Source: Fimbriimonadaceae bacterium (lineage in GTDB: Bacteria; Armatimonadota; Fimbriimonadia; Fimbriimonadales; Fimbriimonadaceae). From it: 64,000 bases of DNA. Within the stretch, counting starts at the first letter, position 1. Each line of letters begins with the position of its first letter. Below the pieces are notes generated by a model. It was not told the origin of the DNA, ran no database searches, and was given only the letters and a program-made list of their open reading frames with translations. The stretch lies in assembly GCA_019454105.1 (NCBI GenBank), contig CP075364.1, positions 561,362 through 625,361 on the forward strand, read 5' to 3'. Made by a program: the position numbers and the translations under genes. Positions 1 to 64,000 of this stretch are shown here, in pieces.

Positions 1-14
1 AGAGTATTGTCGGC

Positions 15-1073
15 TCACACCCGCTCCTTCAACAGGCTCAAGGATCGGCGCGCACTGAGGACTCCGTGGCCCCTCGGACAGGGTGTTTCGTCGTCCCACC
101 ACGAACGCAGACCCCATTCGTCCGGCAAGATTGGCCACTGGATCTCCGGGATCTTGCGTCCCAACAATGTGAGGGTCGCGGCCGCCCACATGCGCGGCAC
201 GGCCGTGATCTCATAGCCGCCGCCGCCGGCAGCGACAGTCGGTAAGCCTCGCTCCATGACCCAGGTCACAGGCTCCAGCCACTCCTGTGCAGTTACCATC
301 AAGTGACCGAGCGGATCAAGAAAGTGCGGGTCAGCCCCGGTCTGCAAGACGACGGCCTCTGGCCGGAACCAGTCGAAGGCGACCAACAGGGCTTCAATAG
401 TCGATTCGGCCCAAACATCGCCGGTTGTCCCCGGGGGCAGAGGCAGGTTCCAAGCGGTGCCGCCAGCCCCGGATTCCTCAACGAACCCCGTGCCAGGGTA
501 CAGCGTCCTCCCGTCCTGGTGCACGCTCAGTGTGAGCACCGACGGATCGTCATAAAAAAGAGCCTGGACGCCGTCGCCATGGTGAAGGTCGATGTCGACA
601 TAGGCCACACGCTCGAACCTCTCGCGCAGAGTCATGATCGCGATTGCGAGGTCATTGACGATGCAGAATCCGCTGGCACGGTTGCGCTGAGCGTGGTGGA
701 GGCCACCTCCATGGGTCACTGCCACTGCAGCGCCATCGCGAACGGCCTCAGCGGCTCGGACCGAAGCGGCCCCGAACGCCAGCGAAGCCTCGTACATGCC
801 TAGGTAGGCCGGAGTGTCGCCAGCGGCAAGGCCATAACGAGCAAGGTCATTGTGGTCAGTCTGCTTGCCATCGCTGGCCAACTTGACGAAGTCAATGTAT
901 TCCTGACTGTGCACGCGGAGGAGGTCGGACTCGGTGAGCAGGCCAGGATCCACTCTCTCTATGTCCGGCGCGGCAAGTTCGAGCAGGGCCAAACTGCGAT
1001 CCAAACGTTCGGGCCGCAACGGATGGCGGGGCCCAAAGTCATAGGCCGTCAGTCGGGGATGTGAGAAGAACAT
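15..1073 (-). CDS. acuC: AcuC/histone deacetylase family protein
   Basis: A 352-residue member of the arginase/deacetylase fold, probably a zinc-dependent deacetylase of acyl-lysine or small acylated amines in the cytosol. The family signatures are visible: HGGGLHHA near residue 121 with the His-His pair, YVDIDLHHGDG near 158 giving the Asp and His metal ligands, and GADPHFLDPLG further on, which supplies the third metal Asp. The YPGTG segment after the HQDG strand is also typical. Length fits AcuC proteins. It is transcribed away from the ubiA operon and has no acetoin genes nearby, so the true substrate is open. The gene is complete, with its stop just inside the left edge. Confidence 0.9.
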   Translation of the reverse strand: MFFSHPRLTAYDFGPRHPLRPERLDRSLALLELAAPDIERVDPGLLTESDLLRVHSQEYIDFVKLASDGKQTDHNDLARYGLAAGDTPAYLGMYEASLAFGAASVRAAEAVRDGAAVAVTHGGGLHHAQRNRASGFCIVNDLAIAIMTLRERFERVAYVDIDLHHGDGVQALFYDDPSVLTLSVHQDGRTLYPGTGFVEESGAGGTAWNLPLPPGTTGDVWAESTIEALLVAFDWFRPEAVVLQTGADPHFLDPLGHLMVTAQEWLEPVTWVMERGLPTVAAGGGGYEITAVPRMWAAATLTLLGRKIPEIQWPILPDEWGLRSWWDDETPCPRGHGVLSARRSLSLLKERV

Positions 1074-1107
1074 GTCGAGCCTGAGTCCGTCAGAAGCGTG
1101 GCGTCGG

Positions 1108-1113
1108 TAGACT
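1108..1113 (+). promoter_or_regulatory. -10 hexamer TAGACT directly upstream of ubiA GTG start
   Basis: TAGACT ends 6 nt before the GTG at 1120, with no Shine-Dalgarno between. The same TAnnnT arrangement recurs before many first genes here, so transcription probably starts at or next to the start codon. It supports GTG 1120 over the internal ATG at 1168. Confidence 0.5.
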
Positions 1114-1119
1114 TGATGG

Positions 1120-2013
1120 GTGGCATTGGTCGCTCGTGGATGGAGCGCAGTCCGGGTTTACCTTGAAATGATCAAGGTCGAGCACAGCGTGTTCGCCCTT
1201 CCGTTCGCCTTGGTGGGCATGATGTGGGGAAGCCTCGAAGCCTCCGGGAGCCCCTGGCCAGGTTGGCGAGTCTTCGGTCTGATCGTCCTGGCCATGGTCG
1301 CGGCCCGGAGCACGGCCATGGCGTTCAACAGGATCGTCGATCGGGACGTCGATGCCAAGAACCCTCGAACTCAGAACCGGGCCTTACCCAAGAGACTGCT
1401 AAGCGTCGGGACAGCGTCGACCCTCACCTGGGCCAGCGCCTTTGTCTTTGTCCTCGCCGCCGCGAGCCTCAACACGCTCGCTCTGGCCCTTTCTCCCGTC
1501 GCCCTTCTGGTGACGCTGGGATATTCCTGGTGCAAACGGTTCACTCCCTTCTGCCACTTTGTCCTCGGCCTCTCTCTCGGGATCGCCCCGGCCGCCGCGT
1601 GGATCGCCGTCTCGGGCTCAATGCATCCAGCAATTCTTCCAATGGTTCTCGCCGTGGCCCTCTGGACGGCTGGTTTCGATATTTTATACAGCCTTCAAGA
1701 CGAAGACTTTGACAAAACGAACAATCTGCGCAGTCTCCCCGCATGGATCGGGCGGAAGAGGGCGATGAGTGTGTCGAGGCTGTGCCACGTTGGCGCGGTC
1801 GGGGCCCTTTGTTGGTCGGCGGTCGCCGTCGGCGGAGGACCGTGGCTTTGGGCGGGGGTCGCTGGGGTAGCGATGATGCTGGCCTTTGAGCAGTCCCTCG
1901 TGAAGGTCGATGACCTCAGCCGAGTCAACATGGCCTTCTTCACAGTCAACGGGTTCGTTTCGATCGGATTCTTTCTCTTCGCTTGGGTCGATGTCGTGGC
2001 GAGGTCAAGATGA
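1120..2013 (+). CDS. ubiA: UbiA-family 4-hydroxybenzoate polyprenyltransferase-like protein
   Basis: A 297-residue polytopic membrane prenyltransferase. The first Asp-rich motif, NRIVDRDVD at residues 70-78, and the second, DILYSLQDEDFD near 188, bind the Mg-prenyl diphosphate in this family. The N-terminal EMIKVEHSVFALPFALVG segment is typical of the UbiA/MqnP branch, which prenylates a hydroxybenzoate-like or futalosine-route naphthoate acceptor for quinone synthesis. The GTG start is favoured because conserved residues precede the internal Met and a -10 hexamer sits 6 nt upstream. It leads a five-gene rightward operon and its TGA overlaps the next ATG. No other quinone genes are in the window, so ubiquinone versus menaquinone use cannot be decided. 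Confidence 0.88.
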   Translation: MALVARGWSAVRVYLEMIKVEHSVFALPFALVGMMWGSLEASGSPWPGWRVFGLIVLAMVAARSTAMAFNRIVDRDVDAKNPRTQNRALPKRLLSVGTASTLTWASAFVFVLAAASLNTLALALSPVALLVTLGYSWCKRFTPFCHFVLGLSLGIAPAAAWIAVSGSMHPAILPMVLAVALWTAGFDILYSLQDEDFDKTNNLRSLPAWIGRKRAMSVSRLCHVGAVGALCWSAVAVGGGPWLWAGVAGVAMMLAFEQSLVKVDDLSRVNMAFFTVNGFVSIGFFLFAWVDVVARSR

Positions 2014-2789
2014 GCCAATTCTTCGGCAGGACGAACGTCTCCTTGCCAAGGGCATGGCTGGCCCTCTTGGCGCGCGGTTCTGACGCCGAAGCAAGGGACA
2101 CCTTGGTCGGTCGCGCTTTGGATCTTGGGGCTCCTCTCGGGGTTTCGAGCGCGCCTTCGCTTTGGGGGCCGTCGCTCGGGCGTCGAGAAGCCACCCTCGT
2201 GGCTTGCGGGGCACTTGAGGTTTGTCGCGCCCTCGATTCAAAGCAAGCCTTTGATATCGTGACAGGCGAACTCGTCGCCCTGCTTTCCGCTCTCGGGCGC
2301 GACCATGTCGCCTTCTACTTCCTGAAGGTGCGCTCGGCGCTCGAGGAGCACCAGATAGCAGGGTCAATCGAGGCCCTTCATGCGGCCAAGGAAGAGGGCC
2401 TTGTCAGGTTCGCTGGCCTCCGGTGTGACGGACCCGGCATGGTGGGTCTTGGCCTGTGGCGGCTTCATGACGCCTTTGAAGCCGTGATGGTCCCTCGGAG
2501 CCCGACAGTTACCGAGCCGTACGACACCCTGGCACCCTTGGCTCAGGAGCGGCGCGTCGGTTTGGTGACCCGCTCTCCGTTCCGATGGGGCCCCCCAGAT
2601 CCTGCGCCAGAGCGCCTCGGAATGAAGGAGGTCGCTCTCGGTTGGTTGCGGTCAGCCATGGAAGAAGCTCCGGTGATCGTCGGAGTCAGTTGCCCCGAAG
2701 AGATCGACGCCGTCGCCAATCCGGCTCCCGCTGTCAGTTCTGAAGAAGCGCTGCGGCGCTACCGAGACGCCCAAATGGGGGTCGCATGA
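2010..2789 (+). CDS. Aldo/keto reductase-like protein, catalytically degenerate
   Basis: A 259-residue protein whose middle reads like an aldo/keto reductase barrel: a helix-strand pair (ELVALLSALGRDHVAFYFLK) followed by IEALHAAKEEGLVRFAGLR, the usual eal-lk-eGkir-iG segment. The N-terminal part with the family's catalytic Asp, Tyr, Lys and His cannot be recognised and the usual 300-330 residue length is not reached. NADPH-dependent activity is therefore doubtful. The start is ATG 2010, which overlaps the ubiA stop as ATGA; a longer in-frame start at 1983 would run further into ubiA. The 3' end overlaps the next gene the same way, so it is translationally coupled on both sides. Confidence 0.7.
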   Translation: MSQFFGRTNVSLPRAWLALLARGSDAEARDTLVGRALDLGAPLGVSSAPSLWGPSLGRREATLVACGALEVCRALDSKQAFDIVTGELVALLSALGRDHVAFYFLKVRSALEEHQIAGSIEALHAAKEEGLVRFAGLRCDGPGMVGLGLWRLHDAFEAVMVPRSPTVTEPYDTLAPLAQERRVGLVTRSPFRWGPPDPAPERLGMKEVALGWLRSAMEEAPVIVGVSCPEEIDAVANPAPAVSSEEALRRYRDAQMGVA

Positions 2790-3043
2790 CGACGCCCCAG
2801 ATCGCCACCGCTGCCGTGGTCGCCATCTGCGGAGCCATGGCGTTTTTCAACTTGGTGCGGATCAAGTCGCGGGGTCCGCGTGCCGTTCCCATGGGGGCGG
2901 CTTTCATCCTCTTTGCCGCCCTCGTCGTCGCACTGCAGAGCGAGGGATCCTGGGGAGTCACAGTGGGCCTTGGATTCCTGCTGTTCGTCGCCCTGGCCCT
3001 GGACGCCTTTCTCGCCCCGCGCACGCCCAAGAGGCCGTCATGA
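2786..3043 (+). CDS. Small two-TM membrane protein, unknown
   Basis: An 85-residue protein with two hydrophobic segments, about residues 5-22 and 38-76 (the latter long enough for two short spans), separated by the basic stretch RIKSRGPR. I do not recognise a family. It starts on an ATGA overlap with the AKR-like gene and ends four bases into the amine oxidase gene, so it is an integral part of the ubiA operon and not a chance reading frame. With a membrane prenyltransferase at the operon head, a supporting role at the membrane is conceivable but not shown. Confidence 0.65.
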   Translation: MTTPQIATAAVVAICGAMAFFNLVRIKSRGPRAVPMGAAFILFAALVVALQSEGSWGVTVGLGFLLFVALALDAFLAPRTPKRPS

Positions 3044-4341
3044 GGATCGCGGTCGTCGGGCTTGGAATCGCGGGCCTCAGGGCTGCCCAACTGTTGGAGC
3101 GAGCAGGTGTCGACGTCGTCCTTGTCGAGGCCCGCGGTCGTGTCGGCGGCCGGCTACATACGGTGCGGTCAGGCAACGGATGGTACGAGGCGGGCGGCGA
3201 ATGGATCGACGCCGACCATCACCGAACGATCGGCCTGTTGCAAGAGCTTGGACTCCAGCCCGAACCGGCCGACCCGAGGCCAGGGAGGCTCTTCTTTCAA
3301 GCCCAAAGCTGTCAGGACAACGCCGCCTGGCCCGACGCCGCCAAGGATCTTTGCGCGGTTCGGAGCGAGGCGCACCAACTCGCCTCCGCCCTTCAGTCGC
3401 CGCCCTGGAACAACGAGCGGTATGCCGACGAGCAGACGGTCGCCGACCTTCTGGACCGCGTATGCACCACACCCCGGGGCCGATGGTTGAGCGAGGCGAC
3501 AGTCCGAAGCGACGAGGGCACCGACCCCGACAGTGTCAGTCTTCTCGGGTGGCTTGTCAACTACAGGCTCTATGCGGGCCGGACAACCGAGAACTCCGAG
3601 ATGAGCGCGTTCCGGTTTCCCCACGGGGCGCAGGAGCTTTGCGAAAAGATGGCGAGCACCCTGAAGGCCAAGCCCCTGCTCGATCGGCCCGTCACGGGAG
3701 TGCAGCAGAGCGAGTCGCACGTCGAACTCTGGTTAAAGGATGAGGTCGTGTTCGCAGACCGGGCCATTTTCACCGTGCCGCCAGGGCCTCTTCTCAACAT
3801 TGACTTTGAGCCTGAACTTCCAGACAATCTGCGTCAAGCCTACGCTCGCCTCGGTTCGGCCCCATGTGTGAAGGTGGCCCTCCGGTTCAAGGCCCGATTC
3901 TGGGACGCCCCGTCGCACTCTGGCTCTTGGCTGACCGACTTGCCCTTTCAGCAAGTTTGGGACGGTGGGCGCGAAGGTGAGCCTGTTCTCCTGTGCTACG
4001 TCTGTGGGCGTGGAGCCAAACGGCTCTCAAAGGTCTCTGAGTCGGCCGTCGCGAGCACGCTCGAGTCCCTGGCGACGGTTTATCCCGAGGCCAAGGAAGA
4101 GTTCATCGAGGGGGCTTTCCACGATTGGACGGTCGACCCCTGGGCCTTAGGAGGGTTTGCGTTGCTGAGTCCAGGGTCGGTGCACGGTTCCTTGCCTTTC
4201 TTGCGACAGCCCCACGGACGGGTCCATTGGGCGGGCGAGGCAACAGCTGATTGGATCGGGTTTGTCGAAGGTGCGCTGGAAAGCGCCGAAAGGTCCGTGC
4301 AGGAGGTGCTTGTTGAAGAAGAAGTTCATGAACGGCCGTGA
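3040..4341 (+). CDS. FAD-dependent flavin amine oxidase/protoporphyrinogen oxidase-like
   Basis: A 433-residue flavoprotein of the monoamine oxidase/phytoene desaturase superfamily. The N-terminal Rossmann motif GLGIAG at residues 7-12, the acidic end of the second strand and the following GRVGGRLHTV segment bind the ADP part of FAD. The C-terminal block HWAGEATADWIGFVEGALES, about residues 390-410, is the second family signature near the flavin ring. Substrate specificity (amine, carotenoid-like or porphyrinogen) cannot be read from sequence. It overlaps the small membrane gene by four bases, and its 3' end contains the ribosome-binding site and start of the amidohydrolase gene. Confidence 0.88.
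   Translation: MRIAVVGLGIAGLRAAQLLERAGVDVVLVEARGRVGGRLHTVRSGNGWYEAGGEWIDADHHRTIGLLQELGLQPEPADPRPGRLFFQAQSCQDNAAWPDAAKDLCAVRSEAHQLASALQSPPWNNERYADEQTVADLLDRVCTTPRGRWLSEATVRSDEGTDPDSVSLLGWLVNYRLYAGRTTENSEMSAFRFPHGAQELCEKMASTLKAKPLLDRPVTGVQQSESHVELWLKDEVVFADRAIFTVPPGPLLNIDFEPELPDNLRQAYARLGSAPCVKVALRFKARFWDAPSHSGSWLTDLPFQQVWDGGREGEPVLLCYVCGRGAKRLSKVSESAVASTLESLATVYPEAKEEFIEGAFHDWTVDPWALGGFALLSPGSVHGSLPFLRQPHGRVHWAGEATADWIGFVEGALESAERSVQEVLVEEEVHERP
4301..4306 (+). promoter_or_regulatory. Consensus Shine-Dalgarno AGGAGG for the amidohydrolase start
   Basis: AGGAGG inside the end of the amine oxidase gene lies 6 nt before TTG 4313 and 3 nt before TTG 4310. Later ATGs (4328, 4343) have poorer spacing and would cut off the first beta strand. 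This decides for a TTG start overlapping the upstream gene by about 29 nt. Confidence 0.7.
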
Positions 4342-5812
4342 CATGTCGGGGAACCTGGTCGAGTTCGCCGTCGAAGGCGGACGATTTGTCGATGGCGAAG
4401 GCCCAGAGACTGTCGACCTCCAAAAACGGACAGTCCTCCCTGGTTTCGTCGACTCGCACTGCCACATCATCCCGATGGGACTCGACCTTCAGAAGCTCAA
4501 TCTCAGTGGGTTGGGCTCTCGTGAGCAAGTGCTGGACGCTGTCCTGGAATGGCACTCCCGAACAGACTCGTCGACATGGTTGCTCGCCGTCCACTATGAC
4601 CAGACAAGGTTCAGTGACGGCGCCCACCTCACCTGCCACGATTTAGACCGGGTCGTTCCGGACCGCCCAGTCTTGCTCCGCCACTCCAATGGGCACGCCA
4701 GCGTCGCCAACTCGGCTGCTCTCAAGAGAGCTGGAGTCGGACCTGAAACCCCCGATCCGCCCGGAGGAGCCTATGGTCGCGACGCGAACGGCTCCCTCAC
4801 CGGCGTCCTCTTGGAACGGTCTCACGAGTTCGTGACTTCAAAGGCGCCCGAGCCGACTCTCGAAGAGATGACGGACGCCGTCATGCGGGCAGGACGCCGG
4901 ATGGCGCAGTTCGGGATCACCTCGGCTACCGATATGATGACGGGCCGATGGAACCTGGAGCGTGAGTTGCTGGCTTACCACAGGGCTGCCCAAGATGGCT
5001 GCCCCGTGCGGCTCCGGCTCTCGATGCAATGGGGAACCGTCCTCGGGCCTCGGCGCATCGAACCCGGAAGGCTTCGGGAGATCCTTTCAGCAATGGACGA
5101 GGAGCGGTGCAAGTCGATCGGCCTCAAAATCTTTGCCGATGGCGCCATTGGATCGGCCACAGCCGCGATCCACGGGGAGTTCACAGGAGGAGGGAACGGG
5201 ACGCTGATCTACCAGCCTGATCGGCTCCGGGCCATGGTGCTGGCGGCGCACTCTGAGGGATGGGCCGTCGCCGTCCATAGCATCGGTGACCGTTCCACCG
5301 ACCTCGTCCTCGACGCTTTCGAGGCCACGGGTGAGCCCTGTCGCCACCGGATCGAGCACGTGATGCTCCTCTCGGACCGGCAGATCGACAGGCTGGCCAG
5401 GCTCAATCCGCTTGTCACCATGCAGCCCGAGTTCCTGATGCGGTTCCGGCACTCTTACCGGCGACAACTTGGTCAGGAACGGGCGTTCCGTCTGAAGCGG
5501 GCACGGAGCGTCCTGGATGCAGGTCTGCGGCTCAGCTTCAGCAGCGATGCTCCGATCGTCCCGGGCGATCCTTGGGACGGGATTCGGACGGCGACCGACC
5601 GGCCAGAAGGGTTTGATCCTAACGAGAACATCGAGTTGGAGTCGGCCGTCCGCCTCTACACTCGAGCTGGAGCCCAAGCCAACGGCGATGAGGAATGGGG
5701 CGGTGAGATCCTGCCAGGAGCTTGGGCCGATTTTCAGGTTTACGACGGCGACCCTGGCGAGTCGGGGCCCGTTGAAGTCTGGCGAGGGGGCGAGCTCGTG
5801 GCCAGCAATTGA
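4313..5812 (+). CDS. YtcJ-type metal-dependent amidohydrolase
   Basis: A 499-residue amidohydrolase-superfamily enzyme (amidohydrolase 3/YtcJ branch), a TIM barrel with flanking beta domains. The metal motif is LPGFVDSHCHI with H49 and H51. Later come KIFADGAIGSATA, where the carbamylated Lys normally lies, AVHSIGDRS and HRIEHVM with metal His residues, and SSDAPIVPG with the catalytic Asp. It probably hydrolyses an amide or cyclic amide in the cytosol; the substrate is unknown. The TTG start at 4313 is chosen from the AGGAGG 6 nt upstream and because the first beta strand begins there. It is the last gene of the operon, followed by a hairpin terminator. Confidence 0.88.
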   Translation: MKKKFMNGRDMSGNLVEFAVEGGRFVDGEGPETVDLQKRTVLPGFVDSHCHIIPMGLDLQKLNLSGLGSREQVLDAVLEWHSRTDSSTWLLAVHYDQTRFSDGAHLTCHDLDRVVPDRPVLLRHSNGHASVANSAALKRAGVGPETPDPPGGAYGRDANGSLTGVLLERSHEFVTSKAPEPTLEEMTDAVMRAGRRMAQFGITSATDMMTGRWNLERELLAYHRAAQDGCPVRLRLSMQWGTVLGPRRIEPGRLREILSAMDEERCKSIGLKIFADGAIGSATAAIHGEFTGGGNGTLIYQPDRLRAMVLAAHSEGWAVAVHSIGDRSTDLVLDAFEATGEPCRHRIEHVMLLSDRQIDRLARLNPLVTMQPEFLMRFRHSYRRQLGQERAFRLKRARSVLDAGLRLSFSSDAPIVPGDPWDGIRTATDRPEGFDPNENIELESAVRLYTRAGAQANGDEEWGGEILPGAWADFQVYDGDPGESGPVEVWRGGELVASN

Positions 5813-5927
5813 ACAGGTTTTCTCCCTGACCGGGAACTGGCTGAACGGCCGGTTCGTTAGAGTTTACGGACGCACATACTCCTCCCACAGAAAGGTCGGG
5901 TTTTTATCCGGCCACGTCCTCTCCGAG

Positions 5928-5960
5928 CCCTCGCCGCCTCCTGGCGAGGGTCTTCTCTTT
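5928..5960 (+). terminator. Rho-independent-type terminator after the ubiA operon
   Basis: Perfect 8-bp stem CCCTCGCC/GGCGAGGG with a 7-nt loop, followed by the pyrimidine tail TCTTCTCTTT on the + strand. It overlaps by two bases the 3' end of the convergent PilZ gene. Confidence 0.7.
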
Positions 5961-6633
5961 ATCGGGCCAGGGTCAGCCGCTTGAACTTGGTGGGCCTGCT
6001 GAGGCCCGCAAACGGCTCCTCGAACCAAATCCTCGCCTCGATGGCCGCCCGACCCTGCCAAACCGATGCCGATGTCTCCAGAACGAACCCGTTGGCGCAC
6101 CCTTCGAATTCGGTAAGACTCAGGGACACATAGTCGCCTGGGCTCAAGCAAACGAAAGTCAAGACCCGAGCCCCTCCCGCAGAGACGTTCAGGACGTGAG
6201 AAGGCTGTTGGTTGAGACTCGCCACTTGGCCATCTGCCGGAGTCAGCCTGGGTTCCGATCGTCTCTCCGTACTCCGGACGATTTCGGGCCGAGACATAAC
6301 ATACTCGTGTGTATCGACCGATCGGGATAAGATAATGCTCCTAAACGTATACAAACCGTCGTCGTGCGGTGCCTGGACGACGACTTCTGTGCCCACTCGG
6401 AGGGGAACGAACACGTCCCGTTGCAAGGGAGCCTGGACCACCAGGCCCTCACGACCCTCCCTCAGGAACCTGGACCGGTAAGCGCCTCCTGGGGCCACAA
6501 GCCGGATTTTCTGGTCGGGCGTCAGCCGCACTTCGGGGCGCCGCCGCCGTCCCATAGTCGCCAGCCAGGTGATGGTGTACGACACCAGGACGACGACGGC
6601 CATCAGGATGGTCCATTCAAGAAGTGCGTGCAA
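5959..6633 (-). CDS. Membrane-anchored PilZ-domain protein (YcgR-like)
   Basis: A 224-residue protein with one N-terminal membrane segment (about residues 5-25), a basic RRRR stretch, a YcgR-N-like beta domain (about 35-110) and a C-terminal PilZ domain. The c-di-GMP-binding residues are present: RSEPR at 125-129 (RxxxR) and NVSAGG at 149-154 (N/DxSxxG). Proteins of this build act as flagellar brakes or as c-di-GMP receptors for exopolysaccharide control. The genome carries flagellar genes (43-47 kb), which fits. It is the last gene of a leftward group, 17 nt after the TPR protein gene. Confidence 0.85.
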   Translation of the reverse strand: MHALLEWTILMAVVVLVSYTITWLATMGRRRRPEVRLTPDQKIRLVAPGGAYRSRFLREGREGLVVQAPLQRDVFVPLRVGTEVVVQAPHDDGLYTFRSIILSRSVDTHEYVMSRPEIVRSTERRSEPRLTPADGQVASLNQQPSHVLNVSAGGARVLTFVCLSPGDYVSLSLTEFEGCANGFVLETSASVWQGRAAIEARIWFEEPFAGLSRPTKFKRLTLAR

Positions 6634-6650
6634 GTTGTTTCCCCAGGTCG

Positions 6651-8192
6651 TCAGTTCGCTCGGCGCGATTCGGCCGCGTATGCCTCGCGAACAGCCTGGG
6701 CGATCCGGGCAGCCTCGCTGAGGCTCAACGCGGCCTCTTCGGCCTGGTCCGGATCGTTCGACCGCACGAACGCTTGGACGACCATTGACGATTGGGAGAG
6801 CAAAATCAGGGCCAGTCGACGGGACTCGTGCGACTCTTGGTGCCTTTCTGGGGGAACGACGGCTTGGACGAGACTCGACAGAGCGCTCAGCCGGACTTTG
6901 GAGTCTTCGGCTTCATTGAGCAGGGCAGAACTGTTCGGCTCCAATCGGGCCCGAGGCACCAGGTCGCGAATCTTCGGGGTCAGCTCCATGAGCGAACGCT
7001 CCAAGCACAGCACGAACAAGCTGTACTCCTCGACCGAGAGCGGGCGTTTCTCCAAGGCGGCAGCCGCTTCGGGGCCGAGGCTCGGCTTTGAAACCAAGAC
7101 CTCGACCAAAGCCCGCTGCAAAGGGTACGAGCCTGGGGCAAGTCCGCGAAGCTGCACCTCGGCTTCGGCCATCTGACCGGTGAGCAAGTGTAGAGTGATT
7201 TGGTGTGGCCTGACCAAGTCTGGGCTCGCGCCCAATGCGACCGCTTTGGCCAGGGCCGCTTGGGCTTGCGCCGCGTCCCCAGATTCGAGCCACCTTTGGG
7301 CCGACACCACCCAGGTCTCGGGATTCCTGGCAAACTCTGCCGCCAGTGCGGCCGACCGCGCCGCCTCCATCGGCTGGCCCAAACGATGATAGAGATCGGA
7401 CAGGGCCATCCGAGCCTTGGGGTCGCTAGGATCGGCGTCGACCCTGTCACGCAAAAAGGCGAGAGCTTGCTGAAGCTTGCCCTCGGCGACGAAAGACGCC
7501 GCTAAAGTTTGCCAATCGGGGCTCGATGGCTGGATCTCGGCCCCGCGAGGCGTCTCGGCGACCGGTGCCTCCGGAGTCTTGGCCCTCGCGGGCAGGCTCT
7601 TGAGTGGGCCCTCGTTGAACTGGCGCACCCAAGTCTGGGCGATGGTCCTCGAAGTCAAGTCCCAGTCAGTCGCTCCGTTGACGGTCACGGCAATGGCTCC
7701 CCCGTCCGTCAACCGTCGGTTGGCCTCGGCGATGAGCCGGTCCATGTCGGCCCGATTCATCGGGGCTGCCAACTCGGGGCCTTGAGGGAGACCGGCCTTC
7801 GGCTCGAACTTCCAAACCAACCTGCCAGCCCTGAACAACCGGCCGCGGGGCCGCAAAGTCGGACCCTCTTTGACCGCCGAGACGAAAACGACGTACTCGA
7901 TCCTTCGACGGGAAGCCACTCGGAGCACTGTCCGCTCGTCTGGCTGTTCCGCCTCGACGAGGATCGAATCGGTTTCTGCCCACTGACGGAACACCGGGTC
8001 TGTCATCGACCAGACAACGGGTCTGACCCGACCGTCGTCGTCCAAGGCCTGGGCGAGATAGGGCGCCAGAAGTTGGTTGTCGTCGTCTCGGCTCGTTTCT
8101 TGATCCACTCGCTGCTGGTGGATCAGGAGATCGGGGATTCCGAACGAGGCGGCCGCCGCCCCCCAGAACACGAGGGCGGCTTCGAGTCTCAT
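6651..8192 (-). CDS. Exported TPR-repeat protein, unknown function
   Basis: A 513-residue protein. The start is taken as ATG 8192, which overlaps the upstream stop as ATGA and places a hydrophobic, signal-like segment (LEAALVFWGAAAASFG) at the N-terminus; an upstream in-frame start at 8219 would bury it. Residues about 30-190 form a domain I cannot assign. From about 215 on there are TPR-like helices (LAASFVAEGKLQQALAFLRD, then MALSDLYHRLGQPMEAARS). It is translationally coupled to the zinc-ribbon/TPR gene, so the two products probably work together at the cell envelope. Confidence 0.75.
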   Translation of the reverse strand: MRLEAALVFWGAAAASFGIPDLLIHQQRVDQETSRDDDNQLLAPYLAQALDDDGRVRPVVWSMTDPVFRQWAETDSILVEAEQPDERTVLRVASRRRIEYVVFVSAVKEGPTLRPRGRLFRAGRLVWKFEPKAGLPQGPELAAPMNRADMDRLIAEANRRLTDGGAIAVTVNGATDWDLTSRTIAQTWVRQFNEGPLKSLPARAKTPEAPVAETPRGAEIQPSSPDWQTLAASFVAEGKLQQALAFLRDRVDADPSDPKARMALSDLYHRLGQPMEAARSAALAAEFARNPETWVVSAQRWLESGDAAQAQAALAKAVALGASPDLVRPHQITLHLLTGQMAEAEVQLRGLAPGSYPLQRALVEVLVSKPSLGPEAAAALEKRPLSVEEYSLFVLCLERSLMELTPKIRDLVPRARLEPNSSALLNEAEDSKVRLSALSSLVQAVVPPERHQESHESRRLALILLSQSSMVVQAFVRSNDPDQAEEAALSLSEAARIAQAVREAYAAESRRAN

Positions 8193-9442
8193 CGCAAGAG
8201 CTTGATCGCCTGACGGCACTCGCTGATGTAGCTTTCGAGCAAAGCCTTGTCACCGCGTCCGGCCGCCAGGAGAGTCTCATAGGCCTTGACCGCGTTCTGG
8301 TAAGCATCGATCGCCTCTGCGGCCCGCCCCATGTTCTTATAGCACTGGGCCAGGCGGTGGTAAGCGCTCGCTGGGCTCACGCCCAGTTCGATCGCCTTGC
8401 GATAAGTAGCGGCGGCGCGCTCGTAGTCCTTGGCCAGGAAGTGTTGCCTGGCCACTCGGACAAGCGTCTCACCCTGGTTCCGGTCGCTGGCCTGAACCGG
8501 TTCTGACCCTCCGGTGCGAGTGGTCTCCTGGCCCGGGCTCGGTCGAATATCGATCACCGAAGTCGTCACGGGCTCTCGAGAACCAGATTCGTCGTTCCTG
8601 TCTCCCTGAATGGCCTGGGGAGCAGGGTCTGGAGACTGAGCTTGGGGCGTCTGGCGGTTCTCGGGTACGACGTTCACTTCCAAAGGCCTGAATCCGGCCG
8701 AGTCCGACTCGGTCAACGGCGAAGGCAAGCCGCCTCCCAGTCCAGTCATCCCACCTCCCGACCTCCGGTCGGCGAACAGACGCCGGTTCTCGGGCATCGC
8801 AGGAATGGCCGAGTCGCGCTCGTCCGATTCTTGTTGGGTCGGGGTCGTGGTCTTGGGTGTCGGATTGCCTTGCGTTGCCGGGTTCGCAGGTACGGGGACA
8901 GGGCTCTTGAAGGGTTCGCTGACTTCTCCCGTGCCCTCTTGGGCCTGAGCGGTGGAGACAAGTGGCTTGGGTTGGGAGGCCAACGCCCAGGCCGCGCCGA
9001 CGGCACCGATCAAGACCAGCGCGGCGACGCCAGCCAACACGGGCGACAACGACTTGCGGTCACCGATCCTGGCATGATCCGGCTGGCTCAATCGCTTCCT
9101 CAGCTGAGATACCCGAATGCGGTCCAGAGGAGACTCCGGGTGGAGGTTCACGACGGTCTCGTAGCAGACCAGTGCGCCGGTCAAGTCGCCCATCCGCTCC
9201 AAGACGTCTCCTTTCAAGGCGAGTGCGGCCACATTCTCGGGATCGACCGAGAGGACCGAGTCGGCCACCATCAGGGCTTCCGCGATCCGGTTCGTGCCGA
9301 ACAGCCTCTGGCCTTCTCCGACCCTTGACGTCAACGTCCCTCTGAAGGCCTGAAGATCGTCCAGCGAGACCTGAGTGCCGCACTCGGGGCACCATTTGGC
9401 TTTCGGACTCAGTTCGGTCTCACAACGACGGCACGTCAGCAC
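8189..9442 (-). CDS. Zinc-ribbon, single-TM, TPR protein
   Basis: A 417-residue protein with a treble-clef/zinc-ribbon at the N-terminus (C4, C7, C18, C21), a TPR-like stretch at about 45-105, one membrane span at about 133-156, a disordered Pro/Thr/Ser-rich linker, and two to three C-terminal TPRs (about 335-410). Such proteins often scaffold envelope complexes, but no pathway can be named. The GTG start at 9442 has AGGAG about 7 nt upstream. A -10-like TAGAAT lies further upstream (rc of about 9473-9478). It heads the leftward group with the TPR and PilZ genes. Confidence 0.78.
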   Translation of the reverse strand: MLTCRRCETELSPKAKWCPECGTQVSLDDLQAFRGTLTSRVGEGQRLFGTNRIAEALMVADSVLSVDPENVAALALKGDVLERMGDLTGALVCYETVVNLHPESPLDRIRVSQLRKRLSQPDHARIGDRKSLSPVLAGVAALVLIGAVGAAWALASQPKPLVSTAQAQEGTGEVSEPFKSPVPVPANPATQGNPTPKTTTPTQQESDERDSAIPAMPENRRLFADRRSGGGMTGLGGGLPSPLTESDSAGFRPLEVNVVPENRQTPQAQSPDPAPQAIQGDRNDESGSREPVTTSVIDIRPSPGQETTRTGGSEPVQASDRNQGETLVRVARQHFLAKDYERAAATYRKAIELGVSPASAYHRLAQCYKNMGRAAEAIDAYQNAVKAYETLLAAGRGDKALLESYISECRQAIKLLR

Positions 9443-9524
9443 TTAGGGTCTCCTGGGGAAAACGAACCATCATTCTACCCTGGGCAAGAGACGTCGCGGA
9501 ACCGCCAGTAAGTTCGGACCGGCC

Positions 9525-9974
9525 CTACTTCCGGGTCCCTCGGCGACGGACTTCCTCTCGATACACCTGGTGAAGACCTCGGTAAGGATAATCCATCCAG
9601 GCCCGAATCAGCTTCTTCGCGGCCTGAAAGAAGACGTTCTGGGCGCCCTGTTTCGTGTGTCCCCTGACCTGGCCGATGTGCTCGAAAGTGTGCCCTTCCA
9701 GCCTCAAGGCCACGACCTCTTCCTGAACCGGCGTCAATCCCGCGATCCTTTGGACTTCAGCCCATTCAGACTCGACCAGCGCGTCGCTTTCTCGACAAGA
9801 ACCGGTCACTGGCAAACGCCGCTCGCGGTTTCTAGCCGTGATCAACTTCTTCCTGAAGCTGTCCTCGCCGTAGTGCGGCCGGGTGGGATCCCGACTGATC
9901 GCTCTGAGCAACTCTTCCGCTTGCGCAGCCAAGCATGGGTCCTCACAACTGGTTCGCCCCTTTAGTGTACGCAT
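9525..9974 (-). CDS. Sigma-70 region-4-like HTH protein
   Basis: A 149-residue protein whose C-terminal half resembles region 4 of sigma-70 factors: LTPVQEEVVALRLEGHTFEHIGQ followed by a recognition-helix-like KQGAQNVFFQAAKKL segment. No region 2 (core-binding/-10 recognition) is visible in the N-terminal half, so it is not a complete sigma factor. It could be a stand-alone DNA-binding regulator. The gene stands alone, about 80 nt upstream of the zinc-ribbon/TPR gene and in the same direction, so regulation of that group is possible. Unassigned beyond the HTH. Confidence 0.65.
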   Translation of the reverse strand: MRTLKGRTSCEDPCLAAQAEELLRAISRDPTRPHYGEDSFRKKLITARNRERRLPVTGSCRESDALVESEWAEVQRIAGLTPVQEEVVALRLEGHTFEHIGQVRGHTKQGAQNVFFQAAKKLIRAWMDYPYRGLHQVYREEVRRRGTRK

Positions 9975-10199
9975 GTCTAGTATTCTCCCGCTTTTTTAGG
10001 GGCAGAGTCAACCGACGTGGGGCCCTTGCCGTCAAGACAAGGCCGCGTTGTTTCCTGACTTTTCCCCTTGATCGAGTCTCGGCTCGCACCTAGATGGGCC
10101 CTGACCGAGATTCTGTCAACATCATCGGAAAAGATGACGTCCTTCTTTAGGTTTTTGAATCTGGGAAGCTCTTGGATCGCTCAAAGTTCGACGGGGCTC

Positions 10200-10227
10200 T
10201 TAGCGGCCCGTGGAGCGTAGATATACT
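10200..10227 (+). promoter_or_regulatory. gcvT promoter, apparently leaderless
   Basis: TTAGCG (10200-10205), a 16-nt spacer and TATACT (10222-10227). The -10 ends only 6 nt before ATG 10234, leaving no room for a leader or Shine-Dalgarno. Confidence 0.6.
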
Positions 10228-10233
10228 CGCGAC

Positions 10234-11313
10234 ATGACGACCGCCCTTCGCACTCCGCTTCATGCATGCCACCTGGAAATGGGTGGACGAATGGTGGAGT
10301 TCGCAGGCTACGAGCTTCCCGTCCAGTACAAAGGGGTCATTGCCGAGGCCCGCGCCGTGCGCGAAGGTGCCGGAATGTTCGACGTCAGCCATATGGCTCG
10401 TCTGCGGTTCAACGGACCTCAGGCTCTCGCCTTCCTCGAATGGGTTACCACTAACGACGTCTCGAAGCTTGGCCCGGGTTCTGGGCAGTACTCGCTCTTG
10501 CCAAACGCGAAGGGTGGCACCGTCGACGACATCATTCTTTATCGGACCGGAGACGAGGAGTTCAAAATGGTGGTCAATGCGGCCAACCACCAGAAAGACC
10601 TCGCCCATCTGAGGGCCTTGCTCAAAGAGGGTGTCGCCTTGGACGACACAACCGAGTCGACCGCCATGATCGCTGTACAAGGGCCTGGTGCTGTGGATCT
10701 GGTCGCCCAATTGAGCGACCAGGCAGAGAGGGCCAGGGAAGCACCGTTCTTCGGCGCGTTCGACGCCCGTGTCGCGGGTGTCCCTTGCTTCCTGGCCCGG
10801 AGCGGATATACGGGAGAAGACGGCTACGAGATCCAATGCCCGGCCGACAAAGCCGAAAGCCTCTGGCAGAGGCTCGCCGAGGCCGGTGCCGTCCCGTGCG
10901 GCCTGGGGGCGCGCGATACTCTTCGGGTCGAGGCCGGGTTGCCCCTTTATGGCCATGAGCTGACCGACGACTTGTCGCCGATCGCCGCCGGGCTCGGCTG
11001 GGTCGTGTCAAAGACCAAGGAGTTCCTTGGATCGGGCCCGATCAACGCGGCCCGGACCGCCGGGACTCCGGCTAAACTCCAAGGGATCCGGCTGGACTCA
11101 AAGCGGGTCGCTCAGCCGGGAACTGCGGTCTCGGTCAACGGAGGCCAGGTCGGGACGGTCTCCAGCGGGGCCTATTCCCCCCTGCTCGATTCCGGGATCG
11201 CCTTCGCCTTTCTTGAATCAGGAGTGGCTCTCGAGACTCCCTGCGAGGTCGATTTCCGAGGGAAGCCGGAACCCGGAAAGGTCGTAGCCAAGAGGTTTTT
11301 CAAGCGGCAATAG
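10234..11313 (+). CDS. gcvT: Aminomethyltransferase, glycine cleavage system T protein
   Basis: A 359-residue T protein, which transfers the methylene group from aminomethyl-lipoyl H protein to tetrahydrofolate and releases ammonia. Recognisable blocks: TPLHACHLEMGGRMVEFAGYE at the start, GMFDVSHMARLR, ARSGYTGEDGYEI in the middle and GLGARDTLRVEAGLPLYG for folate binding, then the C-terminal barrel domain. Length equals the family norm. The start is ATG 10234, not GTG 10210, because the -10 TATACT lies between them. No gcvH or gcvP is in the window, so the system is split across the chromosome. Confidence 0.95.
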   Translation: MTTALRTPLHACHLEMGGRMVEFAGYELPVQYKGVIAEARAVREGAGMFDVSHMARLRFNGPQALAFLEWVTTNDVSKLGPGSGQYSLLPNAKGGTVDDIILYRTGDEEFKMVVNAANHQKDLAHLRALLKEGVALDDTTESTAMIAVQGPGAVDLVAQLSDQAERAREAPFFGAFDARVAGVPCFLARSGYTGEDGYEIQCPADKAESLWQRLAEAGAVPCGLGARDTLRVEAGLPLYGHELTDDLSPIAAGLGWVVSKTKEFLGSGPINAARTAGTPAKLQGIRLDSKRVAQPGTAVSVNGGQVGTVSSGAYSPLLDSGIAFAFLESGVALETPCEVDFRGKPEPGKVVAKRFFKRQ

Positions 11314-11383
11314 AGTCGGAACCTGAACCCGTGGGCCGAACATCGTTTCGAGGAAATGAACGGAGCCAAGAGTCGTAGAATAC

Positions 11384-11416
11384 GAAGGGGAGGGATTGAT
11401 GGAAAACCTCCCCTTC
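11384..11416. repeat. Perfect 10-bp inverted repeat between gcvT and the small unknown gene
   Basis: GAAGGGGAGG (11384-11393) and CCTCCCCTTC (11407-11416) can form a 10-bp stem with a 13-nt loop. There is no T-tract after it on either strand. It ends about 40 nt before ATG 11457; it may be a terminator for gcvT or a leader structure. Confidence 0.55.
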
Positions 11417-11456
11417 AGCCCCGAGCGGAAGGACCGACAATAAACACCATACGACC

Positions 11457-11765
11457 ATGAACGCGACGCTGAACTGCCCGTTTCTCGAGCTTGACTCTGA
11501 GATCCCTGAACAGTTGTTCGTGCTCAAGCACCCGCCGTCCGGCAAGTATGGGTGTTATTGCCACCAGGGCGTTCACGGTCTCGCCTGCTTCTCGACCGAA
11601 ACCGGAGCGTTCAGGTTCGCAGAATGGATAGATCTCGGGGGTATGGCGTCAGAAGAGGTCAGCTTCGACGAAGCCCGCGAGATCGCCAAGCAAAGGCCGA
11701 TGCCGATCGTCTCGCTCATGCTCCTCGACGACCTCGGCGACCCCGTCATCCACTTCGTGCGTTAG
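11457..11765 (+). CDS. Small hypothetical protein
   Basis: A 102-residue soluble protein that I do not recognise. It begins with an acidic segment and has a mixed alpha/beta pattern with a Cys pair (YGCYCHQG) near residues 31-38 and a hydrophobic strand (MPIVSLMLLDD) near the C-terminus. Codon use matches the neighbours and the frame is open at both ends of the intergenic spaces, so it is probably real. It lies between gcvT and the groES operator and runs in the same direction. No signal peptide or membrane segment. Confidence 0.6.
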   Translation: MNATLNCPFLELDSEIPEQLFVLKHPPSGKYGCYCHQGVHGLACFSTETGAFRFAEWIDLGGMASEEVSFDEAREIAKQRPMPIVSLMLLDDLGDPVIHFVR

Positions 11766-11892
11766 AGCCCACGGCCCGCTCTTTGAGCACCAATCTTTGG
11801 GCGTCTCCGAAGGCACCGGACGCAAGGTCGGTTCGGCGGCCTGAAGAAGCGGACGGACGCGTTCGAGCCATGAAAGTTGCCTCAAAGGAGCG

Positions 11893-11919
11893 TTGGCGCT
11901 CTTGTCCTATGACTGCCAA
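11893..11919 (+). promoter_or_regulatory. CIRCE operator upstream of groES
   Basis: TTGGCGCTC, a 9-nt spacer and GACTGCCAA. Compared with the CIRCE consensus (TTAGCACTC-N9-GAGTGCTAA) spacing is exact and the outer five positions of the arms pair. It lies 57 nt before the groES start and is a likely HrcA site; hrcA is at 35076-36086. Confidence 0.75.
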
Positions 11920-11976
11920 CCGCGTCGGCCATACTGGACGGCATCGGCGGGATCAAGCCCGTCAAGAACACAGACT

Positions 11977-12267
11977 ATGGCGAACATCAAACCTCTCGGA
12001 GACAAGATCGTCGTCCAGCTCATCGAGGCTGAGGACAAGTCGGCAGGCGGCATCATCCTTCCCGACTCGGCCAAGAAGAGGCCGACCGAAGGCAAGGTCG
12101 TCGCGGTCGGCAATGGCCGTGTCCTCGATTCGGGCGAGCGCAACAAGCTGAGCGTCAAAGCCGGCGACCGTGTCCTCTTCAGCAAGTACGGCGGCAACGA
12201 GGTCACCGTCGATGGCGAGGAGTACACCATCCTCGACGAAGATCAAGTCTACGCCATCCTGAACTGA
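11977..12267 (+). CDS. groES: Co-chaperonin GroES
   Basis: A 96-residue Hsp10. The IKPLGDKIVVQLIEAEDKSAGGIILP segment includes the mobile loop that caps GroEL, and KYGGNEVTVDGEEYTILDEDQVYAIL is the C-terminal beta barrel half. Full family length. The start is ATG 11977 (MANIKPL); an in-frame start at 11893 would add 28 residues not found in GroES and would lie inside the CIRCE operator. groEL follows 299 nt downstream with its own operators, so the two genes can be transcribed separately. Confidence 0.97.
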   Translation: MANIKPLGDKIVVQLIEAEDKSAGGIILPDSAKKRPTEGKVVAVGNGRVLDSGERNKLSVKAGDRVLFSKYGGNEVTVDGEEYTILDEDQVYAILN

Positions 12268-12277
12268 TGGCCATCCA

Positions 12278-12301
12278 GGGGCCGTCCAGCTGGACGGCCC
12301 C
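12278..12301. repeat. 24-bp perfect palindrome after groES
   Basis: GGGGCCGTCCAG and its reverse complement, contiguous. As RNA it gives a 10-bp GC stem with a tetraloop, 11 nt after the groES stop, without a T-run. It may terminate or attenuate groES transcription before the separate groEL control region. Confidence 0.6.
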
Positions 12302-12431
12302 ACAGCCCACCGATCCCAATGAGCAGCGACACCTTGTCGCCTCTGGGCCAAGCGAAATTGCCTGGATGTCGCCTCCGCAAGCCCCCAGGTCGAAAGAATT
12401 GCGGAAGGACGGTCGGCAGGGGTCCCAGACG

Positions 12432-12458
12432 TTGGCGCTCCCGGTCCTAAAGCGCCAA
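12432..12458 (+). promoter_or_regulatory. CIRCE operator 1 of groEL
   Basis: TTGGCGCTC-N9-AAGCGCCAA. Eight of nine positions in the two arms are complementary and the 9-nt spacing is that of CIRCE. It is the upstream one of two operators before groEL. Confidence 0.8.
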
Positions 12459-12478
12459 AACCTTTGAGGGGCCCCGGG

Positions 12479-14204
<1,726 letters not shown>

Positions 14205-14214
14205 GGAAGCTCAA

Positions 14215-14260
14215 AGGCCCCATCACTCCTGGATGAGAGGTGGGGCCTCACTGTGTCTCT
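14215..14260 (+). terminator. Probable terminator hairpin after groEL
   Basis: AGGCCCCA (14215-14222) pairs with TGGGGCCT (14241-14248), 8 bp, loop 18 nt that can itself partly pair. The tail CACTGTGTCTCT is only moderately T-rich, so efficiency is uncertain. Confidence 0.5.
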
Positions 14261-14394
14261 CAGGTCTCGCCCAACGTCGGATGGCGATTCAGCATCCCCC
14301 TGGCGCCAGCCAAGGGCGACGGAGGAATGACGGTCAGTTCCGACCTCGGGAACCGGTCAACTTGACTTTGCCACGAAGAGGAATGGCGGGGCCC

Positions 14395-15195
14395 TCAACC
14401 GCGCCTCAGCTGGAAGAAGGGAAGCGCCAGGGGTTTCGTCGGTGGGACAGTCGTGGGCGACTGAAACGGGATCAACGATAGTGGTCTGGCAATGACCAAT
14501 GGCCTGACGAACTGGAGAACCCACTGACGGATCTCCGGAACCGTTAGGTCGATCGCGCCAGATCCATGGTAAGGCACGCCGCCATTGTTGACAGCAAAAC
14601 CATAGTTCGGGCGAGAACCGCCAGTCTCATTGAACGCATAGGAAATCACACCGACGAGCCGCCCGTTCGAAAAGACTGCTCCGCCTGAGTCCCCGTTCAC
14701 ACTTGCCGAGTTCGGTTGATCAGCCAGCATCGAAACAAGGGCTGGCCCCAGGCCGAACAGGCTCCACTTCTTATGGACGACGTTTGTGGCGGCATGGCGA
14801 CCGTGATTGGCATAGCGGATGTCGTAACCTTGCCACTGGTTGTTGACCGTACCGATGCCCCCATAGCCCACCCACGTGACGGGTGCCCCTACTGGCGCCG
14901 AGGCGCCCAACTGGTACCAACCTGGAAGGTCTTCGCCAAAGATGAACACGGCGATGTCGTGGCTCGGATGGTTGAACCTTTGCACCGCGGTGTACATCCG
15001 ACCTTGCACCTCGAACCAAATTCCTGGAACGTGCTTGGCCGTGATCATGACTCTGCGCGCAATGGCCGTTCCGCTACCGCCGCCGCACTCCCCGACAAAG
15101 CGGTAAGTCGTGTCCAGGCCAAGGTCCGGCGCGATGGCGAGACTCGGCTGAGTCGTCGCCAGAAGCGCCATAACCGGTACGAGAGCGTGCCTCAT
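14395..15195 (-). CDS. Secreted trypsin-like serine protease
   Basis: A 266-residue S1-fold protease. A signal peptide covers about residues 1-20 (RHALVPVMALLATTQPSLA). The catalytic triad is visible: H55 in ITAKHV, D80 in SHDIAVF and S170 in NGDSGGAVF, with GGGSGTAI preceding the His strand as in chymotrypsin-fold enzymes. It should be active in the periplasm or outside. The C-terminal 40 residues are Pro/Leu-rich and end RRG. The start is ATG 15195, because TACAAT ends 6 nt upstream (15202-15207); a longer frame from 15261 would hide the signal peptide. Confidence 0.85.
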   Translation of the reverse strand: MRHALVPVMALLATTQPSLAIAPDLGLDTTYRFVGECGGGSGTAIARRVMITAKHVPGIWFEVQGRMYTAVQRFNHPSHDIAVFIFGEDLPGWYQLGASAPVGAPVTWVGYGGIGTVNNQWQGYDIRYANHGRHAATNVVHKKWSLFGLGPALVSMLADQPNSASVNGDSGGAVFSNGRLVGVISYAFNETGGSRPNYGFAVNNGGVPYHGSGAIDLTVPEIRQWVLQFVRPLVIARPLSLIPFQSPTTVPPTKPLALPFFQLRRG

Positions 15196-15372
15196 GACTC
15201 GATTGTACGAGATCCAGCCGCACGAAGCGACACCTCTTGAGTCTGGAGCAGGTTCAATCAAGGTCGCCCCAAATGGCCAAGACCGCGCTGGCTCCTATCC
15301 TGACAAGCCCGAACCGGTTCCGGTGCCAAGCGGAAACCGTCGGGTGTCCTCCACCGTATCAGTGAACAAATC

Positions 15373-15963
15373 ATGCCCGAGCAAGAATTACAGCGGACAG
15401 ACGCAAGGTTGACTGCTCCGCAACAACAAGCCGTGCTGCTCCTGGCTGCGCAGCTCCAGCAGGAGCGGGACGAAAGCGTGACCCTGGCCGAGGTCATCCG
15501 CATCGGAGAAGAGGCAGGCCTGAACCGTGACATCATCGAAGAGGCTTATCGCCAAGTGATGGCCCAGCCCAGCGAGAAACTCTCTCGAAAGCAGTTGGAG
15601 AGGTCGCTCGGCAACGAGCTGGCCGCAGTCCATTTGACGATCCTGTGGATCGTGGCTACGTGGCTAGGGGCGCTGTTCTTGCCGATGCTTGACATCTTTG
15701 GGGTGATCGGGGTCGGTGGAACGGTCTTGGTGTTCCCTTGGCTGATCGGTGCGCTTGTCAAGAGGCCCTGGTACGCCACGGCCCTGGCCATGGGTGTCTC
15801 GATGAACATGCTGATCACGCTGTCGGTTAAGTTCGGCGTGCCGACCGAAATGGGCGCCCAGCAGGGCTTTATGCTGCTCGTCGTCCCACTCGTTCTCGCG
15901 TACGTGGGTTCGATGGCGTTCCACCGGCTCATTCCTGGGCTGTTGCGCAAGATTCCCAGCTGA
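15373..15963 (+). CDS. Membrane protein with N-terminal helical domain, unknown
   Basis: A 196-residue protein. Residues 1-70 are charged and helical (LLAAQLQQERDESVTLAEVIRI) and resemble a small regulatory or dimerisation domain. From about 80 there are four hydrophobic segments: LTILWIVATWLGALFLPML, IGVGGTVLVFPWLIGALV, TALAMGVSMNMLITLS and MLLVVPLVLAYVGSMAF. I cannot name a family. It stands alone, divergent from the protease gene (178 nt between starts). Confidence 0.65.
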   Translation: MPEQELQRTDARLTAPQQQAVLLLAAQLQQERDESVTLAEVIRIGEEAGLNRDIIEEAYRQVMAQPSEKLSRKQLERSLGNELAAVHLTILWIVATWLGALFLPMLDIFGVIGVGGTVLVFPWLIGALVKRPWYATALAMGVSMNMLITLSVKFGVPTEMGAQQGFMLLVVPLVLAYVGSMAFHRLIPGLLRKIPS

Positions 15964-16457
15964 GAAGGGCCTCACTCTGGCGACACGTGGGCTAAACCTC
16001 CACACCTTCGTGGCCGCTCACCCGCCTGAGGAGTTCCATTGTTTTTGGCGACCGTGGAGGCATCAGTGGGGTCGCTCGTTGCAGACCCGCCGCGTGCTCC
16101 AGCCACCGAGATTCAGCCTCAGAATGCCGGCAGGCGCATGGTTTCCGTAACCTTGATGGAATCACAGCTCATGAGCAAGAGAAGAGCTCAAAGCACAAAG
16201 CCTCGTTCTTGCGAGAGGTGAGAAGAGTCCTCTTGTCAGAGTGTGGCCCTGGCTAAAGCAGGATCGGCATCCAGAGTCTTCTTATCGTTGAATTGAAGAT
16301 CCAGAGGCGTCCACTTCGAGACAGGATCGTTGCATGACTGCGTCGCTCTCGATGGACGAAAGTGGACGAAGCTTCATTTGGACGCAACTCAGATTCTCCG
16401 ACGTGGCTCATCGTGACCATGAGTGACATCGGAATCACGAGAGGTAGTCTTCTGAAA
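15964..16457. other. 494-bp stretch without a convincing gene
   Basis: Only short unsupported reading frames (60 codons or less) on either strand, no tRNA-like cloverleaf and no clear inverted repeat. The last 15 bases carry the -10 TAGTCT of the SRPBCC gene. It may be a decayed gene. Confidence 0.5.
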
Positions 16458-16898
16458 ATGAAGCGGTTGAAATATCAGGTTGAAGTCGCGGCCCCTCGCG
16501 AGAGAGTTTGGGACGTCATGCTGGCCGACTCCACCTATCGCGATTGGACGTCGATTTTCAGCCCAGGCTCGCACTTCGTCGGGGAATGGGTGAGCGGCCA
16601 AGAGATCCGCTTCCTCGGAGAAGGGGGAAACGAGGGTATGGCCAGCCGAATCGCTGAGAGCCGAAGACCAGAGGCCGTCCGCATCGAGCATTTCGGAGTT
16701 GTCAAGGACGGTGTCGTGGACACGACCAGTGAACAAGCCCGAAAGTGGGCTCCATCGATTGAGGAGTACACCTTCCATGCCACTCCAGAAGGAACGCGCC
16801 TCGAAGTCGTCATGGACGCGGACGAGAGCTATGTGGACTTCTTCGACGACCGGTGGCCCAAAGCTCTGGCGCGGCTGAAAGAGATCGCGGAAGGCTAG
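16458..16898 (+). CDS. SRPBCC/AHSA1-family lipid-binding-fold protein
   Basis: A 146-residue START/Bet v1-like protein. The opening KYQVEVAAPRERVWDVMLADSTYRDWTSIFSPGSHFVGEW is the usual AHSA1 pattern (strand, helix with the R-VWD-L motif, then W), and the C-terminal long helix DDRWPKALARLKEIAEG closes the cavity. Proteins of this kind bind hydrophobic ligands or help folding; many are stress-linked. ATG 16458 is selected because TAGTCT ends 7 nt upstream; frames starting at 16362 or 16419 lack support. Its stop overlaps the end of the convergent DinB gene. Confidence 0.8.
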   Translation: MKRLKYQVEVAAPRERVWDVMLADSTYRDWTSIFSPGSHFVGEWVSGQEIRFLGEGGNEGMASRIAESRRPEAVRIEHFGVVKDGVVDTTSEQARKWAPSIEEYTFHATPEGTRLEVVMDADESYVDFFDDRWPKALARLKEIAEG

Positions 16899-17395
16899 TC
16901 AGGCAAACGCCACAGATCCCAAACGTTCTGTGATTCCCACTCGTCCGTTGGCTCGGCTCCGGCCAGTCGGAGGGCCAGAAAAATGAGGCCCGTGTGCCAG
17001 CCTTCGTGCCAGACCATGTGTTGCAAGTAAAGGACAGGATGGTCGTAGTTGCCGCACTGCTGCGCTCCAGCCTCGAGCTTCTCGGCGACCCAACGGCGGA
17101 CAAGACGGCCGCTCTCGGCCAGGCGGGCCCGAATCTCCGCGAGATCGTTCGACGGGATCCATTCGTCGTCGCTGACGACTGTGAACAAACTGGGACCGAC
17201 CGGAGCTTCGAGGCCGTCGGCGTGCATGTGCCAGTAGCGGCGGGTCGTGTGGATGTGGGACAGATGGAAGGCGACCGTCCAACCGTCCGGATCAGGTTTC
17301 GCCTGCAAGAGCTCGGGTGTGAGCACTGAGGCGACGTTGTCCAAAACACGGCACTGTCGGTCCCAGGATTCGAGCAGGGCTTCTATCGGGGTCAC
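16895..17395 (-). CDS. DinB-fold putative metal-dependent hydrolase/thiol transferase
   Basis: A 166-residue four-helix DinB/YfiT-like protein. The metal-binding His pattern is visible: HLSHIH near residue 48 and HMVWHEGWH near 126-134. Family members include bacillithiol and mycothiol S-transferases; the substrate here is unknown. The GTG start has TAGAGT (17402-17407, complement) 6 nt upstream. The starts of this gene and of the DUF1905 gene are only about 40 nt apart and divergent. One of four DinB-like proteins in the window. Confidence 0.82.
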   Translation of the reverse strand: MTPIEALLESWDRQCRVLDNVASVLTPELLQAKPDPDGWTVAFHLSHIHTTRRYWHMHADGLEAPVGPSLFTVVSDDEWIPSNDLAEIRARLAESGRLVRRWVAEKLEAGAQQCGNYDHPVLYLQHMVWHEGWHTGLIFLALRLAGAEPTDEWESQNVWDLWRLPD

Positions 17396-17435
17396 TCGCC
17401 GACTCTACCAGCAGCCTGTGCGAAAATGTCCAACG

Positions 17436-17732
17436 ATGACGGTGCGTTGGAAGGGCGAGGTCTGGTACTGGAAAGGGCCTGCCCCGCACCACTTCATCAC
17501 GGTCCCGCCGGAGGAGTCCCGCGAGATCAAAGCCGGTTCGAGCCGGGTGACTTACGGATGGGGGATGATCCCCGTCCTCGCCAGGATCGGCCAGACCGAC
17601 TTCACGACCGCGATGTTCGAAAAGAACGGAGCCTATGTCCTCCCCGTCAAGCTTGCCGTGCGCAAAAGGGAAGGCATCGAGGTTGGCGACTCCGTCCTGG
17701 TCGAGATCGTGATCGAGATCCGGGCCCCCTAA
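17436..17732 (+). CDS. DUF1905-family small protein
   Basis: A 98-residue beta-rich protein. The sequence matches the DUF1905 pattern: it opens with a strand WKGEVWYWKGPAPHHFITVP, followed by the VTYGWGMIPVLARIG segment and LPVKLAVRKREGIEVGDSV, a double-psi-like barrel. No enzyme activity is known for the family. The start is ATG 17436. The stop overlaps the convergent membrane protein gene by four bases. Confidence 0.8.
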   Translation: MTVRWKGEVWYWKGPAPHHFITVPPEESREIKAGSSRVTYGWGMIPVLARIGQTDFTTAMFEKNGAYVLPVKLAVRKREGIEVGDSVLVEIVIEIRAP

Positions 17733-18538
17733 CCGCCGCCGAACAGCACCCGGACGATGACGGGCGAGTTCGCCAGAAGGATCGTCAGCCACGTTGTCGG
17801 CCTACCGATGTCGTCGGCAAGATAGAACATCCGAGGTGGGAAGTACAGCAGCAGCCCCAGAAACACCAGAACAAAGAGCCTGACCAAGAAGTCGATCGCT
17901 CCGCTGACCGGCGGCAGAGCGGCCGTGGCGAGGACGTTCCAAACGAGTTGGAACAAGACAGTGTTGGCGTACAGGCAGGCGTCCCCAAGAATCCCAGAGA
18001 TGGGGCTTCGCAAGAACGCTGACCGAGGCGGCGACTTTGGCGGGACGAAGTATCGGAACGAGATCACTGTATGGGCGACCATGAGTCCGATCCCGCCGAA
18101 CACCGATCCAACAAAGATTCCGACCGGGGGCTCGCTCTTTCCATACACCGACTGCAGGACGTACGCGCTCACCGCGGCAAAGACGACCGCAGTCAGGCAA
18201 AAACTGAAGATGGGGTTGAAGAGGCAACCCTGCGGGGGCTCCGCCGAAGTCTCGCGCGACCGCCGCCGGTGATAGTGCCATCGCTTCAACGTCGATCCGA
18301 GGGGCGCCAGCACGAACATCCCGATCGCCATCGCGAACAGGAGCCGCTCGGACTTGCGGTCGCCGTCCGATGCCGCTTGCGCAGTTGCCAGGAAGGCAAC
18401 CGTGAGGGCGGGCATCGCGACCAGGTTCAACAGGCCAACGAACAGGTCGAGGAAGAACCCTCGATTGCGAGACTCTGAGGCAATGTCTTCAGTTCCCCCA
18501 CTCTTCGTCCGGCCGTCCTCTTGCGAATCGCCGCCCAC
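17729..18538 (-). CDS. Polytopic membrane protein, unknown
   Basis: A 269-residue protein with a hydrophilic N-terminus (about 28 residues) and six or so membrane spans: FVGLLNLVAMPALTVAFLA, LLFAMAIGMFVLAPLG, FSFCLTAVVFAAVSAYVL, GIFVGSVFGGIGLMVAH, ANTVLFQLVWNVLATAAL and LVRLFVLVFLGLLLYF. I do not recognise a family. The GTG start at 18538 has CACAAT ending 5 nt upstream. It is convergent to the DUF1905 gene with a 4-nt overlap. Confidence 0.65.
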   Translation of the reverse strand: MGGDSQEDGRTKSGGTEDIASESRNRGFFLDLFVGLLNLVAMPALTVAFLATAQAASDGDRKSERLLFAMAIGMFVLAPLGSTLKRWHYHRRRSRETSAEPPQGCLFNPIFSFCLTAVVFAAVSAYVLQSVYGKSEPPVGIFVGSVFGGIGLMVAHTVISFRYFVPPKSPPRSAFLRSPISGILGDACLYANTVLFQLVWNVLATAALPPVSGAIDFLVRLFVLVFLGLLLYFPPRMFYLADDIGRPTTWLTILLANSPVIVRVLFGGG

Positions 18539-18714
18539 GTTCGATTGTGACCGCTACCGCGATCGCAGGCGCCAATTGCGATCAGCGTCTGGAAGTTTTC
18601 TCGTCGTCGCGCCGCGACGAAAACGTGACGAAACAGGACTGGGCCTTGTAACGGACTCGACACGGCCGGATGGCCACTATGCGAGCAGTCCGATCCAAGG
18701 ACGGAAACAAGAAC

Positions 18715-19521
18715 ATGAACACGAAACTCGCTGCCATCGCACTTGGCCTCGCCACTCTCTCGACCTCGGGACTCGCCCAGACCTACTATTCGATCGACGT
18801 CGCTAACGACGCACTCTATTCAATCAACCCGACGACCGGGGTCGCCACCTTCAAAGGCAACTTCATGTACGACATTGACGGCGTCGACATGGCATGGCAC
18901 CAAGGCGCTCTTTACGCCAAGACCTTTAACTCGGTCGCTGGCACTCGAGTCTGGCAAGTCCTGACGACGGGAATGTACGCCGGCCTCGGACTCGGAGGAA
19001 GCGCGATCAACGGCGGAGGATATCAAGGTGCCGAAATCGCCGGGCTCGCCTCCGACGGCACGAACCTCTTCGTCACCTACTCCAACCAACCGCCGACCAA
19101 CAACTTCTCAACGAGCTTTGGAAGGATCAACCCCCTGACCGGCACGATCACTTTCCTAGGTTCGATCGGCACCGACGCTGACGCGATGTGTTACACAGGA
19201 GGCCAGTTCTGGACGATGGACGTCATTGCTCCAGGCTCTGGCTACCAAGTCTATCGCGGAGCGACGACCCCGAACGTCTTTGTTGGCGGCGACACTTACG
19301 ACAACTCTCTGGCAACAAACCCGGTCGACATGGAGTTTTACTCTCCGACGCAGCTCGTCACCGTCGGCCAGACCGGTAAGAACCTGGTCCGGATCTGGCG
19401 TAACAATGGCAAGCGCGCGGCAGTCGTGCCGATCACGGGGGCGCCGGCGAACGCGGTCTTCAAGGGCATCGCCTACCAGCCGCCGTGCGTCAGCTGGGAT
19501 TATCTTCACAACCCGAACTGA
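18715..19521 (+). CDS. Secreted beta-rich (propeller-like) protein, unknown
   Basis: A 268-residue exported protein with a signal peptide (residues 1-20, ending SGLAQ). The mature part has repeated short strands with Y-x-I-N/D-x-x-T-G-x-x-T/x-G patterns (LYSINPTTGVATFKGNF, FGRINPLTGTITFLGSIG), as in small beta-propellers that read out 'time/average' style repeats (DUF4394-like). No PEP-CTERM tail is present. ATG 18715 is preceded by AAGGA about 11 nt away. A strong terminator follows. Confidence 0.7.
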   Translation: MNTKLAAIALGLATLSTSGLAQTYYSIDVANDALYSINPTTGVATFKGNFMYDIDGVDMAWHQGALYAKTFNSVAGTRVWQVLTTGMYAGLGLGGSAINGGGYQGAEIAGLASDGTNLFVTYSNQPPTNNFSTSFGRINPLTGTITFLGSIGTDADAMCYTGGQFWTMDVIAPGSGYQVYRGATTPNVFVGGDTYDNSLATNPVDMEFYSPTQLVTVGQTGKNLVRIWRNNGKRAAVVPITGAPANAVFKGIAYQPPCVSWDYLHNPN

Positions 19522-19542
19522 GCTCGCTCTTCAGGACACCTG

Positions 19543-19575
19543 GCCCCGCTGGAGACGGCGGGGCTGTTTCCGTTT
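19543..19575 (+). terminator. Rho-independent terminator
   Basis: GCCCCGC (19543-19549) pairs with GCGGGGC (19558-19564), 8-nt loop, tail TGTTTCCGTTT. It ends the secreted-protein transcript 20 nt after its stop. Confidence 0.75.
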
Positions 19576-19637
19576 ACTGTCGCTCCACAAAGATCGAGGT
19601 CTGACCTCGCGACGGCCAATTTGTGTGCAGAAGCAGC

Positions 19638-20345
19638 CTAGTCTTTTGCCGTCGGAAGCGGCCTGGCGGCCACGTCCGGGAGCAGCGCTTCGGCATAGAG
19701 CCGGACGTCTCGTATCTCCCCATGGAAGGGCTGGTTGTGGACTCCACCCAGCGGGTTCTGGACGTTGCCCACTGAGAGCCCTGGGTTCCAACCGGACTCC
19801 ATGAGCGTTATCGGTCTGAAGGGGACCGCAGTCTGGCCTACGGTGACACCGTCGATGTAAAGCCGCATTTCGCGGGCACGGGCATCGTAGGCGCCGACCA
19901 GCCGCTGCCATTCTCCCAGTCTCGCTGCCGACCGGACGCCGGTCGCTTCAAACTCGTTCGTCGAGCCGTAGACGACGAACGAAAAGTAACCGTCGTTCCC
20001 CAGGTTCAGCGAATAGTTGTCATGCCCGCTCCGGTCGTCTCCGCGAAACACGATTTGTCCCGCTGGAGACGTTCCGCCCGAGGGCCACGCAAACGGTCGC
20101 ACCTCCGCAGTGACCGTGAACGACCGGCCGAGCGCGTAAGCCGGACAGTCGGGAAAGACGAAGCCGCCGTTCTTGCCGAAGAACGTGGCCCCGCCGATGC
20201 CAGCCTTGGCGTCACCCACGACTCGGCCCTCTAGCCCAGTGACAGTGTCCCGATTGGAGCCGTCATGCAGGATCCACGCGACAGGAAGCGGATCGGTGAT
20301 CGACGAAACCGCCAAGAGGCAGACAGCGCTGAACATGGTCTCCAT
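19638..20345 (-). CDS. Secreted LamG/concanavalin-like domain protein
   Basis: A 235-residue exported protein. After a short signal peptide (FSAVCLLAVSSI) comes a jelly-roll of the LamG/laminin-G-3 type: GRSFTVTAEVRPF, then GQIVFRGDDRSGHDNYSLNLG, WQRLVGAYDARAREMRLYIDG and the closing GEIRDVRLYAEAL. This fold usually binds carbohydrate or acts as a surface module; no catalytic domain is attached. Start ATG 20345 or ATG 20336; the latter lies 7 nt after GACAAT. It is convergent with the propeller-like gene. Confidence 0.78.
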   Translation of the reverse strand: METMFSAVCLLAVSSITDPLPVAWILHDGSNRDTVTGLEGRVVGDAKAGIGGATFFGKNGGFVFPDCPAYALGRSFTVTAEVRPFAWPSGGTSPAGQIVFRGDDRSGHDNYSLNLGNDGYFSFVVYGSTNEFEATGVRSAARLGEWQRLVGAYDARAREMRLYIDGVTVGQTAVPFRPITLMESGWNPGLSVGNVQNPLGGVHNQPFHGEIRDVRLYAEALLPDVAARPLPTAKD

Positions 20346-20425
20346 TGTCGGACGCGCGGGCCGCAAGACCATTTCGCCATCTTGAGCGAAGGCACGCCAA
20401 GTTCTCTGGATGCCAAGGGCAAGAC

Positions 20426-20881
20426 CTACAACGGAGGAGGTCCGACGAGTTCGGTGCCCAAGGGGGCTACGGCTTCCGCGATCTTGGCAAGGTCAGGACC
20501 CTCGGGGCCCAAAGGGACGCTCGCAATGGTCTCGAAGACCTTGTCATAGTTTCCAGGCGTGGTCACCCAGAGCAACCGACAAGGATCGTCTCCACGGACG
20601 GCGAACCCGTGGGGCGTCCCCCCCTTGGTCCAAAAGAAATCGCCCGGACCGGCCAAGAAGAGGTCGTCATCGACAACAACTTTGATCCGACCGGCCAAGA
20701 CATACGCCATTTCGTCCATGTAATGGTGAACGTGAACCGGCACGCCCATGCCCGGACCCAAGTCGTTGATGAACACGGAAACCGATTCATCGCTCCTTAA
20801 GAACGTCTCATCCTGGCCAAGAACCTGTATATGCTTGCCAAATCCGGCAGGCACGTAGTCCACAGAAGGGCCCCCAGACAT
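20426..20881 (-). CDS. Cupin-domain protein
   Basis: A 151-residue single-domain cupin. The first motif GVPVHVHHYMDEMAYVLAGRIKV carries the His-His-Glu metal ligands, and the second, GDFFWTKGGTPHGFAVRGDDP, carries the second-motif His. Small cupins of this type are dioxygenases, isomerases or metabolite binders; no specific reaction can be given. ATG 20881 is preferred over 20893 because TATGCT (20889-20894, complement) ends 7 nt before it. Confidence 0.8.
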   Translation of the reverse strand: MSGGPSVDYVPAGFGKHIQVLGQDETFLRSDESVSVFINDLGPGMGVPVHVHHYMDEMAYVLAGRIKVVVDDDLFLAGPGDFFWTKGGTPHGFAVRGDDPCRLLWVTTPGNYDKVFETIASVPLGPEGPDLAKIAEAVAPLGTELVGPPPL

Positions 20882-21012
20882 GACGACGAGCATACCTGCG
20901 AGGTTTGGCTACCTCGCCCAAGTCTGCCGCTGACGATTCAGAAGTGGGCTGCTGCTCATCGGTCAGCAATCTTGATGAGCGGGGCCACTCCGAAGCCGAA
21001 ATGTGTAGTCAC

Positions 21013-21927
21013 CTAGAGCCGGTCGGTCACAAACGGTTTAGCGGGCACTGCCATAGGTTGGTTGACCGGAAGCAGCCACCCTCTGACCTCCCCGAGAGGC
21101 CATTGCCATGTCGCAATGTTCACAGAAAGCAAGCCTTGTCGAAGAGGCTCGACCAGGAAGTCCGGAAACTGCTTATAGCGCATGGCGACCAAACACCCTT
21201 GTTCTCCCGAAGTCCACTTGTCAGGCGGATCCAACTGCATGACTGGGATCCCTTCTGTTCCGCGGGGCCCAAGCCGCAATTCCGTCAGGAGAATGTCGCT
21301 TGCCAAGATTCCGTTCGCGCCGACCGACAGCACGGCCTCGCCGCTTGGAAGCAGGGTCAAAGAAACGACCGCATGCGCGCCACTGGAGGACGGTGGAACA
21401 GCCTCCACACTCGAACACGTGCCGCCTCGCCGCATCGCCCGACGCAGGTTCGCTTCGCTGGAAAAGTGGATGCCAGTTGACATCCAAGTGAATTTGGTGA
21501 TCGTTGAGGCCACGCCAGCTTGGGAAAATGCCACTTCGGAGAATGCGTCGACATGCTCCCCATGGGTGTCGCCTCCGAAAGTGAAAAGGTATGGGCAGCC
21601 TGGATGAAGAACAATGTTCGACGAATAGGCCGGGCCTAGGGGTGGTTCGTCGGCGTGTGGGGCGGACTTGTGACGGGCCGAATAGTTGAACACGACCTGG
21701 TCTCCATAGTTCGGAAGGCGGAACGCCGAGATGCTGAGGTCGGTTTGCCAAAATCGATGTTGCCAGCCGGGAGTGAAGACTTCGCTCTCTGTGACTGGCC
21801 CGTGCAGGACCATGGCAGTGACCAGCTCAGAGTTCTCCACCTTGATGACTTCAAAGTCTATAGGGTCGGCGAAAGCCCAAACAAACGCGAAACAACCAAC
21901 GAGGCCGAGGATGATCCGCCTGATCAT
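21013..21927 (-). CDS. Secreted protein with CHRD-like C-terminal domain
   Basis: A 304-residue exported protein with a signal peptide at residues 1-20 (ILGLVGCFAFVWAFA). The N-terminal 160 residues look like a CHRD/spondin-type beta domain (FTFGGDTHGEHVDAFSEVAFS). The C-terminal half matches the CHRD pattern: AHAVVSLTLLPSGEAVLSV and the end block LSVNIATWQWPLGEVRGWL (N-v-H-t..p.GEiRG-l). CHRD domains occur in chordin and in many bacterial surface proteins, function unknown. ATG 21927 has TATAAT 9 nt upstream (21937-21942), so a near-leaderless transcript is likely. Confidence 0.72.
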   Translation of the reverse strand: MIRRIILGLVGCFAFVWAFADPIDFEVIKVENSELVTAMVLHGPVTESEVFTPGWQHRFWQTDLSISAFRLPNYGDQVVFNYSARHKSAPHADEPPLGPAYSSNIVLHPGCPYLFTFGGDTHGEHVDAFSEVAFSQAGVASTITKFTWMSTGIHFSSEANLRRAMRRGGTCSSVEAVPPSSSGAHAVVSLTLLPSGEAVLSVGANGILASDILLTELRLGPRGTEGIPVMQLDPPDKWTSGEQGCLVAMRYKQFPDFLVEPLRQGLLSVNIATWQWPLGEVRGWLLPVNQPMAVPAKPFVTDRL

Positions 21928-22139
21928 AGTACATCCATTATAGGACACGGGGCCTCGAATGCCAAATGTTGTTGGGAGACCGCCTTCGCACCCTCAGCCA
22001 GCGCGACGCCGAATCGCCTTAACCTCCACTTCATGTGTCCAGGCTAGGGGCCGGTCAAAACGAGAAAGGGTGGCTTCGGGCGAAGGAGCAGGATCCCTGG
22101 GGCCACTCTGCGTTTGGGCGTCGTGCCTGGAACCGGATT

Positions 22140-22745
22140 CTAGCTCTGCCTGCGACGGCCAAGAGCGCCAAAAACGACGGCCAAAGACGCCAGTGTCGCG
22201 GGCTCCGGCACCACGGAAACATTGTCGACTCCGGTGATCTCGTTCGATGATGACGCTGATGACATCGAGATGCGGACTTCGGTGACGTTCGAAAGTGCTC
22301 CGGCAAACGTTCCCGAAAGCAGCGCCCAGTTCCCAGGTGTCAGGGACACCGACATGGTCGTCCAATCGAACGGGGTCGAAAAGTCGCCTGCAAAGTTCCT
22401 CGCGATCTGTCCACCGCTGCCAGTGATCCGGACGAACATGGGGAACGGCTCCAAGGTCCCCGCCCTGATGAGCGTGTAGTCCACCGAGAACACACCGTTG
22501 GAACCATAGAGCGTGCTCCAGTCACCCAGGAACGACGCCGGTGCATAAATGAGTCCGCCATCGGCCGGCCCGGTGTCCTGGAATCGCAGAAAACCTCCCG
22601 GGTTACCGCCCGAGTTCGTCCAAGAAACCCCCGAAGTCTGAGTCCAACCATCGAATCCCGAGTCGAACGTGGAGATCACAGCCCAGGCCTGGACCGACAG
22701 GAGCCCTGCGAGGCAGGGAACAGCTACGAGTCTATAAGTTTTCAA
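22140..22745 (-). CDS. PEP-CTERM sorted surface protein
   Basis: A 201-residue protein with an N-terminal signal peptide (CLAGLLSVQAWA), a jelly-roll-like beta domain and a C-terminal PEP-CTERM tripartite tail: VPEPATL, a hydrophobic stretch (ASLAVVFGALG) and RRRQS. Such tails are processed by an exosortase, which is not in this window. The DNA shows that the start is a TTG at 22745, 7 nt after GAGGAG. This initiation site is folded into a leader hairpin (see the regulatory entry). Confidence 0.85.
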   Translation of the reverse strand: MKTYRLVAVPCLAGLLSVQAWAVISTFDSGFDGWTQTSGVSWTNSGGNPGGFLRFQDTGPADGGLIYAPASFLGDWSTLYGSNGVFSVDYTLIRAGTLEPFPMFVRITGSGGQIARNFAGDFSTPFDWTTMSVSLTPGNWALLSGTFAGALSNVTEVRISMSSASSSNEITGVDNVSVVPEPATLASLAVVFGALGRRRQS

Positions 22746-22818
22746 GAGACGTCTCCTCTTGACAGCCTGGGCCCGACGCCTGTCAAACGCCTAACCTCAG
22801 CGTATCCCAAGCATTATA
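22743..22818 (-). promoter_or_regulatory. Promoter and structured leader of the PEP-CTERM gene
   Basis: TATAAT at 22818-22813 (complement) would start transcription near 22806. The leader holds two inverted repeats. Hairpin A is CAAGAG (22761-22756) with CTCTTG (22748-22743), a 6-bp stem that contains the start codon and part of the Shine-Dalgarno. Hairpin B is TTGACAG (22786-22780) with CTGTCAA (22765-22759). Both need bases 22759-22761 and so exclude each other. Confidence 0.45.
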
Positions 22819-22902
22819 TTCGTTCCTGAGTGACTTGAATCCCAGCATTTTGACCGGATGTCGCCTTCTCTGCGACTCCGGTTTGTCAGGGCGTCTGATT
22901 GT

Positions 22903-24450
22903 CTAGGGCCCGTGCGAGGCGGTGGGCTCGATCGGCTCGTACTCCTCAGCGATGTCGTCCTCGGCAGGGTCGATCTCAGGGTTCCATGTCTGGACGATCC
23001 GGCTCGTGGCCGCGTCGCCGGTGATGTTGACCACCGTCCGCATCATGTCCAACGGCCGGTCGATCGCAAAGAGAAGGCCAAGGCCAGTCAAAGGCAGCCC
23101 GACCGCAGTGAGCACGATCGCCATCGTCACGAGACCCGCGCTCGGGATGCCGGCCGCCCCCGCCGCCGCCAAGACCGCTGTCGCTGCCACGAGAAGCTGT
23201 TGCCCGACCGTAAGGTCCGCGCCAAAGGCTTGCGCGAAGAACATCACGCCAATGACCTCGAACAGGGCGGTCCCGTCCATATTGAGCGTCGCTCCGACCG
23301 GCACGACGAACCCTGAGACCCGCTTACTGACCCCGAGCCGGTTGGTGCAAGTCAAAGTGACCGGCAACGTCGCCGCCGAACTCGAAGTGCCCAACGCAGT
23401 GAGGAACGCGGGCGCCATGGTCCGGACGAACTGAAAGGGCCCGAACCGGCCGAGCCAGGCGACCAAACCGATCAGGACGCACCAGTGCACCACCAGGGCC
23501 GATGCCAACGTCACCGCGTATAAGCCCAAACCACGCCCGATGTCGGCGAGATATGCCGGATCTTGGATGCCCAGAAAGTACGCCACCAACCCGGCCACCC
23601 CGAAGGGTGCCAGCCGCATGATCCAGTTCACGATCACGTACAGGAGGTCGCTCAGGCCCTCGAAGAAGTTGAAGACCGGGGCCGACCGGTGCTTGCCTCG
23701 GCTCGCCATGGCCACGCCCAAAAGGATCGTGAAGAAGAGCGCTCCGAGCACGTCGAAGTTCGCCAGAGCCTCGAACGGGTTGCGCGGGATCATCTGCAGG
23801 ACCATGTCGGCCGGGTTTGGCCGCGACTGCACGACGTCGGGAACCGCCTCTTCCAATGCCCGCCCCAGGGCCTTTCCAGGCTGCACCAGGTTCACGAATG
23901 TGAGGCCGATCCCCGCCGCGAGGAACATGGTCGCGAAATAGACCGCGAACGTCTGCCTTCCCAGCCGTCCCAAAAGCTTGAGGTTGCCGAGGCTCGCGAT
24001 CCCGACCAGCACCGAACAGACGATGAGCGGCAATGCGATCATCCGCAGGAGCCGCACGAACCCTTCGCCCACAAAGTAGGCCGCCATCGTCATCGGTGAC
24101 ATCTCCTTGACAGGCCCGCGCGAGACAAGCTCGAGGTTCTCGATCCGGAGCCCGGTCGCCCCGCTCAAAGCGTCCCGCGCCTCGGCTCGGCTCCGTCCGA
24201 TCAGCCCGCCCGGCACGTCTGGCGAATCGGGACGGTCCGTGACCACATACTGCGGCTTGGCGTCGCGGTTGGCCGCGATCTTGATCGTCACGTTCTCGCC
24301 GTTCGAGAGAATCGCCCGATAGCTGTCGCCCGCCTGCACGGGCACCGGCGCGTTGAACATCAGGACGAGCCCGAGGGCCACGCCCACCAACATCCCGAGG
24401 ATGACCTTCCAGGCCAGACCGGTCGTTTTCACTCCTTCGCCCCCAGACAT
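22903..24450 (-). CDS. Dicarboxylate/amino acid:cation symporter (DAACS)
   Basis: A 515-residue member of the GltP/DctA (SLC1-like) family, which moves glutamate, aspartate or C4-dicarboxylates with H+ or Na+. The serine-rich hairpin loop TSSSAATLPVTLTC near residue 356 and the NMDGTALFEV motif near 392 form the substrate and cation sites. Unusually, about 90 residues of hydrophilic sequence lie between TM1 (13-30) and the next span, against a short loop in typical members. The C-terminal tail is acidic. AAGGAGAACCAAG before ATG 24450 is a strong ribosome-binding site. Confidence 0.92.
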   Translation of the reverse strand: MSGGEGVKTTGLAWKVILGMLVGVALGLVLMFNAPVPVQAGDSYRAILSNGENVTIKIAANRDAKPQYVVTDRPDSPDVPGGLIGRSRAEARDALSGATGLRIENLELVSRGPVKEMSPMTMAAYFVGEGFVRLLRMIALPLIVCSVLVGIASLGNLKLLGRLGRQTFAVYFATMFLAAGIGLTFVNLVQPGKALGRALEEAVPDVVQSRPNPADMVLQMIPRNPFEALANFDVLGALFFTILLGVAMASRGKHRSAPVFNFFEGLSDLLYVIVNWIMRLAPFGVAGLVAYFLGIQDPAYLADIGRGLGLYAVTLASALVVHWCVLIGLVAWLGRFGPFQFVRTMAPAFLTALGTSSSAATLPVTLTCTNRLGVSKRVSGFVVPVGATLNMDGTALFEVIGVMFFAQAFGADLTVGQQLLVAATAVLAAAGAAGIPSAGLVTMAIVLTAVGLPLTGLGLLFAIDRPLDMMRTVVNITGDAATSRIVQTWNPEIDPAEDDIAEEYEPIEPTASHGP

Positions 24451-24600
24451 CTTGGTTCTCCTTCAGACCCGGCCCAATGCCGTCCGCCCGAAGGCTGATC
24501 CTACCTGTCGCTCAGTTTATCGGCGACGATCGGAGCCCTTGGACCGCGCGACTCGGTCAGCGGCCGCTCCAAAATTCACCCCGCCATCGTCAACACTTCT

Positions 24601-25020
24601 ATGATGGACAAGTGGGCGATTCCGAACGCCGTTGCCATGACCCTCCTCCGTGTTGTCAGTGGTCTGATGCTCTTCCAGGCAGGTGGCAACAAGTTCTTCG
24701 GTTGGCTCGGAGGGATGCCGGGAGGGGGCACGCCGCCCGTGGGCTCGCAAATCTGGATCGGAGCTTGGCTCGAACTTGTCTGTGGCGGACTGATGATGCT
24801 CGGCCTTCTCACCCGGCCAGCCGCCTTCCTCATGTCAGGCACGATGGCCGTAGCCTATTTCCAGTTCCACCAGCCCCAGGGGCTCTGGCCCGGTCAGAAC
24901 GGCGGGGTCCCTGCCGTGATGCTGTGCTTCGCTTGCTTGGCGTTGTTCGCCTATGGCCCCGGCCCTTATAGTCTCGACAGCCTCATCTTCCGCAACCGTT
25001 CGAAAGAAGAGACCTCCTGA
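24601..25020 (+). CDS. DoxX-family membrane protein
   Basis: A 139-residue four-helix membrane protein of the DoxX type. The pattern is clear: LLRVVSGLMLFQAGGNKFFGWLGG in helix 1, WLELVCGGLMMLGLLTRPAAFLM in helices 2-3 and AVMLCFACLALFAYGPGPYSLD in helix 4. DoxX proteins take part in respiratory thiol/quinone redox chemistry in a few known cases, otherwise unknown. Two adjacent ATGs (24601, 24604) are possible starts. It is followed after 30 nt by a DinB gene. Confidence 0.85.
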   Translation: MMDKWAIPNAVAMTLLRVVSGLMLFQAGGNKFFGWLGGMPGGGTPPVGSQIWIGAWLELVCGGLMMLGLLTRPAAFLMSGTMAVAYFQFHQPQGLWPGQNGGVPAVMLCFACLALFAYGPGPYSLDSLIFRNRSKEETS

Positions 25021-25050
25021 TCGCGGCCCCGAGGTATCGTCACTCCCAAC

Positions 25051-25512
25051 ATGGAACCGTCGACTCCAGAGGCCAAGGCCCTCAAGCAAGCCTGCGACGT
25101 CTTCATCAAGGATCTCGAGGCGCTCCCCGAAGAGGCCTTCACAAAGTCGTTCGCGCCCAAGGCGCGAACTGTCGCCGACATCACTTACGAAGTGATCATG
25201 GTGAACGACGCGATCGTCGGGCTCTTGCAAGGGAAGCCGATGCCCGAGTGGCCGGGCGGATGGGTCACAGCTCCCGAGAGCTTCCAAACGAAGGATCAGG
25301 TGCTCAATGGGTTCCGTGAAGCGTCCGACAGGGTCATGGGATCCGTTGCAGGCATGAACCCCGACGAGATGCTCGTCTTGACCGAGACGCCCCGTGGTGA
25401 GGCGCCAAAAGGGGATCGCGTCAGGTTCATGGCTCTCCACACCTGGTACCACTCCGGCCAGCTCAACTTCATCCAGACGCTCCTCGGCGACGACGGTTGG
25501 CACTGGAGCTAG
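25051..25512 (+). CDS. DinB-fold protein
   Basis: A 153-residue DinB/YfiT-like four-helix protein. The C-terminal ALHTWYHSGQLNFIQTLLG with its two His residues is a family hallmark, while the first metal His position is not obvious (ITYEVIMVNDAI), so metal binding may be incomplete. TATCGT ends 10 nt before ATG 25051, so it may have its own near-leaderless promoter although it lies just 30 nt after the DoxX gene. Confidence 0.78.
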   Translation: MEPSTPEAKALKQACDVFIKDLEALPEEAFTKSFAPKARTVADITYEVIMVNDAIVGLLQGKPMPEWPGGWVTAPESFQTKDQVLNGFREASDRVMGSVAGMNPDEMLVLTETPRGEAPKGDRVRFMALHTWYHSGQLNFIQTLLGDDGWHWS

Positions 25513-25563
25513 ACTCGGAAGGATCGGCCCCCTCGTCAGTCAGGCTGTCACAATGCTCGGTAC

Positions 25564-26085
25564 ATGAGCCCCATCGTGCTATCTTGCCTGCTGATCGGGA
25601 TCCCAGCCCAACAGGCCAAACCCGACTTCGAGTTCCTTGGGAAAGGCTACTTCCACCGCTTCACCAAGGACGGGCTCACGGAGTTCACCCCGAAGGGCCA
25701 GGAAAACCTTGAGAAGTGGACCGACATGGTGACCGTCAACTCTTACAAGGACGCTCAGGACGGGGAAGCCCTCGCCAGGGTGGCCAACGCCGTCTTGGAC
25801 ACCTATCAGGACCATGGCGCCAAGATCGTCAGAACCGATTCGGTTCCCAGAAAGGGCGACAAGCCGGCCGAGCACCTCATCGTCGTCATGTTCACAAGGC
25901 CAGAGTTCACTGAAGCCGCGTTCGCCCGGTTCGTGCTTCAAGACGGGCAAGGTTGGTCGGTCGTCTATTGCCGCCGGATTCTTGGCAAGGGCCAAGTGAA
26001 GCCCATGGCCGAATGGCTCAAACAGAACGGTGAGCGGACTGAGAAAGCCCTCATGGCTCTCAAGACCGTTCCCAAACGCCGCTGA
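25564..26085 (+). CDS. Small exported protein, unknown
   Basis: A 173-residue protein with a short signal-like N-terminus (PIVLSCLLIGIPAQQA). The mature part is hydrophilic and alpha/beta (FEFLGKGYFHRFTKDGLTEF, HLIVVMFTRPEFTEAAFARF). No family is recognised. CACAAT ends 9 nt before ATG 25564. It ends just before the convergent anti-sigma gene. Confidence 0.62.
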   Translation: MSPIVLSCLLIGIPAQQAKPDFEFLGKGYFHRFTKDGLTEFTPKGQENLEKWTDMVTVNSYKDAQDGEALARVANAVLDTYQDHGAKIVRTDSVPRKGDKPAEHLIVVMFTRPEFTEAAFARFVLQDGQGWSVVYCRRILGKGQVKPMAEWLKQNGERTEKALMALKTVPKRR

Positions 26086-26105
26086 CCCGTCAGCCAGACT
26101 CGGGT

Positions 26106-26369
26106 CTACCCTTCCTCTGACAGCTCTTTGACCCGCGCCTTCAGTCTGGCCAGAGCCTCGACATCCGGCTCGATCTGGCGCGACATCTTCAGGGCCTCGA
26201 GAGACAGGCTGAGGCGCTGGAGGAAGTTGCCGCAGCGGAAACAACGCGCCGCATGGGCCAATCCGTACCAGCGCTTGAGCCCCCTCGCGCGGCCGTCCGC
26301 AATCTGCTGGAGCACTTTCTCCATCCTTCGGCAGGGTGGGCCCTCAGTCGTGTGACCTCGCAGATTCAT
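26106..26369 (-). CDS. Putative soluble zinc-finger anti-sigma factor
   Basis: An 87-residue protein with the HxxxCxxC pattern of zinc-finger anti-sigma domains (HAARCFRCGNFLQ near residues 39-51) and an upstream Cys (CRRM) as the first ligand. Such domains bind an ECF sigma factor and keep it inactive, and thiol oxidation or a signal releases it. No membrane span follows, so this would be a cytosolic (ZAS-type) sensor. Its ATG overlaps the stop of the ECF sigma gene, the standard sigma/anti-sigma pairing. Confidence 0.7.
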   Translation of the reverse strand: MNLRGHTTEGPPCRRMEKVLQQIADGRARGLKRWYGLAHAARCFRCGNFLQRLSLSLEALKMSRQIEPDVEALARLKARVKELSEEG

Positions 26370-26881
26370 CGTCCTTCAGGCCTCAAGCTGGCCAGTTTGG
26401 CCTGCAACATCTTGCGCCCTCTGAAGAGGCGCGTCCTCAACGTGGCCGCGGTCAGGTCAAGGGCCTCTGCCGCCTCTGAATACTCCATCTCCTCCACGTC
26501 GCAAAGCACGATCGGGAGCCTGTAGTCTTCTGTCAGACCGTCCAAAGCCGCCAGAACAGTCTCGCTGTCGAGCCGGACTTCGACCCGCTTCCAGAAACCG
26601 TCGTCCGATGGCTCGGCCACGTTCTCGAACGACGTCTCGTTGCGGACCCCGCGTTTGCGCAACACTTGCGACCATTCGTTTCGAAGAATCTTAATGAGCC
26701 AAGACCGCGCGTGCCGGCCGTCAAAACCGGACCACGCGCGGGCAGCGTTCAAGAAGGTGGAGCCGACCAGGTCCTCGGCGTCCGTAGCGTTCATGGTGAG
26801 CCTCTGAGCCACGCGATAGAGCACCTCCAACTCGTTCAAGGCCACGGACTCGAAGTCTTGGCGCGGGCCGGATTGCTCCAT
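26366..26881 (-). CDS. ECF-family RNA polymerase sigma factor
   Basis: A 171-residue sigma-70-family protein with region 2 (ELEVLYRVAQRLTMNATDAEDLVGSTFLNAARAW, then SWLIKILRNEWSQVLRKR) at residues 17-80 and region 4 (LDGLTEDYRLPIVLCDVEEMEYSEAAEALDLTAATLRTRLFRGR) at 113-160, and nothing between them, which is the ECF architecture. It lies 10 nt downstream of the three DM13-like genes and four bases before the anti-sigma gene, so it is in one transcript with them. It may direct transcription of this same operon. Confidence 0.9.
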   Translation of the reverse strand: MEQSGPRQDFESVALNELEVLYRVAQRLTMNATDAEDLVGSTFLNAARAWSGFDGRHARSWLIKILRNEWSQVLRKRGVRNETSFENVAEPSDDGFWKRVEVRLDSETVLAALDGLTEDYRLPIVLCDVEEMEYSEAAEALDLTAATLRTRLFRGRKMLQAKLASLRPEGR

Positions 26882-26891
26882 GCGGTTCGGA

Positions 26892-27332
26892 TCAGTTTAG
26901 CTTCTGTACCTCCGGGAACGACGCCTCGCCAAGGAGGACTTCGGCAAACGAGCACCAGATCTGGACTTTTTTGACGCTCTTGACGTGGGCGGGAAGCGTG
27001 ATCGAGAGGTTCTTCTTGTTGCCAACGATCTTAAGCTGTTGGAGCAGGTAGACATTGCCGTTGCCGTCCACGACTTGCCAATGCGGGGCGGGAGTGTTCG
27101 GTAGCTCAAAGTCGCTGCTGAGCGTGAGAGTAGTCTTGCCGTTCTTCCGAGCCAAGGTCGCGTGTCCCTTGTTGACCTCGACACCCTTGAACTTTCCTGT
27201 CTGAGCATCCACCGTCATGTTCATGGCCATGGGTTTGGAGTCGTTCATCGCGTCTTGGGCGAAGGTAGCGGTTGTACCGGTCGCCGATACGGCGATGGCA
27301 AAAGCGGCAAGGATCAATGTTTTAGTGTTCAT
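26892..27332 (-). CDS. Exported DM13-like protein, second divergent copy
   Basis: A 146-residue protein with a signal peptide (LILAAFAIAVSATGTTATFAQ). The mature part follows the plan of the DM13 protein two genes upstream: GKFKGVEVNKGHATLARKNG at the start and KKVQIWCSFAEVLLGEASF at the end. The single conserved DM13 cysteine in I-W-C is retained, but the NGPD motif is lost. In DM13 domains this Cys has been proposed to act in redox or heme chemistry. It lies directly upstream of the ECF sigma gene. Start ATG 27332; earlier in-frame codons run into the neighbour. Confidence 0.75.
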   Translation of the reverse strand: MNTKTLILAAFAIAVSATGTTATFAQDAMNDSKPMAMNMTVDAQTGKFKGVEVNKGHATLARKNGKTTLTLSSDFELPNTPAPHWQVVDGNGNVYLLQQLKIVGNKKNLSITLPAHVKSVKKVQIWCSFAEVLLGEASFPEVQKLN

Positions 27333-27364
27333 GTTGTTTCTCTGTTGGATGGGTCGGGGTCGGG

Positions 27365-27754
27365 TCAGCGACCGGCTTCTTGGGCCGATCGGAGTAGGAC
27401 ATAGGCGACAATCTGGTTTTTCATGTCCACCGCAGCGATTGTGCGATAGAGCCAAACATCGAGTTGCTTGCTCATGACGACGCTCTTAGGGCTCTTCCCA
27501 AGTTCGACGTACTCGACGTCGGATGGGAAAGATCCCGTCTTGATGGTTTCCTTCTTCACGAGCCGAAAAGTCAAAGTGTTACCGGGGCTCTTGTTCCACT
27601 TGAAGTCGACAGACCTCTTCCCGTCGCGCTCCACGATGGACGCCCGGCCATTGACCATTGGACTTCCTTGGAACTTTCCTGAAGTGACTTCGATGGATTG
27701 GGCGAGAGCGAGGGCCGCGACGCTCAAGGCCGTCATCGAAAGAATCTTTCGCAT
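27365..27754 (-). CDS. Exported DM13-like protein lacking the conserved Cys
   Basis: A 129-residue protein with a signal peptide (MTALSVAALALAQ). SGKFQGSPMVNGRASIVERDGKR aligns with the first half of its neighbours, and KQLDVWLYRTIAAVDMKNQIV with their I-W-C block, but the cysteine position is Leu. It is therefore a diverged duplicate that cannot do the proposed thiol or heme chemistry. It starts 5 nt after the upstream DM13 gene and is cotranscribed. Start ATG 27754 (MRKILSM); the longer frame from 27811 would overlap the neighbour. Confidence 0.7.
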   Translation of the reverse strand: MRKILSMTALSVAALALAQSIEVTSGKFQGSPMVNGRASIVERDGKRSVDFKWNKSPGNTLTFRLVKKETIKTGSFPSDVEYVELGKSPKSVVMSKQLDVWLYRTIAAVDMKNQIVAYVLLRSAQEAGR

Positions 27755-27759
27755 GGTCG

Positions 27760-28212
27760 TCAGCTCTCGTCGAGCGTGGCTCCCCCAAAGCCTACGTTGA
27801 ACCGGGCGCACCAGATGGCGATCGACTTGACTTGATCGAGTTCGGCTGCTTCTGGCAGTCGGTACCTTTGGTTTCCGACGTTCCCTTTGATCGGGCCGAG
27901 GTCGATGAACTGCCCAGCATTGGCGCCTTTTTCGGCGCTGGTGTCCTTGACCAGATAGACGCGGACATCGGGACCGTTCGATGTGTGAAAGTCGCTGAGC
28001 TGGAGGTAGTAGGTACCTCCCTGGTCAACAATCTGGGCCATGCCTTTCGTCTCATGGGCATAACTGACAAACGACCCCTTCTTGACAATGTTTGTGGTCG
28101 TGAGTGTCTCATTGACAGCTTGGCTGACAAAGAGCAGTTCGGGCCTAAAGAGCGCCCATCCCAACACCGCGGCTGGAACGGCGATGGCGATGGCAAGAGT
28201 TTTCCTTCGCAT
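27760..28212 (-). CDS. DM13-domain exported protein
   Basis: A 150-residue protein with an N-terminal membrane/signal segment (LAIAIAVPAAVLGWALF) and a complete DM13 domain: GSFVSYAHETKGMAQIV, YLQLSDFHTSNGPDVRVYLV, FIDLGPIKGNVGNQRYRLP and VKSIAIWCARFNVGFGGATL. The conserved Cys lies in the last block. DM13 is thought to be an extracytoplasmic redox or heme-binding module related to DOMON. It is the first gene of a five-gene operon with two diverged copies, an ECF sigma factor and an anti-sigma protein. A GAACCT (28287-28282, complement) upstream could be an ECF -35. Confidence 0.82.
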   Translation of the reverse strand: MRRKTLAIAIAVPAAVLGWALFRPELLFVSQAVNETLTTTNIVKKGSFVSYAHETKGMAQIVDQGGTYYLQLSDFHTSNGPDVRVYLVKDTSAEKGANAGQFIDLGPIKGNVGNQRYRLPEAAELDQVKSIAIWCARFNVGFGGATLDES

Positions 28213-28356
28213 GACTGCGAAAGGAGAAACTCTCCGCAGCGTTTCAAAAATTGTGAAGAATCTCCTCTCGCCTTGGCAGTCAGGTTCAAACGGTCAATCG
28301 ATCGTATGGGTCTTGGCCCACCCGGGAAGGGAGATCCTCCTCACAGGCCGCACGCG

Positions 28357-28362
28357 TATAAT
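28357..28362 (+). promoter_or_regulatory. Consensus -10 TATAAT next to a DinB start
   Basis: TATAAT ends 9 nt before ATG 28372. Transcription would start within one to three bases of the start codon. There is no Shine-Dalgarno and no good -35. Confidence 0.55.
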
Positions 28363-28371
28363 CAAGTCGAT

Positions 28372-28866
28372 ATGGATCCACTTCAATCGGCTCTTGCTGG
28401 CCAGTACAGGGCCGGACTCGCGATGCTCCGCCAGTGCGTCGAGAATTGTCCTGACGATCTTTGGCAGGCCGGCGAGCACCCGCGGACTTTCTGGCGGATC
28501 GCCTATCACGCCGCCTTCTACACCCACTTCTATTTGTCTCCCAGCATTGACCATTTCCGCCCCTGGGATCGCCATGAAGCTCAAGCCAAGATTCTTTGGG
28601 ACGACGATGAAGCCGGCGTACCGCCTCATGAAGTCACTTATTCGCAAGCGGACTTGGTCGGCTATATCAATGTCATTTCGTCCCGCATTGACGAGATGAT
28701 TGCAGCCAACGACCTGGCCTCGGCCGAATCGGGGTTCGACTGGTATCCCATCCCAAAGCTCGACCATCAGATCGTCAGCATCCGTCACTTGGGGACTCAC
28801 GTCGGCCAGCTCCAAGAGCTGCTTTATGCCAGGAATATCGAGCTGGATTGGGTTGCCGTGGCTTGA
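28372..28866 (+). CDS. DinB-fold protein
   Basis: A 164-residue DinB-like protein. The family's metal His residues are visible in FWRIAYHAAFYTHFYL (about residue 42-57) and IVSIRHLGTHVGQLQEL (about 134-150). It has a Trp/Pro-rich middle (FDWYPIPKLDHQ). Function is unknown beyond the fold; probably a metal-dependent transferase or hydrolase. It is divergent from the DM13 operon and followed after 27 nt by a VOC gene. Start set by the TATAAT 9 nt upstream; the same frame is open far upstream but antisense to the DM13 gene. Confidence 0.82.
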   Translation: MDPLQSALAGQYRAGLAMLRQCVENCPDDLWQAGEHPRTFWRIAYHAAFYTHFYLSPSIDHFRPWDRHEAQAKILWDDDEAGVPPHEVTYSQADLVGYINVISSRIDEMIAANDLASAESGFDWYPIPKLDHQIVSIRHLGTHVGQLQELLYARNIELDWVAVA

Positions 28867-28893
28867 CGCGACGACGAAGTAACATAGACTGCC

Positions 28894-29265
28894 ATGCAGC
28901 TGGGTTCGTTTTCAGTCAGTCTCGCGGTGAAGGACATCGCCGCCTCCCGATCGTTCTATGAAAAACTCGGTTTCGAAGCGTTCGCTGGCGACCAGAGCCA
29001 GAACTGGCTCATCATGCGCCACGGCCCGGCCGTCATTGGGCTGTTCCAGGGAATGTTCGAGCGCAATATTTTGACCTTCAATCCAGGTTGGGACCAAGAC
29101 TGCAACCCGGTCGAAGGGTTCTCAGATGTCCGCCAGATCCAGGAACAGCTCAAGGCTGCGGGCCTCGATCTGAACGAAGAAGCCGACCCCGCGACGTCGG
29201 GCCCGGCCTTCGTCACCCTGACCGACCCGGACGGCAACCCTGTCCTCATCGATCAGCACGTCTAG
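28894..29265 (+). CDS. VOC-superfamily (glyoxalase-like) protein
   Basis: A 123-residue vicinal-oxygen-chelate protein with two beta-alpha-beta-beta-beta halves: SFSVSLAVKDIAASRSFYEKLGFEAF at the start and PAFVTLTDPDGNPVLIDQH at the end. Small VOC proteins are dioxygenases, glyoxalases, epimerases or antibiotic-binding proteins; the metal ligands are only partly visible. TAACAT (28880-28885) ends 8 nt before the ATG and no Shine-Dalgarno is seen. Confidence 0.82.
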   Translation: MQLGSFSVSLAVKDIAASRSFYEKLGFEAFAGDQSQNWLIMRHGPAVIGLFQGMFERNILTFNPGWDQDCNPVEGFSDVRQIQEQLKAAGLDLNEEADPATSGPAFVTLTDPDGNPVLIDQHV

Positions 29266-29352
29266 GCTCTCAGAGAGACAGCGGGGCTCGTCGAAACCTC
29301 GGGAGACAATAGGTCAAGAGGGGCCTGACGGGTGTGCCATCATCACTCGGTC

Positions 29353-29811
29353 ATGGATAAGTTCTTTCTCGCCGACACCTACTTGTTGAAGGGGGCCCCG
29401 CTCGGCGATATCGATTCGGTGCAAGGCGTGAGCGAGTTCGTCACGTTCGAGCCTGGACAAGTGATCGTGAAAGAAGGCGACACCAGTCAAGACATCATGG
29501 TCGTCGTCGCCGGGCGGGTCCGCGTCGAAAAGGCTGGAACGGGCACCATCGATGAACTTCGGGTCGGAGCGATGATCGGCGAGATCGCCTTCCTGGACCG
29601 GCAGCCCCGCACCGCGTCGCTCGTCGCAGTGAACGAGGCCAAGCTCCTCGTCATCCCTGCGTCCAAGCTCCAAGACCTCTTGCGTGAGCGCAAAGACCTG
29701 GCGGCAGCAGTCTATCGAAACGCGGCTTTGGCCTTGTGCCAGAGGCTCCGGTCAGCGAATCAACAGCTCGAAGCCCTGAGTCCTGAACCAGATCACGCTT
29801 CGGGTTCTTGA
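29353..29811 (+). CDS. Cyclic-nucleotide-binding-domain protein without DNA-binding domain
   Basis: A 152-residue protein consisting of a single cNMP-binding beta barrel: FVTFEPGQVIVKEGDTSQDIMVVVAGRVRV, then GAMIGEIAFLDRQPRTASLVAVNEAKLLVIP with the phosphate-binding cassette (GEIAFLDRQPRTAS), and a C-terminal helix. No HTH follows, so it is not a CRP-type regulator; it may be a sensor that acts on a partner. The first in-frame ATG at 29332 would add seven residues (CHHHSV); ATG 29353 is preferred. Confidence 0.85.
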   Translation: MDKFFLADTYLLKGAPLGDIDSVQGVSEFVTFEPGQVIVKEGDTSQDIMVVVAGRVRVEKAGTGTIDELRVGAMIGEIAFLDRQPRTASLVAVNEAKLLVIPASKLQDLLRERKDLAAAVYRNAALALCQRLRSANQQLEALSPEPDHASGS

Positions 29812-29863
29812 GCCGTACCAGATTCGAGACGGACACGGTACGCTTCTGGCTCCAGAGGACAGC

Positions 29864-30379
29864 ATGAGCGATACCACCGACAACGACTCCATGGGCCCAA
29901 CCCAGCCGACCCATAAACACAAGCTCCTTGAGAGGTTCCTGGGCGAGTGGCGGGGGGAATCGACCATGTTCATGGGACCCGACAAGCCGCAAGAGACTGC
30001 CGAAGTCCAAGAATCGGTCCACAGCCTTGGCGGGCTCTTCGCCCACATCAAAGGCGAGACGACCATGCCGGGGGGTTTCAAAATGGTCTACTACAGTGCC
30101 CTCGGCTACGATCTGACGTTCGAAGAGTACCGAGGAGTCTGGTATTCAGACGTCTCATCGCACATCTGGACCTATACCTGCGAGTTGAGCCCCGACGGGA
30201 ACACCCTCAGCTGCGTCTGCGAAGGGCCGAACATGGACCCCGAAGTCGATTCGCTGACCGCGAACTATCGCGACGTGCACCACTTCGAGAGCGACAGCGT
30301 CCGGACCATGACTTCCGCCGGGCTCCAGCCCGATGGGACTTGGATGGAGTTCCAAAGGGTCACCTACACGAAGTCCTGA
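29864..30379 (+). CDS. DUF1579-family protein
   Basis: A 171-residue soluble protein of the DUF1579 type, a lipocalin-like beta barrel: HKLLERFLGEWRGESTMFM at the start, then GGLFAHIKGETTMPGGFKMVYYSALGYD and VWYSDVSSHIWTYTCELS. Function unknown; proteins of this family are often encoded next to DinB and SRPBCC genes, as here. An AGAGGA lies about 5 nt before ATG 29864, so this gene uses a Shine-Dalgarno. Confidence 0.8.
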   Translation: MSDTTDNDSMGPTQPTHKHKLLERFLGEWRGESTMFMGPDKPQETAEVQESVHSLGGLFAHIKGETTMPGGFKMVYYSALGYDLTFEEYRGVWYSDVSSHIWTYTCELSPDGNTLSCVCEGPNMDPEVDSLTANYRDVHHFESDSVRTMTSAGLQPDGTWMEFQRVTYTKS

Positions 30380-30419
30380 CTCACAGGAGCATGGCTCGAT
30401 CGGTAACATCCGTCGAGCT

Positions 30420-30887
30420 ATGACCGCCAATGACGTCCTCGTCCGACAACTGGAACGCCAGCTTGAGTCCTTCATCAAGACCTTCGAGAAAGTTCCGGCC
30501 GACAAGCTCGAATGGGCTCCCGAGGGGTGTCGAAGCGCCCTCGATCAGGGTCAGGAAGTCGCGACGGTCATCGGGGACCACTGGGAACTCTATGAGTCGC
30601 GCAAGATGGTGTGGTCTGAGGAGGCGTTCTCCAAGTGGCTGAAGGCCCGGGCTCAACTCAAGTCCCGCGAACAAATCGTCGCTCGGCTCAAGCTGGACAC
30701 TCAGAAACTGATCGAATATACGCGTTCTTTGCCCGCCAACGACCTCATGGCCCCGACCGAGATGCCGTTCCAAGGCGAGTTTCGGATGGTCGACAACATC
30801 ACGTACCACACGTGGAACATGAGCTATCACGAGGGTCAGATCAATATGATCCTCATGATGCTTGGGATCGACCCGATGGGAGGCTAA
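30420..30887 (+). CDS. DinB-fold protein
   Basis: A 155-residue DinB-like protein. GDHWELYESRKMVW has the first His, and NITYHTWNMSYHEGQINMILMMLG near residues 128-148 has the C-terminal His pair on the last helix; this order is the DinB plan. TAACAT (30404-30409) ends 10 nt before the ATG. Its stop overlaps by four bases the stop of the convergent lipoprotein gene. Fourth DinB protein of the window; they are diverged paralogues, not tandem copies. Confidence 0.8.
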   Translation: MTANDVLVRQLERQLESFIKTFEKVPADKLEWAPEGCRSALDQGQEVATVIGDHWELYESRKMVWSEEAFSKWLKARAQLKSREQIVARLKLDTQKLIEYTRSLPANDLMAPTEMPFQGEFRMVDNITYHTWNMSYHEGQINMILMMLGIDPMGG

Positions 30888-32341
30888 CCCTTGGCCCGGC
30901 GAGGATAGACGCTCACGATGTCGGTGCCGGTGCGGTCTCGGTCAGGCCCGGTCACGACCTCCTTGCCGCCATCGTCCTTGCCATTGGGGCCGACGCTGTA
31001 AACCCTGACCTCGGCTCCAACGATCTTCATCCGGTAAGGCCCACGGCTGAATGGGTCGGTGCCGGAAAAGCTCGCTTCCTCAAGAGTCCTCGGGTCTCGG
31101 CCATTCTCGGCTCGGAACCTCAAAACCGCCGTTAGCCCCTGGAAAGTCGCCAAATAGGCCTCGCGCCTGGCGAAGGCCGTGCCTGCTTGGGAGAACACGG
31201 GAAGAAGGAACTTGTTCATCGCCATGGTTGGGTCTTTGCTGAATGTGACCTTCTCCATGGACTTCTCCAGTCTGGCGGTGAGAGCCAAAGGGTCGCGCCG
31301 GATCGCCGCATCCTCGAAGACGCCGTTCCAAAATTGGAGCGACCGCGCCCGGTATGCCTTGATGAGGGTCTCTTGCGAGACGCCCTGTGGGAAGATGCTC
31401 CTCAGGAGCGCTTTGGCTCCCCCGTCGGACTCGTCTTGGGTCGGTGTCAGCGACCCGTCGGCGATCAGCTTGAGCCCCCTCGCGTTGATCGAAGAACCCA
31501 TGAAAGCCTCGCCTCGCAGAGCGTGCCTCATGTCCATTGGATTCGCCGCGGTATCAGCCGCCAGGCGCTGCAACGCCGTCAGCATAGCCACATCCTTGGG
31601 TCGCGACGCGGCCGCATACTCCATCTGCCGCACCACGATGGATGAACAAGCGACCTGGACGAGACCGGCGATCAAGACTGGATCCGAGCCCGCGAAACGG
31701 GCCAAGGTCATCGCGTCGGAATAGTCTTGGAGGGCCGCTTCCGTGTCACCCCGCAAGGCGCGGAGCGAGCCCCGGCAACTCAGGCCCTTGACGAGCGACT
31801 TCAGAGGCCCGAACTCGGGGAACATCATGTCCAATGGCTCTGTCTTCCCCCAGCCTCTCTGAAAGTCGCTGCGAGGTTTCTTGGCCGCAGCTGCCGCCAA
31901 GTCCAGCGGAGCCTGCAATCCCTTGAGGGCCGCGTCGGCTTTGTCAAGGTTCACTTGGTTCGGATCAGCGACTGCCGCCTCCAAGTCCTGGATCCATCGG
32001 TCGCCATCCTTCTTCAATCGGCCCCAAGAGTCACTGGCCTCGCGGAGCAACGGGGCCGCGTTCTCAGCGGCGGTGACGGGTGGGTTCGGCTCTAAGTCGG
32101 ATCCGTGCAACGGGACACCGAGCCGCCTTGCCTCCGCCTCCGCCGCGGGCAACTCGGCCGCTGCTTTCTCAAAGTCTTCCCTTGCGGCCATGTCGCACCC
32201 GGCCATCAGCACCATGGTCCAAGCGAACAGAACAAGACGGGGAGCGCAGACCGATCCTCTCACGGCTCTGCCCAAGCTCAATGGCCGCGATCCCTCTGTC
32301 CGTGGGCCGGTCATTTCGAAAATAAGATTTTTCTTGCTCAT
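30884..32341 (-). CDS. Lipoprotein with helical repeats, unknown
   Basis: A 485-residue protein. A lipobox (MVLMAGC) puts the lipid-bearing Cys at about residue 49, which makes the upstream part unusually long for a lipoprotein signal. In-frame ATG 32314 (4 nt after a TATTTT) or GTG 32263 would give more normal signal lengths and may be the real start. The mature protein is Ala/Leu-rich and helical (SLRALRGDTEAALQDYSDAM is TPR-like). The C-terminal RFRAENGRDPRTLEEAS and YRMKIVGAEVRVYSVGPNGKDDGG block resembles the end of type II secretion pseudopilin-like proteins. Role unknown. Confidence 0.65.
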   Translation of the reverse strand: MSKKNLIFEMTGPRTEGSRPLSLGRAVRGSVCAPRLVLFAWTMVLMAGCDMAAREDFEKAAAELPAAEAEARRLGVPLHGSDLEPNPPVTAAENAAPLLREASDSWGRLKKDGDRWIQDLEAAVADPNQVNLDKADAALKGLQAPLDLAAAAAKKPRSDFQRGWGKTEPLDMMFPEFGPLKSLVKGLSCRGSLRALRGDTEAALQDYSDAMTLARFAGSDPVLIAGLVQVACSSIVVRQMEYAAASRPKDVAMLTALQRLAADTAANPMDMRHALRGEAFMGSSINARGLKLIADGSLTPTQDESDGGAKALLRSIFPQGVSQETLIKAYRARSLQFWNGVFEDAAIRRDPLALTARLEKSMEKVTFSKDPTMAMNKFLLPVFSQAGTAFARREAYLATFQGLTAVLRFRAENGRDPRTLEEASFSGTDPFSRGPYRMKIVGAEVRVYSVGPNGKDDGGKEVVTGPDRDRTGTDIVSVYPRRAKG

Positions 32342-32401
32342 GGGCGCATTGACGGGACAGGATCCCCCTTTGGTTCACAGTCCGCTGGCCCGCGGCCCTG
32401 C

Positions 32402-32433
32402 GGTGCCCCAGGGAACCACCACCCTGGGGCACC
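32402..32433 (-). terminator. 12-bp hairpin downstream of hppD
   Basis: GGTGCCCCAGGG and CCCTGGGGCACC form a perfect 12-bp stem with an 8-nt loop, 12 nt beyond the hppD stop. Neither side has a T-run, so if it terminates it does so without the usual tail. Confidence 0.5.
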
Positions 32434-32445
32434 GGTTTGACCGAA

Positions 32446-33534
32446 TCACAGGGTCCCGCGCAGGGCCTGCTCGCGCTCGATCGACTCAAACAACGCCTTG
32501 AAATTGCCCTTGCCGAAGCTCTTCGCCCCCTTGCGGTGGATGATCTCGTAAAAGAGCGTTGGGCGGTCGGTGATCGGCTTGGTGAAGATCTGGAGCAAGT
32601 ACCCCTCGTCGTCGCGGTCGACCAAGATGCCGAGGTCGGCGAGCACGTCGATGTCTTCGTCGATCTTCCCGACCCGGTCGGGCAGCATGTCGTAGTACGT
32701 CCTCGGCACCGAGAGGAAGTCCACGCCCCGCGCCCGCAGCCGCGACACCGTGTAGACGATGTCGTCGGTCCGCATCGCCACATGCTGGACGCCGGCCCCG
32801 CCGAAGAACTCAAGGTACTCATCGATCTGCGACTTCTTCTTGCCTTCGGCCGGCTCGTTGATCGGGAACTTGACGCGTCCGTTCCCGCTCGCCATCACCT
32901 TTGACATCAGCGCCGTGTACTCGGTCGAAATGTCCTTGTCGTCAAACGAGATCAGGTTGGCGAACCCGAGGACTTCCTCGTACCACTTGACCCAGACGTT
33001 CATCTTCCCAAGTTCCACATTGCCCACGCAGTGGTCGACCTCGATGATGCCGATCCCGTCGCCCGGCTGGTTCTCGGCCCGGAACCCGGGCAGGAAGGGC
33101 CCTTTGTAGGCGTCCCGGTTGATCAGGGAGTGGACGACGTTGCCATAAGTCCGAATCGCGGCATGGCGCACCTTGCCATGGTCGTCCTCCAGCGTCCGCG
33201 GTTCCACCGCGCCTATTGCGCCCCGTTCGGTCGCGGCTCTGTAGGCCCAGTCCACATCGTCGACCTCGAAGGCGATGTCCTGCACGAAGTCGCCGTGTTC
33301 GGCGATCAGCGGAGCCATCGGGTGACCCGGACGGATCGGGGCCGTGAAGCACAAGGTGAGCTCGTTCTGCTTGAGGACGTAACTGGCCTCGTCGCGGCTA
33401 CCGGTCTCGAGTCCGGAGTATCCGGTGATCGAGAAGCCGAACGTGTGCTGATAAAAGAAGGCGGCCTGCCGGGCATTGTTCACATAGTGCCGGATGTGGT
33501 CCACCTTTCGAATGGGGAAGCTGTCGGTGCTCAT
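32446..33534 (-). CDS. hppD: 4-Hydroxyphenylpyruvate dioxygenase
   Basis: A 362-residue Fe(II) dioxygenase that turns 4-hydroxyphenylpyruvate into homogentisate in tyrosine breakdown or tocopherol-type quinone synthesis. The enzyme is a double VOC protein. Metal ligands are visible: His in IIEVDHCVGN, His in VQHVAMRTDDI and Glu in LFYEIIHRKG. The C-terminal helix region GKGNFKALFESIEREQALRG that gates the active site is complete. Length is standard. No homogentisate 1,2-dioxygenase or other tyrosine-degrading gene is nearby. Upstream, TAGACA lies 6 nt before ATG 33534, close to but not fitting the TAnnnT pattern. Confidence 0.95.
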   Translation of the reverse strand: MSTDSFPIRKVDHIRHYVNNARQAAFFYQHTFGFSITGYSGLETGSRDEASYVLKQNELTLCFTAPIRPGHPMAPLIAEHGDFVQDIAFEVDDVDWAYRAATERGAIGAVEPRTLEDDHGKVRHAAIRTYGNVVHSLINRDAYKGPFLPGFRAENQPGDGIGIIEVDHCVGNVELGKMNVWVKWYEEVLGFANLISFDDKDISTEYTALMSKVMASGNGRVKFPINEPAEGKKKSQIDEYLEFFGGAGVQHVAMRTDDIVYTVSRLRARGVDFLSVPRTYYDMLPDRVGKIDEDIDVLADLGILVDRDDEGYLLQIFTKPITDRPTLFYEIIHRKGAKSFGKGNFKALFESIEREQALRGTL

Positions 33535-33666
33535 CGTTGGTGTCTACCTTGCCTTGCGTCGCTCGCCCCAATTTCCGGCGGATGCCCCCAGAATACGGTC
33601 GATCGGGCAACGAAGAGCTGAATGTAATTATAGCAAATAGGATCGGGTCGTCAGGCCGTGATCCAC

Positions 33667-34042
33667 CACCCCCTCCAAGTGGCGAAGGGAGGGGGACGCC
33701 AGCGACCCCCTCCCCCGTTACGGGGGAGGGGGCAGGGGGGTGGGGGGCTGAGCCGTGCGTCGCGGGGTTCATGTGTCGGGTCTTAGGCGACGTGCAGACT
33801 CCATTCCGGCCGGATGGGGGGCCTTGTCCCTTGGATGGCCCCTGATCGAAAGAACCCCCTCCCCCGTTTCGGGGGAGGGGGCAGGGGGTGGGGGGCTGGC
33901 GTACGTCGCGGGGTTGATGTGTCGGGTCTTAGGCGACGAGCAGACTCCATTCCGGCCGGATGGGGGGCCTTGCCCCTTGGGTGGCTCCTGACCGAAAGAA
34001 CCCCCTCCCCCGTTACGGGGGAGGGGGCAGGGGGGTGGGGGC
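33667..34042. repeat. G-rich palindromic repeats with a 146-bp tandem duplication
   Basis: The hppD-amidase intergenic region holds copies of a C-rich/G-rich palindrome (CCCCCTCCCCCGTTACGGGG type, then further G-runs) at about 33706, 33855 and 34001, plus a degenerate one at about 33667. Between them an 80-bp unit (with GTGTCGGGTCTTAGGCGACG) is duplicated at 33754 and 33900, period 146 bp. No gene is supported in this 577-bp gap. Confidence 0.8.
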
Positions 34043-34111
34043 CGCGATCCGTCCTCCCCCGATCACGGTGAAGCCGGGGCCTGGGGCCACGTGGAGAGTT
34101 TCAGGGGGGAC

Positions 34112-34951
34112 TCAGACCTCCACCAGCCAGTTGCTGTGAACCCAGCCGTCCTGGGCGTCGGCGTCGTTCGGCCCGAGTTCCATGACCTCGCTCCACGAAC
34201 CCTTCGAACCCAACAGCCGCACCCGGGTCCCGTTTGGCAGGTTCTTGACCGTCTCAAACGTCGTCCCCGGCCCGCGACGCAGGTTGAGCCCCGTAGACGA
34301 CTCGACCCGCATCACATTGGCCCCGTCCCCGTCCCGCCCGAGGAGAAGGGCCCGGAACCGCCGCATGTCAAAGGCCGGGCCAGGATCCTGCTTGCGCACT
34401 GGCGAGATGTCGTCGTGGCCCAGCACGTTCTCGACCGGGATCGAATAAGCCCCCAACAGAGCCTTGGCCGCCGCGACGGCCGCGTCGAACTGAGCTTGGT
34501 CAAAGACCTCCCAAGCGTGCTCCCGGTTCGGCTGAAAGTTCTTGTGCCTGGCCAGGACGACTCGGGAGTTGGGCACGCGCTGGCCCGTCCAACTCACGAA
34601 ACCCTCGGCTGTTCGTTCCAGGAGACCCCAGTTGGCGATCTCGATCCCAAGTGCGTGCTTGTTCAGGCCATTCTTGCCCCGCCACGACGACGCGCCAGCG
34701 TGCCAGGCGATCCGGTCGAACCGCACCATCTGGGTCATCTCGCCGTCATGGTCGATGACTAAGTGGGCTGATACCTGGCTGCTTGGATTCTTGAACCACT
34801 CCACCGCACCGGACATGGTGCCCCCGGCAGTGTAGTGAATGATGAGGTGGGTCGGTTCCGGGGCAGCGAAAGCGCCCCCTTGGTTCTTAGTCTCGACGAA
34901 TCGGACGGCGCTGCCGTCGGGCCGAAAGAGCCGATGGTTTCGGACAGTCAT
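34112..34951 (-). CDS. N-acetylmuramoyl-L-alanine amidase with SH3b domain
   Basis: A 279-residue peptidoglycan amidase. Residues about 20-190 are an amidase_2 (PGRP-type) domain: HLIIHYTAGG with the first zinc His, WHAGAS in the middle and VLGHDDISPVRKQDPGPAFD with the second His and Asp of the zinc site. A bacterial SH3 domain follows (LNLRRGPGTTFETVKNLPNGTRVRLLG), which binds wall peptides. No signal peptide is visible, so export or use inside the cell (for example recycling) is open. ATG 34951 has a GGGAG about 8 nt upstream; an earlier frame start at 34987 is unsupported. Confidence 0.88.
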   Translation of the reverse strand: MTVRNHRLFRPDGSAVRFVETKNQGGAFAAPEPTHLIIHYTAGGTMSGAVEWFKNPSSQVSAHLVIDHDGEMTQMVRFDRIAWHAGASSWRGKNGLNKHALGIEIANWGLLERTAEGFVSWTGQRVPNSRVVLARHKNFQPNREHAWEVFDQAQFDAAVAAAKALLGAYSIPVENVLGHDDISPVRKQDPGPAFDMRRFRALLLGRDGDGANVMRVESSTGLNLRRGPGTTFETVKNLPNGTRVRLLGSKGSWSEVMELGPNDADAQDGWVHSNWLVEV

Positions 34952-35075
34952 TGTGTTTCTCCCAAAGGGAGAGACACACCTTGTCACCTCTCCCCACCAT
35001 CAAGTTACCCAGCGGTCGCATCAAAAGTCCACATGAACTGCAGACATGCCCAAACTATCAACAATCGCAGGGCGA

Positions 35076-36086
35076 CTACTTCGCCAGCCTGGACAGCGCC
35101 TGGCTCACGGCCTTCGCTGTAAAGTCCAGCAAAGACACCGCCTCGGGGTACCGCAGCCGCTTGGGCCCGACGATGGCAAGGCTCCCCGCCTCGTGCTCCC
35201 CAGCGTAGAACTGCCGCCGCACGATCGCGAGCCCTTGCATCCGAGTCACCGGGTTCTCCGAACCGATCGTGATCCCGTCGCCCAACACCGCCTCATGGAG
35301 CGTCTCCTCGTCCTCCAGGCTCTCGATCAGGCTGTTCATCGCCGACGGATCAGTCCGGAACTCAGGCTCCGCGATCACATACTCCTCGCCTTCCAGATAC
35401 ACATGGCCCCGCGTGATCTCCCGGGCTGTGGTCCTGAAGACCGCAAAGGCCGATCGCAGGAGCTTGCCCAGCACCGGGTCATCGACCGCCGGGGTCTTCG
35501 CCCGCGAAGCTTTCCGTACCGAGACCCCTGACAGCGCCCCGAGAGCCTCGTTCGCCAACCCGATGTGCTCCAATGTCGTTCCAGGAGGCGACTCCACCAG
35601 CCGGTTCTCGACCTGACCGTTCTGGAGCACCATCACCAAGAGCGTCTTGCCCGGCCCGATCGCGGCCAGAACCACGCTCTGCACGAGAACGTCAGCGTCC
35701 TTCACCGTAGCCGCCACCGAGAGAAGCCGAGTGATCCGGCTCAACGACTTCGTGATGTCCCGGAGAAGCTCGCTGAGAGTGTCCTGCTCCTCCGACGCCG
35801 ACTGCAAACGGGCCCGGCTGGACTGCCCGGGAGCCCTCACGACCATCAGGTGGTCGACAAAGTACCGGTAACCCTTGTCGCTCGGAACCCGGCCCGCGCT
35901 TGTGTGAGGCTGCTCCAAGAAACCCATGTCGGCGATCTCGGCCAGCTCGTTCCGGACCGTCGCCCCCCGCACCCCCAGGTCGTACTTGCTCACGATGTGG
36001 TCGCTCGCGACGGGCTCCGCCACCGCCACGTACTCCACCACGACCGCGTTTAGGATCGTCGACTTCCGCCCAGAAAGCTCGGCCAT
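35076..36086 (-). CDS. hrcA: Heat-inducible transcription repressor HrcA
   Basis: A 336-residue HrcA. The N-terminal winged helix ends in GVRGATVRNELAEIADMGFLEQPHTSAGRVPSDKGYRYFVD, the family signature, followed by the GAF-like and dimerisation domains (ITIGSENPVTRMQGLAIVRRQFY). HrcA binds CIRCE elements and is held active by GroEL. Here it is about 23 kb from groES and groEL, which carry three CIRCE sites, and not next to grpE, dnaK or dnaJ. No CIRCE is seen before hrcA itself. A TAGAAT (36099-36104, complement) ends 12 nt before its ATG. Confidence 0.95.
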   Translation of the reverse strand: MAELSGRKSTILNAVVVEYVAVAEPVASDHIVSKYDLGVRGATVRNELAEIADMGFLEQPHTSAGRVPSDKGYRYFVDHLMVVRAPGQSSRARLQSASEEQDTLSELLRDITKSLSRITRLLSVAATVKDADVLVQSVVLAAIGPGKTLLVMVLQNGQVENRLVESPPGTTLEHIGLANEALGALSGVSVRKASRAKTPAVDDPVLGKLLRSAFAVFRTTAREITRGHVYLEGEEYVIAEPEFRTDPSAMNSLIESLEDEETLHEAVLGDGITIGSENPVTRMQGLAIVRRQFYAGEHEAGSLAIVGPKRLRYPEAVSLLDFTAKAVSQALSRLAK

Positions 36087-36167
36087 GCTCGTCCCCCTAT
36101 TCTACTTCCTGGGCCCTTGGACGCCCCAGTTCGTTTCGCCTTGCAACGAATCCGGCCCGGCCAGAGG

Positions 36168-36173
36168 TAATGT
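36168..36173 (+). promoter_or_regulatory. -10 TAATGT next to the start of the small exported protein
   Basis: TAATGT ends 6 nt before ATG 36180, in the usual position of the window-wide TAnnnT pattern. No Shine-Dalgarno. Confidence 0.5.
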
Positions 36174-36179
36174 CCAGCG

Positions 36180-36641
36180 ATGCGTCCTGCCGCTCTGCTC
36201 GCCCTCCTCGCCTTCTCGGCCCTTGTCCACGCTCAGGCCAACAAAGTCGCGGGCAACTGGAAGGGATCCCTCCAGATCTCAGCCCCGGCCGAAATGAAGT
36301 CCCAAATCCCACCGGCAGCCCAACTGCCCAAGTTGGACATGACGCTCAAGGGGGACGGCACCTACTCGGCCACCATGACCCAGCCGACCCAACAGGGAAG
36401 CACCAAGACCAAGGTGGAAGGCACCTGGAAACTCCAAGGGCAAGACCTCACTATCACCCCCAAGACCCGCGACGGCAAGCCCGCTACCGGAGAGGCCGCC
36501 AAGCCCCGCATCTACAAGCTCAGCCCGGACGGCAAGACCCTGACACTCGATCTCACCGCAGACATGCGCCGCGCCGCCCAGAACAGCAAGGAGAAAGGCG
36601 CCGACAAGGTCACCATGAAGGTCGTGCTGAAAAAGGCCTAG
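36180..36641 (+). CDS. Small exported lipocalin-like protein
   Basis: A 153-residue protein with a signal peptide (LLALLAFSALVHAQ). The mature domain starts VAGNWKGSLQIS and continues with alternating strands (LDMTLKGDGTYSATMT, KVEGTWKLQGQDLTITP, YKLSPDGKTLTLDLT), a small beta barrel of the lipocalin-like 'GxW' type. Ligand unknown. The stop overlaps the convergent trpA stop by four bases. It is divergent from hrcA with 93 nt between starts. Confidence 0.72.
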   Translation: MRPAALLALLAFSALVHAQANKVAGNWKGSLQISAPAEMKSQIPPAAQLPKLDMTLKGDGTYSATMTQPTQQGSTKTKVEGTWKLQGQDLTITPKTRDGKPATGEAAKPRIYKLSPDGKTLTLDLTADMRRAAQNSKEKGADKVTMKVVLKKA

Positions 36642-37426
36642 CGCCGCGCCGCCGCCTTTGCCTCGCGCACCCAGGCCGCGACCTCCTCGCGGCCCTCGCC
36701 ACCGCGCCAGCGATCCGCCAGCAGGGTGACGAGCCGCGAGCCGATGATCGCCCCGTCCGCGAAGGAACACACCTCGCGCACGTCCGCAGGCCCCGAGACC
36801 CCAAACCCGACACAGACCGGCAGGTCGGTTCGCGCCCGGATCCGCCCCACGAGCGTCCGCGCCTCGTCCCAGGCCTCGTGCCCGGCCCCCGTCACACCCG
36901 TCCGTGAGACCGCATAGACAAACCCGGTCGAGGCCTCGCACACCCGGTCGAGCCGTTCATCGGTCGAAGTCGGGGCGGCCAGGAAGACGGTGTCGAGACC
37001 TGCCTCCCGGCTCGCTTCCCGCCAGTCACCGGCGTCGTCGGGGGTGAGGTCGCAAACGATCGTGCCGGCCGCACCCGCCCCGGCCGCGTCGAGGGCGAAC
37101 CGCCCCAGCCCCCGTCGCGCCATTGGGTTCGTGTAGCCCATGAGCACCACCGGGGCGAGGTCGAATCCCCGGAGGGCGGCGAGAACGTCCGCTGTCTTTG
37201 TGCCCCGGTCCAGCGCCCGCTGGCTCGAGGCCTGGATCACGGGCCCGTCCGCGATCGGGTCGCTGAACGGCAGCCCGACCTCGATCACGTCCGCCCCCGA
37301 CGTCGCCAGGGTCTCCAAGATCGCGGGGAGTTGGGCCAGCGGCGGGTCTCCCGCCGTGACGAAGAGCACCAAGGCCCCTTCTCGCTTCTCCCTCAGCCGC
37401 CCAAAAACCTCGCCCAACTGTCGCAT
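36638..37426 (-). CDS. trpA: Tryptophan synthase alpha chain
   Basis: A 262-residue TIM-barrel enzyme that cleaves indole-3-glycerol phosphate to indole and glyceraldehyde 3-phosphate. The catalytic Glu lies in GADVIEVGLPFSDPIADGP, the second acid in TIVCDLTPDD, and the phosphate site in VCVGFGVSGPADV and GAIIGSRLV. Start ATG 37426 (MRQLGEVF) gives the family length and has TATCCT 10 nt upstream; the frame from 37456 would add ten odd residues. trpB and other trp genes are absent from the window, so trpA stands alone. Confidence 0.93.
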   Translation of the reverse strand: MRQLGEVFGRLREKREGALVLFVTAGDPPLAQLPAILETLATSGADVIEVGLPFSDPIADGPVIQASSQRALDRGTKTADVLAALRGFDLAPVVLMGYTNPMARRGLGRFALDAAGAGAAGTIVCDLTPDDAGDWREASREAGLDTVFLAAPTSTDERLDRVCEASTGFVYAVSRTGVTGAGHEAWDEARTLVGRIRARTDLPVCVGFGVSGPADVREVCSFADGAIIGSRLVTLLADRWRGGEGREEVAAWVREAKAAARR

Positions 37427-37491
37427 CTGGGTGTCAAGGATACAGCGTTCAACCAAGTGATGGAGGTCGGCCCATCGTCCGCCTTCCGTTT

Positions 37492-37586
37492 CCCCCTCCC
37501 CCGTTCACGGGGAAGGGGGCAAGGGGGTGGGGGACAGCCAAGCCCCCCCTCCCCCGTTCACGGGGGAGGGGGCAAGGGGGTGGGGG
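37492..37586. repeat. Two copies of the G-rich palindromic repeat
   Basis: CCCCCTCCCCCGTTCACGGGG-type palindromes followed by AAGGGGG(T)GGGGG runs, at about 37492-37533 and 37544-37586, in the space upstream of trpA and downstream of the PEP-CTERM gene. Confidence 0.8.
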
Positions 37587-37699
37587 CGTCAGCTCCCAGG
37601 GCCTGACGGAAGCCGACTCGACCCCCGAAACGATGGCCCGCCACTCTAGGGCCGGGTGCACGAAGCCGCGCCCTATGCGAAACCGGCGGCTGACCGCCT

Positions 37700-38836
37700 T
37701 TAGCCTGAGGACCGCGCCCGTGATCGCCATCGGCGACGACGACCCAGGGCTCCCATCCCGATGACGGCCGTCACCAGGGTCGCGGGCTCGGGCACAGGTT
37801 TTGTCCAGATGACCGCCTCCTCGCGCAGGTTGGTTGAGTTCCATCCAAAGCCTGCGATCGTGATCGTGGTCGAGTCGATCCAGATGGCCCGCGCTTCAGA
37901 ACTTGTGAAGCCGGTCGGCAGGTAAGCATGGAGGTCGTCCCAGGTCGAGGCCCCGCCCGACCAGAACGAGGCCTTTCGGCTCGTGCCTATCAGGGCCTCC
38001 CCGACCACAAAGCCGCCGTGTGTCGAGTAGGCCACGCTGGAGGTCGCGCCGGTGGGGTTCAGGTCGATGAAGCTCGCCGCCGTGCCCGTCCACTTGCCAG
38101 CATGGGTCTGGCCGCCGATCCTGGCCCATCCGGCTTGGATCGAGCCATGGACGTCCCAGAGGCTCGACCCCGTCGCCCCGGTCGGGTTTAAGTTCGCCCA
38201 AGAAGCCTTCGTGCCAGTCCAGAGGCTCGCGCTCAGGACACCTCCGACGGTTGCTTCTCCGACTTGCACGCCAGCGTGCACCGCCCGGGCCGTCGAGCCC
38301 GTCGCCGACGTCGGGTGAAGATCGACCCAAGAAGACGCGGTTCCCATCCAGAGGCTCGCCCCAAAGGTCACCGTGCTACTCGAGGCTGTCCCGACCTGCT
38401 GGTTGCCGTCCATTCCGAATGCCATCGAGGATCCGTTAGCGGTCGGATTGAGATCGACGAAGGAGCCGGCCGTTCCTGACCAGAGTCCCGCATGAACCGC
38501 ATATCCTGTGGAGGTCTGCACTTGCGCTTCGCCGACCTGCTTCCCGCCAGAGACAGTCCACAGCGTCGAGCTCCGAGCGCCCGAGGGATTGACGTCCACC
38601 CATGACGCCGCTGTGCCGGACCAAATCCCGCCATGGCGGAACCCTGCCGTCGTCTCCGAGAATCCAGCCTGGGTCGACGAGTCGGTCCCGTGGGCCCGAG
38701 ACCGGGCGTAGCTACTTGGGTGCAGGATCACAGTCGACCAGGAGAACGCCTGAGTCGACGCGACAAGAAGAGCGGCCATGACGGTCAGCTTGGAGCCCCG
38801 TGGCCAGAAGTGAGGACGAGCGCTGTTGGTGTTCAT
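37700..38836 (-). CDS. PEP-CTERM protein built of tandem HAF-like repeats
   Basis: A 378-residue exported protein. After a signal peptide (VMAALLVASTQAFS) come about seven repeats of 40-44 residues, each of the form A-x-LWxGTxxSWVDLNPTxAxxS followed by a QVGEA-like strand; this resembles the HAF extracellular repeat and suggests a propeller. The tail is VPEPATLVTAVIGMGALG plus RRRRWRSR, a PEP-CTERM sorting signal. Start ATG 38836 with AGGAC 6 nt upstream; the frame from 38941 hides the signal peptide. A small GTCTC-N4-GAGAC hairpin lies in its leader. Confidence 0.85.
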   Translation of the reverse strand: MNTNSARPHFWPRGSKLTVMAALLVASTQAFSWSTVILHPSSYARSRAHGTDSSTQAGFSETTAGFRHGGIWSGTAASWVDVNPSGARSSTLWTVSGGKQVGEAQVQTSTGYAVHAGLWSGTAGSFVDLNPTANGSSMAFGMDGNQQVGTASSSTVTFGASLWMGTASSWVDLHPTSATGSTARAVHAGVQVGEATVGGVLSASLWTGTKASWANLNPTGATGSSLWDVHGSIQAGWARIGGQTHAGKWTGTAASFIDLNPTGATSSVAYSTHGGFVVGEALIGTSRKASFWSGGASTWDDLHAYLPTGFTSSEARAIWIDSTTITIAGFGWNSTNLREEAVIWTKPVPEPATLVTAVIGMGALGRRRRWRSRARSSG

Positions 38837-38944
38837 GAGTTGTCCTAGTTCGTCTCGATGGAGACTGCTAGTCACACTCTGCCCATGGCGCGTGACGTGG
38901 GCGTGACGGGCGAGGCCCGGCCACCGTGTCGAAGACACCACAAG

Positions 38945-38973
38945 CCCCCTCCACCGTTCACCGGGGAGGGGGG
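38945..38973. repeat. G-rich palindromic repeat abutting the era stop
   Basis: CCCCCTCC / GGGGAGGGGGG arms around ACCGTTCACC. It begins directly at the 3' end of era and can form the only hairpin there, so it may serve as its terminator. Confidence 0.7.
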
Positions 38974-39870
38974 CTAGACCATTCCCAGTTCGCGCAGCCA
39001 GCGCGGGTTTTGGCGCCAGTCGGGGCGCACCTTCACGAACAGCTCCAGGAACACGCGACCGCCGGTCATCTCTTCGATCTCCAGCCGGGCCTCGGTGCCG
39101 ATCCGCTTGAGCATGGCCCCTTTCTTGCCGATCAGGATCGCCTTTTGGCCTTCGGTCTCGACGAGGAGCACGACCGAGATCCGGGTGAGGCCGTCTTCTT
39201 CCTCCCAGGCTTCGGTGGTGGTGGCGAGGGCGTGGGGCACTTCCTGGCGGGTGAGTCGCAGGGCCTTCTCCCGCACGAGTTCGGACGCCAGCTCGCGCAT
39301 CGGCTGGTCGGTCACGTCTTCTTCGGGATACAGCGGCGGTCCTTCAGGGAGGGCGTCCACCAGCAGCGACACCAGCAGGTCGACGTTGTGCCCTTGGGTG
39401 AGGCTGGTCATCATGCTCCGCTCAGTCGGGAAGAGGGCGAGATAGGCCTCATAGTGGGCCTCAACGTCCACCGGTTTGAGGAGATCCATCTTGTTCATGC
39501 CGAGCACGAGCGGCCTCTTGGACCCGGCGAGGGCGAGCATCTCGGCCAGGGCGCGGTCTTCTTTGCCTGGCCTTTTGCTGACATCGACCATGACGAGCAC
39601 GACGTCGCACTCGTCCAGGGTCTGCTTGGCGGCTTCATTGAGGGCTGCGCCGAGCTTGTGGCGGGCCTCATGGAGCCCGGGCGTGTCGGCGAAGACGATC
39701 TGCCAACGCGGGGTGGTGGCGATGCCGAGGATCCGCTTGCGCGTGGTCTGGGGCTTGTCGCTAACGATGCTGACCTTCTGCCCGACGACGTGGTTGACGA
39801 GCGAGCTCTTGCCCACGTTCGGCCGCCCGACGACGGCGATGGCCCCGGCGCGGTACCCGTCGCTATTCAC
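38974..39870 (-). CDS. era: GTPase Era
   Basis: A 298-residue Era, a GTPase that binds 16S rRNA near its 3' end during 30S assembly. G motifs: G1 GRPNVGKSS near residue 16, G2 in KPQTTRKRI, G3 DTPG, G4 NKMD near 123 and the switch-adjacent LHEARHKLG. The C-terminal KH domain has the VVLLVETEGQKAILIGKKGAMLKRIG pattern. The GTG start (39870) lies inside the 3' end of the upstream GH42-like gene, in another frame with an 8-nt overlap, so the two genes are translationally coupled. Confidence 0.96.
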   Translation of the reverse strand: MNSDGYRAGAIAVVGRPNVGKSSLVNHVVGQKVSIVSDKPQTTRKRILGIATTPRWQIVFADTPGLHEARHKLGAALNEAAKQTLDECDVVLVMVDVSKRPGKEDRALAEMLALAGSKRPLVLGMNKMDLLKPVDVEAHYEAYLALFPTERSMMTSLTQGHNVDLLVSLLVDALPEGPPLYPEEDVTDQPMRELASELVREKALRLTRQEVPHALATTTEAWEEEDGLTRISVVLLVETEGQKAILIGKKGAMLKRIGTEARLEIEEMTGGRVFLELFVKVRPDWRQNPRWLRELGMV

Positions 39871-42800
39871 GCTTGCGGAAGAGCACGTTCATCGTGAGTT
39901 CGTCGCCGCGTCCTCGGTCGTTCGGGGCATCGCCGTTGGGGCGTCGCCGTCTTCGCCGCCTCTTGCCCCGGCTTCGCTGCATCTGCTCGTCGTCTTCTTC
40001 GCCGTCCTCGACGTTCGTCGGCTCAATGAGGGAGGGTTTGAGCAGCAGGTCGTCGGCCAAGTCTTCGCCCCAACTCTCCTCAACCCATTGGTCGAGCTTC
40101 ATGATGGCGACGTCGAAGTTGATCGCGTCCCAGTGGAGGGTGTTCTCGGCCCTCGGGGCCACCTCGTCCACGCGAAGCAATTCGGTCGGGTCGACCGCGA
40201 TCAAGGCCTCAATCTCGGACCTGTTGCCCACCAGGAACGAGTGCGTCGAACCCTCCAGGGCGTGGAAGGTCAGGCTGCTGGCGTCCGTGGAGACCCATTC
40301 GCCGGTCACGAGGCTGTAGGCCGACCACTTGTCAGGCAGGGCGATGGTCCTCGGGCCCGTGCCGGTGCAGTGGACGGTCAAGAACGGCGGCCGGACGTGG
40401 ACGACGTCGTCCTGGAAGTTCCAGACCCGTGTCCCCGCCATCTGTCCCAGCGACCGGAAGAAGCCGGGCGTGACGACAGGCTCGCCGAGGAACACGCTCG
40501 TCCACCCGCCGTCCTCGCCCAGGAACCTGCGCACCACAAAGCTGGGAAGCCCAGTCTGCGTGTACTCGCCCAGCACCCTCCCATCTTCGGGAATGGCGAA
40601 GTAGCTCGGTTCCAGGTGGCCGCCTTGGGCCAGCGTTCGCTCAGGAAGGTTCTCACAGAGCGGGTCGCGGAAGTTCAGCAGGGTGGTGCCCGTCTTGCTG
40701 TTGAAGGGCTGGGGCCGGAGAGCGATGCCGGTCACCTCGCGGACGCGCTCTAGGCTTTCGCGGCCACCTTCGAAGAGACCCGCGCTGTAGAACCAGAAGA
40801 GGACGTTGCCGGACTTTTGGAGACGGGTCTTGACGGCGGCCCTCACTTCGGGGCGCATGTCCCAGGCGTTGAGGAAGACGTACACCTTGCTCTCGGGGAA
40901 CTTCTCACGGTGGGCCAGGTCGCTGAGGAGATAGAAGCCGGCGCTGAGCCCCGAGCGCAGGACAGACTCCCGGACGTTTTGGACGAGGACGGTGAAGGCC
41001 CGTTCGTCGGTGAGATAGGCCAGCGACCGCTCATCGATGAAGACCGCGATCTCTGGCGCGGGCGGCTCCTCGACAGTGCTCCATACGGTGGCTTGAATCA
41101 GCCTGGCCGCCCGGCTCCAGATCCCGGGCGATCCGAGCCACCCGTTGCCCCACGAGTCCATCCAAGCGACACCGCTCGTGTGGGCCAGGGCCGCCCCGGC
41201 GCCGCGCCAATGGACGCTCTCTAAGGCCTGCGGCGTCTTCATGACCGGGTTGAAGTCGTCCGGCTCGCGCATCCCACTGATCGGCGTCTTGAAGTCTTCC
41301 TCGCTGATGTAGAGCTTGCCGTTCAGGGCGAAACTGTCGATGGGGCCGGGGAAGGGACAACTGCCGCCTGGTTCTCGATTGCGGTAGCTCGGCGGCCCGG
41401 CCACATAGTCCACGTCTGGGCACCGAAGCAGCTTGCCGAGCGACAGGTGGCCGCTTGCGGGGTGGGCCCATTCGAACGTGTAGCCATAGCTCACCCCGAC
41501 CAGGTAGCGACCTTCGCTGGCGACCTTGGCCGCGTTCGCCAATCGGGCGATGCGGTCAACGGTCGAGTCGCTCATGAAGAGGTGGTAGTCCACCCAGGGC
41601 CTGGCCCTGCGGTCGGTCCGGACAAACTCTTCGTGGCGCGGACGGGCGCGGCCATAGTCCGGCACCGAGACCGTGTCGAAGTCGATGTTCCCATCGAACC
41701 AAGAAGCCCGCATGGAGACAGGGTCGTCCAAGTATCGGGCCCGGAGCCACGTCCGGAAGGCTTCGATCCCAGCCTGGCTCGTGTCATAGCCCGTGCCTTC
41801 TGCGACAAACCACTCGCCGCGCTCCAAGTGGACGCCGAGGACATGGTTGCCTGAGTCCAGTCTTTGAAGCTTACGGATGAAAGCGGACTCGCACTCTTCG
41901 GCCACCGCCCAGTAATCGTCGTCGCACAAGCTGGGGTCGGCCAGGCCGCCCTCGTTGAGAAGATAACGGGCCTTGGGGAACTGCTTGTCCCAGTTCGTCG
42001 GAGCCGTGAAGACGAGTCGAAAGACCACTTGGGCCTGGTCGTCCACGCTGGTGACCTTCTTTAGAAGGTAAGCCGCGAATGAGACGGCGTCGTCCACCGA
42101 CCTCGGGTCGACCTCCAACTCCACAAGCAGCGAGAAGAGGTGGACCCCGTTGTCGGCGGCGAACTTGATCTCTTCAAGCACCGTCACCATGTGCGCCTCG
42201 TCCGGCACTGAGGCAAAGAACATCACGGGCGGGTAGACCTTCTTTTCTTTCACCAAGGTCGGTACGCCGTTCCGGAGAATGACCTGGGCCGCGTCGTCCC
42301 GGATCGTGACGGGCGTCCTCTTGGAGGTCGGCTCCGGCTTGGGCTTCTGGCCTCGGGGGGTCGGGTCAGCCGGTGCCTTGTTGACAGGCTCGGCCGGGCG
42401 AGGCTCTCTTCGGCGGGCCCTCTCGGGTTTGGGCGTCACGGGAACCGGGTCCACCACTCGCGGCTCGGCCCTTTGTCCCCTGGTGCGGGTCTTACGGGCC
42501 GCCAGTCGCGGTTCGGCCGACTCAGTCTCGGGTGTCGCCGGAGTCGGTTCGGGGTCGGACTTGGCCCGCCATACGAGGGTCACGGCCTCGCCATAGGTTC
42601 CGTTCCCTGTGGTGGCCGCCTTGGGCCTCGCTGCAGACCGCCTCTTCGTCGCGACAGGCTTTGATTCTGCCATGGGCTCTGCCTTAGCCGCACTTTTCCT
42701 CGTTCGTTGCGGCTTAGGCTTCGGTTCCTCCCCTGACGGCGGCTCAGGCTCGACGACTTGGGGCGTTGCTGTCTTCCTGGCTCGAGGGGCCTTCTTTTTG

Positions 42801-42907
42801 GGTTCGACAGGCGCCTCCTCGGTCGCGGGAGAGGGATCGGGCTTCTTTCTGGTTCGGGATTTAGGGGGTTCTGGAGTCTCCAGGTCGGTAGCTTTTTTGC
42901 GCGGCAT
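39863..42907 (-). CDS. GH42-like (beta-galactosidase-fold) protein with charged disordered tails
   Basis: A 1014-residue protein of unusual build. Residues 1-200 are disordered and rich in Pro, Lys, Arg, Glu and Thr (PRKKATDLETPEPPKSRT). Residues about 220-900 look like a GH42-type glycosidase: a TIM-barrel start (FAADNGVHLFSLLVELE), VHLERGEWF and an SEEDFKT segment where acid residues could be catalytic, then a GATase/trimerisation-like domain (RSLAYLTDERAFTVLVQN, YVFLNAWDMRPEVRAAVK). The C-terminus has an acidic patch and a KRRRRRRRPNG run. No signal peptide is visible. Start ATG 42907 (MPRKKAT); earlier codons lie in the fliK promoter region. Confidence 0.68.
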   Translation of the reverse strand: MPRKKATDLETPEPPKSRTRKKPDPSPATEEAPVEPKKKAPRARKTATPQVVEPEPPSGEEPKPKPQRTRKSAAKAEPMAESKPVATKRRSAARPKAATTGNGTYGEAVTLVWRAKSDPEPTPATPETESAEPRLAARKTRTRGQRAEPRVVDPVPVTPKPERARRREPRPAEPVNKAPADPTPRGQKPKPEPTSKRTPVTIRDDAAQVILRNGVPTLVKEKKVYPPVMFFASVPDEAHMVTVLEEIKFAADNGVHLFSLLVELEVDPRSVDDAVSFAAYLLKKVTSVDDQAQVVFRLVFTAPTNWDKQFPKARYLLNEGGLADPSLCDDDYWAVAEECESAFIRKLQRLDSGNHVLGVHLERGEWFVAEGTGYDTSQAGIEAFRTWLRARYLDDPVSMRASWFDGNIDFDTVSVPDYGRARPRHEEFVRTDRRARPWVDYHLFMSDSTVDRIARLANAAKVASEGRYLVGVSYGYTFEWAHPASGHLSLGKLLRCPDVDYVAGPPSYRNREPGGSCPFPGPIDSFALNGKLYISEEDFKTPISGMREPDDFNPVMKTPQALESVHWRGAGAALAHTSGVAWMDSWGNGWLGSPGIWSRAARLIQATVWSTVEEPPAPEIAVFIDERSLAYLTDERAFTVLVQNVRESVLRSGLSAGFYLLSDLAHREKFPESKVYVFLNAWDMRPEVRAAVKTRLQKSGNVLFWFYSAGLFEGGRESLERVREVTGIALRPQPFNSKTGTTLLNFRDPLCENLPERTLAQGGHLEPSYFAIPEDGRVLGEYTQTGLPSFVVRRFLGEDGGWTSVFLGEPVVTPGFFRSLGQMAGTRVWNFQDDVVHVRPPFLTVHCTGTGPRTIALPDKWSAYSLVTGEWVSTDASSLTFHALEGSTHSFLVGNRSEIEALIAVDPTELLRVDEVAPRAENTLHWDAINFDVAIMKLDQWVEESWGEDLADDLLLKPSLIEPTNVEDGEEDDEQMQRSRGKRRRRRRRPNGDAPNDRGRGDELTMNVLFRKRE

Positions 42908-43073
42908 AGAAAGTGTTGAGCGGCCCGGCCTCGGGATGGTCATGGCGATAGGTGAGGCGGCGCGCGTACGGTCCCAGTATGGCAGATCAGTCCCAGCACT
43001 CTTTCGGAAATGGACCGTGGGGATTCGCTCTTCGGCGCCCGAATATTCACTTGGACACGAAAGGAGAACCTTC

Positions 43074-44813
43074 ATGGACATTTCGAGCGCCTTTTGGAAC
43101 CAGACTCCGGTCGCGACTGCGGCTCAAGCTTTGGGACCTGGAATCAAGGAAGCCGCAACGGAACAGGCAAAGCCCGTCCCGGTGCAGCCTCCGCCGACAC
43201 CGACGCCGACCGGAGCGGAAGCCGACGCAGCCCTGATGAGGCCCGTCAATGTGCTGGACCTCTTCCGGGATTGGCTTCGACCTTTCGCCAGCGATCCCGA
43301 GGCCAACGCCTTCTTGAACCAGATCGCCAACGACCCGAACCTGACCGAACTGGAGATGGCTTGGCCCCCATCGCCTGAAAACCTTGAGAAAGTGATGGCC
43401 GCCCTTGGTCTTCAGCCGAGGGCCGGGATCCCTGTGACGGATTCAGGCGAGTTCGTCCCGGCCGTGCTGCCGAAACCGGCTCAGATCGTCGTCGACCGGC
43501 TTGTCCAGGCTTCTGCCCCAATCCTCCGGCCGACTGATCTCGTCGACCTGGCGATCTCGCCGTCAGCGCCCCCGGTCACCGGCCTGCCGCAGGACTTCAT
43601 CAAAGCCTACCAATCGGCCGAAACTTCGCCTGCCGTCCTTCCGCGCCCCGTGGCCGGAGAGCAGGCCCAGCCCGTTCCCCAACCGGTGCCCCGTCCGACG
43701 GCCCGGCCGATCGTGGTCGAGGGCCCGATTCCAGCGCAGCGGCAGGCCGACGCGCCGACCCTCGATCCTGAGATGGTCGAGACCCTCAGGCCGGTGAGCG
43801 TCTCGGTCAAGCCTGTGCCCGCTTCGATCGTCCAGCCAGCTATCGTGCCTGTTCCTCACTCGGGTTCAGGGCCAGTCGAAAAGTCGCTCTTGCTTGCCGC
43901 CGTCAGCGACGAGGCTGTCCCTCAGCCCGAGCCGGGACAGGCCACCGCAGCCGATCGCCCCGCACCAACGCCCATCGCACCTCCAACGCGGCCGGTCCCG
44001 TCGGCCATGACCGTTTCGGCCCCGGCCTCGGGGGTTCCGGAAGCGACCCAAGTCCCGCCACCGACCCCGGCTGTCCTTCCCAAGCCCACCTCGGTGCCAA
44101 ACGACGCCGACCAGCCGGATGCTGAGGCTCAACGGCCAGTGCCAGTGGCGACCAAAGAGGGAGGCGTGAATCCTGCCGTGCTTCCTCGAGCGAGCGCGAC
44201 TCAAACAGTCCCGAAGCCCCGCCCAGTTGGGTTCGTCGCTGACTCCAGTCTGACGGTCAAGAAGGACAATGCAAAGCCCGAGCCGGTGCTTGGCAAGCCG
44301 GTCCCGGCAGCCCAGGTCGCCTCGAATCCCGAGGTTTTGCCCTCTCCGGAAGCCCCTCGGCAACAGGAGAACCCGGCCGTCCTTCCCAAGGCCGTCGCCC
44401 AATCCGTCCAACGCCAGATCCTGGACCGAATCGACCAGGCGCTTGCCATGCGCGCTCCGAACCGAGTCGTGATCCAGCTGGATCCGGGCGACCTCGGCAC
44501 CATTGTCCTTGACGTCAAGTCGTTTGGCGGCAAGAACGAGGCGACGGTGACCGCGAGCGACGACGCCGTGCGCTTGGCCTTGGCCGCGAACCGAGCCGAA
44601 CTCGTGCAGAGCATTGAGTCCAGAGGGCTCAACCTCTCCCAGTTCAACGTCGCGCAAGACGGTACTGGGCAGGGCCAACAAAGGTTCGACCAGGCCGCGA
44701 TGCAGGACGCCGTTCGGACCGCGCAACTCGCCGCGACCCACATTGGTCGAGAGCCTGCCGCGCCTGTCCCGACCGTCAGGCCGCGCACGACCGCCGTCGA
44801 CTATATGGCCTGA
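43074..44813 (+). CDS. fliK: Flagellar hook-length control protein FliK
   Basis: A 579-residue FliK. The C-terminal Flg_hook domain (about 460-545) is clear: RVVIQLDPGDLGTIVLDVKSF, then VRLALAANRAELVQSIESRGLNLSQFNV. It switches the flagellar export apparatus from hook to filament substrates. The 400-residue middle is the Pro/Ala/Val-rich ruler and contains six copies of a PAVLP(K/R)-type motif. AAAGGAGAACC lies about 4 nt before ATG 43074, which fixes the start; the open frame from 42609 is antisense to the GH42-like gene. First gene of a four-gene flagellar cluster. Confidence 0.88.
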   Translation: MDISSAFWNQTPVATAAQALGPGIKEAATEQAKPVPVQPPPTPTPTGAEADAALMRPVNVLDLFRDWLRPFASDPEANAFLNQIANDPNLTELEMAWPPSPENLEKVMAALGLQPRAGIPVTDSGEFVPAVLPKPAQIVVDRLVQASAPILRPTDLVDLAISPSAPPVTGLPQDFIKAYQSAETSPAVLPRPVAGEQAQPVPQPVPRPTARPIVVEGPIPAQRQADAPTLDPEMVETLRPVSVSVKPVPASIVQPAIVPVPHSGSGPVEKSLLLAAVSDEAVPQPEPGQATAADRPAPTPIAPPTRPVPSAMTVSAPASGVPEATQVPPPTPAVLPKPTSVPNDADQPDAEAQRPVPVATKEGGVNPAVLPRASATQTVPKPRPVGFVADSSLTVKKDNAKPEPVLGKPVPAAQVASNPEVLPSPEAPRQQENPAVLPKAVAQSVQRQILDRIDQALAMRAPNRVVIQLDPGDLGTIVLDVKSFGGKNEATVTASDDAVRLALAANRAELVQSIESRGLNLSQFNVAQDGTGQGQQRFDQAAMQDAVRTAQLAATHIGREPAAPVPTVRPRTTAVDYMA

Positions 44814-44821
44814 GGACGACC

Positions 44822-45238
44822 ATGGTAGACCCCATCAACGGATTCAGCTACTACGGTCAGGGCGAGCCCAACCGGTCCAAAAGCATGCTCGACATGGACA
44901 CCTTCATGCGACTGCTGACAGTCCAGTTGGCCAACCAGAACCCTCTGGAGCCCATGAACGACCGTGACTTCTTCGCCCAAATGGCCCAGCTCGGCACTGT
45001 CCAGGGTATGGACAACCTGCAGAGCTCCATGGAGATGTCGCAGGCGTCCGCCCTGCTCGGCAAGACCGTCACTGCCGTCCGGCCCATGACCGATTCAGGC
45101 GATGTCGCCAACTCGCTCGTCACCGGCAAGGTCGACAAGGTCACCGTCCGGAACGGACAAGTGATCCTCACCTTGACCGAGGCCAACGGCGGAGCCGTGG
45201 ACGTCCGGCTTTCCAACATCCGGGAGATCAAGACCTGA
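44822..45238 (+). CDS. flgD: Flagellar hook-assembly scaffold FlgD
   Basis: A 138-residue FlgD, the hook cap on which FlgE subunits polymerise. The signature DMDTFMRLLTVQLANQNPLEPMNDRDFFAQMAQ is at residues 24-58. The protein is short: most FlgD proteins have 220 residues with C-terminal FlgD-Ig/tudor domains, while here only a reduced beta part (VDKVTVRNGQVILTL) follows, as in FlgD of Bacillus type. GAGGACGACC before the ATG is the ribosome-binding site. 8 nt after fliK. Confidence 0.93.
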   Translation: MVDPINGFSYYGQGEPNRSKSMLDMDTFMRLLTVQLANQNPLEPMNDRDFFAQMAQLGTVQGMDNLQSSMEMSQASALLGKTVTAVRPMTDSGDVANSLVTGKVDKVTVRNGQVILTLTEANGGAVDVRLSNIREIKT

Positions 45239-45242
45239 ACCC

Positions 45243-45596
45243 ATGAAAGTCGAGAACAGCCAGATCCAAAAGCTCGTCCAGAGTCGGCCCCAAGGCTCGC
45301 AGCCTGGGGCTAGGCCGACGGACTTTCAGGGCCTGCTCACTGACCGGCTCAAGGTCAGTTCGCACGCCCAGACCCGGATCCAGAGCCGCGAGATCCAACT
45401 TGACCAGGCCGCTTGGGAGCGCGTCATGGCGGGAGTGGACAAGGCCGCTCAAAAGGGCGCCAAGGAGTCCCTTGTCATGGTCGATGACGTCGCCCTGGTG
45501 GTCAGCGTCAAAAACCGAACCGTCATCACTGCCGTCGACCGGGAAAGGCTCAAGGAGAGCGTCTTCACGAACATCGACAGCGCCGTCATCGTCTAG
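45243..45596 (+). CDS. Flagellar operon protein (TIGR02530-type)
   Basis: A 117-residue protein of the small family found between flgD and flgE in many flagellar operons. It has the typical pattern: SSHAQTRIQSREIQLDQAAWERVMAGVDKAAQKGAKESLVMVDDVALVVSVKNRTVITAVD, ending near FTNIDSAVIV. It is predicted to be cytosolic; its job in hook assembly is not known. It starts 4 nt after the flgD stop. Confidence 0.85.
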   Translation: MKVENSQIQKLVQSRPQGSQPGARPTDFQGLLTDRLKVSSHAQTRIQSREIQLDQAAWERVMAGVDKAAQKGAKESLVMVDDVALVVSVKNRTVITAVDRERLKESVFTNIDSAVIV

Positions 45597-45754
45597 AGGC
45601 CCGAAAGCTGGACCTGGCCAGGAATCCTGCCCGGGAAGCAAGGCGCCAGCCCCTGAAAGGGCGCGCCAGAACGAGCCTCCTCGACCTCTTCACGCCCGGC
45701 GCGAGCCGAGCCCGATCCTCGCCCGCAAGGCGAACCAATCCACGAGGAGCCACC

Positions 45755-47008
45755 ATGCTACAAGCCATGCTTGCTGGCGTCGCCAGCATCAAAGCGCAAC
45801 AAACGCGCATGAACGTCATCGGCAACAACTTGTCGAACGTCAACACGACCGCCTACAAGGCGTCCCGTGTCACGTTCCAAGACATGCTTGCCCAGACCAT
45901 CCGCGGAGCCAGCCGCCCGACCAGCGGACTGGGCGGCACGAACCCGATCCAGTTCGGCCTGGGCGTCTTGGTCGCTGGCACGGACGTGAGCAATGAACAA
46001 GGCTCGCTGAACGCCACGAACCGGCCCACCGACTTCGCTATCCAAGGCAACGGGTTCTTCACCGTCAGCAACGGCGACCGCATCGCCTTTACCCGTGACG
46101 GCGCGTTCGACCTTGACGCCAATGGCGACCTTGTCCATCGCGCCACCGGCGAGCGCATGCTCGGTTGGACCGCCGACCAGGCCACCGGTTCCATCGACAC
46201 CAACTCGCCCATCGGCCCTGCCTCGTCCGTGCGGGTCCCGATCGGCGCGAGGACGGCCGTCCAGGTCACGACCGAAGTCAACCTCGCAGGCAACTTGGAC
46301 TCACGGGTCTTCACACAAACCGGCACGCAGAGCACCCAGCTGACCATGCGCGTCTTCGACACTCTGGGCACCGAGCACCTTTTGACCATGACCCTCACCG
46401 AAACTGGCACGGCCAATCAGTGGAACTGGTCGGTCGCAGGTTCGGGCGGCACGACCGTGACCGGCTCAGGCACTTTGGTCTTCGATCCTGCCACGGGCAA
46501 CATGACTTCGGGCAACCCGGGCTCGATCACGGTCACTCCACCGGTTGGGTCAGGCGTCCCGGCGTTTCCGATCTCCCTCCAAATGGGCGATATCTACCAA
46601 CGGGCGTCCGAGATGCAAGTCCAGATGAGCAGCCAGAACGGCTTCGCGCCGGGCTCGCTCTCTGCCTTCTCGGTCGGCACCGACGGCATCATCACCGGCC
46701 TCTATACCAATGGTCTCACAAGGCCGTTGGGCCAGGTCGCCCTGGCGATCTTCCCGAACTCGAACGGTCTTGAGAGGGTCGGTTCGAACTTGTGGCGCAA
46801 CACCGACAACTCGGGCATTCCTGTCATTGGCACTCCCCGCACGGGTGGCCGCGGTTCGATCAACTCAGGCTTCTTAGAGCAGTCGAACATCGACATCGGT
46901 AACGAATTCACCGAGCTGATCGTGACCCAACGCGGGTTCCAGGCGAACACGCGGGTCGTTACGACCGTGGACGAGATGCTCCAAGACTTGATCAACATGA
47001 AGCGTTAG
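45755..47008 (+). CDS. flgE: Flagellar hook protein FlgE
   Basis: A 417-residue hook subunit. The N-terminal rod/hook motif MLAGVASIKAQQTRMNVIGNNLSNVNTTAYKASRVTFQDML and the C-terminal SNIDIGNEFTELIVTQRGFQANTRVVTTVDEMLQDLINMKR form the coiled D0 domain. The middle carries the D1 beta domains (FAIQGNGFFTVSNGDRIAFTRDGAFDLDANG). Length fits a standard hook. ACGAGGAGCCACC is a good ribosome-binding site. A 158-nt leader separates it from the preceding gene; a terminator follows, so it ends the cluster. Confidence 0.93.
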   Translation: MLQAMLAGVASIKAQQTRMNVIGNNLSNVNTTAYKASRVTFQDMLAQTIRGASRPTSGLGGTNPIQFGLGVLVAGTDVSNEQGSLNATNRPTDFAIQGNGFFTVSNGDRIAFTRDGAFDLDANGDLVHRATGERMLGWTADQATGSIDTNSPIGPASSVRVPIGARTAVQVTTEVNLAGNLDSRVFTQTGTQSTQLTMRVFDTLGTEHLLTMTLTETGTANQWNWSVAGSGGTTVTGSGTLVFDPATGNMTSGNPGSITVTPPVGSGVPAFPISLQMGDIYQRASEMQVQMSSQNGFAPGSLSAFSVGTDGIITGLYTNGLTRPLGQVALAIFPNSNGLERVGSNLWRNTDNSGIPVIGTPRTGGRGSINSGFLEQSNIDIGNEFTELIVTQRGFQANTRVVTTVDEMLQDLINMKR

Positions 47009-47029
47009 GCCCGTCTCTAGCCGCTCAAG

Positions 47030-47068
47030 GCCCCTGTTCCCGTTCATGGGTCAGGGGCTGTTTCTTGC
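47030..47068 (+). terminator. Rho-independent terminator after flgE
   Basis: GCCCCTG (47030-47036) pairs with CAGGGGC (47052-47058), loop 15 nt, tail TGTTTCTTGC. It ends the flagellar transcript and lies just before a copy of the G-rich repeat. Confidence 0.7.
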
Positions 47069-47069
47069 T

Positions 47070-47110
47070 TCCCCTCCCCCGTTACGGGGGAGGGGGCAGG
47101 GGGTGGGGGA
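47070..47110. repeat. G-rich palindromic repeat before the Tricorn gene
   Basis: CCCCTCCCCCGTTACGGGGG palindrome followed by AGGGGG, CAGGGGG and TGGGGG runs, between the flgE terminator and the Tricorn promoter. Confidence 0.8.
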
Positions 47111-47176
47111 ACGAGGCTCGTCTCTTGTGTCTTTGGGCGTCGGGTGCGAATTCGGCCCTCCCCAGGTAAGGTCGCA

Positions 47177-50100
47177 ATGATGCTTGCCGAGCTTTCGTTG
47201 GCCTTGTTGCGCGCCGAAGCCATCTTGCGCGACCCAGACGTGCACGGAGACCAAGCCGTCTTCGCTTGCGAAGGGGACATCTGGCTGGGAGATATGCGTA
47301 CGGGCAAGGCCGTCCGTCTCACCCGCGACGCGGGCAACGAAGACCGGCCCCGCTTCTCTCCCGACGGCACCCTGATCGCCTTCCACGGCGAATACGACGG
47401 CATCCGCGGGGCCTATGTCATGCCGACCACCGGCGGCGCTCCCCGCCGGATCACCCCCGCCATGGACTTCCGAAGCTCCACCGGATGGACGGCCGACGGC
47501 CGTCACGTGGTCTATCGCAAGTCGGGCTACCCGACCAACTATGAGTACTGGCTCGCCCCGCTGGAGAAAGGCGCCGCCAAACGGCTCCCGCTCGAGTTCG
47601 CCAGCCACGTCTGGATGGGCCCGGCCGACGACCAGTTCGTCTTCACCCGATTCAACCGCTGGTACGCGGCCTGGTTCCACTATATCGGCGGCATGCAGAA
47701 CCAGGTGTGGCGCTATGACGGTAAAGGCTTCCGCCAGATCACCCAGACGCCGGGCACCAACGAGTTCCCGGTCTGGGCGGGCCAAGACTGTTACTTCGTC
47801 AACGAGAACGAGGGCCGGTTCACTCTGATGTCTGTGCCGGTAGACGGGGGCAAGCCCAAAGCCGTCGCCCCGCCCAGCGTCGTCGAGATTTATGAGCTCT
47901 CCACCGACGGCAAGCGCGTGGTCTATTGCCGTGGGCTCGGGATCGAACTTTACGACCCGGCCACCGGCAAAGTCCGCAAGCTCGAGTTCGAGCTGGAGAG
48001 CGACCTGATCCACACCCGGCCCTACCGCGTCCAAGCCCAAAGCCATGCCGAGCGGGGGTCGCTCTCGCCCGGGGCCAAGCGCGTCCTCGCCGAGACCCGG
48101 GGCCAGATCGCGTCGCTTCCTGTGGGGGACGGCGAGGCCCGGGTCTGGATGGCCAAGTCCGGGGCCAGGCTGCAGCGCCCGGTGATGAGCCCGGACGGGG
48201 CGAAGGTTGCCTATGTGAGCGACGAGACGGGCGAGCAAAGGGTCTGGCTGGCAGGCGCCGACGGTAGTGGGCCCAAACCCCTCACCGGCAGCCGTCCTCG
48301 CCAGATCACCGGGCTTCAATGGTCTCCCGACGGCAAGTGGCTCGCGATGAGCGACTCTCTGAACGTCCTGTCTCTGGTCGACACGGTCACCGGGGCCGAG
48401 AAGGCCGTGGTCGACGTCCCCGGCTCGTGGTTCGGCGTGCAGTCCGGGTTCTCTCCCGACTCCAAGTGGCTCGTTTACTCGGCCACGATCGACAACTCCG
48501 ACTTCGGGGCCATCGAGCTTTACGAGGTCGCTACCGGCAAGAAGACACGCGTGAGCGACGGCTTCGCCAACGACTTCGCCCCCACGTTCAGTCTGGACGG
48601 CAAATGGCTCGCCTTCCTGAGCCGACGAGAGTTCGGGGTGCGGGGCGATGCCGTGCTCAACCAACTGAACACTGGCGCGACGGTCGTGCCGTGCTTGCTG
48701 CCGCTCCAAGCCTCCACCCCGAACCCCTTCGCTGAAAAGGACACGAACGAGGAGGAGAAGAAACCCGAGCCCCCGAAGGACGAGGGCTCGGCCAAGGAGG
48801 CCAAGCCCGCCGACCCGCCCCAGCCTGAACTCCCAGGACTCTATGGAAGGCTCATTGAACTGCCCCTGGTCGGGAACTTTGGCCAGATCGCGGTGGTCGG
48901 GGGCCGGGTGCTGCTGGCCGGGGACGGCGTGATCACGTTCTTTGACCTTGAGCCGAAGAAGGGCGGCCGGGTCACGTCCGGCGGCGGGTTCCAACTGAAC
49001 AAGGACGGCAGCAAGATGTTGATCCAGTCCGGAAGCTCGTTCCGCGTGGTGGAGACCAAGGCGGCCGACCTTCCCAATGACGCGGGGGCCGTCTCTTGGG
49101 GCGCGCTCCAACTCCAGGTTCAGCCACTAGAGGAGTGGCGGCAGATGTTCTGGGACGCCTGGCGATTGCTTCGCGACTATTTCTATGTCGCCAACATGCA
49201 CGGGCTCGACTGGCGGGCGGTCGGGGACAAGTACGCGGCCATGCTCCCGTCGGTGCGGAGCCGGTCAGAGCTCGACATGCTGATCCGCTGGATGCAAAGC
49301 GAGCTTGGCTCGTCCCACCAATATCTGTCGGCCGGGGACGTGCAAGACATCAAGCCGCGTGTGGCCGCCGGCTTCCTCGGCATCGACCTCGCCCTCGATT
49401 CGGGCGCGCTCAAGATCACGGACATCGTCAGAGGGGACGGGTTCCGCACCGCCGAGCGCTCGCCTCTCGCCGACCCCTCGCTCGGCGTCACCGAGGGGAT
49501 GTACCTGCTCAAGGTGGGCGGCGAGAGCGTTGGGTCGGAGACCGAGGTCTACGACCGGCTCCTGGGCCGGGCGGGCCAGGTCGTGTCGCTCACCGTGGCC
49601 GCCACCCCCGGCGGGGAAGGGGCCAAGACCGTCTATGTCCGCCCGATGCTGGACGAGCGCCGGATCCGCGAGCTGGCCTGGGTGCAGAAGAACCGCGACT
49701 ATGTGGCCAAGGCCTCGAACGGCCGCATCGGCTATGTCTATATGCGGGCGATGAGCGGCGGGGATATGAGCGACTTCATCCGCCAGTACTTCCCCCAGCG
49801 CGACAAGGAGGCCCTTGTCATCGACGTCCGGTTCAACAACGGCGGCTGGGTGCAGTCGATCATCAACCGGATCCTCGCAGACAAGCTGACGGGCTGGTTC
49901 AACATGCGCAACAATCGGGTGCCTTGGTCGCGACAGGGCGACGTCTTCCTCGGGCCGATGGCCTGCCTGATCAACGAGTTCAGCATCTCGTGCGGGGAGG
50001 AGTTCCCCCACCGGTTCAAGGATCTCAGTCGCGGGCCGCTGATCGGGCGGCGGACGATGGGCGGCGAGGTGGGAAGCTCTCCGGGCTGGCCGCTGGCCGA

Positions 50101-50329
50101 CGGCGGGGTGGTGAGCGTGCCGAACTATGGGATGTTCACCCGCGACGGTTGGGTGATCGAGGGCGAGGGCGTGAAGCCCGATATCGACGTGCAGAGCGAC
50201 CCCAACGCCTGGACGGCGGGGAAGGATCCCCAACTCGACCGGGCCGTGAAGCACCTACTGGACGAACTGGCGAAGAAGCCTGTCCAGTGGCCCAAGATCC
50301 CGCCCGACCGGGTTCGGATCAAACGCTAG
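47177..50329 (+). CDS. Tricorn protease homologue (S41 peptidase with beta-propellers)
   Basis: A 1050-residue Tricorn-type protease, which trims peptides made by upstream proteases. N-terminal PD40/WD-like propeller repeats run from about 25 to 480 (RPRFSPDGTLIAFHGEYDG is one). An acidic Pro/Glu/Lys linker follows (about 515-545), then a PDZ domain (about 750-830) and the S41 core: IGYVYMRAMSGGDMSDFIRQYFP, VIDVRFNNGGW and INEFSISCGEEFP, whose second Ser is the nucleophile, then GGEVGSSPGW. No signal peptide is visible. ATG 47177 or 47180; TAAGGT (47167-47172) ends 4 or 7 nt upstream. Confidence 0.9.
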   Translation: MMLAELSLALLRAEAILRDPDVHGDQAVFACEGDIWLGDMRTGKAVRLTRDAGNEDRPRFSPDGTLIAFHGEYDGIRGAYVMPTTGGAPRRITPAMDFRSSTGWTADGRHVVYRKSGYPTNYEYWLAPLEKGAAKRLPLEFASHVWMGPADDQFVFTRFNRWYAAWFHYIGGMQNQVWRYDGKGFRQITQTPGTNEFPVWAGQDCYFVNENEGRFTLMSVPVDGGKPKAVAPPSVVEIYELSTDGKRVVYCRGLGIELYDPATGKVRKLEFELESDLIHTRPYRVQAQSHAERGSLSPGAKRVLAETRGQIASLPVGDGEARVWMAKSGARLQRPVMSPDGAKVAYVSDETGEQRVWLAGADGSGPKPLTGSRPRQITGLQWSPDGKWLAMSDSLNVLSLVDTVTGAEKAVVDVPGSWFGVQSGFSPDSKWLVYSATIDNSDFGAIELYEVATGKKTRVSDGFANDFAPTFSLDGKWLAFLSRREFGVRGDAVLNQLNTGATVVPCLLPLQASTPNPFAEKDTNEEEKKPEPPKDEGSAKEAKPADPPQPELPGLYGRLIELPLVGNFGQIAVVGGRVLLAGDGVITFFDLEPKKGGRVTSGGGFQLNKDGSKMLIQSGSSFRVVETKAADLPNDAGAVSWGALQLQVQPLEEWRQMFWDAWRLLRDYFYVANMHGLDWRAVGDKYAAMLPSVRSRSELDMLIRWMQSELGSSHQYLSAGDVQDIKPRVAAGFLGIDLALDSGALKITDIVRGDGFRTAERSPLADPSLGVTEGMYLLKVGGESVGSETEVYDRLLGRAGQVVSLTVAATPGGEGAKTVYVRPMLDERRIRELAWVQKNRDYVAKASNGRIGYVYMRAMSGGDMSDFIRQYFPQRDKEALVIDVRFNNGGWVQSIINRILADKLTGWFNMRNNRVPWSRQGDVFLGPMACLINEFSISCGEEFPHRFKDLSRGPLIGRRTMGGEVGSSPGWPLADGGVVSVPNYGMFTRDGWVIEGEGVKPDIDVQSDPNAWTAGKDPQLDRAVKHLLDELAKKPVQWPKIPPDRVRIKR

Positions 50330-50346
50330 GCTCGGGTCTCGGGTTA

Positions 50347-50387
50347 TCCCCTCCCTCGTCACGGGGGAGGGGGCATGGGTTTGGGGG
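50347..50387. repeat. G-rich palindromic repeat after the Tricorn gene
   Basis: Degenerate copy: CCCCTCCCTCGTCACGGGGGAG, then GGGGGCATGGG and TTTGGGGG, starting 18 nt after the stop. Confidence 0.7.
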
Positions 50388-50461
50388 TAGGTGGGAATCC
50401 TCCCTCCCATCAGGGTGGAGACGAGACTGGGAGCCATGTCCCAGCCCACATGCTCGACCGG

Positions 50462-52786
50462 TTACTCGCCGATGATCCAACCTGCCTGGTCTGCCTCGTG
50501 CTCGTAAGTGTGAACGATCTCAGCGATGGATCCGACTTGGTTGAGGGGAGCTATGGAAGAATATCTTGCCCGCATTCTTCCATCAGTTCGCACGTAACGG
50601 GTTAAAGATCCAGTCGCCTTCAGGTGTACCGACTGCCACTCTTCACTCATGACATCCGTTCGGACATCGACTGGATCCCAACCGCCTTGCCCGTCGTTTG
50701 CCTGCCAATTCCAAAGCTGGATCCTTTGGGTTTCCGGACGGGTTGAACGGCTAACCACACGGAACTGAAGCGTGTAAGGGTTCAAAGTGGGCGAAAGACC
50801 TTCCACCTCGACCGATACCTCGGGAACTCGACCAGAACTCCTGTAGACGTAGAGAGTCTCTCCGTCCGCCGCCGAAAGAGAAGCAGCCCCTCCGTACCTG
50901 ACGGTGCCCTTTCGCACCTCGCAATCCAACGGCGGCCGCCAAGGATTGAAAGGATTCCGAATGAGTCCGGAGACAGATCCGGTAACCATGATCGTTGTGC
51001 CGTCTGGAGAGTATGCAACCTTGTATAACGTTGAAACTCGTTCGCCGTACCAGGAAAGCAGACTACCTGTTCTAACATCAAAAATGTTCAGTGGCGCCGA
51101 AAGGTTGATCTGTGCTACAGCTAGTTTGCCTCCATCTGGCGAGAATGCTACGCTTTGTGCAGACCAAAGATTAGAAATTGTTTGAACGAGTGATTTACGC
51201 CTCCAATCCCAAAAAGTAATGTTGCTTGCAGCGACAGCCATCAAGTTGCCATCGAAGGAGAACGCTATGGATTTGGCTGATTGGCCCAAATTAGAGATAG
51301 TATGGACTCTGTCCCCGGTTCGCCAGTCCCAGAAATGTACGTAGCCCCCACCGGTTCCAACAACCAGTAAAGAGTAGTCTGGAGTGAAACTGAGCGAACT
51401 AATGGAGTGGGAATGAGTCAATGTGCGGATGAGTGTGCCAAGACTCGCGTCATAGAGCTTAACTTCAGGGCTGCTATCGCTGGCCAGTACGAGGGTGTCA
51501 CCGTCCTGAGAGTAAGCTAGGCATGTAGTGGAAGAATTTTGAGGCGGAAGCGTTTGAAGCAACGCTCCGCTGCTTGCGTCCAAAATCCCTACCTGGAACG
51601 AGGCTACTTGAGTGGCGAGTGTCCTTCGATCTGGCGCAATTGCTAAGGCAGACCCATAGGTAGGGCCCCACCTCCGTAGGGGAGTTCCAGTCTGGATATC
51701 CCAGAATGTTAGCTGACCCGAGGTCGTCAGGAGAGTGCGGCCTTCGTGAACATAGGTCGGTTGAGAAAAAGATCCGAAATCTTCAGACAACAGCCGAATG
51801 AAACTTGCCGTGGGTGCGTCCCACAACCGAACGGTTGTGTCGAGTGAAGCCGTAAAGAGTGTATCGCCGTTGGGCGCAAAGTTCGCACTGACTACGTGAT
51901 TCGAGTGCCCATCTAAGGTCGTAAGAAGAACTCCTTGGTTAGCGTCCCATAACTTGACTGTATGGTCAGTCGAGGCCGACGCGAGGGTCGAACCGTCCGG
52001 CGAGTAAGTCACAGCGCGAATCCCACCCAGATGTCCCGCGAGCACGTGACGCACCGCGCCTGTACGCCAGTTCCACTGGCGAATCGTTCCGTCACTTGAG
52101 CCCGAGACGACAGAATTGCCATCGGGCGAAAAGTCGACTGAAGCCACGGGGTTGCTGTGGCCGCTCAAGGTTCGTCCAGGTGTCCCGGTGGCTACGTCCC
52201 AGATGCGAAGCCGGCTGTCGTCGGCACCTGCGACCAAGGTCGCGCCGTCTGGGGAGAAAGCGACCGAATTGACTGCATTTGTGGGCCCATTGAGTTGACG
52301 GATGAACGAACCAGTTCGCCAATTCCACAGCCTCACCCTCCAATTAGCGTCTCCCGAAGCGAGAGTACTACCATCTGGTGAGAACTTGACGCATCGAACA
52401 GGGCCGGTGTGGCCAATCAGAATGTTTTGTATACTTCCAGTCGCTATGTCCCAAAGCCGTACTTGGCCCCCATAAGTCGTAGTAGCTGCCGTCGTTCCGT
52501 CATGGGAGATGTCGATCGAGAGCATCCCATCGGTTTGTGCGGTTAAGGCGTTAAGATGCCTGTTGGTTGTCAAGTCCCAAAGAGTTACGACATTTTCCCG
52601 AAGCAACGCCAGCAGCTTTCCGTCTGTCGAGACCACCATTGAGGTTCCAAGTGTGCTGGGTAGCTGCCAAAGCCATGAAGGCGCACCCTGAGCGGTTAAC
52701 GTTGCCGCAAAAGAAAAGAACATAAAACTCGATGTTAACCTTCGCAAAATACCGACGTTCCTACACGAGAAATCGCTCATTGTCAT
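50462..52786 (-). CDS. Secreted WD40-repeat protein with shared C-terminal module
   Basis: A 774-residue exported protein. After a signal peptide (SFMFFSFAATLTAQG) there are about 13 WD40 repeats in two propellers, many of the canonical form GHxxPVxxVxFSPDGxxLxSGSxDxTIRxWxW. Residues about 640-774 form a different domain, with RIQLWNWQANDG and YVRTDGRMRARYS, which matches the C-termini of the two BNR proteins downstream. The gene is visibly less GC-rich than its neighbours, with more A/T-ending codons. A near-consensus promoter lies upstream. ATG 52786 or 52780. Confidence 0.82.
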   Translation of the reverse strand: MTMSDFSCRNVGILRRLTSSFMFFSFAATLTAQGAPSWLWQLPSTLGTSMVVSTDGKLLALLRENVVTLWDLTTNRHLNALTAQTDGMLSIDISHDGTTAATTTYGGQVRLWDIATGSIQNILIGHTGPVRCVKFSPDGSTLASGDANWRVRLWNWRTGSFIRQLNGPTNAVNSVAFSPDGATLVAGADDSRLRIWDVATGTPGRTLSGHSNPVASVDFSPDGNSVVSGSSDGTIRQWNWRTGAVRHVLAGHLGGIRAVTYSPDGSTLASASTDHTVKLWDANQGVLLTTLDGHSNHVVSANFAPNGDTLFTASLDTTVRLWDAPTASFIRLLSEDFGSFSQPTYVHEGRTLLTTSGQLTFWDIQTGTPLRRWGPTYGSALAIAPDRRTLATQVASFQVGILDASSGALLQTLPPQNSSTTCLAYSQDGDTLVLASDSSPEVKLYDASLGTLIRTLTHSHSISSLSFTPDYSLLVVGTGGGYVHFWDWRTGDRVHTISNLGQSAKSIAFSFDGNLMAVAASNITFWDWRRKSLVQTISNLWSAQSVAFSPDGGKLAVAQINLSAPLNIFDVRTGSLLSWYGERVSTLYKVAYSPDGTTIMVTGSVSGLIRNPFNPWRPPLDCEVRKGTVRYGGAASLSAADGETLYVYRSSGRVPEVSVEVEGLSPTLNPYTLQFRVVSRSTRPETQRIQLWNWQANDGQGGWDPVDVRTDVMSEEWQSVHLKATGSLTRYVRTDGRMRARYSSIAPLNQVGSIAEIVHTYEHEADQAGWIIGE

Positions 52787-52805
52787 TGATCGCACCAGTA
52801 AAGAA

Positions 52806-52835
52806 GTATGACAGAGCAGGAAATACGCTGTCAAC
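52806..52835 (-). promoter_or_regulatory. Near-consensus sigma-70 promoter of the WD40 gene
   Basis: On the complement TTGACA (52835-52830), an 18-nt spacer and CATACT (52811-52806). Start of transcription near 52799 gives a 13-nt leader. It is one of the few clear -35/-10 pairs in the window. Confidence 0.65.
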
Positions 52836-53197
52836 ACATAGCGGGTGACTCCGGCGATGGCATTGATTTTGCCCTGCGACTTCGTTGGCTTTCAGAAGAG
52901 CCGCAGAGCGTGTTCGGCGTGACGCGTGCTAACTTAGGCTCATGTCCCTGCACTTGATGATAGTGAACCAGGGTTGAGCCTGGGGCCGGGTTTCGCGGCT
53001 TGAGTGCCGAGCACTGGGTCTGGGCTGTCGCAAGGGGCCTGAAATCAGGCCAGGGGAGCAGGGGAGTCTCTGGCGATTGGGCCTGACTCTGGCTCCTTCA
53101 TCCTAACCCTTTTCCCCTCATGAGGCGAGGGGCCTGGTCGCCCCTCTCCGGTTACGGGAGAGGAGTCGGGGGTCCAGGCCTCAAAGCGCCGGGCCCG
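52836..53197. other. 362-bp gap with degenerate G-rich repeats
   Basis: No gene is supported. Two related inverted repeats lie at about 53111-53131 (CCCCTC-ATGAGGC-GAGGGG) and 53141-53173 (CCCCTCTCCGGTTACGGGAG, then GTCGGGGG), both diverged versions of the window's palindromic repeat. The second ends about 25 nt from the isomerase stop. Confidence 0.55.
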
Positions 53198-54181
53198 TCA
53201 CTCCCGGGCCCAGAACATGGCGCCCGCGGGCTCTTCGATCACCGCTTCGCGCAAGACCTGCACCGCCTTGGTCAACCCCTCCCAGGGCGACATGAGCACG
53301 TCCTCGTGCTCGATGCTCAGGACAAGGTCATAGCCCACCGTCCGAAGCACGCTCACGAACTCTTTCCACCACTCGACCCCGTGGCCATAGCCGACGCTGC
53401 GGAACACCCACGACCTCTCGCCGATCAGGCCGTAGCTCTTCGTGTCGAGATTGCCGTTCAAGCTGCTCGTGTAAGGATCGATGCGCGTGTCCTTGGCGTG
53501 GACGTGGAAGAGGGCCCCTTCCATGCCGAGTTGCCGCGCTGCCGCGATGGGGTCGATGCCTTGCCACCAGAGGTGAGAGGGGTCGAAGTTAGCCCCGATC
53601 CACTCTCCGTCGGGACCGACCTCGCGGCGGAGCCGCAACAAGGTCTCGTTGTTATAGACCACGAACCCCGGGTGCATCTCGACGCAAAAGCGCACGTTGT
53701 GCTCCCGGAGGAAGGCGGCCTGCTCGCGCCAGTAGGGCATCACCCGCTCGCGCCACTGCCAGTCCAGCACGTCGCGGAACTCGTCGGGCCAGGCGCAGGT
53801 GACCCAGTTCGGGTTTTTGGCCTCGGGCCCGTCGCCCGGGCAGCCGCTGAAGCCGTTCACGTTCTGCACGCCGAGCAGGGAAGCCAGCCGCACCGCGTCT
53901 CGGAACGCCTCATGGTGGGCGGCGGCCACAGCCGGGTCAGGATGCAGCGGGTTGCCGTGGACGCTCAGGGCGGTGAGCAGGAGGCCGCGTGTGACGATTT
54001 TGCCCATGAACTCGCCACGGGCGCCCGGGTCGTCGATCAGCCTCTTGACGTCCACGTGGCCCGAGCCGGGATAAGCCCCGGCGCCGATCTCCACCGCCGT
54101 GACCCCGGCTTTAACGGCGAGGTCGAGGGCCTCGTCCAAGGTCTTGTCGCCAAAAAGGGCCAGGAAGAGTCCGACGCGCAT
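53198..54181 (-). CDS. Sugar phosphate isomerase/epimerase family protein
   Basis: A 327-residue xylose-isomerase-like TIM barrel (AP endonuclease 2 family). The metal ligands can be placed: Glu in VRFCVEMHPGF, Asp and His in GANFDPSHLWW, His in ALFHVHAKDTR and Glu in LSIEHEDVL. Such proteins isomerise or epimerise sugars; the substrate is unknown. Start ATG 54181 lies 6 nt after CAAACT (54193-54188, complement); ATG 54184 is the alternative. It is divergent from the beta-helix gene with only about 40 bp between their starts, so the two are probably co-regulated and may act on the same polysaccharide. Confidence 0.87.
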   Translation of the reverse strand: MRVGLFLALFGDKTLDEALDLAVKAGVTAVEIGAGAYPGSGHVDVKRLIDDPGARGEFMGKIVTRGLLLTALSVHGNPLHPDPAVAAAHHEAFRDAVRLASLLGVQNVNGFSGCPGDGPEAKNPNWVTCAWPDEFRDVLDWQWRERVMPYWREQAAFLREHNVRFCVEMHPGFVVYNNETLLRLRREVGPDGEWIGANFDPSHLWWQGIDPIAAARQLGMEGALFHVHAKDTRIDPYTSSLNGNLDTKSYGLIGERSWVFRSVGYGHGVEWWKEFVSVLRTVGYDLVLSIEHEDVLMSPWEGLTKAVQVLREAVIEEPAGAMFWARE

Positions 54182-54187
54182 CATCCA

Positions 54188-54217
54188 AGTTTGGCGCAAC
54201 CGTCTCGGGCCCATAAT
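54188..54217. promoter_or_regulatory. Compact divergent promoter pair
   Basis: CAAACT (54193-54188, complement) lies 6 nt from ATG 54181, and CATAAT (54212-54217) lies 5 nt from ATG 54223. Both -10 elements sit within 30 bp, so each promoter's -35 region overlaps the other. Confidence 0.45.
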
Positions 54218-54222
54218 GGGCC

Positions 54223-56532
54223 ATGCTCGCCCTTCTCGCCGTCGCCGCGGTGACGCCGCCTGTCTCCCTGAAGTCCGGCATGGTGGTTCGGTCATCGCTC
54301 GTGGTCAGGCCAGGCGTCTACCGGCTGGCCGACTCCGACGGGGCCGGCAAGAAGGGAGCGGTCAGGATCATCGGCGACGGGATCACGGTCGATTTCAAGG
54401 GGGCCACGCTCGAAGGCACTCCGACCAGTACACCTCCCGACCAGCGCAAGGGCACCGGTCTCTGGGTAACGGGCAAGAACGTCACGATCAAGAACGCCCG
54501 GGTACGGGGCTATAAGGTCGCGCTCTTCGCGCGCGACGCGCCGGGGCTCAAGATCCTTGACTGCGACTTTAGCGACAACTGGAAGCAGCGGCTCCGCTCC
54601 GACCGGGAGAAGGAAGACTTGGGCGACTGGATGAGTTTTCATCAGAACGACAAGGACGAGTGGCTGCGGTTCGGGGCAGGGGCTTACCTGACGCGGTGCG
54701 ACCGGTTCAAGGTGCGGAACCTTCGGGTCAACCGGGGCCAGTGCGGGCTGATGCTGGACGAGTGCGACGGCGGAACGGTCGTGAACTGCGACTTCAGCTT
54801 CAACTCGGCGGTCGGGCTGGGGATGTTCCGGTCCAGCGGCAACACCATCGCCCACAACAAGATGGACTGGTGCGTGCGGGGCTACAGCCACGGCGTCTAC
54901 AACCGGGGCCAAGACTCGACCGGAATCCTCGCCTTCGAGCAGTGCCATCGCAACGTCTTCGCATTTAACTCGGCCACCCACGGCGGGGACGGCTTCTTCC
55001 TTTGGGCAGGACAGACCACGATGGACACCGGCCAGGGGGGATGCAACGACAACCTGCTTTACGGCAACGATTTCAGCCATTCCCCCGCGAACGCGATCGA
55101 AGCCACCTTCAGCCGCAACTCGTTCGTCCACAACCTCCTGATCGACTCCTGGCATGGGATCTGGGGCGGCTACAGCTATGAGACTGAGATCCGAGAGAAC
55201 GTCTTCCGGTTCAACGGCGAGGCCATCGCCATCGAGCATGGACAAAAGAACATGATCCTGGGCAACAGCTTCGATGGAGACACAGTCGGTGTCTTCCTCT
55301 GGCAGAACGACCGCGAGCCCGACCCGTCCTGGGGGTACCCCAAGCATCGGGACACCAGGAACCATGGCACCGTGGTCAGTGGCAACACGTTCAAGAACAT
55401 GGCCGAGGCCGCGTTCCTCCTGGGGTCGGGGCAGGACATCGCCGTCTCGGGCAACACGGTCTCCGACTCCTTGGCCTCGGTGGTGTTCACGGGCCGCCAA
55501 AGGGGCGTCAGCCTGGTGGGGAACTCTTTCGTCGCGTCAAAGGAGATCGTAATGCCGGACGGGGTCGAGTCGACCGGCAACGCGCTGGAGATCGGCGGCA
55601 ACCCGCCTCGCCCGATCGTCACCCGTGGGGGCAACGCCCTGCCCGCCAACGAGCCGCCCGACCACCTGGACTACATGAGGATGCTGCACACTGCGTTCGA
55701 CCCGCCCCGCTTCGGGGAAGCCCGGCCCTTGCCAGGGGGCATGGACGCGTTCCTTCCTGACGGTCACTGGCGCGGGCGACGGTTCATCATGATGGACGAG
55801 TGGGGGCCGTACGACTTCAGGCGGCCCCTCTTCTGGCCGCGCGACCCAAGGGCCCTGCGAACCGGCCAGGGAGAGGCAGTGGTCGACCTCTTTGGTCCCC
55901 GGGGAGAGTGGCGCGTGGTGCTCGTCCGTGGGGCCAAGCTCTCCGCGAGCCGGGGTCAAGTCCCCGGCACGGTTCGCATGACCTGGAATCCGGCGAGCGC
56001 GGTCGATATCGAGGTGGTCCTGGAATACGTGGGGGCGTCGACCATTGATTCTTGGGGCCGGGCCACTCCCGCCGGTAGACCGGTGCGTTTCGGGATCCGC
56101 GAGTCGAGGCTGCCGGTCAGTTGGAAGGTCCGGTGGTGGGCCTGGGATCCAGCTACCCAAGACCCGCGCACACAGTCCGACGCCTTCATGCAGCTTCTTG
56201 CCACACCCCCACTCCGCGAGGAGACTCGTTCCGAACTCGACCTGGCCACCGGAGGATCGCCTGCCCCGGGAGTCCCCGCCAACCATTTTGCGACCGTGGC
56301 CGAAGGGGAGTTCGTGACCAGGGCAGGGAAGCACGTGATCGAGGTCACGACCGACGACGGATGCCAGGTCTGGCTCGACGGCAAGCTCGTGATCGACGAA
56401 TGGCGGTATCAGGGCCCGACCCAGTATCGGTACGAGGCTCATCTTCCGTCAGGAAAGCATATAATCCTGATTAAGCACTTCGAGATCGACGGCTATGCCG
56501 CGCTCAAGGCGAAAGTCACGCCGGTGCGGTGA
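54223..56532 (+). CDS. Secreted right-handed beta-helix protein with PA14-like C-terminus
   Basis: A 769-residue exported protein with a short signal peptide (LALLAVAAVTPPV). Residues about 40-430 are parallel beta-helix repeats of the NosD/pectate-lyase type (VKNVTIKNARVRGYKVALF-like coils such as GLKILDCDF, GGTVVNCDFSFNSAVGLGM). A middle beta-sandwich (about 500-640) follows. The C-terminal 80 residues (HVIEVTTDDGCQVWLDGKLVIDEW, then HIILIKHFEIDGYAALK) match a PA14-type carbohydrate-binding domain. It probably binds or cleaves polysaccharide outside the cell. Confidence 0.82.
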   Translation: MLALLAVAAVTPPVSLKSGMVVRSSLVVRPGVYRLADSDGAGKKGAVRIIGDGITVDFKGATLEGTPTSTPPDQRKGTGLWVTGKNVTIKNARVRGYKVALFARDAPGLKILDCDFSDNWKQRLRSDREKEDLGDWMSFHQNDKDEWLRFGAGAYLTRCDRFKVRNLRVNRGQCGLMLDECDGGTVVNCDFSFNSAVGLGMFRSSGNTIAHNKMDWCVRGYSHGVYNRGQDSTGILAFEQCHRNVFAFNSATHGGDGFFLWAGQTTMDTGQGGCNDNLLYGNDFSHSPANAIEATFSRNSFVHNLLIDSWHGIWGGYSYETEIRENVFRFNGEAIAIEHGQKNMILGNSFDGDTVGVFLWQNDREPDPSWGYPKHRDTRNHGTVVSGNTFKNMAEAAFLLGSGQDIAVSGNTVSDSLASVVFTGRQRGVSLVGNSFVASKEIVMPDGVESTGNALEIGGNPPRPIVTRGGNALPANEPPDHLDYMRMLHTAFDPPRFGEARPLPGGMDAFLPDGHWRGRRFIMMDEWGPYDFRRPLFWPRDPRALRTGQGEAVVDLFGPRGEWRVVLVRGAKLSASRGQVPGTVRMTWNPASAVDIEVVLEYVGASTIDSWGRATPAGRPVRFGIRESRLPVSWKVRWWAWDPATQDPRTQSDAFMQLLATPPLREETRSELDLATGGSPAPGVPANHFATVAEGEFVTRAGKHVIEVTTDDGCQVWLDGKLVIDEWRYQGPTQYRYEAHLPSGKHIILIKHFEIDGYAALKAKVTPVR

Positions 56533-56601
56533 GCCGATAGCCTTGTCACGGTCTTGTCACGTGCCAAGGAGCACACTGATGGCGACACGGAACGAGACCC
56601 T

Positions 56602-59280
56602 ATGATTCACCGAGCGCCCTCGATGGCCTTTATGGCGATGGCAGTGTGGACCCTTGCGGCCGGCCAAGGCTTCAGTTCGGATCCCTTGGCCCTGCAGGCG
56701 TTTCGTGGGGCCGCGCGATCAGTTGGCAGGCCCGTGACCTCCGACGCGATGGACCGCGCCCTTGAGCAGCGAGCTCGATTGACCAGCCCGTTCGAGTCTC
56801 CCTTGCTCGATCCTGGAAGCTGGACTTCGATGGGTCCAAACAACTTTCCTGGACGGATCAGGACCGTGCTCGTCGATCGAACGAATGCTTCAAGAATCTG
56901 GGCGGCGTCACCAGGAGGCGGAATCTGGCGATCCTTGGACGGAGGCGTCACCTGGGCTCCAGTCGGGGACTCCTTGCCCGCCATGGCCGTCAGCTGCCTG
57001 GCTCAAAGTTCAGGGGACCCCAACCTGCTCTTTGCTGGAACTGGCGAAGGGTTCTTCCAATCGACGACGGGAGCGCAGAACACGTCCGGAATCCGGGGGG
57101 CTGGAATCTATATGTCGTCCAATGGCGGGGACACTTGGTCAGGATTACCAAGCACGTCGGGCTTGCCGTTTCAGTTCGTCAACGAGATCGCTGTCAGTCC
57201 GACGAACCCGAACTTGATCTTGGCCGCGACATGGTACGGCGTTTGGAGATCGGCGAACGGTGGCGGTAGCTGGGCCAAGGTCTATCCAGTATCAGGGTTT
57301 CAACCGGCTTATGACGTTAAGTTCTCCAACAATGGATCGGAAGCGCTCGCGAACGTCTCCGGCGCGACCAGAGTAGTCAGGTCCACCGATGCGGGCCAGA
57401 GTTTCACTGCCGTAGCTGGGATTCCAGGCTCGGCTGACAGAGTCGAGCTGCAGTACTCCCAAAACTCAAACATCGTCTATGCGGCAGTCAGTGTTTCGAA
57501 CTCGATCCGGATCTATCGCTCGAACAACGCTGGAGCCCTATTCAACCTTCAATCTTCCGGGAACGGAGTTCCCAACAAAGGTCGGTACAACCTCGCCTTG
57601 TGGGTCAACCGGGTGAACAACGCCAACGAGATCGCTGTTGGAGGCGACGTGTTCGCCTACAGCAACGATGGTGGCGTCACCTTGACAACCAGGTACTCGG
57701 ACCTTCCGGAGAACATCTTTTCGATCGTCAACGCCCCGACTTTCAACGGCGGCTCGAACCGAGACCTCTTCGTGGGGACGGAAGCGGGAGTCTTTCGGGC
57801 AGACCTTGCTGCAACCACTTCGGCGCCCCTCAATAACGGATTGGTGACGACGATGGCGATGGGCGGCGTGGCCCACCGGGCTGGCAACCGGATCTCTTGC
57901 GGAGCCTTGAGCCATGGGATCCTGAACTTTGACTCGACCAGCTGGCAAGTCCGCGCCACCGGAGACGGCGGCTATGGAGCCAACACATCGACACCCGGTC
58001 GCTATTTCAACAGCACCCAACTGTTGAACGTCTATCGCACGGACAACAACGGTTCAACATTCAGTCATGTCAGCACCGGCATCGGCGAACGAGACACATC
58101 GAACACGAACTATCTGGCCCCGTTGGCGATCGACCATTCCAACCAGAACCGGCTCCTGGCGGGAGGGAGAAGCCTTTGGCGGACGAACAATGCGAATGCG
58201 ACCGTTCCTACTTGGAGCGTGATCAAAGCTTCTCTCGCCCCGCCTGGCAACTTCACTTTGCCTGAGAGCGCGCTGAACATTTCGGCGATCGCCATCGCCC
58301 CGAGCAACCCCGACGTCGTCTACATCGCTTACAACGGAGGACGGATCGAGAAGTCCACAAACGCGACTTCTGTGAACCCGACTTGGACCGTGCTGGACGA
58401 CTCGGGCGGCACGCTGCCAGACCGGTTTGTCTCCAAGATCATCGTTCATCCGACGAACCCGAGCATCGCCACATTGAGCTTCATGGGCTATGAAGCCGGG
58501 AACATTTGGAGAACAACGAACGGCGGATCGACATTCACCAACATCAGCGGCAGCGGATCGAAGGCCCTCCCTGCCGTTCCCGTTTCGGCCCTCGCCATCG
58601 ATCCAAGCGACTCCAACCGGATCTTCGTCGGCACCGACATCGGGCTCTTCTCGTCGCACGACGGAGGGGCCTCGTGGTCGACTTTGACCCAGGGGCCGGG
58701 GGCCGTGCCGATCGAGACCCTGGAGTGGTTCGACCCCGATACCCTGGTCGCCTACACGTATGGCCGAGGAGTTTGGACCGCCAAGACCACGGGCGGCAAG
58801 GCCGACGACGCCCCGCGCAACGTCAACCCGACGGTCGGCGTCCATATCGGCGGCGATCTTGAGAGTCTGGCAGTCTCGGACGACGACCGGTATTCGGTGG
58901 CAGCCGTCTCGATGGGCGGCCCAGGGGAAGTCCCTGCGGCCACTGGCGTCATCGCGGTCGAGTTCACCGGCCAAGCGCCGAACTCCGTCTGCCAGATGAT
59001 CGAGGTCACGTTCGAGGCCTCCGTCCAGAGCCTCGGGCTCACCCAAAGGATCGAGGCCTGGAACTACACGACCCAGTCTTGGACACTGCTGGACTCCCGG
59101 GCGGCGACCCTGGCAGACAGTGTCGTCCTCGCAGTCGTTTCAGGGCCGACCGCCAGCCAATACATCAACGGGGAAAACTTCGAGACACGGCTCCGGGTCG
59201 TCTACGTGACGAACAACTCGGGGCCCCAGCTGAAGGCCGTCGCCAAGATTGACCGGGTGCAGTGGTCGGTCACATACTGA
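56602..59280 (+). CDS. Secreted BNR-repeat propeller protein, copy A
   Basis: An 892-residue exported protein with a signal peptide (MAFMAMAVWTLAAGQG). It has many BNR/VPS10-type Asp-box repeats (SxDGGxTW variants: SLDGGVTWAP, SSNGGDTWSG, SANGGGSWAK), which make a large two-bladed-ring propeller like those in sortilin and xyloglucanases, without an obvious catalytic Asp pair. The last 100 residues (RIEAWNYTTQSWTLLDSRAAT, then KIDRVQWSV) are a separate module shared with copy B and with the WD40 protein. Start ATG 56602; a TTG at 56554 is possible but would precede the signal peptide. Confidence 0.82.
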   Translation: MIHRAPSMAFMAMAVWTLAAGQGFSSDPLALQAFRGAARSVGRPVTSDAMDRALEQRARLTSPFESPLLDPGSWTSMGPNNFPGRIRTVLVDRTNASRIWAASPGGGIWRSLDGGVTWAPVGDSLPAMAVSCLAQSSGDPNLLFAGTGEGFFQSTTGAQNTSGIRGAGIYMSSNGGDTWSGLPSTSGLPFQFVNEIAVSPTNPNLILAATWYGVWRSANGGGSWAKVYPVSGFQPAYDVKFSNNGSEALANVSGATRVVRSTDAGQSFTAVAGIPGSADRVELQYSQNSNIVYAAVSVSNSIRIYRSNNAGALFNLQSSGNGVPNKGRYNLALWVNRVNNANEIAVGGDVFAYSNDGGVTLTTRYSDLPENIFSIVNAPTFNGGSNRDLFVGTEAGVFRADLAATTSAPLNNGLVTTMAMGGVAHRAGNRISCGALSHGILNFDSTSWQVRATGDGGYGANTSTPGRYFNSTQLLNVYRTDNNGSTFSHVSTGIGERDTSNTNYLAPLAIDHSNQNRLLAGGRSLWRTNNANATVPTWSVIKASLAPPGNFTLPESALNISAIAIAPSNPDVVYIAYNGGRIEKSTNATSVNPTWTVLDDSGGTLPDRFVSKIIVHPTNPSIATLSFMGYEAGNIWRTTNGGSTFTNISGSGSKALPAVPVSALAIDPSDSNRIFVGTDIGLFSSHDGGASWSTLTQGPGAVPIETLEWFDPDTLVAYTYGRGVWTAKTTGGKADDAPRNVNPTVGVHIGGDLESLAVSDDDRYSVAAVSMGGPGEVPAATGVIAVEFTGQAPNSVCQMIEVTFEASVQSLGLTQRIEAWNYTTQSWTLLDSRAATLADSVVLAVVSGPTASQYINGENFETRLRVVYVTNNSGPQLKAVAKIDRVQWSVTY

Positions 59281-59360
59281 CGGCGCTTTTGCCTGTTGCC
59301 CTTTTCGGCGCAAATATGCAGAATGGCACTAGGTCGGGATCTGCCCGGCTTTGAGGAAGA

Positions 59361-62126
59361 ATGCGTCCAGCCCTACTGCTCGTTTTTTGCGCCCTGTCAA
59401 TGGCTTCGAACGCCCAAACTTGGATCGCGGGCGTCGCTCGCGCCCTTGCAGAAGAAAGACCCGCCGAGATCGAAAAGTCCGCCGTCATCGCCATGCGGCA
59501 GCGGCTCTATGCTCGGAGGGACGAGAACGGCCAGATCCCCGAGAACGCGCTCTGGCGGGCCAAGCTCCAGCGCGACAAGCTCGTCCAGCTGCAGGAGTCT
59601 GAGCCACAGGTCGATCCCACTTCTTGGACGAACCTTGGCCCGGGCAACATTGGTGGTCGCCTGCGTTCCATTGTGATCGACCCCACGAACCCGAACCGCA
59701 TGTGGGTCGCTAGCCCCGGCGGCGGCATCTGGAGGACCACGAACGCTGGATCCAGTTGGGCCCCGCTCGACGACTTTATGCCGTCGCTCAGCGCCAACTG
59801 CATGGTGATCGACAAGAACAACCCGAACCTGCTGCTGGTCGGCACGGGGGAGGGCGTCTACTTTGAAAACGCCGAGGGAAGCAACAACAAGGCGGCCGTG
59901 CTCGGCGCCGGCATCTTCCGGTCCGTCAACGGGGGCGATACTTGGTCGCAGCTTCCCGCCACCGCGAACTCCGACTTCACGGGCGTCGCCCGGATCAGCG
60001 TCAGCCCCACCGACACCAACGTTTGGCTGGTCGCGACCAGTACCGGGATCTTCCGAACTACCGACGCCGGGGCCACGTTCACCAAGGTCCGCAATGGGCT
60101 CACTCAGGACATCGACTTCCACCCGACCAACCCGAACCTGGCTGTGGCCGGGTTCCATGACGCCCCCGGGGCCGCTTACTCCACGGACGGCGGCGTGACA
60201 TGGATCAACGCGACCGGGATCACGGGCTCGCACCGCGTCGAGCTCTGCTGGTCACGAAGCGTGAGCTCCAACATTTACGCGGGCGTGACCAACGGCTCGA
60301 CCGGCCGGATCAGGGTCTACAAGTCCACAAACAACGGGCAGTCCTGGACGCTCCAAACCTCGAGTTCAGGCATCACGACCTACGAGTCGTACAACAACAT
60401 CATCTGGGTCGATCCGACCAACGACAACAATCTCGTGCTCGGCGGGGTCGGTCTGGCGCGTTCGACCAATAGCGGCGTGACCCTCACGACGGCCTTCAGC
60501 AGCGTCCACCCGGACCATCACTACATCATCGAGCACCCCGGATTCAACGGGACGACCAACCGCACGATCTTCTTCGCCCACGACGGGGGGATCTCCAGGG
60601 CGGCCGACTACACGTCCAACACGACGACCAACCTGAACAACCAGCTTTACATCACCCAGTTCTACAGCCTGGCCATCCAAGACGGAACGAACCGGATGAT
60701 CGGTGGGGCTCAGGACAACGGAACCCCGCTCTACACCGGCAACACCGCGACATGGACGTCCGACCGGATCGGTGGCGACGGCACCTACTCAGCCGCCGAT
60801 CCCACGGTGAGCAACGTCTTCTACGGAGGCTACTACTGGATGCGGATGTTCCGCAGCACAGACGGTGGCAACAACTTCCCGACCGATATTACGGCCGGTA
60901 TCACGGACCGTGGATCGACGACAACAGGGAACTTCATCCCTTATGTGATGCTCGATCCGAACGAGCCCAACCGGATGCTCGCCTGCACCCGGCAACTCTG
61001 GCGCTCCAATAACGTCAGGACCGGAAACCCCCCCAGCTGGACCGCCATCAAACCCCCGATCTCGAGCAGTCCCGATGGCGGGCGTGGGCCGGTCGCCGGC
61101 AGCGGCCCGAAGAACGACCATATGAACGTCGAAAACCCGATCAACATCGCGACGTGCGCGGTGGCGAAGGGCAACAGCAACATTGTTTGGGTCGGGCACA
61201 ACAACGGCCAGGTCTGGAAGACCACGAACGGACTCGCCGCGACTCCCAGTTGGACAAGAATGGATCCCAACGGCCCTTTGCCCGCCAGATGGTGCAACAC
61301 GATCGCCATCCATCCGTCTGACCCGAACATCGTCTACGTCGGGTTCATGGGGTTCAGCGACGGCAACGTCCGCAAGACCACTGACGGCGGACTGACATGG
61401 CAGGACGCTTCGGGCGTCGCGCCTCGGCGCCTGCCCGCGATCCCGGTCTCGGGACTCACGATCGACCCGCTCCGCCCGGACCGGATCTTTGCTGGCACCG
61501 AGTTCGGTGTGTTCTCCAGTTGGGACGGCGGCCAGACTTGGACGGTCACGACCCAAGGGCCTGGAACGGCCCCGATCGACCAGTTCGTATGGCGGAACAA
61601 CACGACCCTCATGATCGCCACCTATGGGCGTGGGATCTGGCAAGCCGTTGTCACGCCCGACAACCCCAACCTCGCGCCGACGGCCTTCTCGATCTTCAGG
61701 GGTGCCTTGGAGAGCGGAGGCCTGGCCGATCTCGCGACGTCGGACGACAACTATCTGACGGTCCGGAACGGGATCGTGGTGAATCAAAACGAGTCGCCAG
61801 TGACCATCGATGTCTCGGCCACCGCTCCTCTGACGATCGCGCAAAAGATCGTGGTCGAAGTCGAGTCCTCGGTGACTGCGGGCGGCCTGGGTCGACGCAT
61901 CCAAGCCTGGAACTTCGACACGGGACAATGGGTCGAGATCGACTCGCGAGCCGCCACCAACTCGGACTCGGTGGCCAGTGGCGAGATCAACGCGAACGTC
62001 TCAAGCTTCATCGAGCCGTCGACCCGAGAAGTGAGGGCCCGGCTCCTCTTCCGCGCGACCGGCCCCGTGACCACCCCGGTCTGGAGGGCGAAGATCGATC
62101 TGGTCCGCTGGACGGTGACGAACTGA
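59361..62126 (+). CDS. Secreted BNR-repeat propeller protein, copy B
   Basis: A 921-residue paralogue of the preceding gene in tandem, 80 nt downstream. It shares the opening (SWTNLGPGNIGGRLRSIVID versus SWTSMGPNNFPGRIRTVLVD), the WVASPGGGIWRTTNAGSSW repeat and the C-terminal module (RIQAWNFDTGQWVEIDSRAAT, KIDLVRWTV). The signal peptide is ALLLVFCALSMASNAQ. TTGAGGAAGA before ATG 59361 is a clear Shine-Dalgarno, so it may be read from the upstream transcript. Identity to copy A is moderate, so the duplication is old. Probably a surface or extracellular binding protein. Confidence 0.82.
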   Translation: MRPALLLVFCALSMASNAQTWIAGVARALAEERPAEIEKSAVIAMRQRLYARRDENGQIPENALWRAKLQRDKLVQLQESEPQVDPTSWTNLGPGNIGGRLRSIVIDPTNPNRMWVASPGGGIWRTTNAGSSWAPLDDFMPSLSANCMVIDKNNPNLLLVGTGEGVYFENAEGSNNKAAVLGAGIFRSVNGGDTWSQLPATANSDFTGVARISVSPTDTNVWLVATSTGIFRTTDAGATFTKVRNGLTQDIDFHPTNPNLAVAGFHDAPGAAYSTDGGVTWINATGITGSHRVELCWSRSVSSNIYAGVTNGSTGRIRVYKSTNNGQSWTLQTSSSGITTYESYNNIIWVDPTNDNNLVLGGVGLARSTNSGVTLTTAFSSVHPDHHYIIEHPGFNGTTNRTIFFAHDGGISRAADYTSNTTTNLNNQLYITQFYSLAIQDGTNRMIGGAQDNGTPLYTGNTATWTSDRIGGDGTYSAADPTVSNVFYGGYYWMRMFRSTDGGNNFPTDITAGITDRGSTTTGNFIPYVMLDPNEPNRMLACTRQLWRSNNVRTGNPPSWTAIKPPISSSPDGGRGPVAGSGPKNDHMNVENPINIATCAVAKGNSNIVWVGHNNGQVWKTTNGLAATPSWTRMDPNGPLPARWCNTIAIHPSDPNIVYVGFMGFSDGNVRKTTDGGLTWQDASGVAPRRLPAIPVSGLTIDPLRPDRIFAGTEFGVFSSWDGGQTWTVTTQGPGTAPIDQFVWRNNTTLMIATYGRGIWQAVVTPDNPNLAPTAFSIFRGALESGGLADLATSDDNYLTVRNGIVVNQNESPVTIDVSATAPLTIAQKIVVEVESSVTAGGLGRRIQAWNFDTGQWVEIDSRAATNSDSVASGEINANVSSFIEPSTREVRARLLFRATGPVTTPVWRAKIDLVRWTVTN

Positions 62127-62133
62127 GCCCCGG

Positions 62134-64000
62134 CTAGCTCGAACGGAACGAGACTCCGGGCACATGCCCAGCGACGCCCTGCATGGCCCGGAGATCTTCC
62201 AGCTTCAGCGTCTGTTCTTCCCATGCGCTGAAGCTGGCCGCCACTTCTTCGATCAGTTCTTGGTGCCGCCGCGTGAGTTCGATAATGTCCTGCGAAGGGG
62301 AAACATTGGCGAGTTGTGCCTCAACGTCCTTGAGAGCGGCCTCGCTGGCTGCGACTTGACCTTCCAATTCCTCGACCAGCCGTTCCACTCGGCCGATCTC
62401 TTTGCTGAGTTCTCGTGGCGATAAGCCAGGCCGCTTCTCCGGAGGGGCATTTCCAGCCCGAGGCTTTTCAGAGGGCTCAGGAGCTTGAGTCCCTGCCCGG
62501 TAGTCGGCAAACGAGCCCATGTAGACGATCGGCCCAGTGCGACGCACGTCCAGCACCCGGTCAGTGACCTGCTCAAGGAGCCAGCGGTCGTGGGAGACCA
62601 GCACGAGCGTGCCTGTGTACTGACGGAGCACCTCCGCGAGCGCCTCCCGTGAGTCCATATCGAGGTGGTTGGTCGGTTCGTCAAGGACCAGCAAGTTGGG
62701 ATCGAGCTGGGTGAGGCTTGCCAGCACGAGCTTGTTCTTCTCGCCCCCGCTCAAAGTCCGTACAGGGCGCATCTGTTCGTCACCGGAGAAGAGGAACCGA
62801 CCAAGGAGGTCCCGCGCCGCACCGGCGTCCATCCCGCAGTTCCAGACCAAGTATTCGAGCGGGGACACGTCCGGATCGAGTTCGGTGACGTCCTGATGAA
62901 AGTAAGCCAGTTGCACATTGCTGCCGATCTTGACTTGGCCGCCAAGGGCGTCGGTCTCACCGAGACAGGTCTTGATCAGCGACGATTTGCCCGCCCCGTT
63001 TTCGCCGACCACTCCCCACCGCTCTCCCCAACGCACCGTCCAATCGAGCCCATCGATCAAGACGACGTCGTCGTCCTCGGCCCTGAACCCGACCCGGAGC
63101 CCTTGACAAGCGATGACGCTGTCGCCGCTGCGCTTCGTAGGCTTGAATCCCGCCGCCATCGATCGCTCCCGTTCCGGTAAGGCGACCCGCTGGTCTTCGA
63201 GCTTCTCCATCTGCTTGAGCCGCCCCCGGGCTTGGGCCGTTCGTTGAGAGTTCATGAAGCGCCGGACATACTCGTCCAGCTTGGCGATCTGGGCGTCTTG
63301 CCTCTTGGCCGTTTCCCGCAGCCGGGCGTCTTCCTCAGCCCGGAGTCTGAGAAATTGACGGAAGTCGCCGGGAAATTGCTTTGTCGTGGCGCCGCGGATT
63401 TCGATCACTGACTCCACGGTGTTCTCCAAGAACGTACGGTCGTGGCTGACGATCAACACGGCCCCATGGTAGGCCCGGATCCATCGCTCGAGCCATTCCG
63501 TCGCCTGGAGGTCCAAGTGGTTGGTCGGCTCATCCAGGATCAAGAGGTCAGGTTCCTCCAGCAATAACCGGGCGATGGCCAAGCGCGTCCTCTCGCCGCC
63601 GCTCAGGACTTCGGTGGGCTTGTCGAACTCGTCTTCCGTGAACCCCATCCGCTGGAGCACCGTCCTGACGTCCGACTCAAGCGAGTACCCTTCGGCCTCC
63701 AAAAAGTGCTCATGGAGCAAGGCGTACTCCTCCAAGTCCTGCGGGGTGGCGCCACCCTCCATAGAGCGTTCGAGCTCTTCCAGCCGGGACTTGAGGGCGA
63801 TCCGGTCGGCCTGGGCCGACTCGGCTTCCTCCAAAACGGTGCGCCCTTCGCCCACGGAGTGCTCCTGCCTCAGGTACCCGACCTTCGCTCCTCGGGCGAG
63901 TTGCACCGTGCCAGAGTCCGGCTCATACTGGCCTGTGATGATCCTGAGCAAGGTCGTCTTGCCCGTGCCGTTGCGGCCCACCAAAGCGACCTTTTGGCGA
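62134..64000 (-). CDS. ABC-F ATP-binding protein (Uup/EttA-like), 5' end cut by the window
   Basis: The last 622 residues of a soluble twin-ATPase ABC-F protein; the reading frame continues through the right edge (QKVALVGRNGTG), so the start lies outside. First ATPase: Walker A GRNGTGKTT, signature LSGGERTRLAIARLLL, Walker B LLILDEPTNHLDL. Second: GENGAGKSSLIKTC, LSGGEKNKLVLASL and LLVLDEPTNHLDMD. Between them is the long-helix linker (RRFMNSQRTAQARGRLKQ). The C-terminal coiled coil (about the last 80 residues) fits Uup-type DNA/ribosome-binding members. Ribosome-associated translation factors of this kind are cytosolic. Confidence 0.93.
   Translation of the reverse strand, partial: RQKVALVGRNGTGKTTLLRIITGQYEPDSGTVQLARGAKVGYLRQEHSVGEGRTVLEEAESAQADRIALKSRLEELERSMEGGATPQDLEEYALLHEHFLEAEGYSLESDVRTVLQRMGFTEDEFDKPTEVLSGGERTRLAIARLLLEEPDLLILDEPTNHLDLQATEWLERWIRAYHGAVLIVSHDRTFLENTVESVIEIRGATTKQFPGDFRQFLRLRAEEDARLRETAKRQDAQIAKLDEYVRRFMNSQRTAQARGRLKQMEKLEDQRVALPERERSMAAGFKPTKRSGDSVIACQGLRVGFRAEDDDVVLIDGLDWTVRWGERWGVVGENGAGKSSLIKTCLGETDALGGQVKIGSNVQLAYFHQDVTELDPDVSPLEYLVWNCGMDAGAARDLLGRFLFSGDEQMRPVRTLSGGEKNKLVLASLTQLDPNLLVLDEPTNHLDMDSREALAEVLRQYTGTLVLVSHDRWLLEQVTDRVLDVRRTGPIVYMGSFADYRAGTQAPEPSEKPRAGNAPPEKRPGLSPRELSKEIGRVERLVEELEGQVAASEAALKDVEAQLANVSPSQDIIELTRRHQELIEEVAASFSAWEEQTLKLEDLRAMQGVAGHVPGVSFRSS

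Follow-up and report, generated by a model that had tools for sequence, protein, structure and literature searches.

A C-terminal module with a predicted jelly-roll fold on many, mostly exported proteins of a Fimbriimonadaceae bacterium

Three propeller proteins and their C-terminal tails

The window analysed here, a stretch of 64,000 nucleotides from contig CP075364.1 of a Fimbriimonadaceae bacterium, carries genes for a WD40 protein (50462-52786, − strand) and for two BNR proteins, BNR1 (56602-59280, + strand) and BNR2 (59361-62126, + strand). The WD40 protein reads as a signal peptide (52691-52786, − strand, ending in FSFAATLTA/Q and also recognized by a simple signal-peptide rule), a WD40 propeller region (50933-52690, − strand; Pfam WD40 and related propeller models) and, joined to the latter, the C-terminal module with which this work is concerned (50465-50932, − strand). 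In BNR1 a signal peptide read from the sequence (56602-56664, + strand; MIHRAPSMAFMAMAVWTLAAG/Q) is followed by a BNR/sortilin-type propeller (56665-58809, + strand; Pfam PF15902) and the module (58810-59277, + strand), and in BNR2 the corresponding parts are a signal peptide (59361-59414, + strand; MRPALLLVFCALSMASNA/Q), a propeller of the same type (59415-61673, + strand; PF15902) and the module (61674-62123, + strand). Among these genes also lies one for a right-handed beta-helix (NosD-like) protein (54223-56532, + strand) that has a C-terminal PA14 domain and lacks the module.

The likeness of the three tails had been predicted from short motifs, and both these and the open reading frames were found where the prediction had placed them. 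The three frames read RIQLWNW, RIEAWNY and RIQAWNF at the first motif, WDPVDVR, WTLLDSR and WVEIDSR at the second and RMRARY, TRLRVVY and VRARLLF at the third, and the BNR pair ends in KIDRVQWSV and KIDLVRWTV. With an HMM built on 25 tails found elsewhere in the genome, that of the WD40 protein being left out, the WD40 tail scores 87 bits (3.2e-26); the BNR1 and BNR2 tails score 114 and 178 bits with the same HMM, although both were inside the model. E-values in the HMM search of the genome were 2.3e-39 for the WD40 tail and 1.0e-37 for BNR1, where the alignment agrees, and the BNR2 tail reached 5.8e-54. The similarity had been put at the last 100 or so residues; it is real but longer, as the module covers about 150 residues from a start of the form 'PT..F.x.RG...SGGL..L..SDD'. 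Nor are all three proteins unlike one another, as had been thought: BNR1 and BNR2 are adjacent tandem paralogues, 39% identical across the propeller, so that the likeness of their tails may come from common descent of the whole gene and the WD40 tail is the only independent case among the three. Judged by these profile scores, the three tails are copies of one homologous module.

Occurrence, cargo and copying of the module

The source genome (G000; single contig, 2.74 Mb, 99% complete) was searched for further members, as the original prediction had proposed. One tail as query found 35 places and the alignment found 45; 41 of the latter have E-values of 2.7e-12 or lower, and weak matches with E above 1e-5 (980001-980258 and 1685840-1685965) were excluded from the count. 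All 41 modules end 0-8 residues ahead of the stop codon and 74 further members, from four other genomes, do so within five residues, so that in all 115 members of the five genomes the module lies within 8 residues of the stop; each of the 115 proteins has one module and none has two. More than 40% of these 115 tails end in proline (TP, NP, VP, RP, AP or KP).

The N-terminal parts of the 41 members fall into about 25 clusters that have no BLAST match to each other. Pfam assigns them to BNR/sortilin and WD40 propellers, subtilases, PQQ proteins, a sugar dehydrogenase, a PAD_porph protein, a laminin-G-like protein and an NHL/SGL protein, and many have an N-terminal part with no Pfam match. Four subtilases carry the module, one of which (at 980001) is a weak module match outside the 41. 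The PAD_porph-family protein (peptidyl-arginine/agmatine deiminase; G000:C1:1515711-1516154, − strand) has a signal peptide as well as the module. A signal peptide was recognized by the simple rule in 34 of the 41 proteins (about 37 when three with GTG or unusual starts are added on inspection), in 62 of 73 module proteins of the relatives and in 39 of 125 neighbouring open reading frames. The module is thus always C-terminal, as had been asked of it, but its proteins are only mostly exported. Clustering of the gene neighbours around module genes gave no recurring partner gene.

Copy number is very uneven across 41 related genomes (records of Fimbriimonadaceae and related Armatimonadota): fourteen of them, from two families, have 14-75 copies and the others 0-13, and the expanded sets belong to scattered Fimbriimonadales genomes. 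At least one copy is present in 88 of 255 Armatimonadota genomes, with only one or two per genome outside the order. In one genome (G022) 75 module copies, with weaker scores, stand beside 61 copies of PEP-CTERM, both tails being abundant.

Eight module genes of G000 have closely similar tails, and in six of them (G000:C1 404617, 1028900, 1222729, 1991787, 2488993 and 920645) the tails are 95-98% identical at DNA level across 453 bases. The N-terminal parts of these genes are unrelated except for one distant pair, and beyond a few codons upstream of the tail identity falls to the random level. In three of them the shared DNA extends past the stop codon and includes a palindromic repeat (CCCCCTCCCCCGTTCACGGGGGAGGGGG). 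Palindromic, GC-rich repeats of the form CCCTCCCC..(4-10)..GGGGAGGG occur five times in the window and 17 times in 235 kb of module regions, and three of them sit directly after copied tails. In G009, of a sister genus, orthologues of five of the copied-tail genes are 50-65% identical in the N-terminal part but only 30-38% in the tail, whereas in most other module genes tail and N-terminal part have diverged from G009 to a comparable degree. Near-identical tails in G000 together with diverged tails in the G009 orthologues mean that in these genes an older tail was recently replaced by a new one, most simply through homologous recombination or gene conversion between 3′ ends. Constraint at the protein level acts on the copied tails (pN/pS 0.40), and a second, independent set of nine copied tails, some with related N-terminal parts, was found in another genome (G004).

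Predicted fold and exchange for dockerin repeats

The WD40 and BNR2 tails were modelled with AlphaFold2. The BNR2 tail (13 sequences) gave a pLDDT of 94.2 and a pTM of 0.88 and the WD40 tail (10 sequences) a pLDDT of 89.4, with the elements in the same order, so that the structure prediction that had been suggested as a check gives the two tails the same fold. With 41 members in the genome and one fold for both modelled tails, neither of the two outcomes named beforehand as refuting the prediction was observed. The predicted topology is a jelly roll closest to carbohydrate-binding modules (CBMs). Foldseek and VIA-align comparison of the models placed jelly rolls nearest, namely a phi812 baseplate protein (Z 14.0) and a mannanase CBM (Z 12.2), followed by CBM4-2 (Z 10.8), an alginate CBM (Z 10.5) and CBM61 (Z 10.1); the WD40-tail model, also compared with solved folds, likewise resembled jelly rolls. 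The most conserved residues among the 115 members are G10, G15, D24, R123, D142 and W146 (BNR2-tail numbering from the first aligned residue), and of these the two acids are near-invariant (D24 in 84%, D142 in 91%) and could belong to the structural calcium site that such folds often contain.

As regards family, the gathering cut-off of PF14741 (GH114_assoc, 22 bits) was passed by two of the 41 tails, those of the WD40 protein (33.4 bits) and of the sugar dehydrogenase (400760-400984; 28.6 bits), and BNR1 (16.3 bits) stayed under it, like most other copies. On these scores the set would at best be a divergent branch of PF14741. No GH114 domain was found in the member proteins scanned with Pfam, in which the module is C-terminal; no CBM family was among the Pfam matches of 25 members at E-values up to 10; the PDB held no sequence relative of the module and no NCBIfam family fits the tails. 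The earlier view of the tails as neither PEP-CTERM nor any known sorting tail agrees with the lack of such a match in Pfam and NCBIfam, but the family is not wholly new, given that PF14741 takes in the WD40 tail. Similarly, the proposed lineage-specific beta-sandwich is better described as lineage-expanded, with a predicted jelly roll of the CBM kind and a place at the edge of PF14741 rather than an unknown fold and family.

Orthologues of the BNR1 propeller were sought in 22 genomes and the residues that follow the propeller were read. In ten genera the propeller ends in the module (G000, G009, G010, one copy in G013, G014, G015, G017, G024, G032 and G038), and in G005, G023 and the second G013 copy it is followed by a linker or Ig-like domain and then by two dockerin-type repeats; paralogues in G002, G010 and G022 have Ig-like repeats after the propeller. 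This is direct evidence, at the level of orthologues, of a swap between module and dockerin repeats. Dockerin PF00404 was not found in G000, and three Fimbriimonadales genomes (G013, G023 and G025) have 61-87 dockerin-type domains each. Across the 41 genomes dockerin counts are high (10-87) in eleven and module counts in fourteen, G013 alone being in both sets, and the two counts are negatively correlated (Spearman −0.47, p 0.002). Exclusivity at the genome level is nevertheless confounded by phylogeny and only suggestive, as there is no correlation within the family of the window, a Fisher test yields p 0.064 and, in the RpoB tree, few clades account for the dockerin-rich genomes.

Possible role and comparison with known systems

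We propose that the module retains proteins at the surface as a general-purpose tail, by binding an envelope or matrix glycan non-covalently, a reading in which we place about even confidence, and that it probably serves as a common 'handle' keeping proteins on the cell surface. The terminal position, the single copy, the unrelated exported cargo and the exchange both from gene to gene and with another attachment tail suggest a handle of general use, not a part with a catalytic or substrate-specific task, and the CBM-type fold points to glycan binding. A handle that acts independently of its cargo could be swapped between genes and replaced by dockerin repeats. Module proteins would cross the inner membrane by Sec, using the signal peptide, and would be carried to the surface by one of the ordinary outer-membrane pathways, probably type II secretion; there the terminal jelly roll would bind one of the cell's own glycans, in the envelope or the matrix (LPS O-chain, capsule or biofilm polysaccharide), and so keep the protein on the surface with no covalent link. 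The type II route is suggested by two secretins in the genome and by the published Fimbriimonas genome, which encodes a type II secretion system and LPS genes (PMC4072686). Against retention it may be said that both secretins could serve pili, that a module which is strictly C-terminal and present once per protein looks more like a sorting signal than like an ordinary CBM, and that the complementarity of module and dockerin is confounded by phylogeny.

The strict C-terminal position would be explained equally well if the module were an outer-membrane sorting or export signal, perhaps cleaved after export, for a dedicated and undescribed machinery, resembling the type IX secretion system (T9SS) C-terminal domain in function; the single copy and the unrelated signal-peptide proteins would fit this too. 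There is a precedent in the T9SS, of which a C-terminal beta-sandwich is a known export signal (PMC4804311), and tens of copies in some genomes with few in others, as well as the PAD_porph-family protein among the cargoes, would also agree with it. We nevertheless consider it unlikely: a 150-residue jelly roll of the CBM type differs from the much shorter Ig-like T9SS domain, and three further points count mildly against it, namely that genomes with one to five copies are not what a dedicated machine would favour, that no partner gene recurs beside module genes and that SprA_N (PF14349) had no match in 16 genomes, the model having matched no control genome either. In its fuller form, in which an undescribed outer-membrane sorting pathway of Armatimonadota, convergent with the T9SS, recognizes the tail, and the tail spreads between genes by recombination and is exchangeable with a dockerin-based system, the idea seems to us doubtful.

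Ordinary CBMs occur at either end of proteins and also in repeats, neither of which was seen in the 115 module proteins; this, the small number of glycan enzymes among the cargoes and the swap with dockerins make it improbable that the module is simply an accessory CBM that directs enzymes and propellers, once secreted, to polysaccharide substrates outside the cell, despite the predicted fold and a Pfam name that refers to association with glycosyl hydrolases. Still less can be said for a module that merely caps or stabilizes the chain end and owes its spread mostly to recombination and gene conversion among 3′ ends. Unrelated genes whose tails are nearly identical in DNA, three of them with a common downstream palindromic repeat, and the second copied set in G004 are what such a process would leave, but the pN/pS within the copied set, the near-invariant residues, the export bias of module proteins and the fact that most tails outside this set diverge along with the gene that carries them, at an identity comparable to that of the N-terminal part, make this explanation very improbable.

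Shared C-terminal tags as such are already known, but to our knowledge a folded, CBM-like one that is expanded in Fimbriimonadales and mobile between genes is undescribed, and a search of the open-access literature gave no description of this tail. As far as we know, the way in which proteins are placed on the surface of diderms outside Proteobacteria and Bacteroidota is also largely unknown. One tail on some 41 proteins, most of them exported, in a genome of 2.7 Mb offers a way into the exported proteome of a phylum that has been little studied, and with it the surface location of dozens of unannotated proteins can be tested. The replacement of tails at DNA level, which is lineage-specific, shows domain exchange as it happens, and the swap of module and dockerin repeats on orthologous cargo suggests two attachment chemistries for one role.

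Among known C-terminal tags, PEP-CTERM resembles the module in being common to unrelated exported proteins and in occurring in the same genomes, but it is a 24-residue motif with a membrane helix and a basic end, whereas the module is a folded domain of 150 residues. The module was rejected as a PEP-CTERM as its tails have no PEP motif, membrane helix or basic end and TIGR02595 was not among their matches. The two coexist in all 16 genomes examined (31 PEP-CTERM copies in G000), so that no fewer than two kinds of C-terminal tag are in use in the cell. A trade-off between them was considered and dropped, the counts being uncorrelated in the 16 genomes (Spearman −0.14, p 0.61), and a search for a swap of module and PEP-CTERM on a HAF-like protein found none. 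The T9SS C-terminal domain is likewise a beta-sandwich at the end of many unrelated proteins exported by Sec, and the module shares its position; identity with it is ruled out by sequence, the module tails having no match to the T9SS tail families of Pfam and NCBIfam, and by fold, the T9SS domain being much shorter and Ig-like. Ig-like T9SS domains are absent from the top rows of the fold search, which by itself proves nothing.

PF14741, a family of unknown function named for its N-terminal association with GH114 glycosyl hydrolases, matches the WD40 and sugar-dehydrogenase tails above the cut-off and the others more weakly; both BNR tails and most copies lie below it, and the module stands at the C-terminus and not with GH114. 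The jelly-roll CBMs (CBM4, 16, 22, 29 and 61) share the predicted fold (Z 9.5-10.8) and, presumably, the two near-invariant acids where structural calcium is usual, but the module matches no Pfam CBM family and is strictly C-terminal, and its glycan binding is predicted from the fold. The type I dockerin (PF00404), with two EF-hand-like calcium-binding repeats that the module lacks, is unrelated to it, but occupies the position of the module in orthologues of the propeller.
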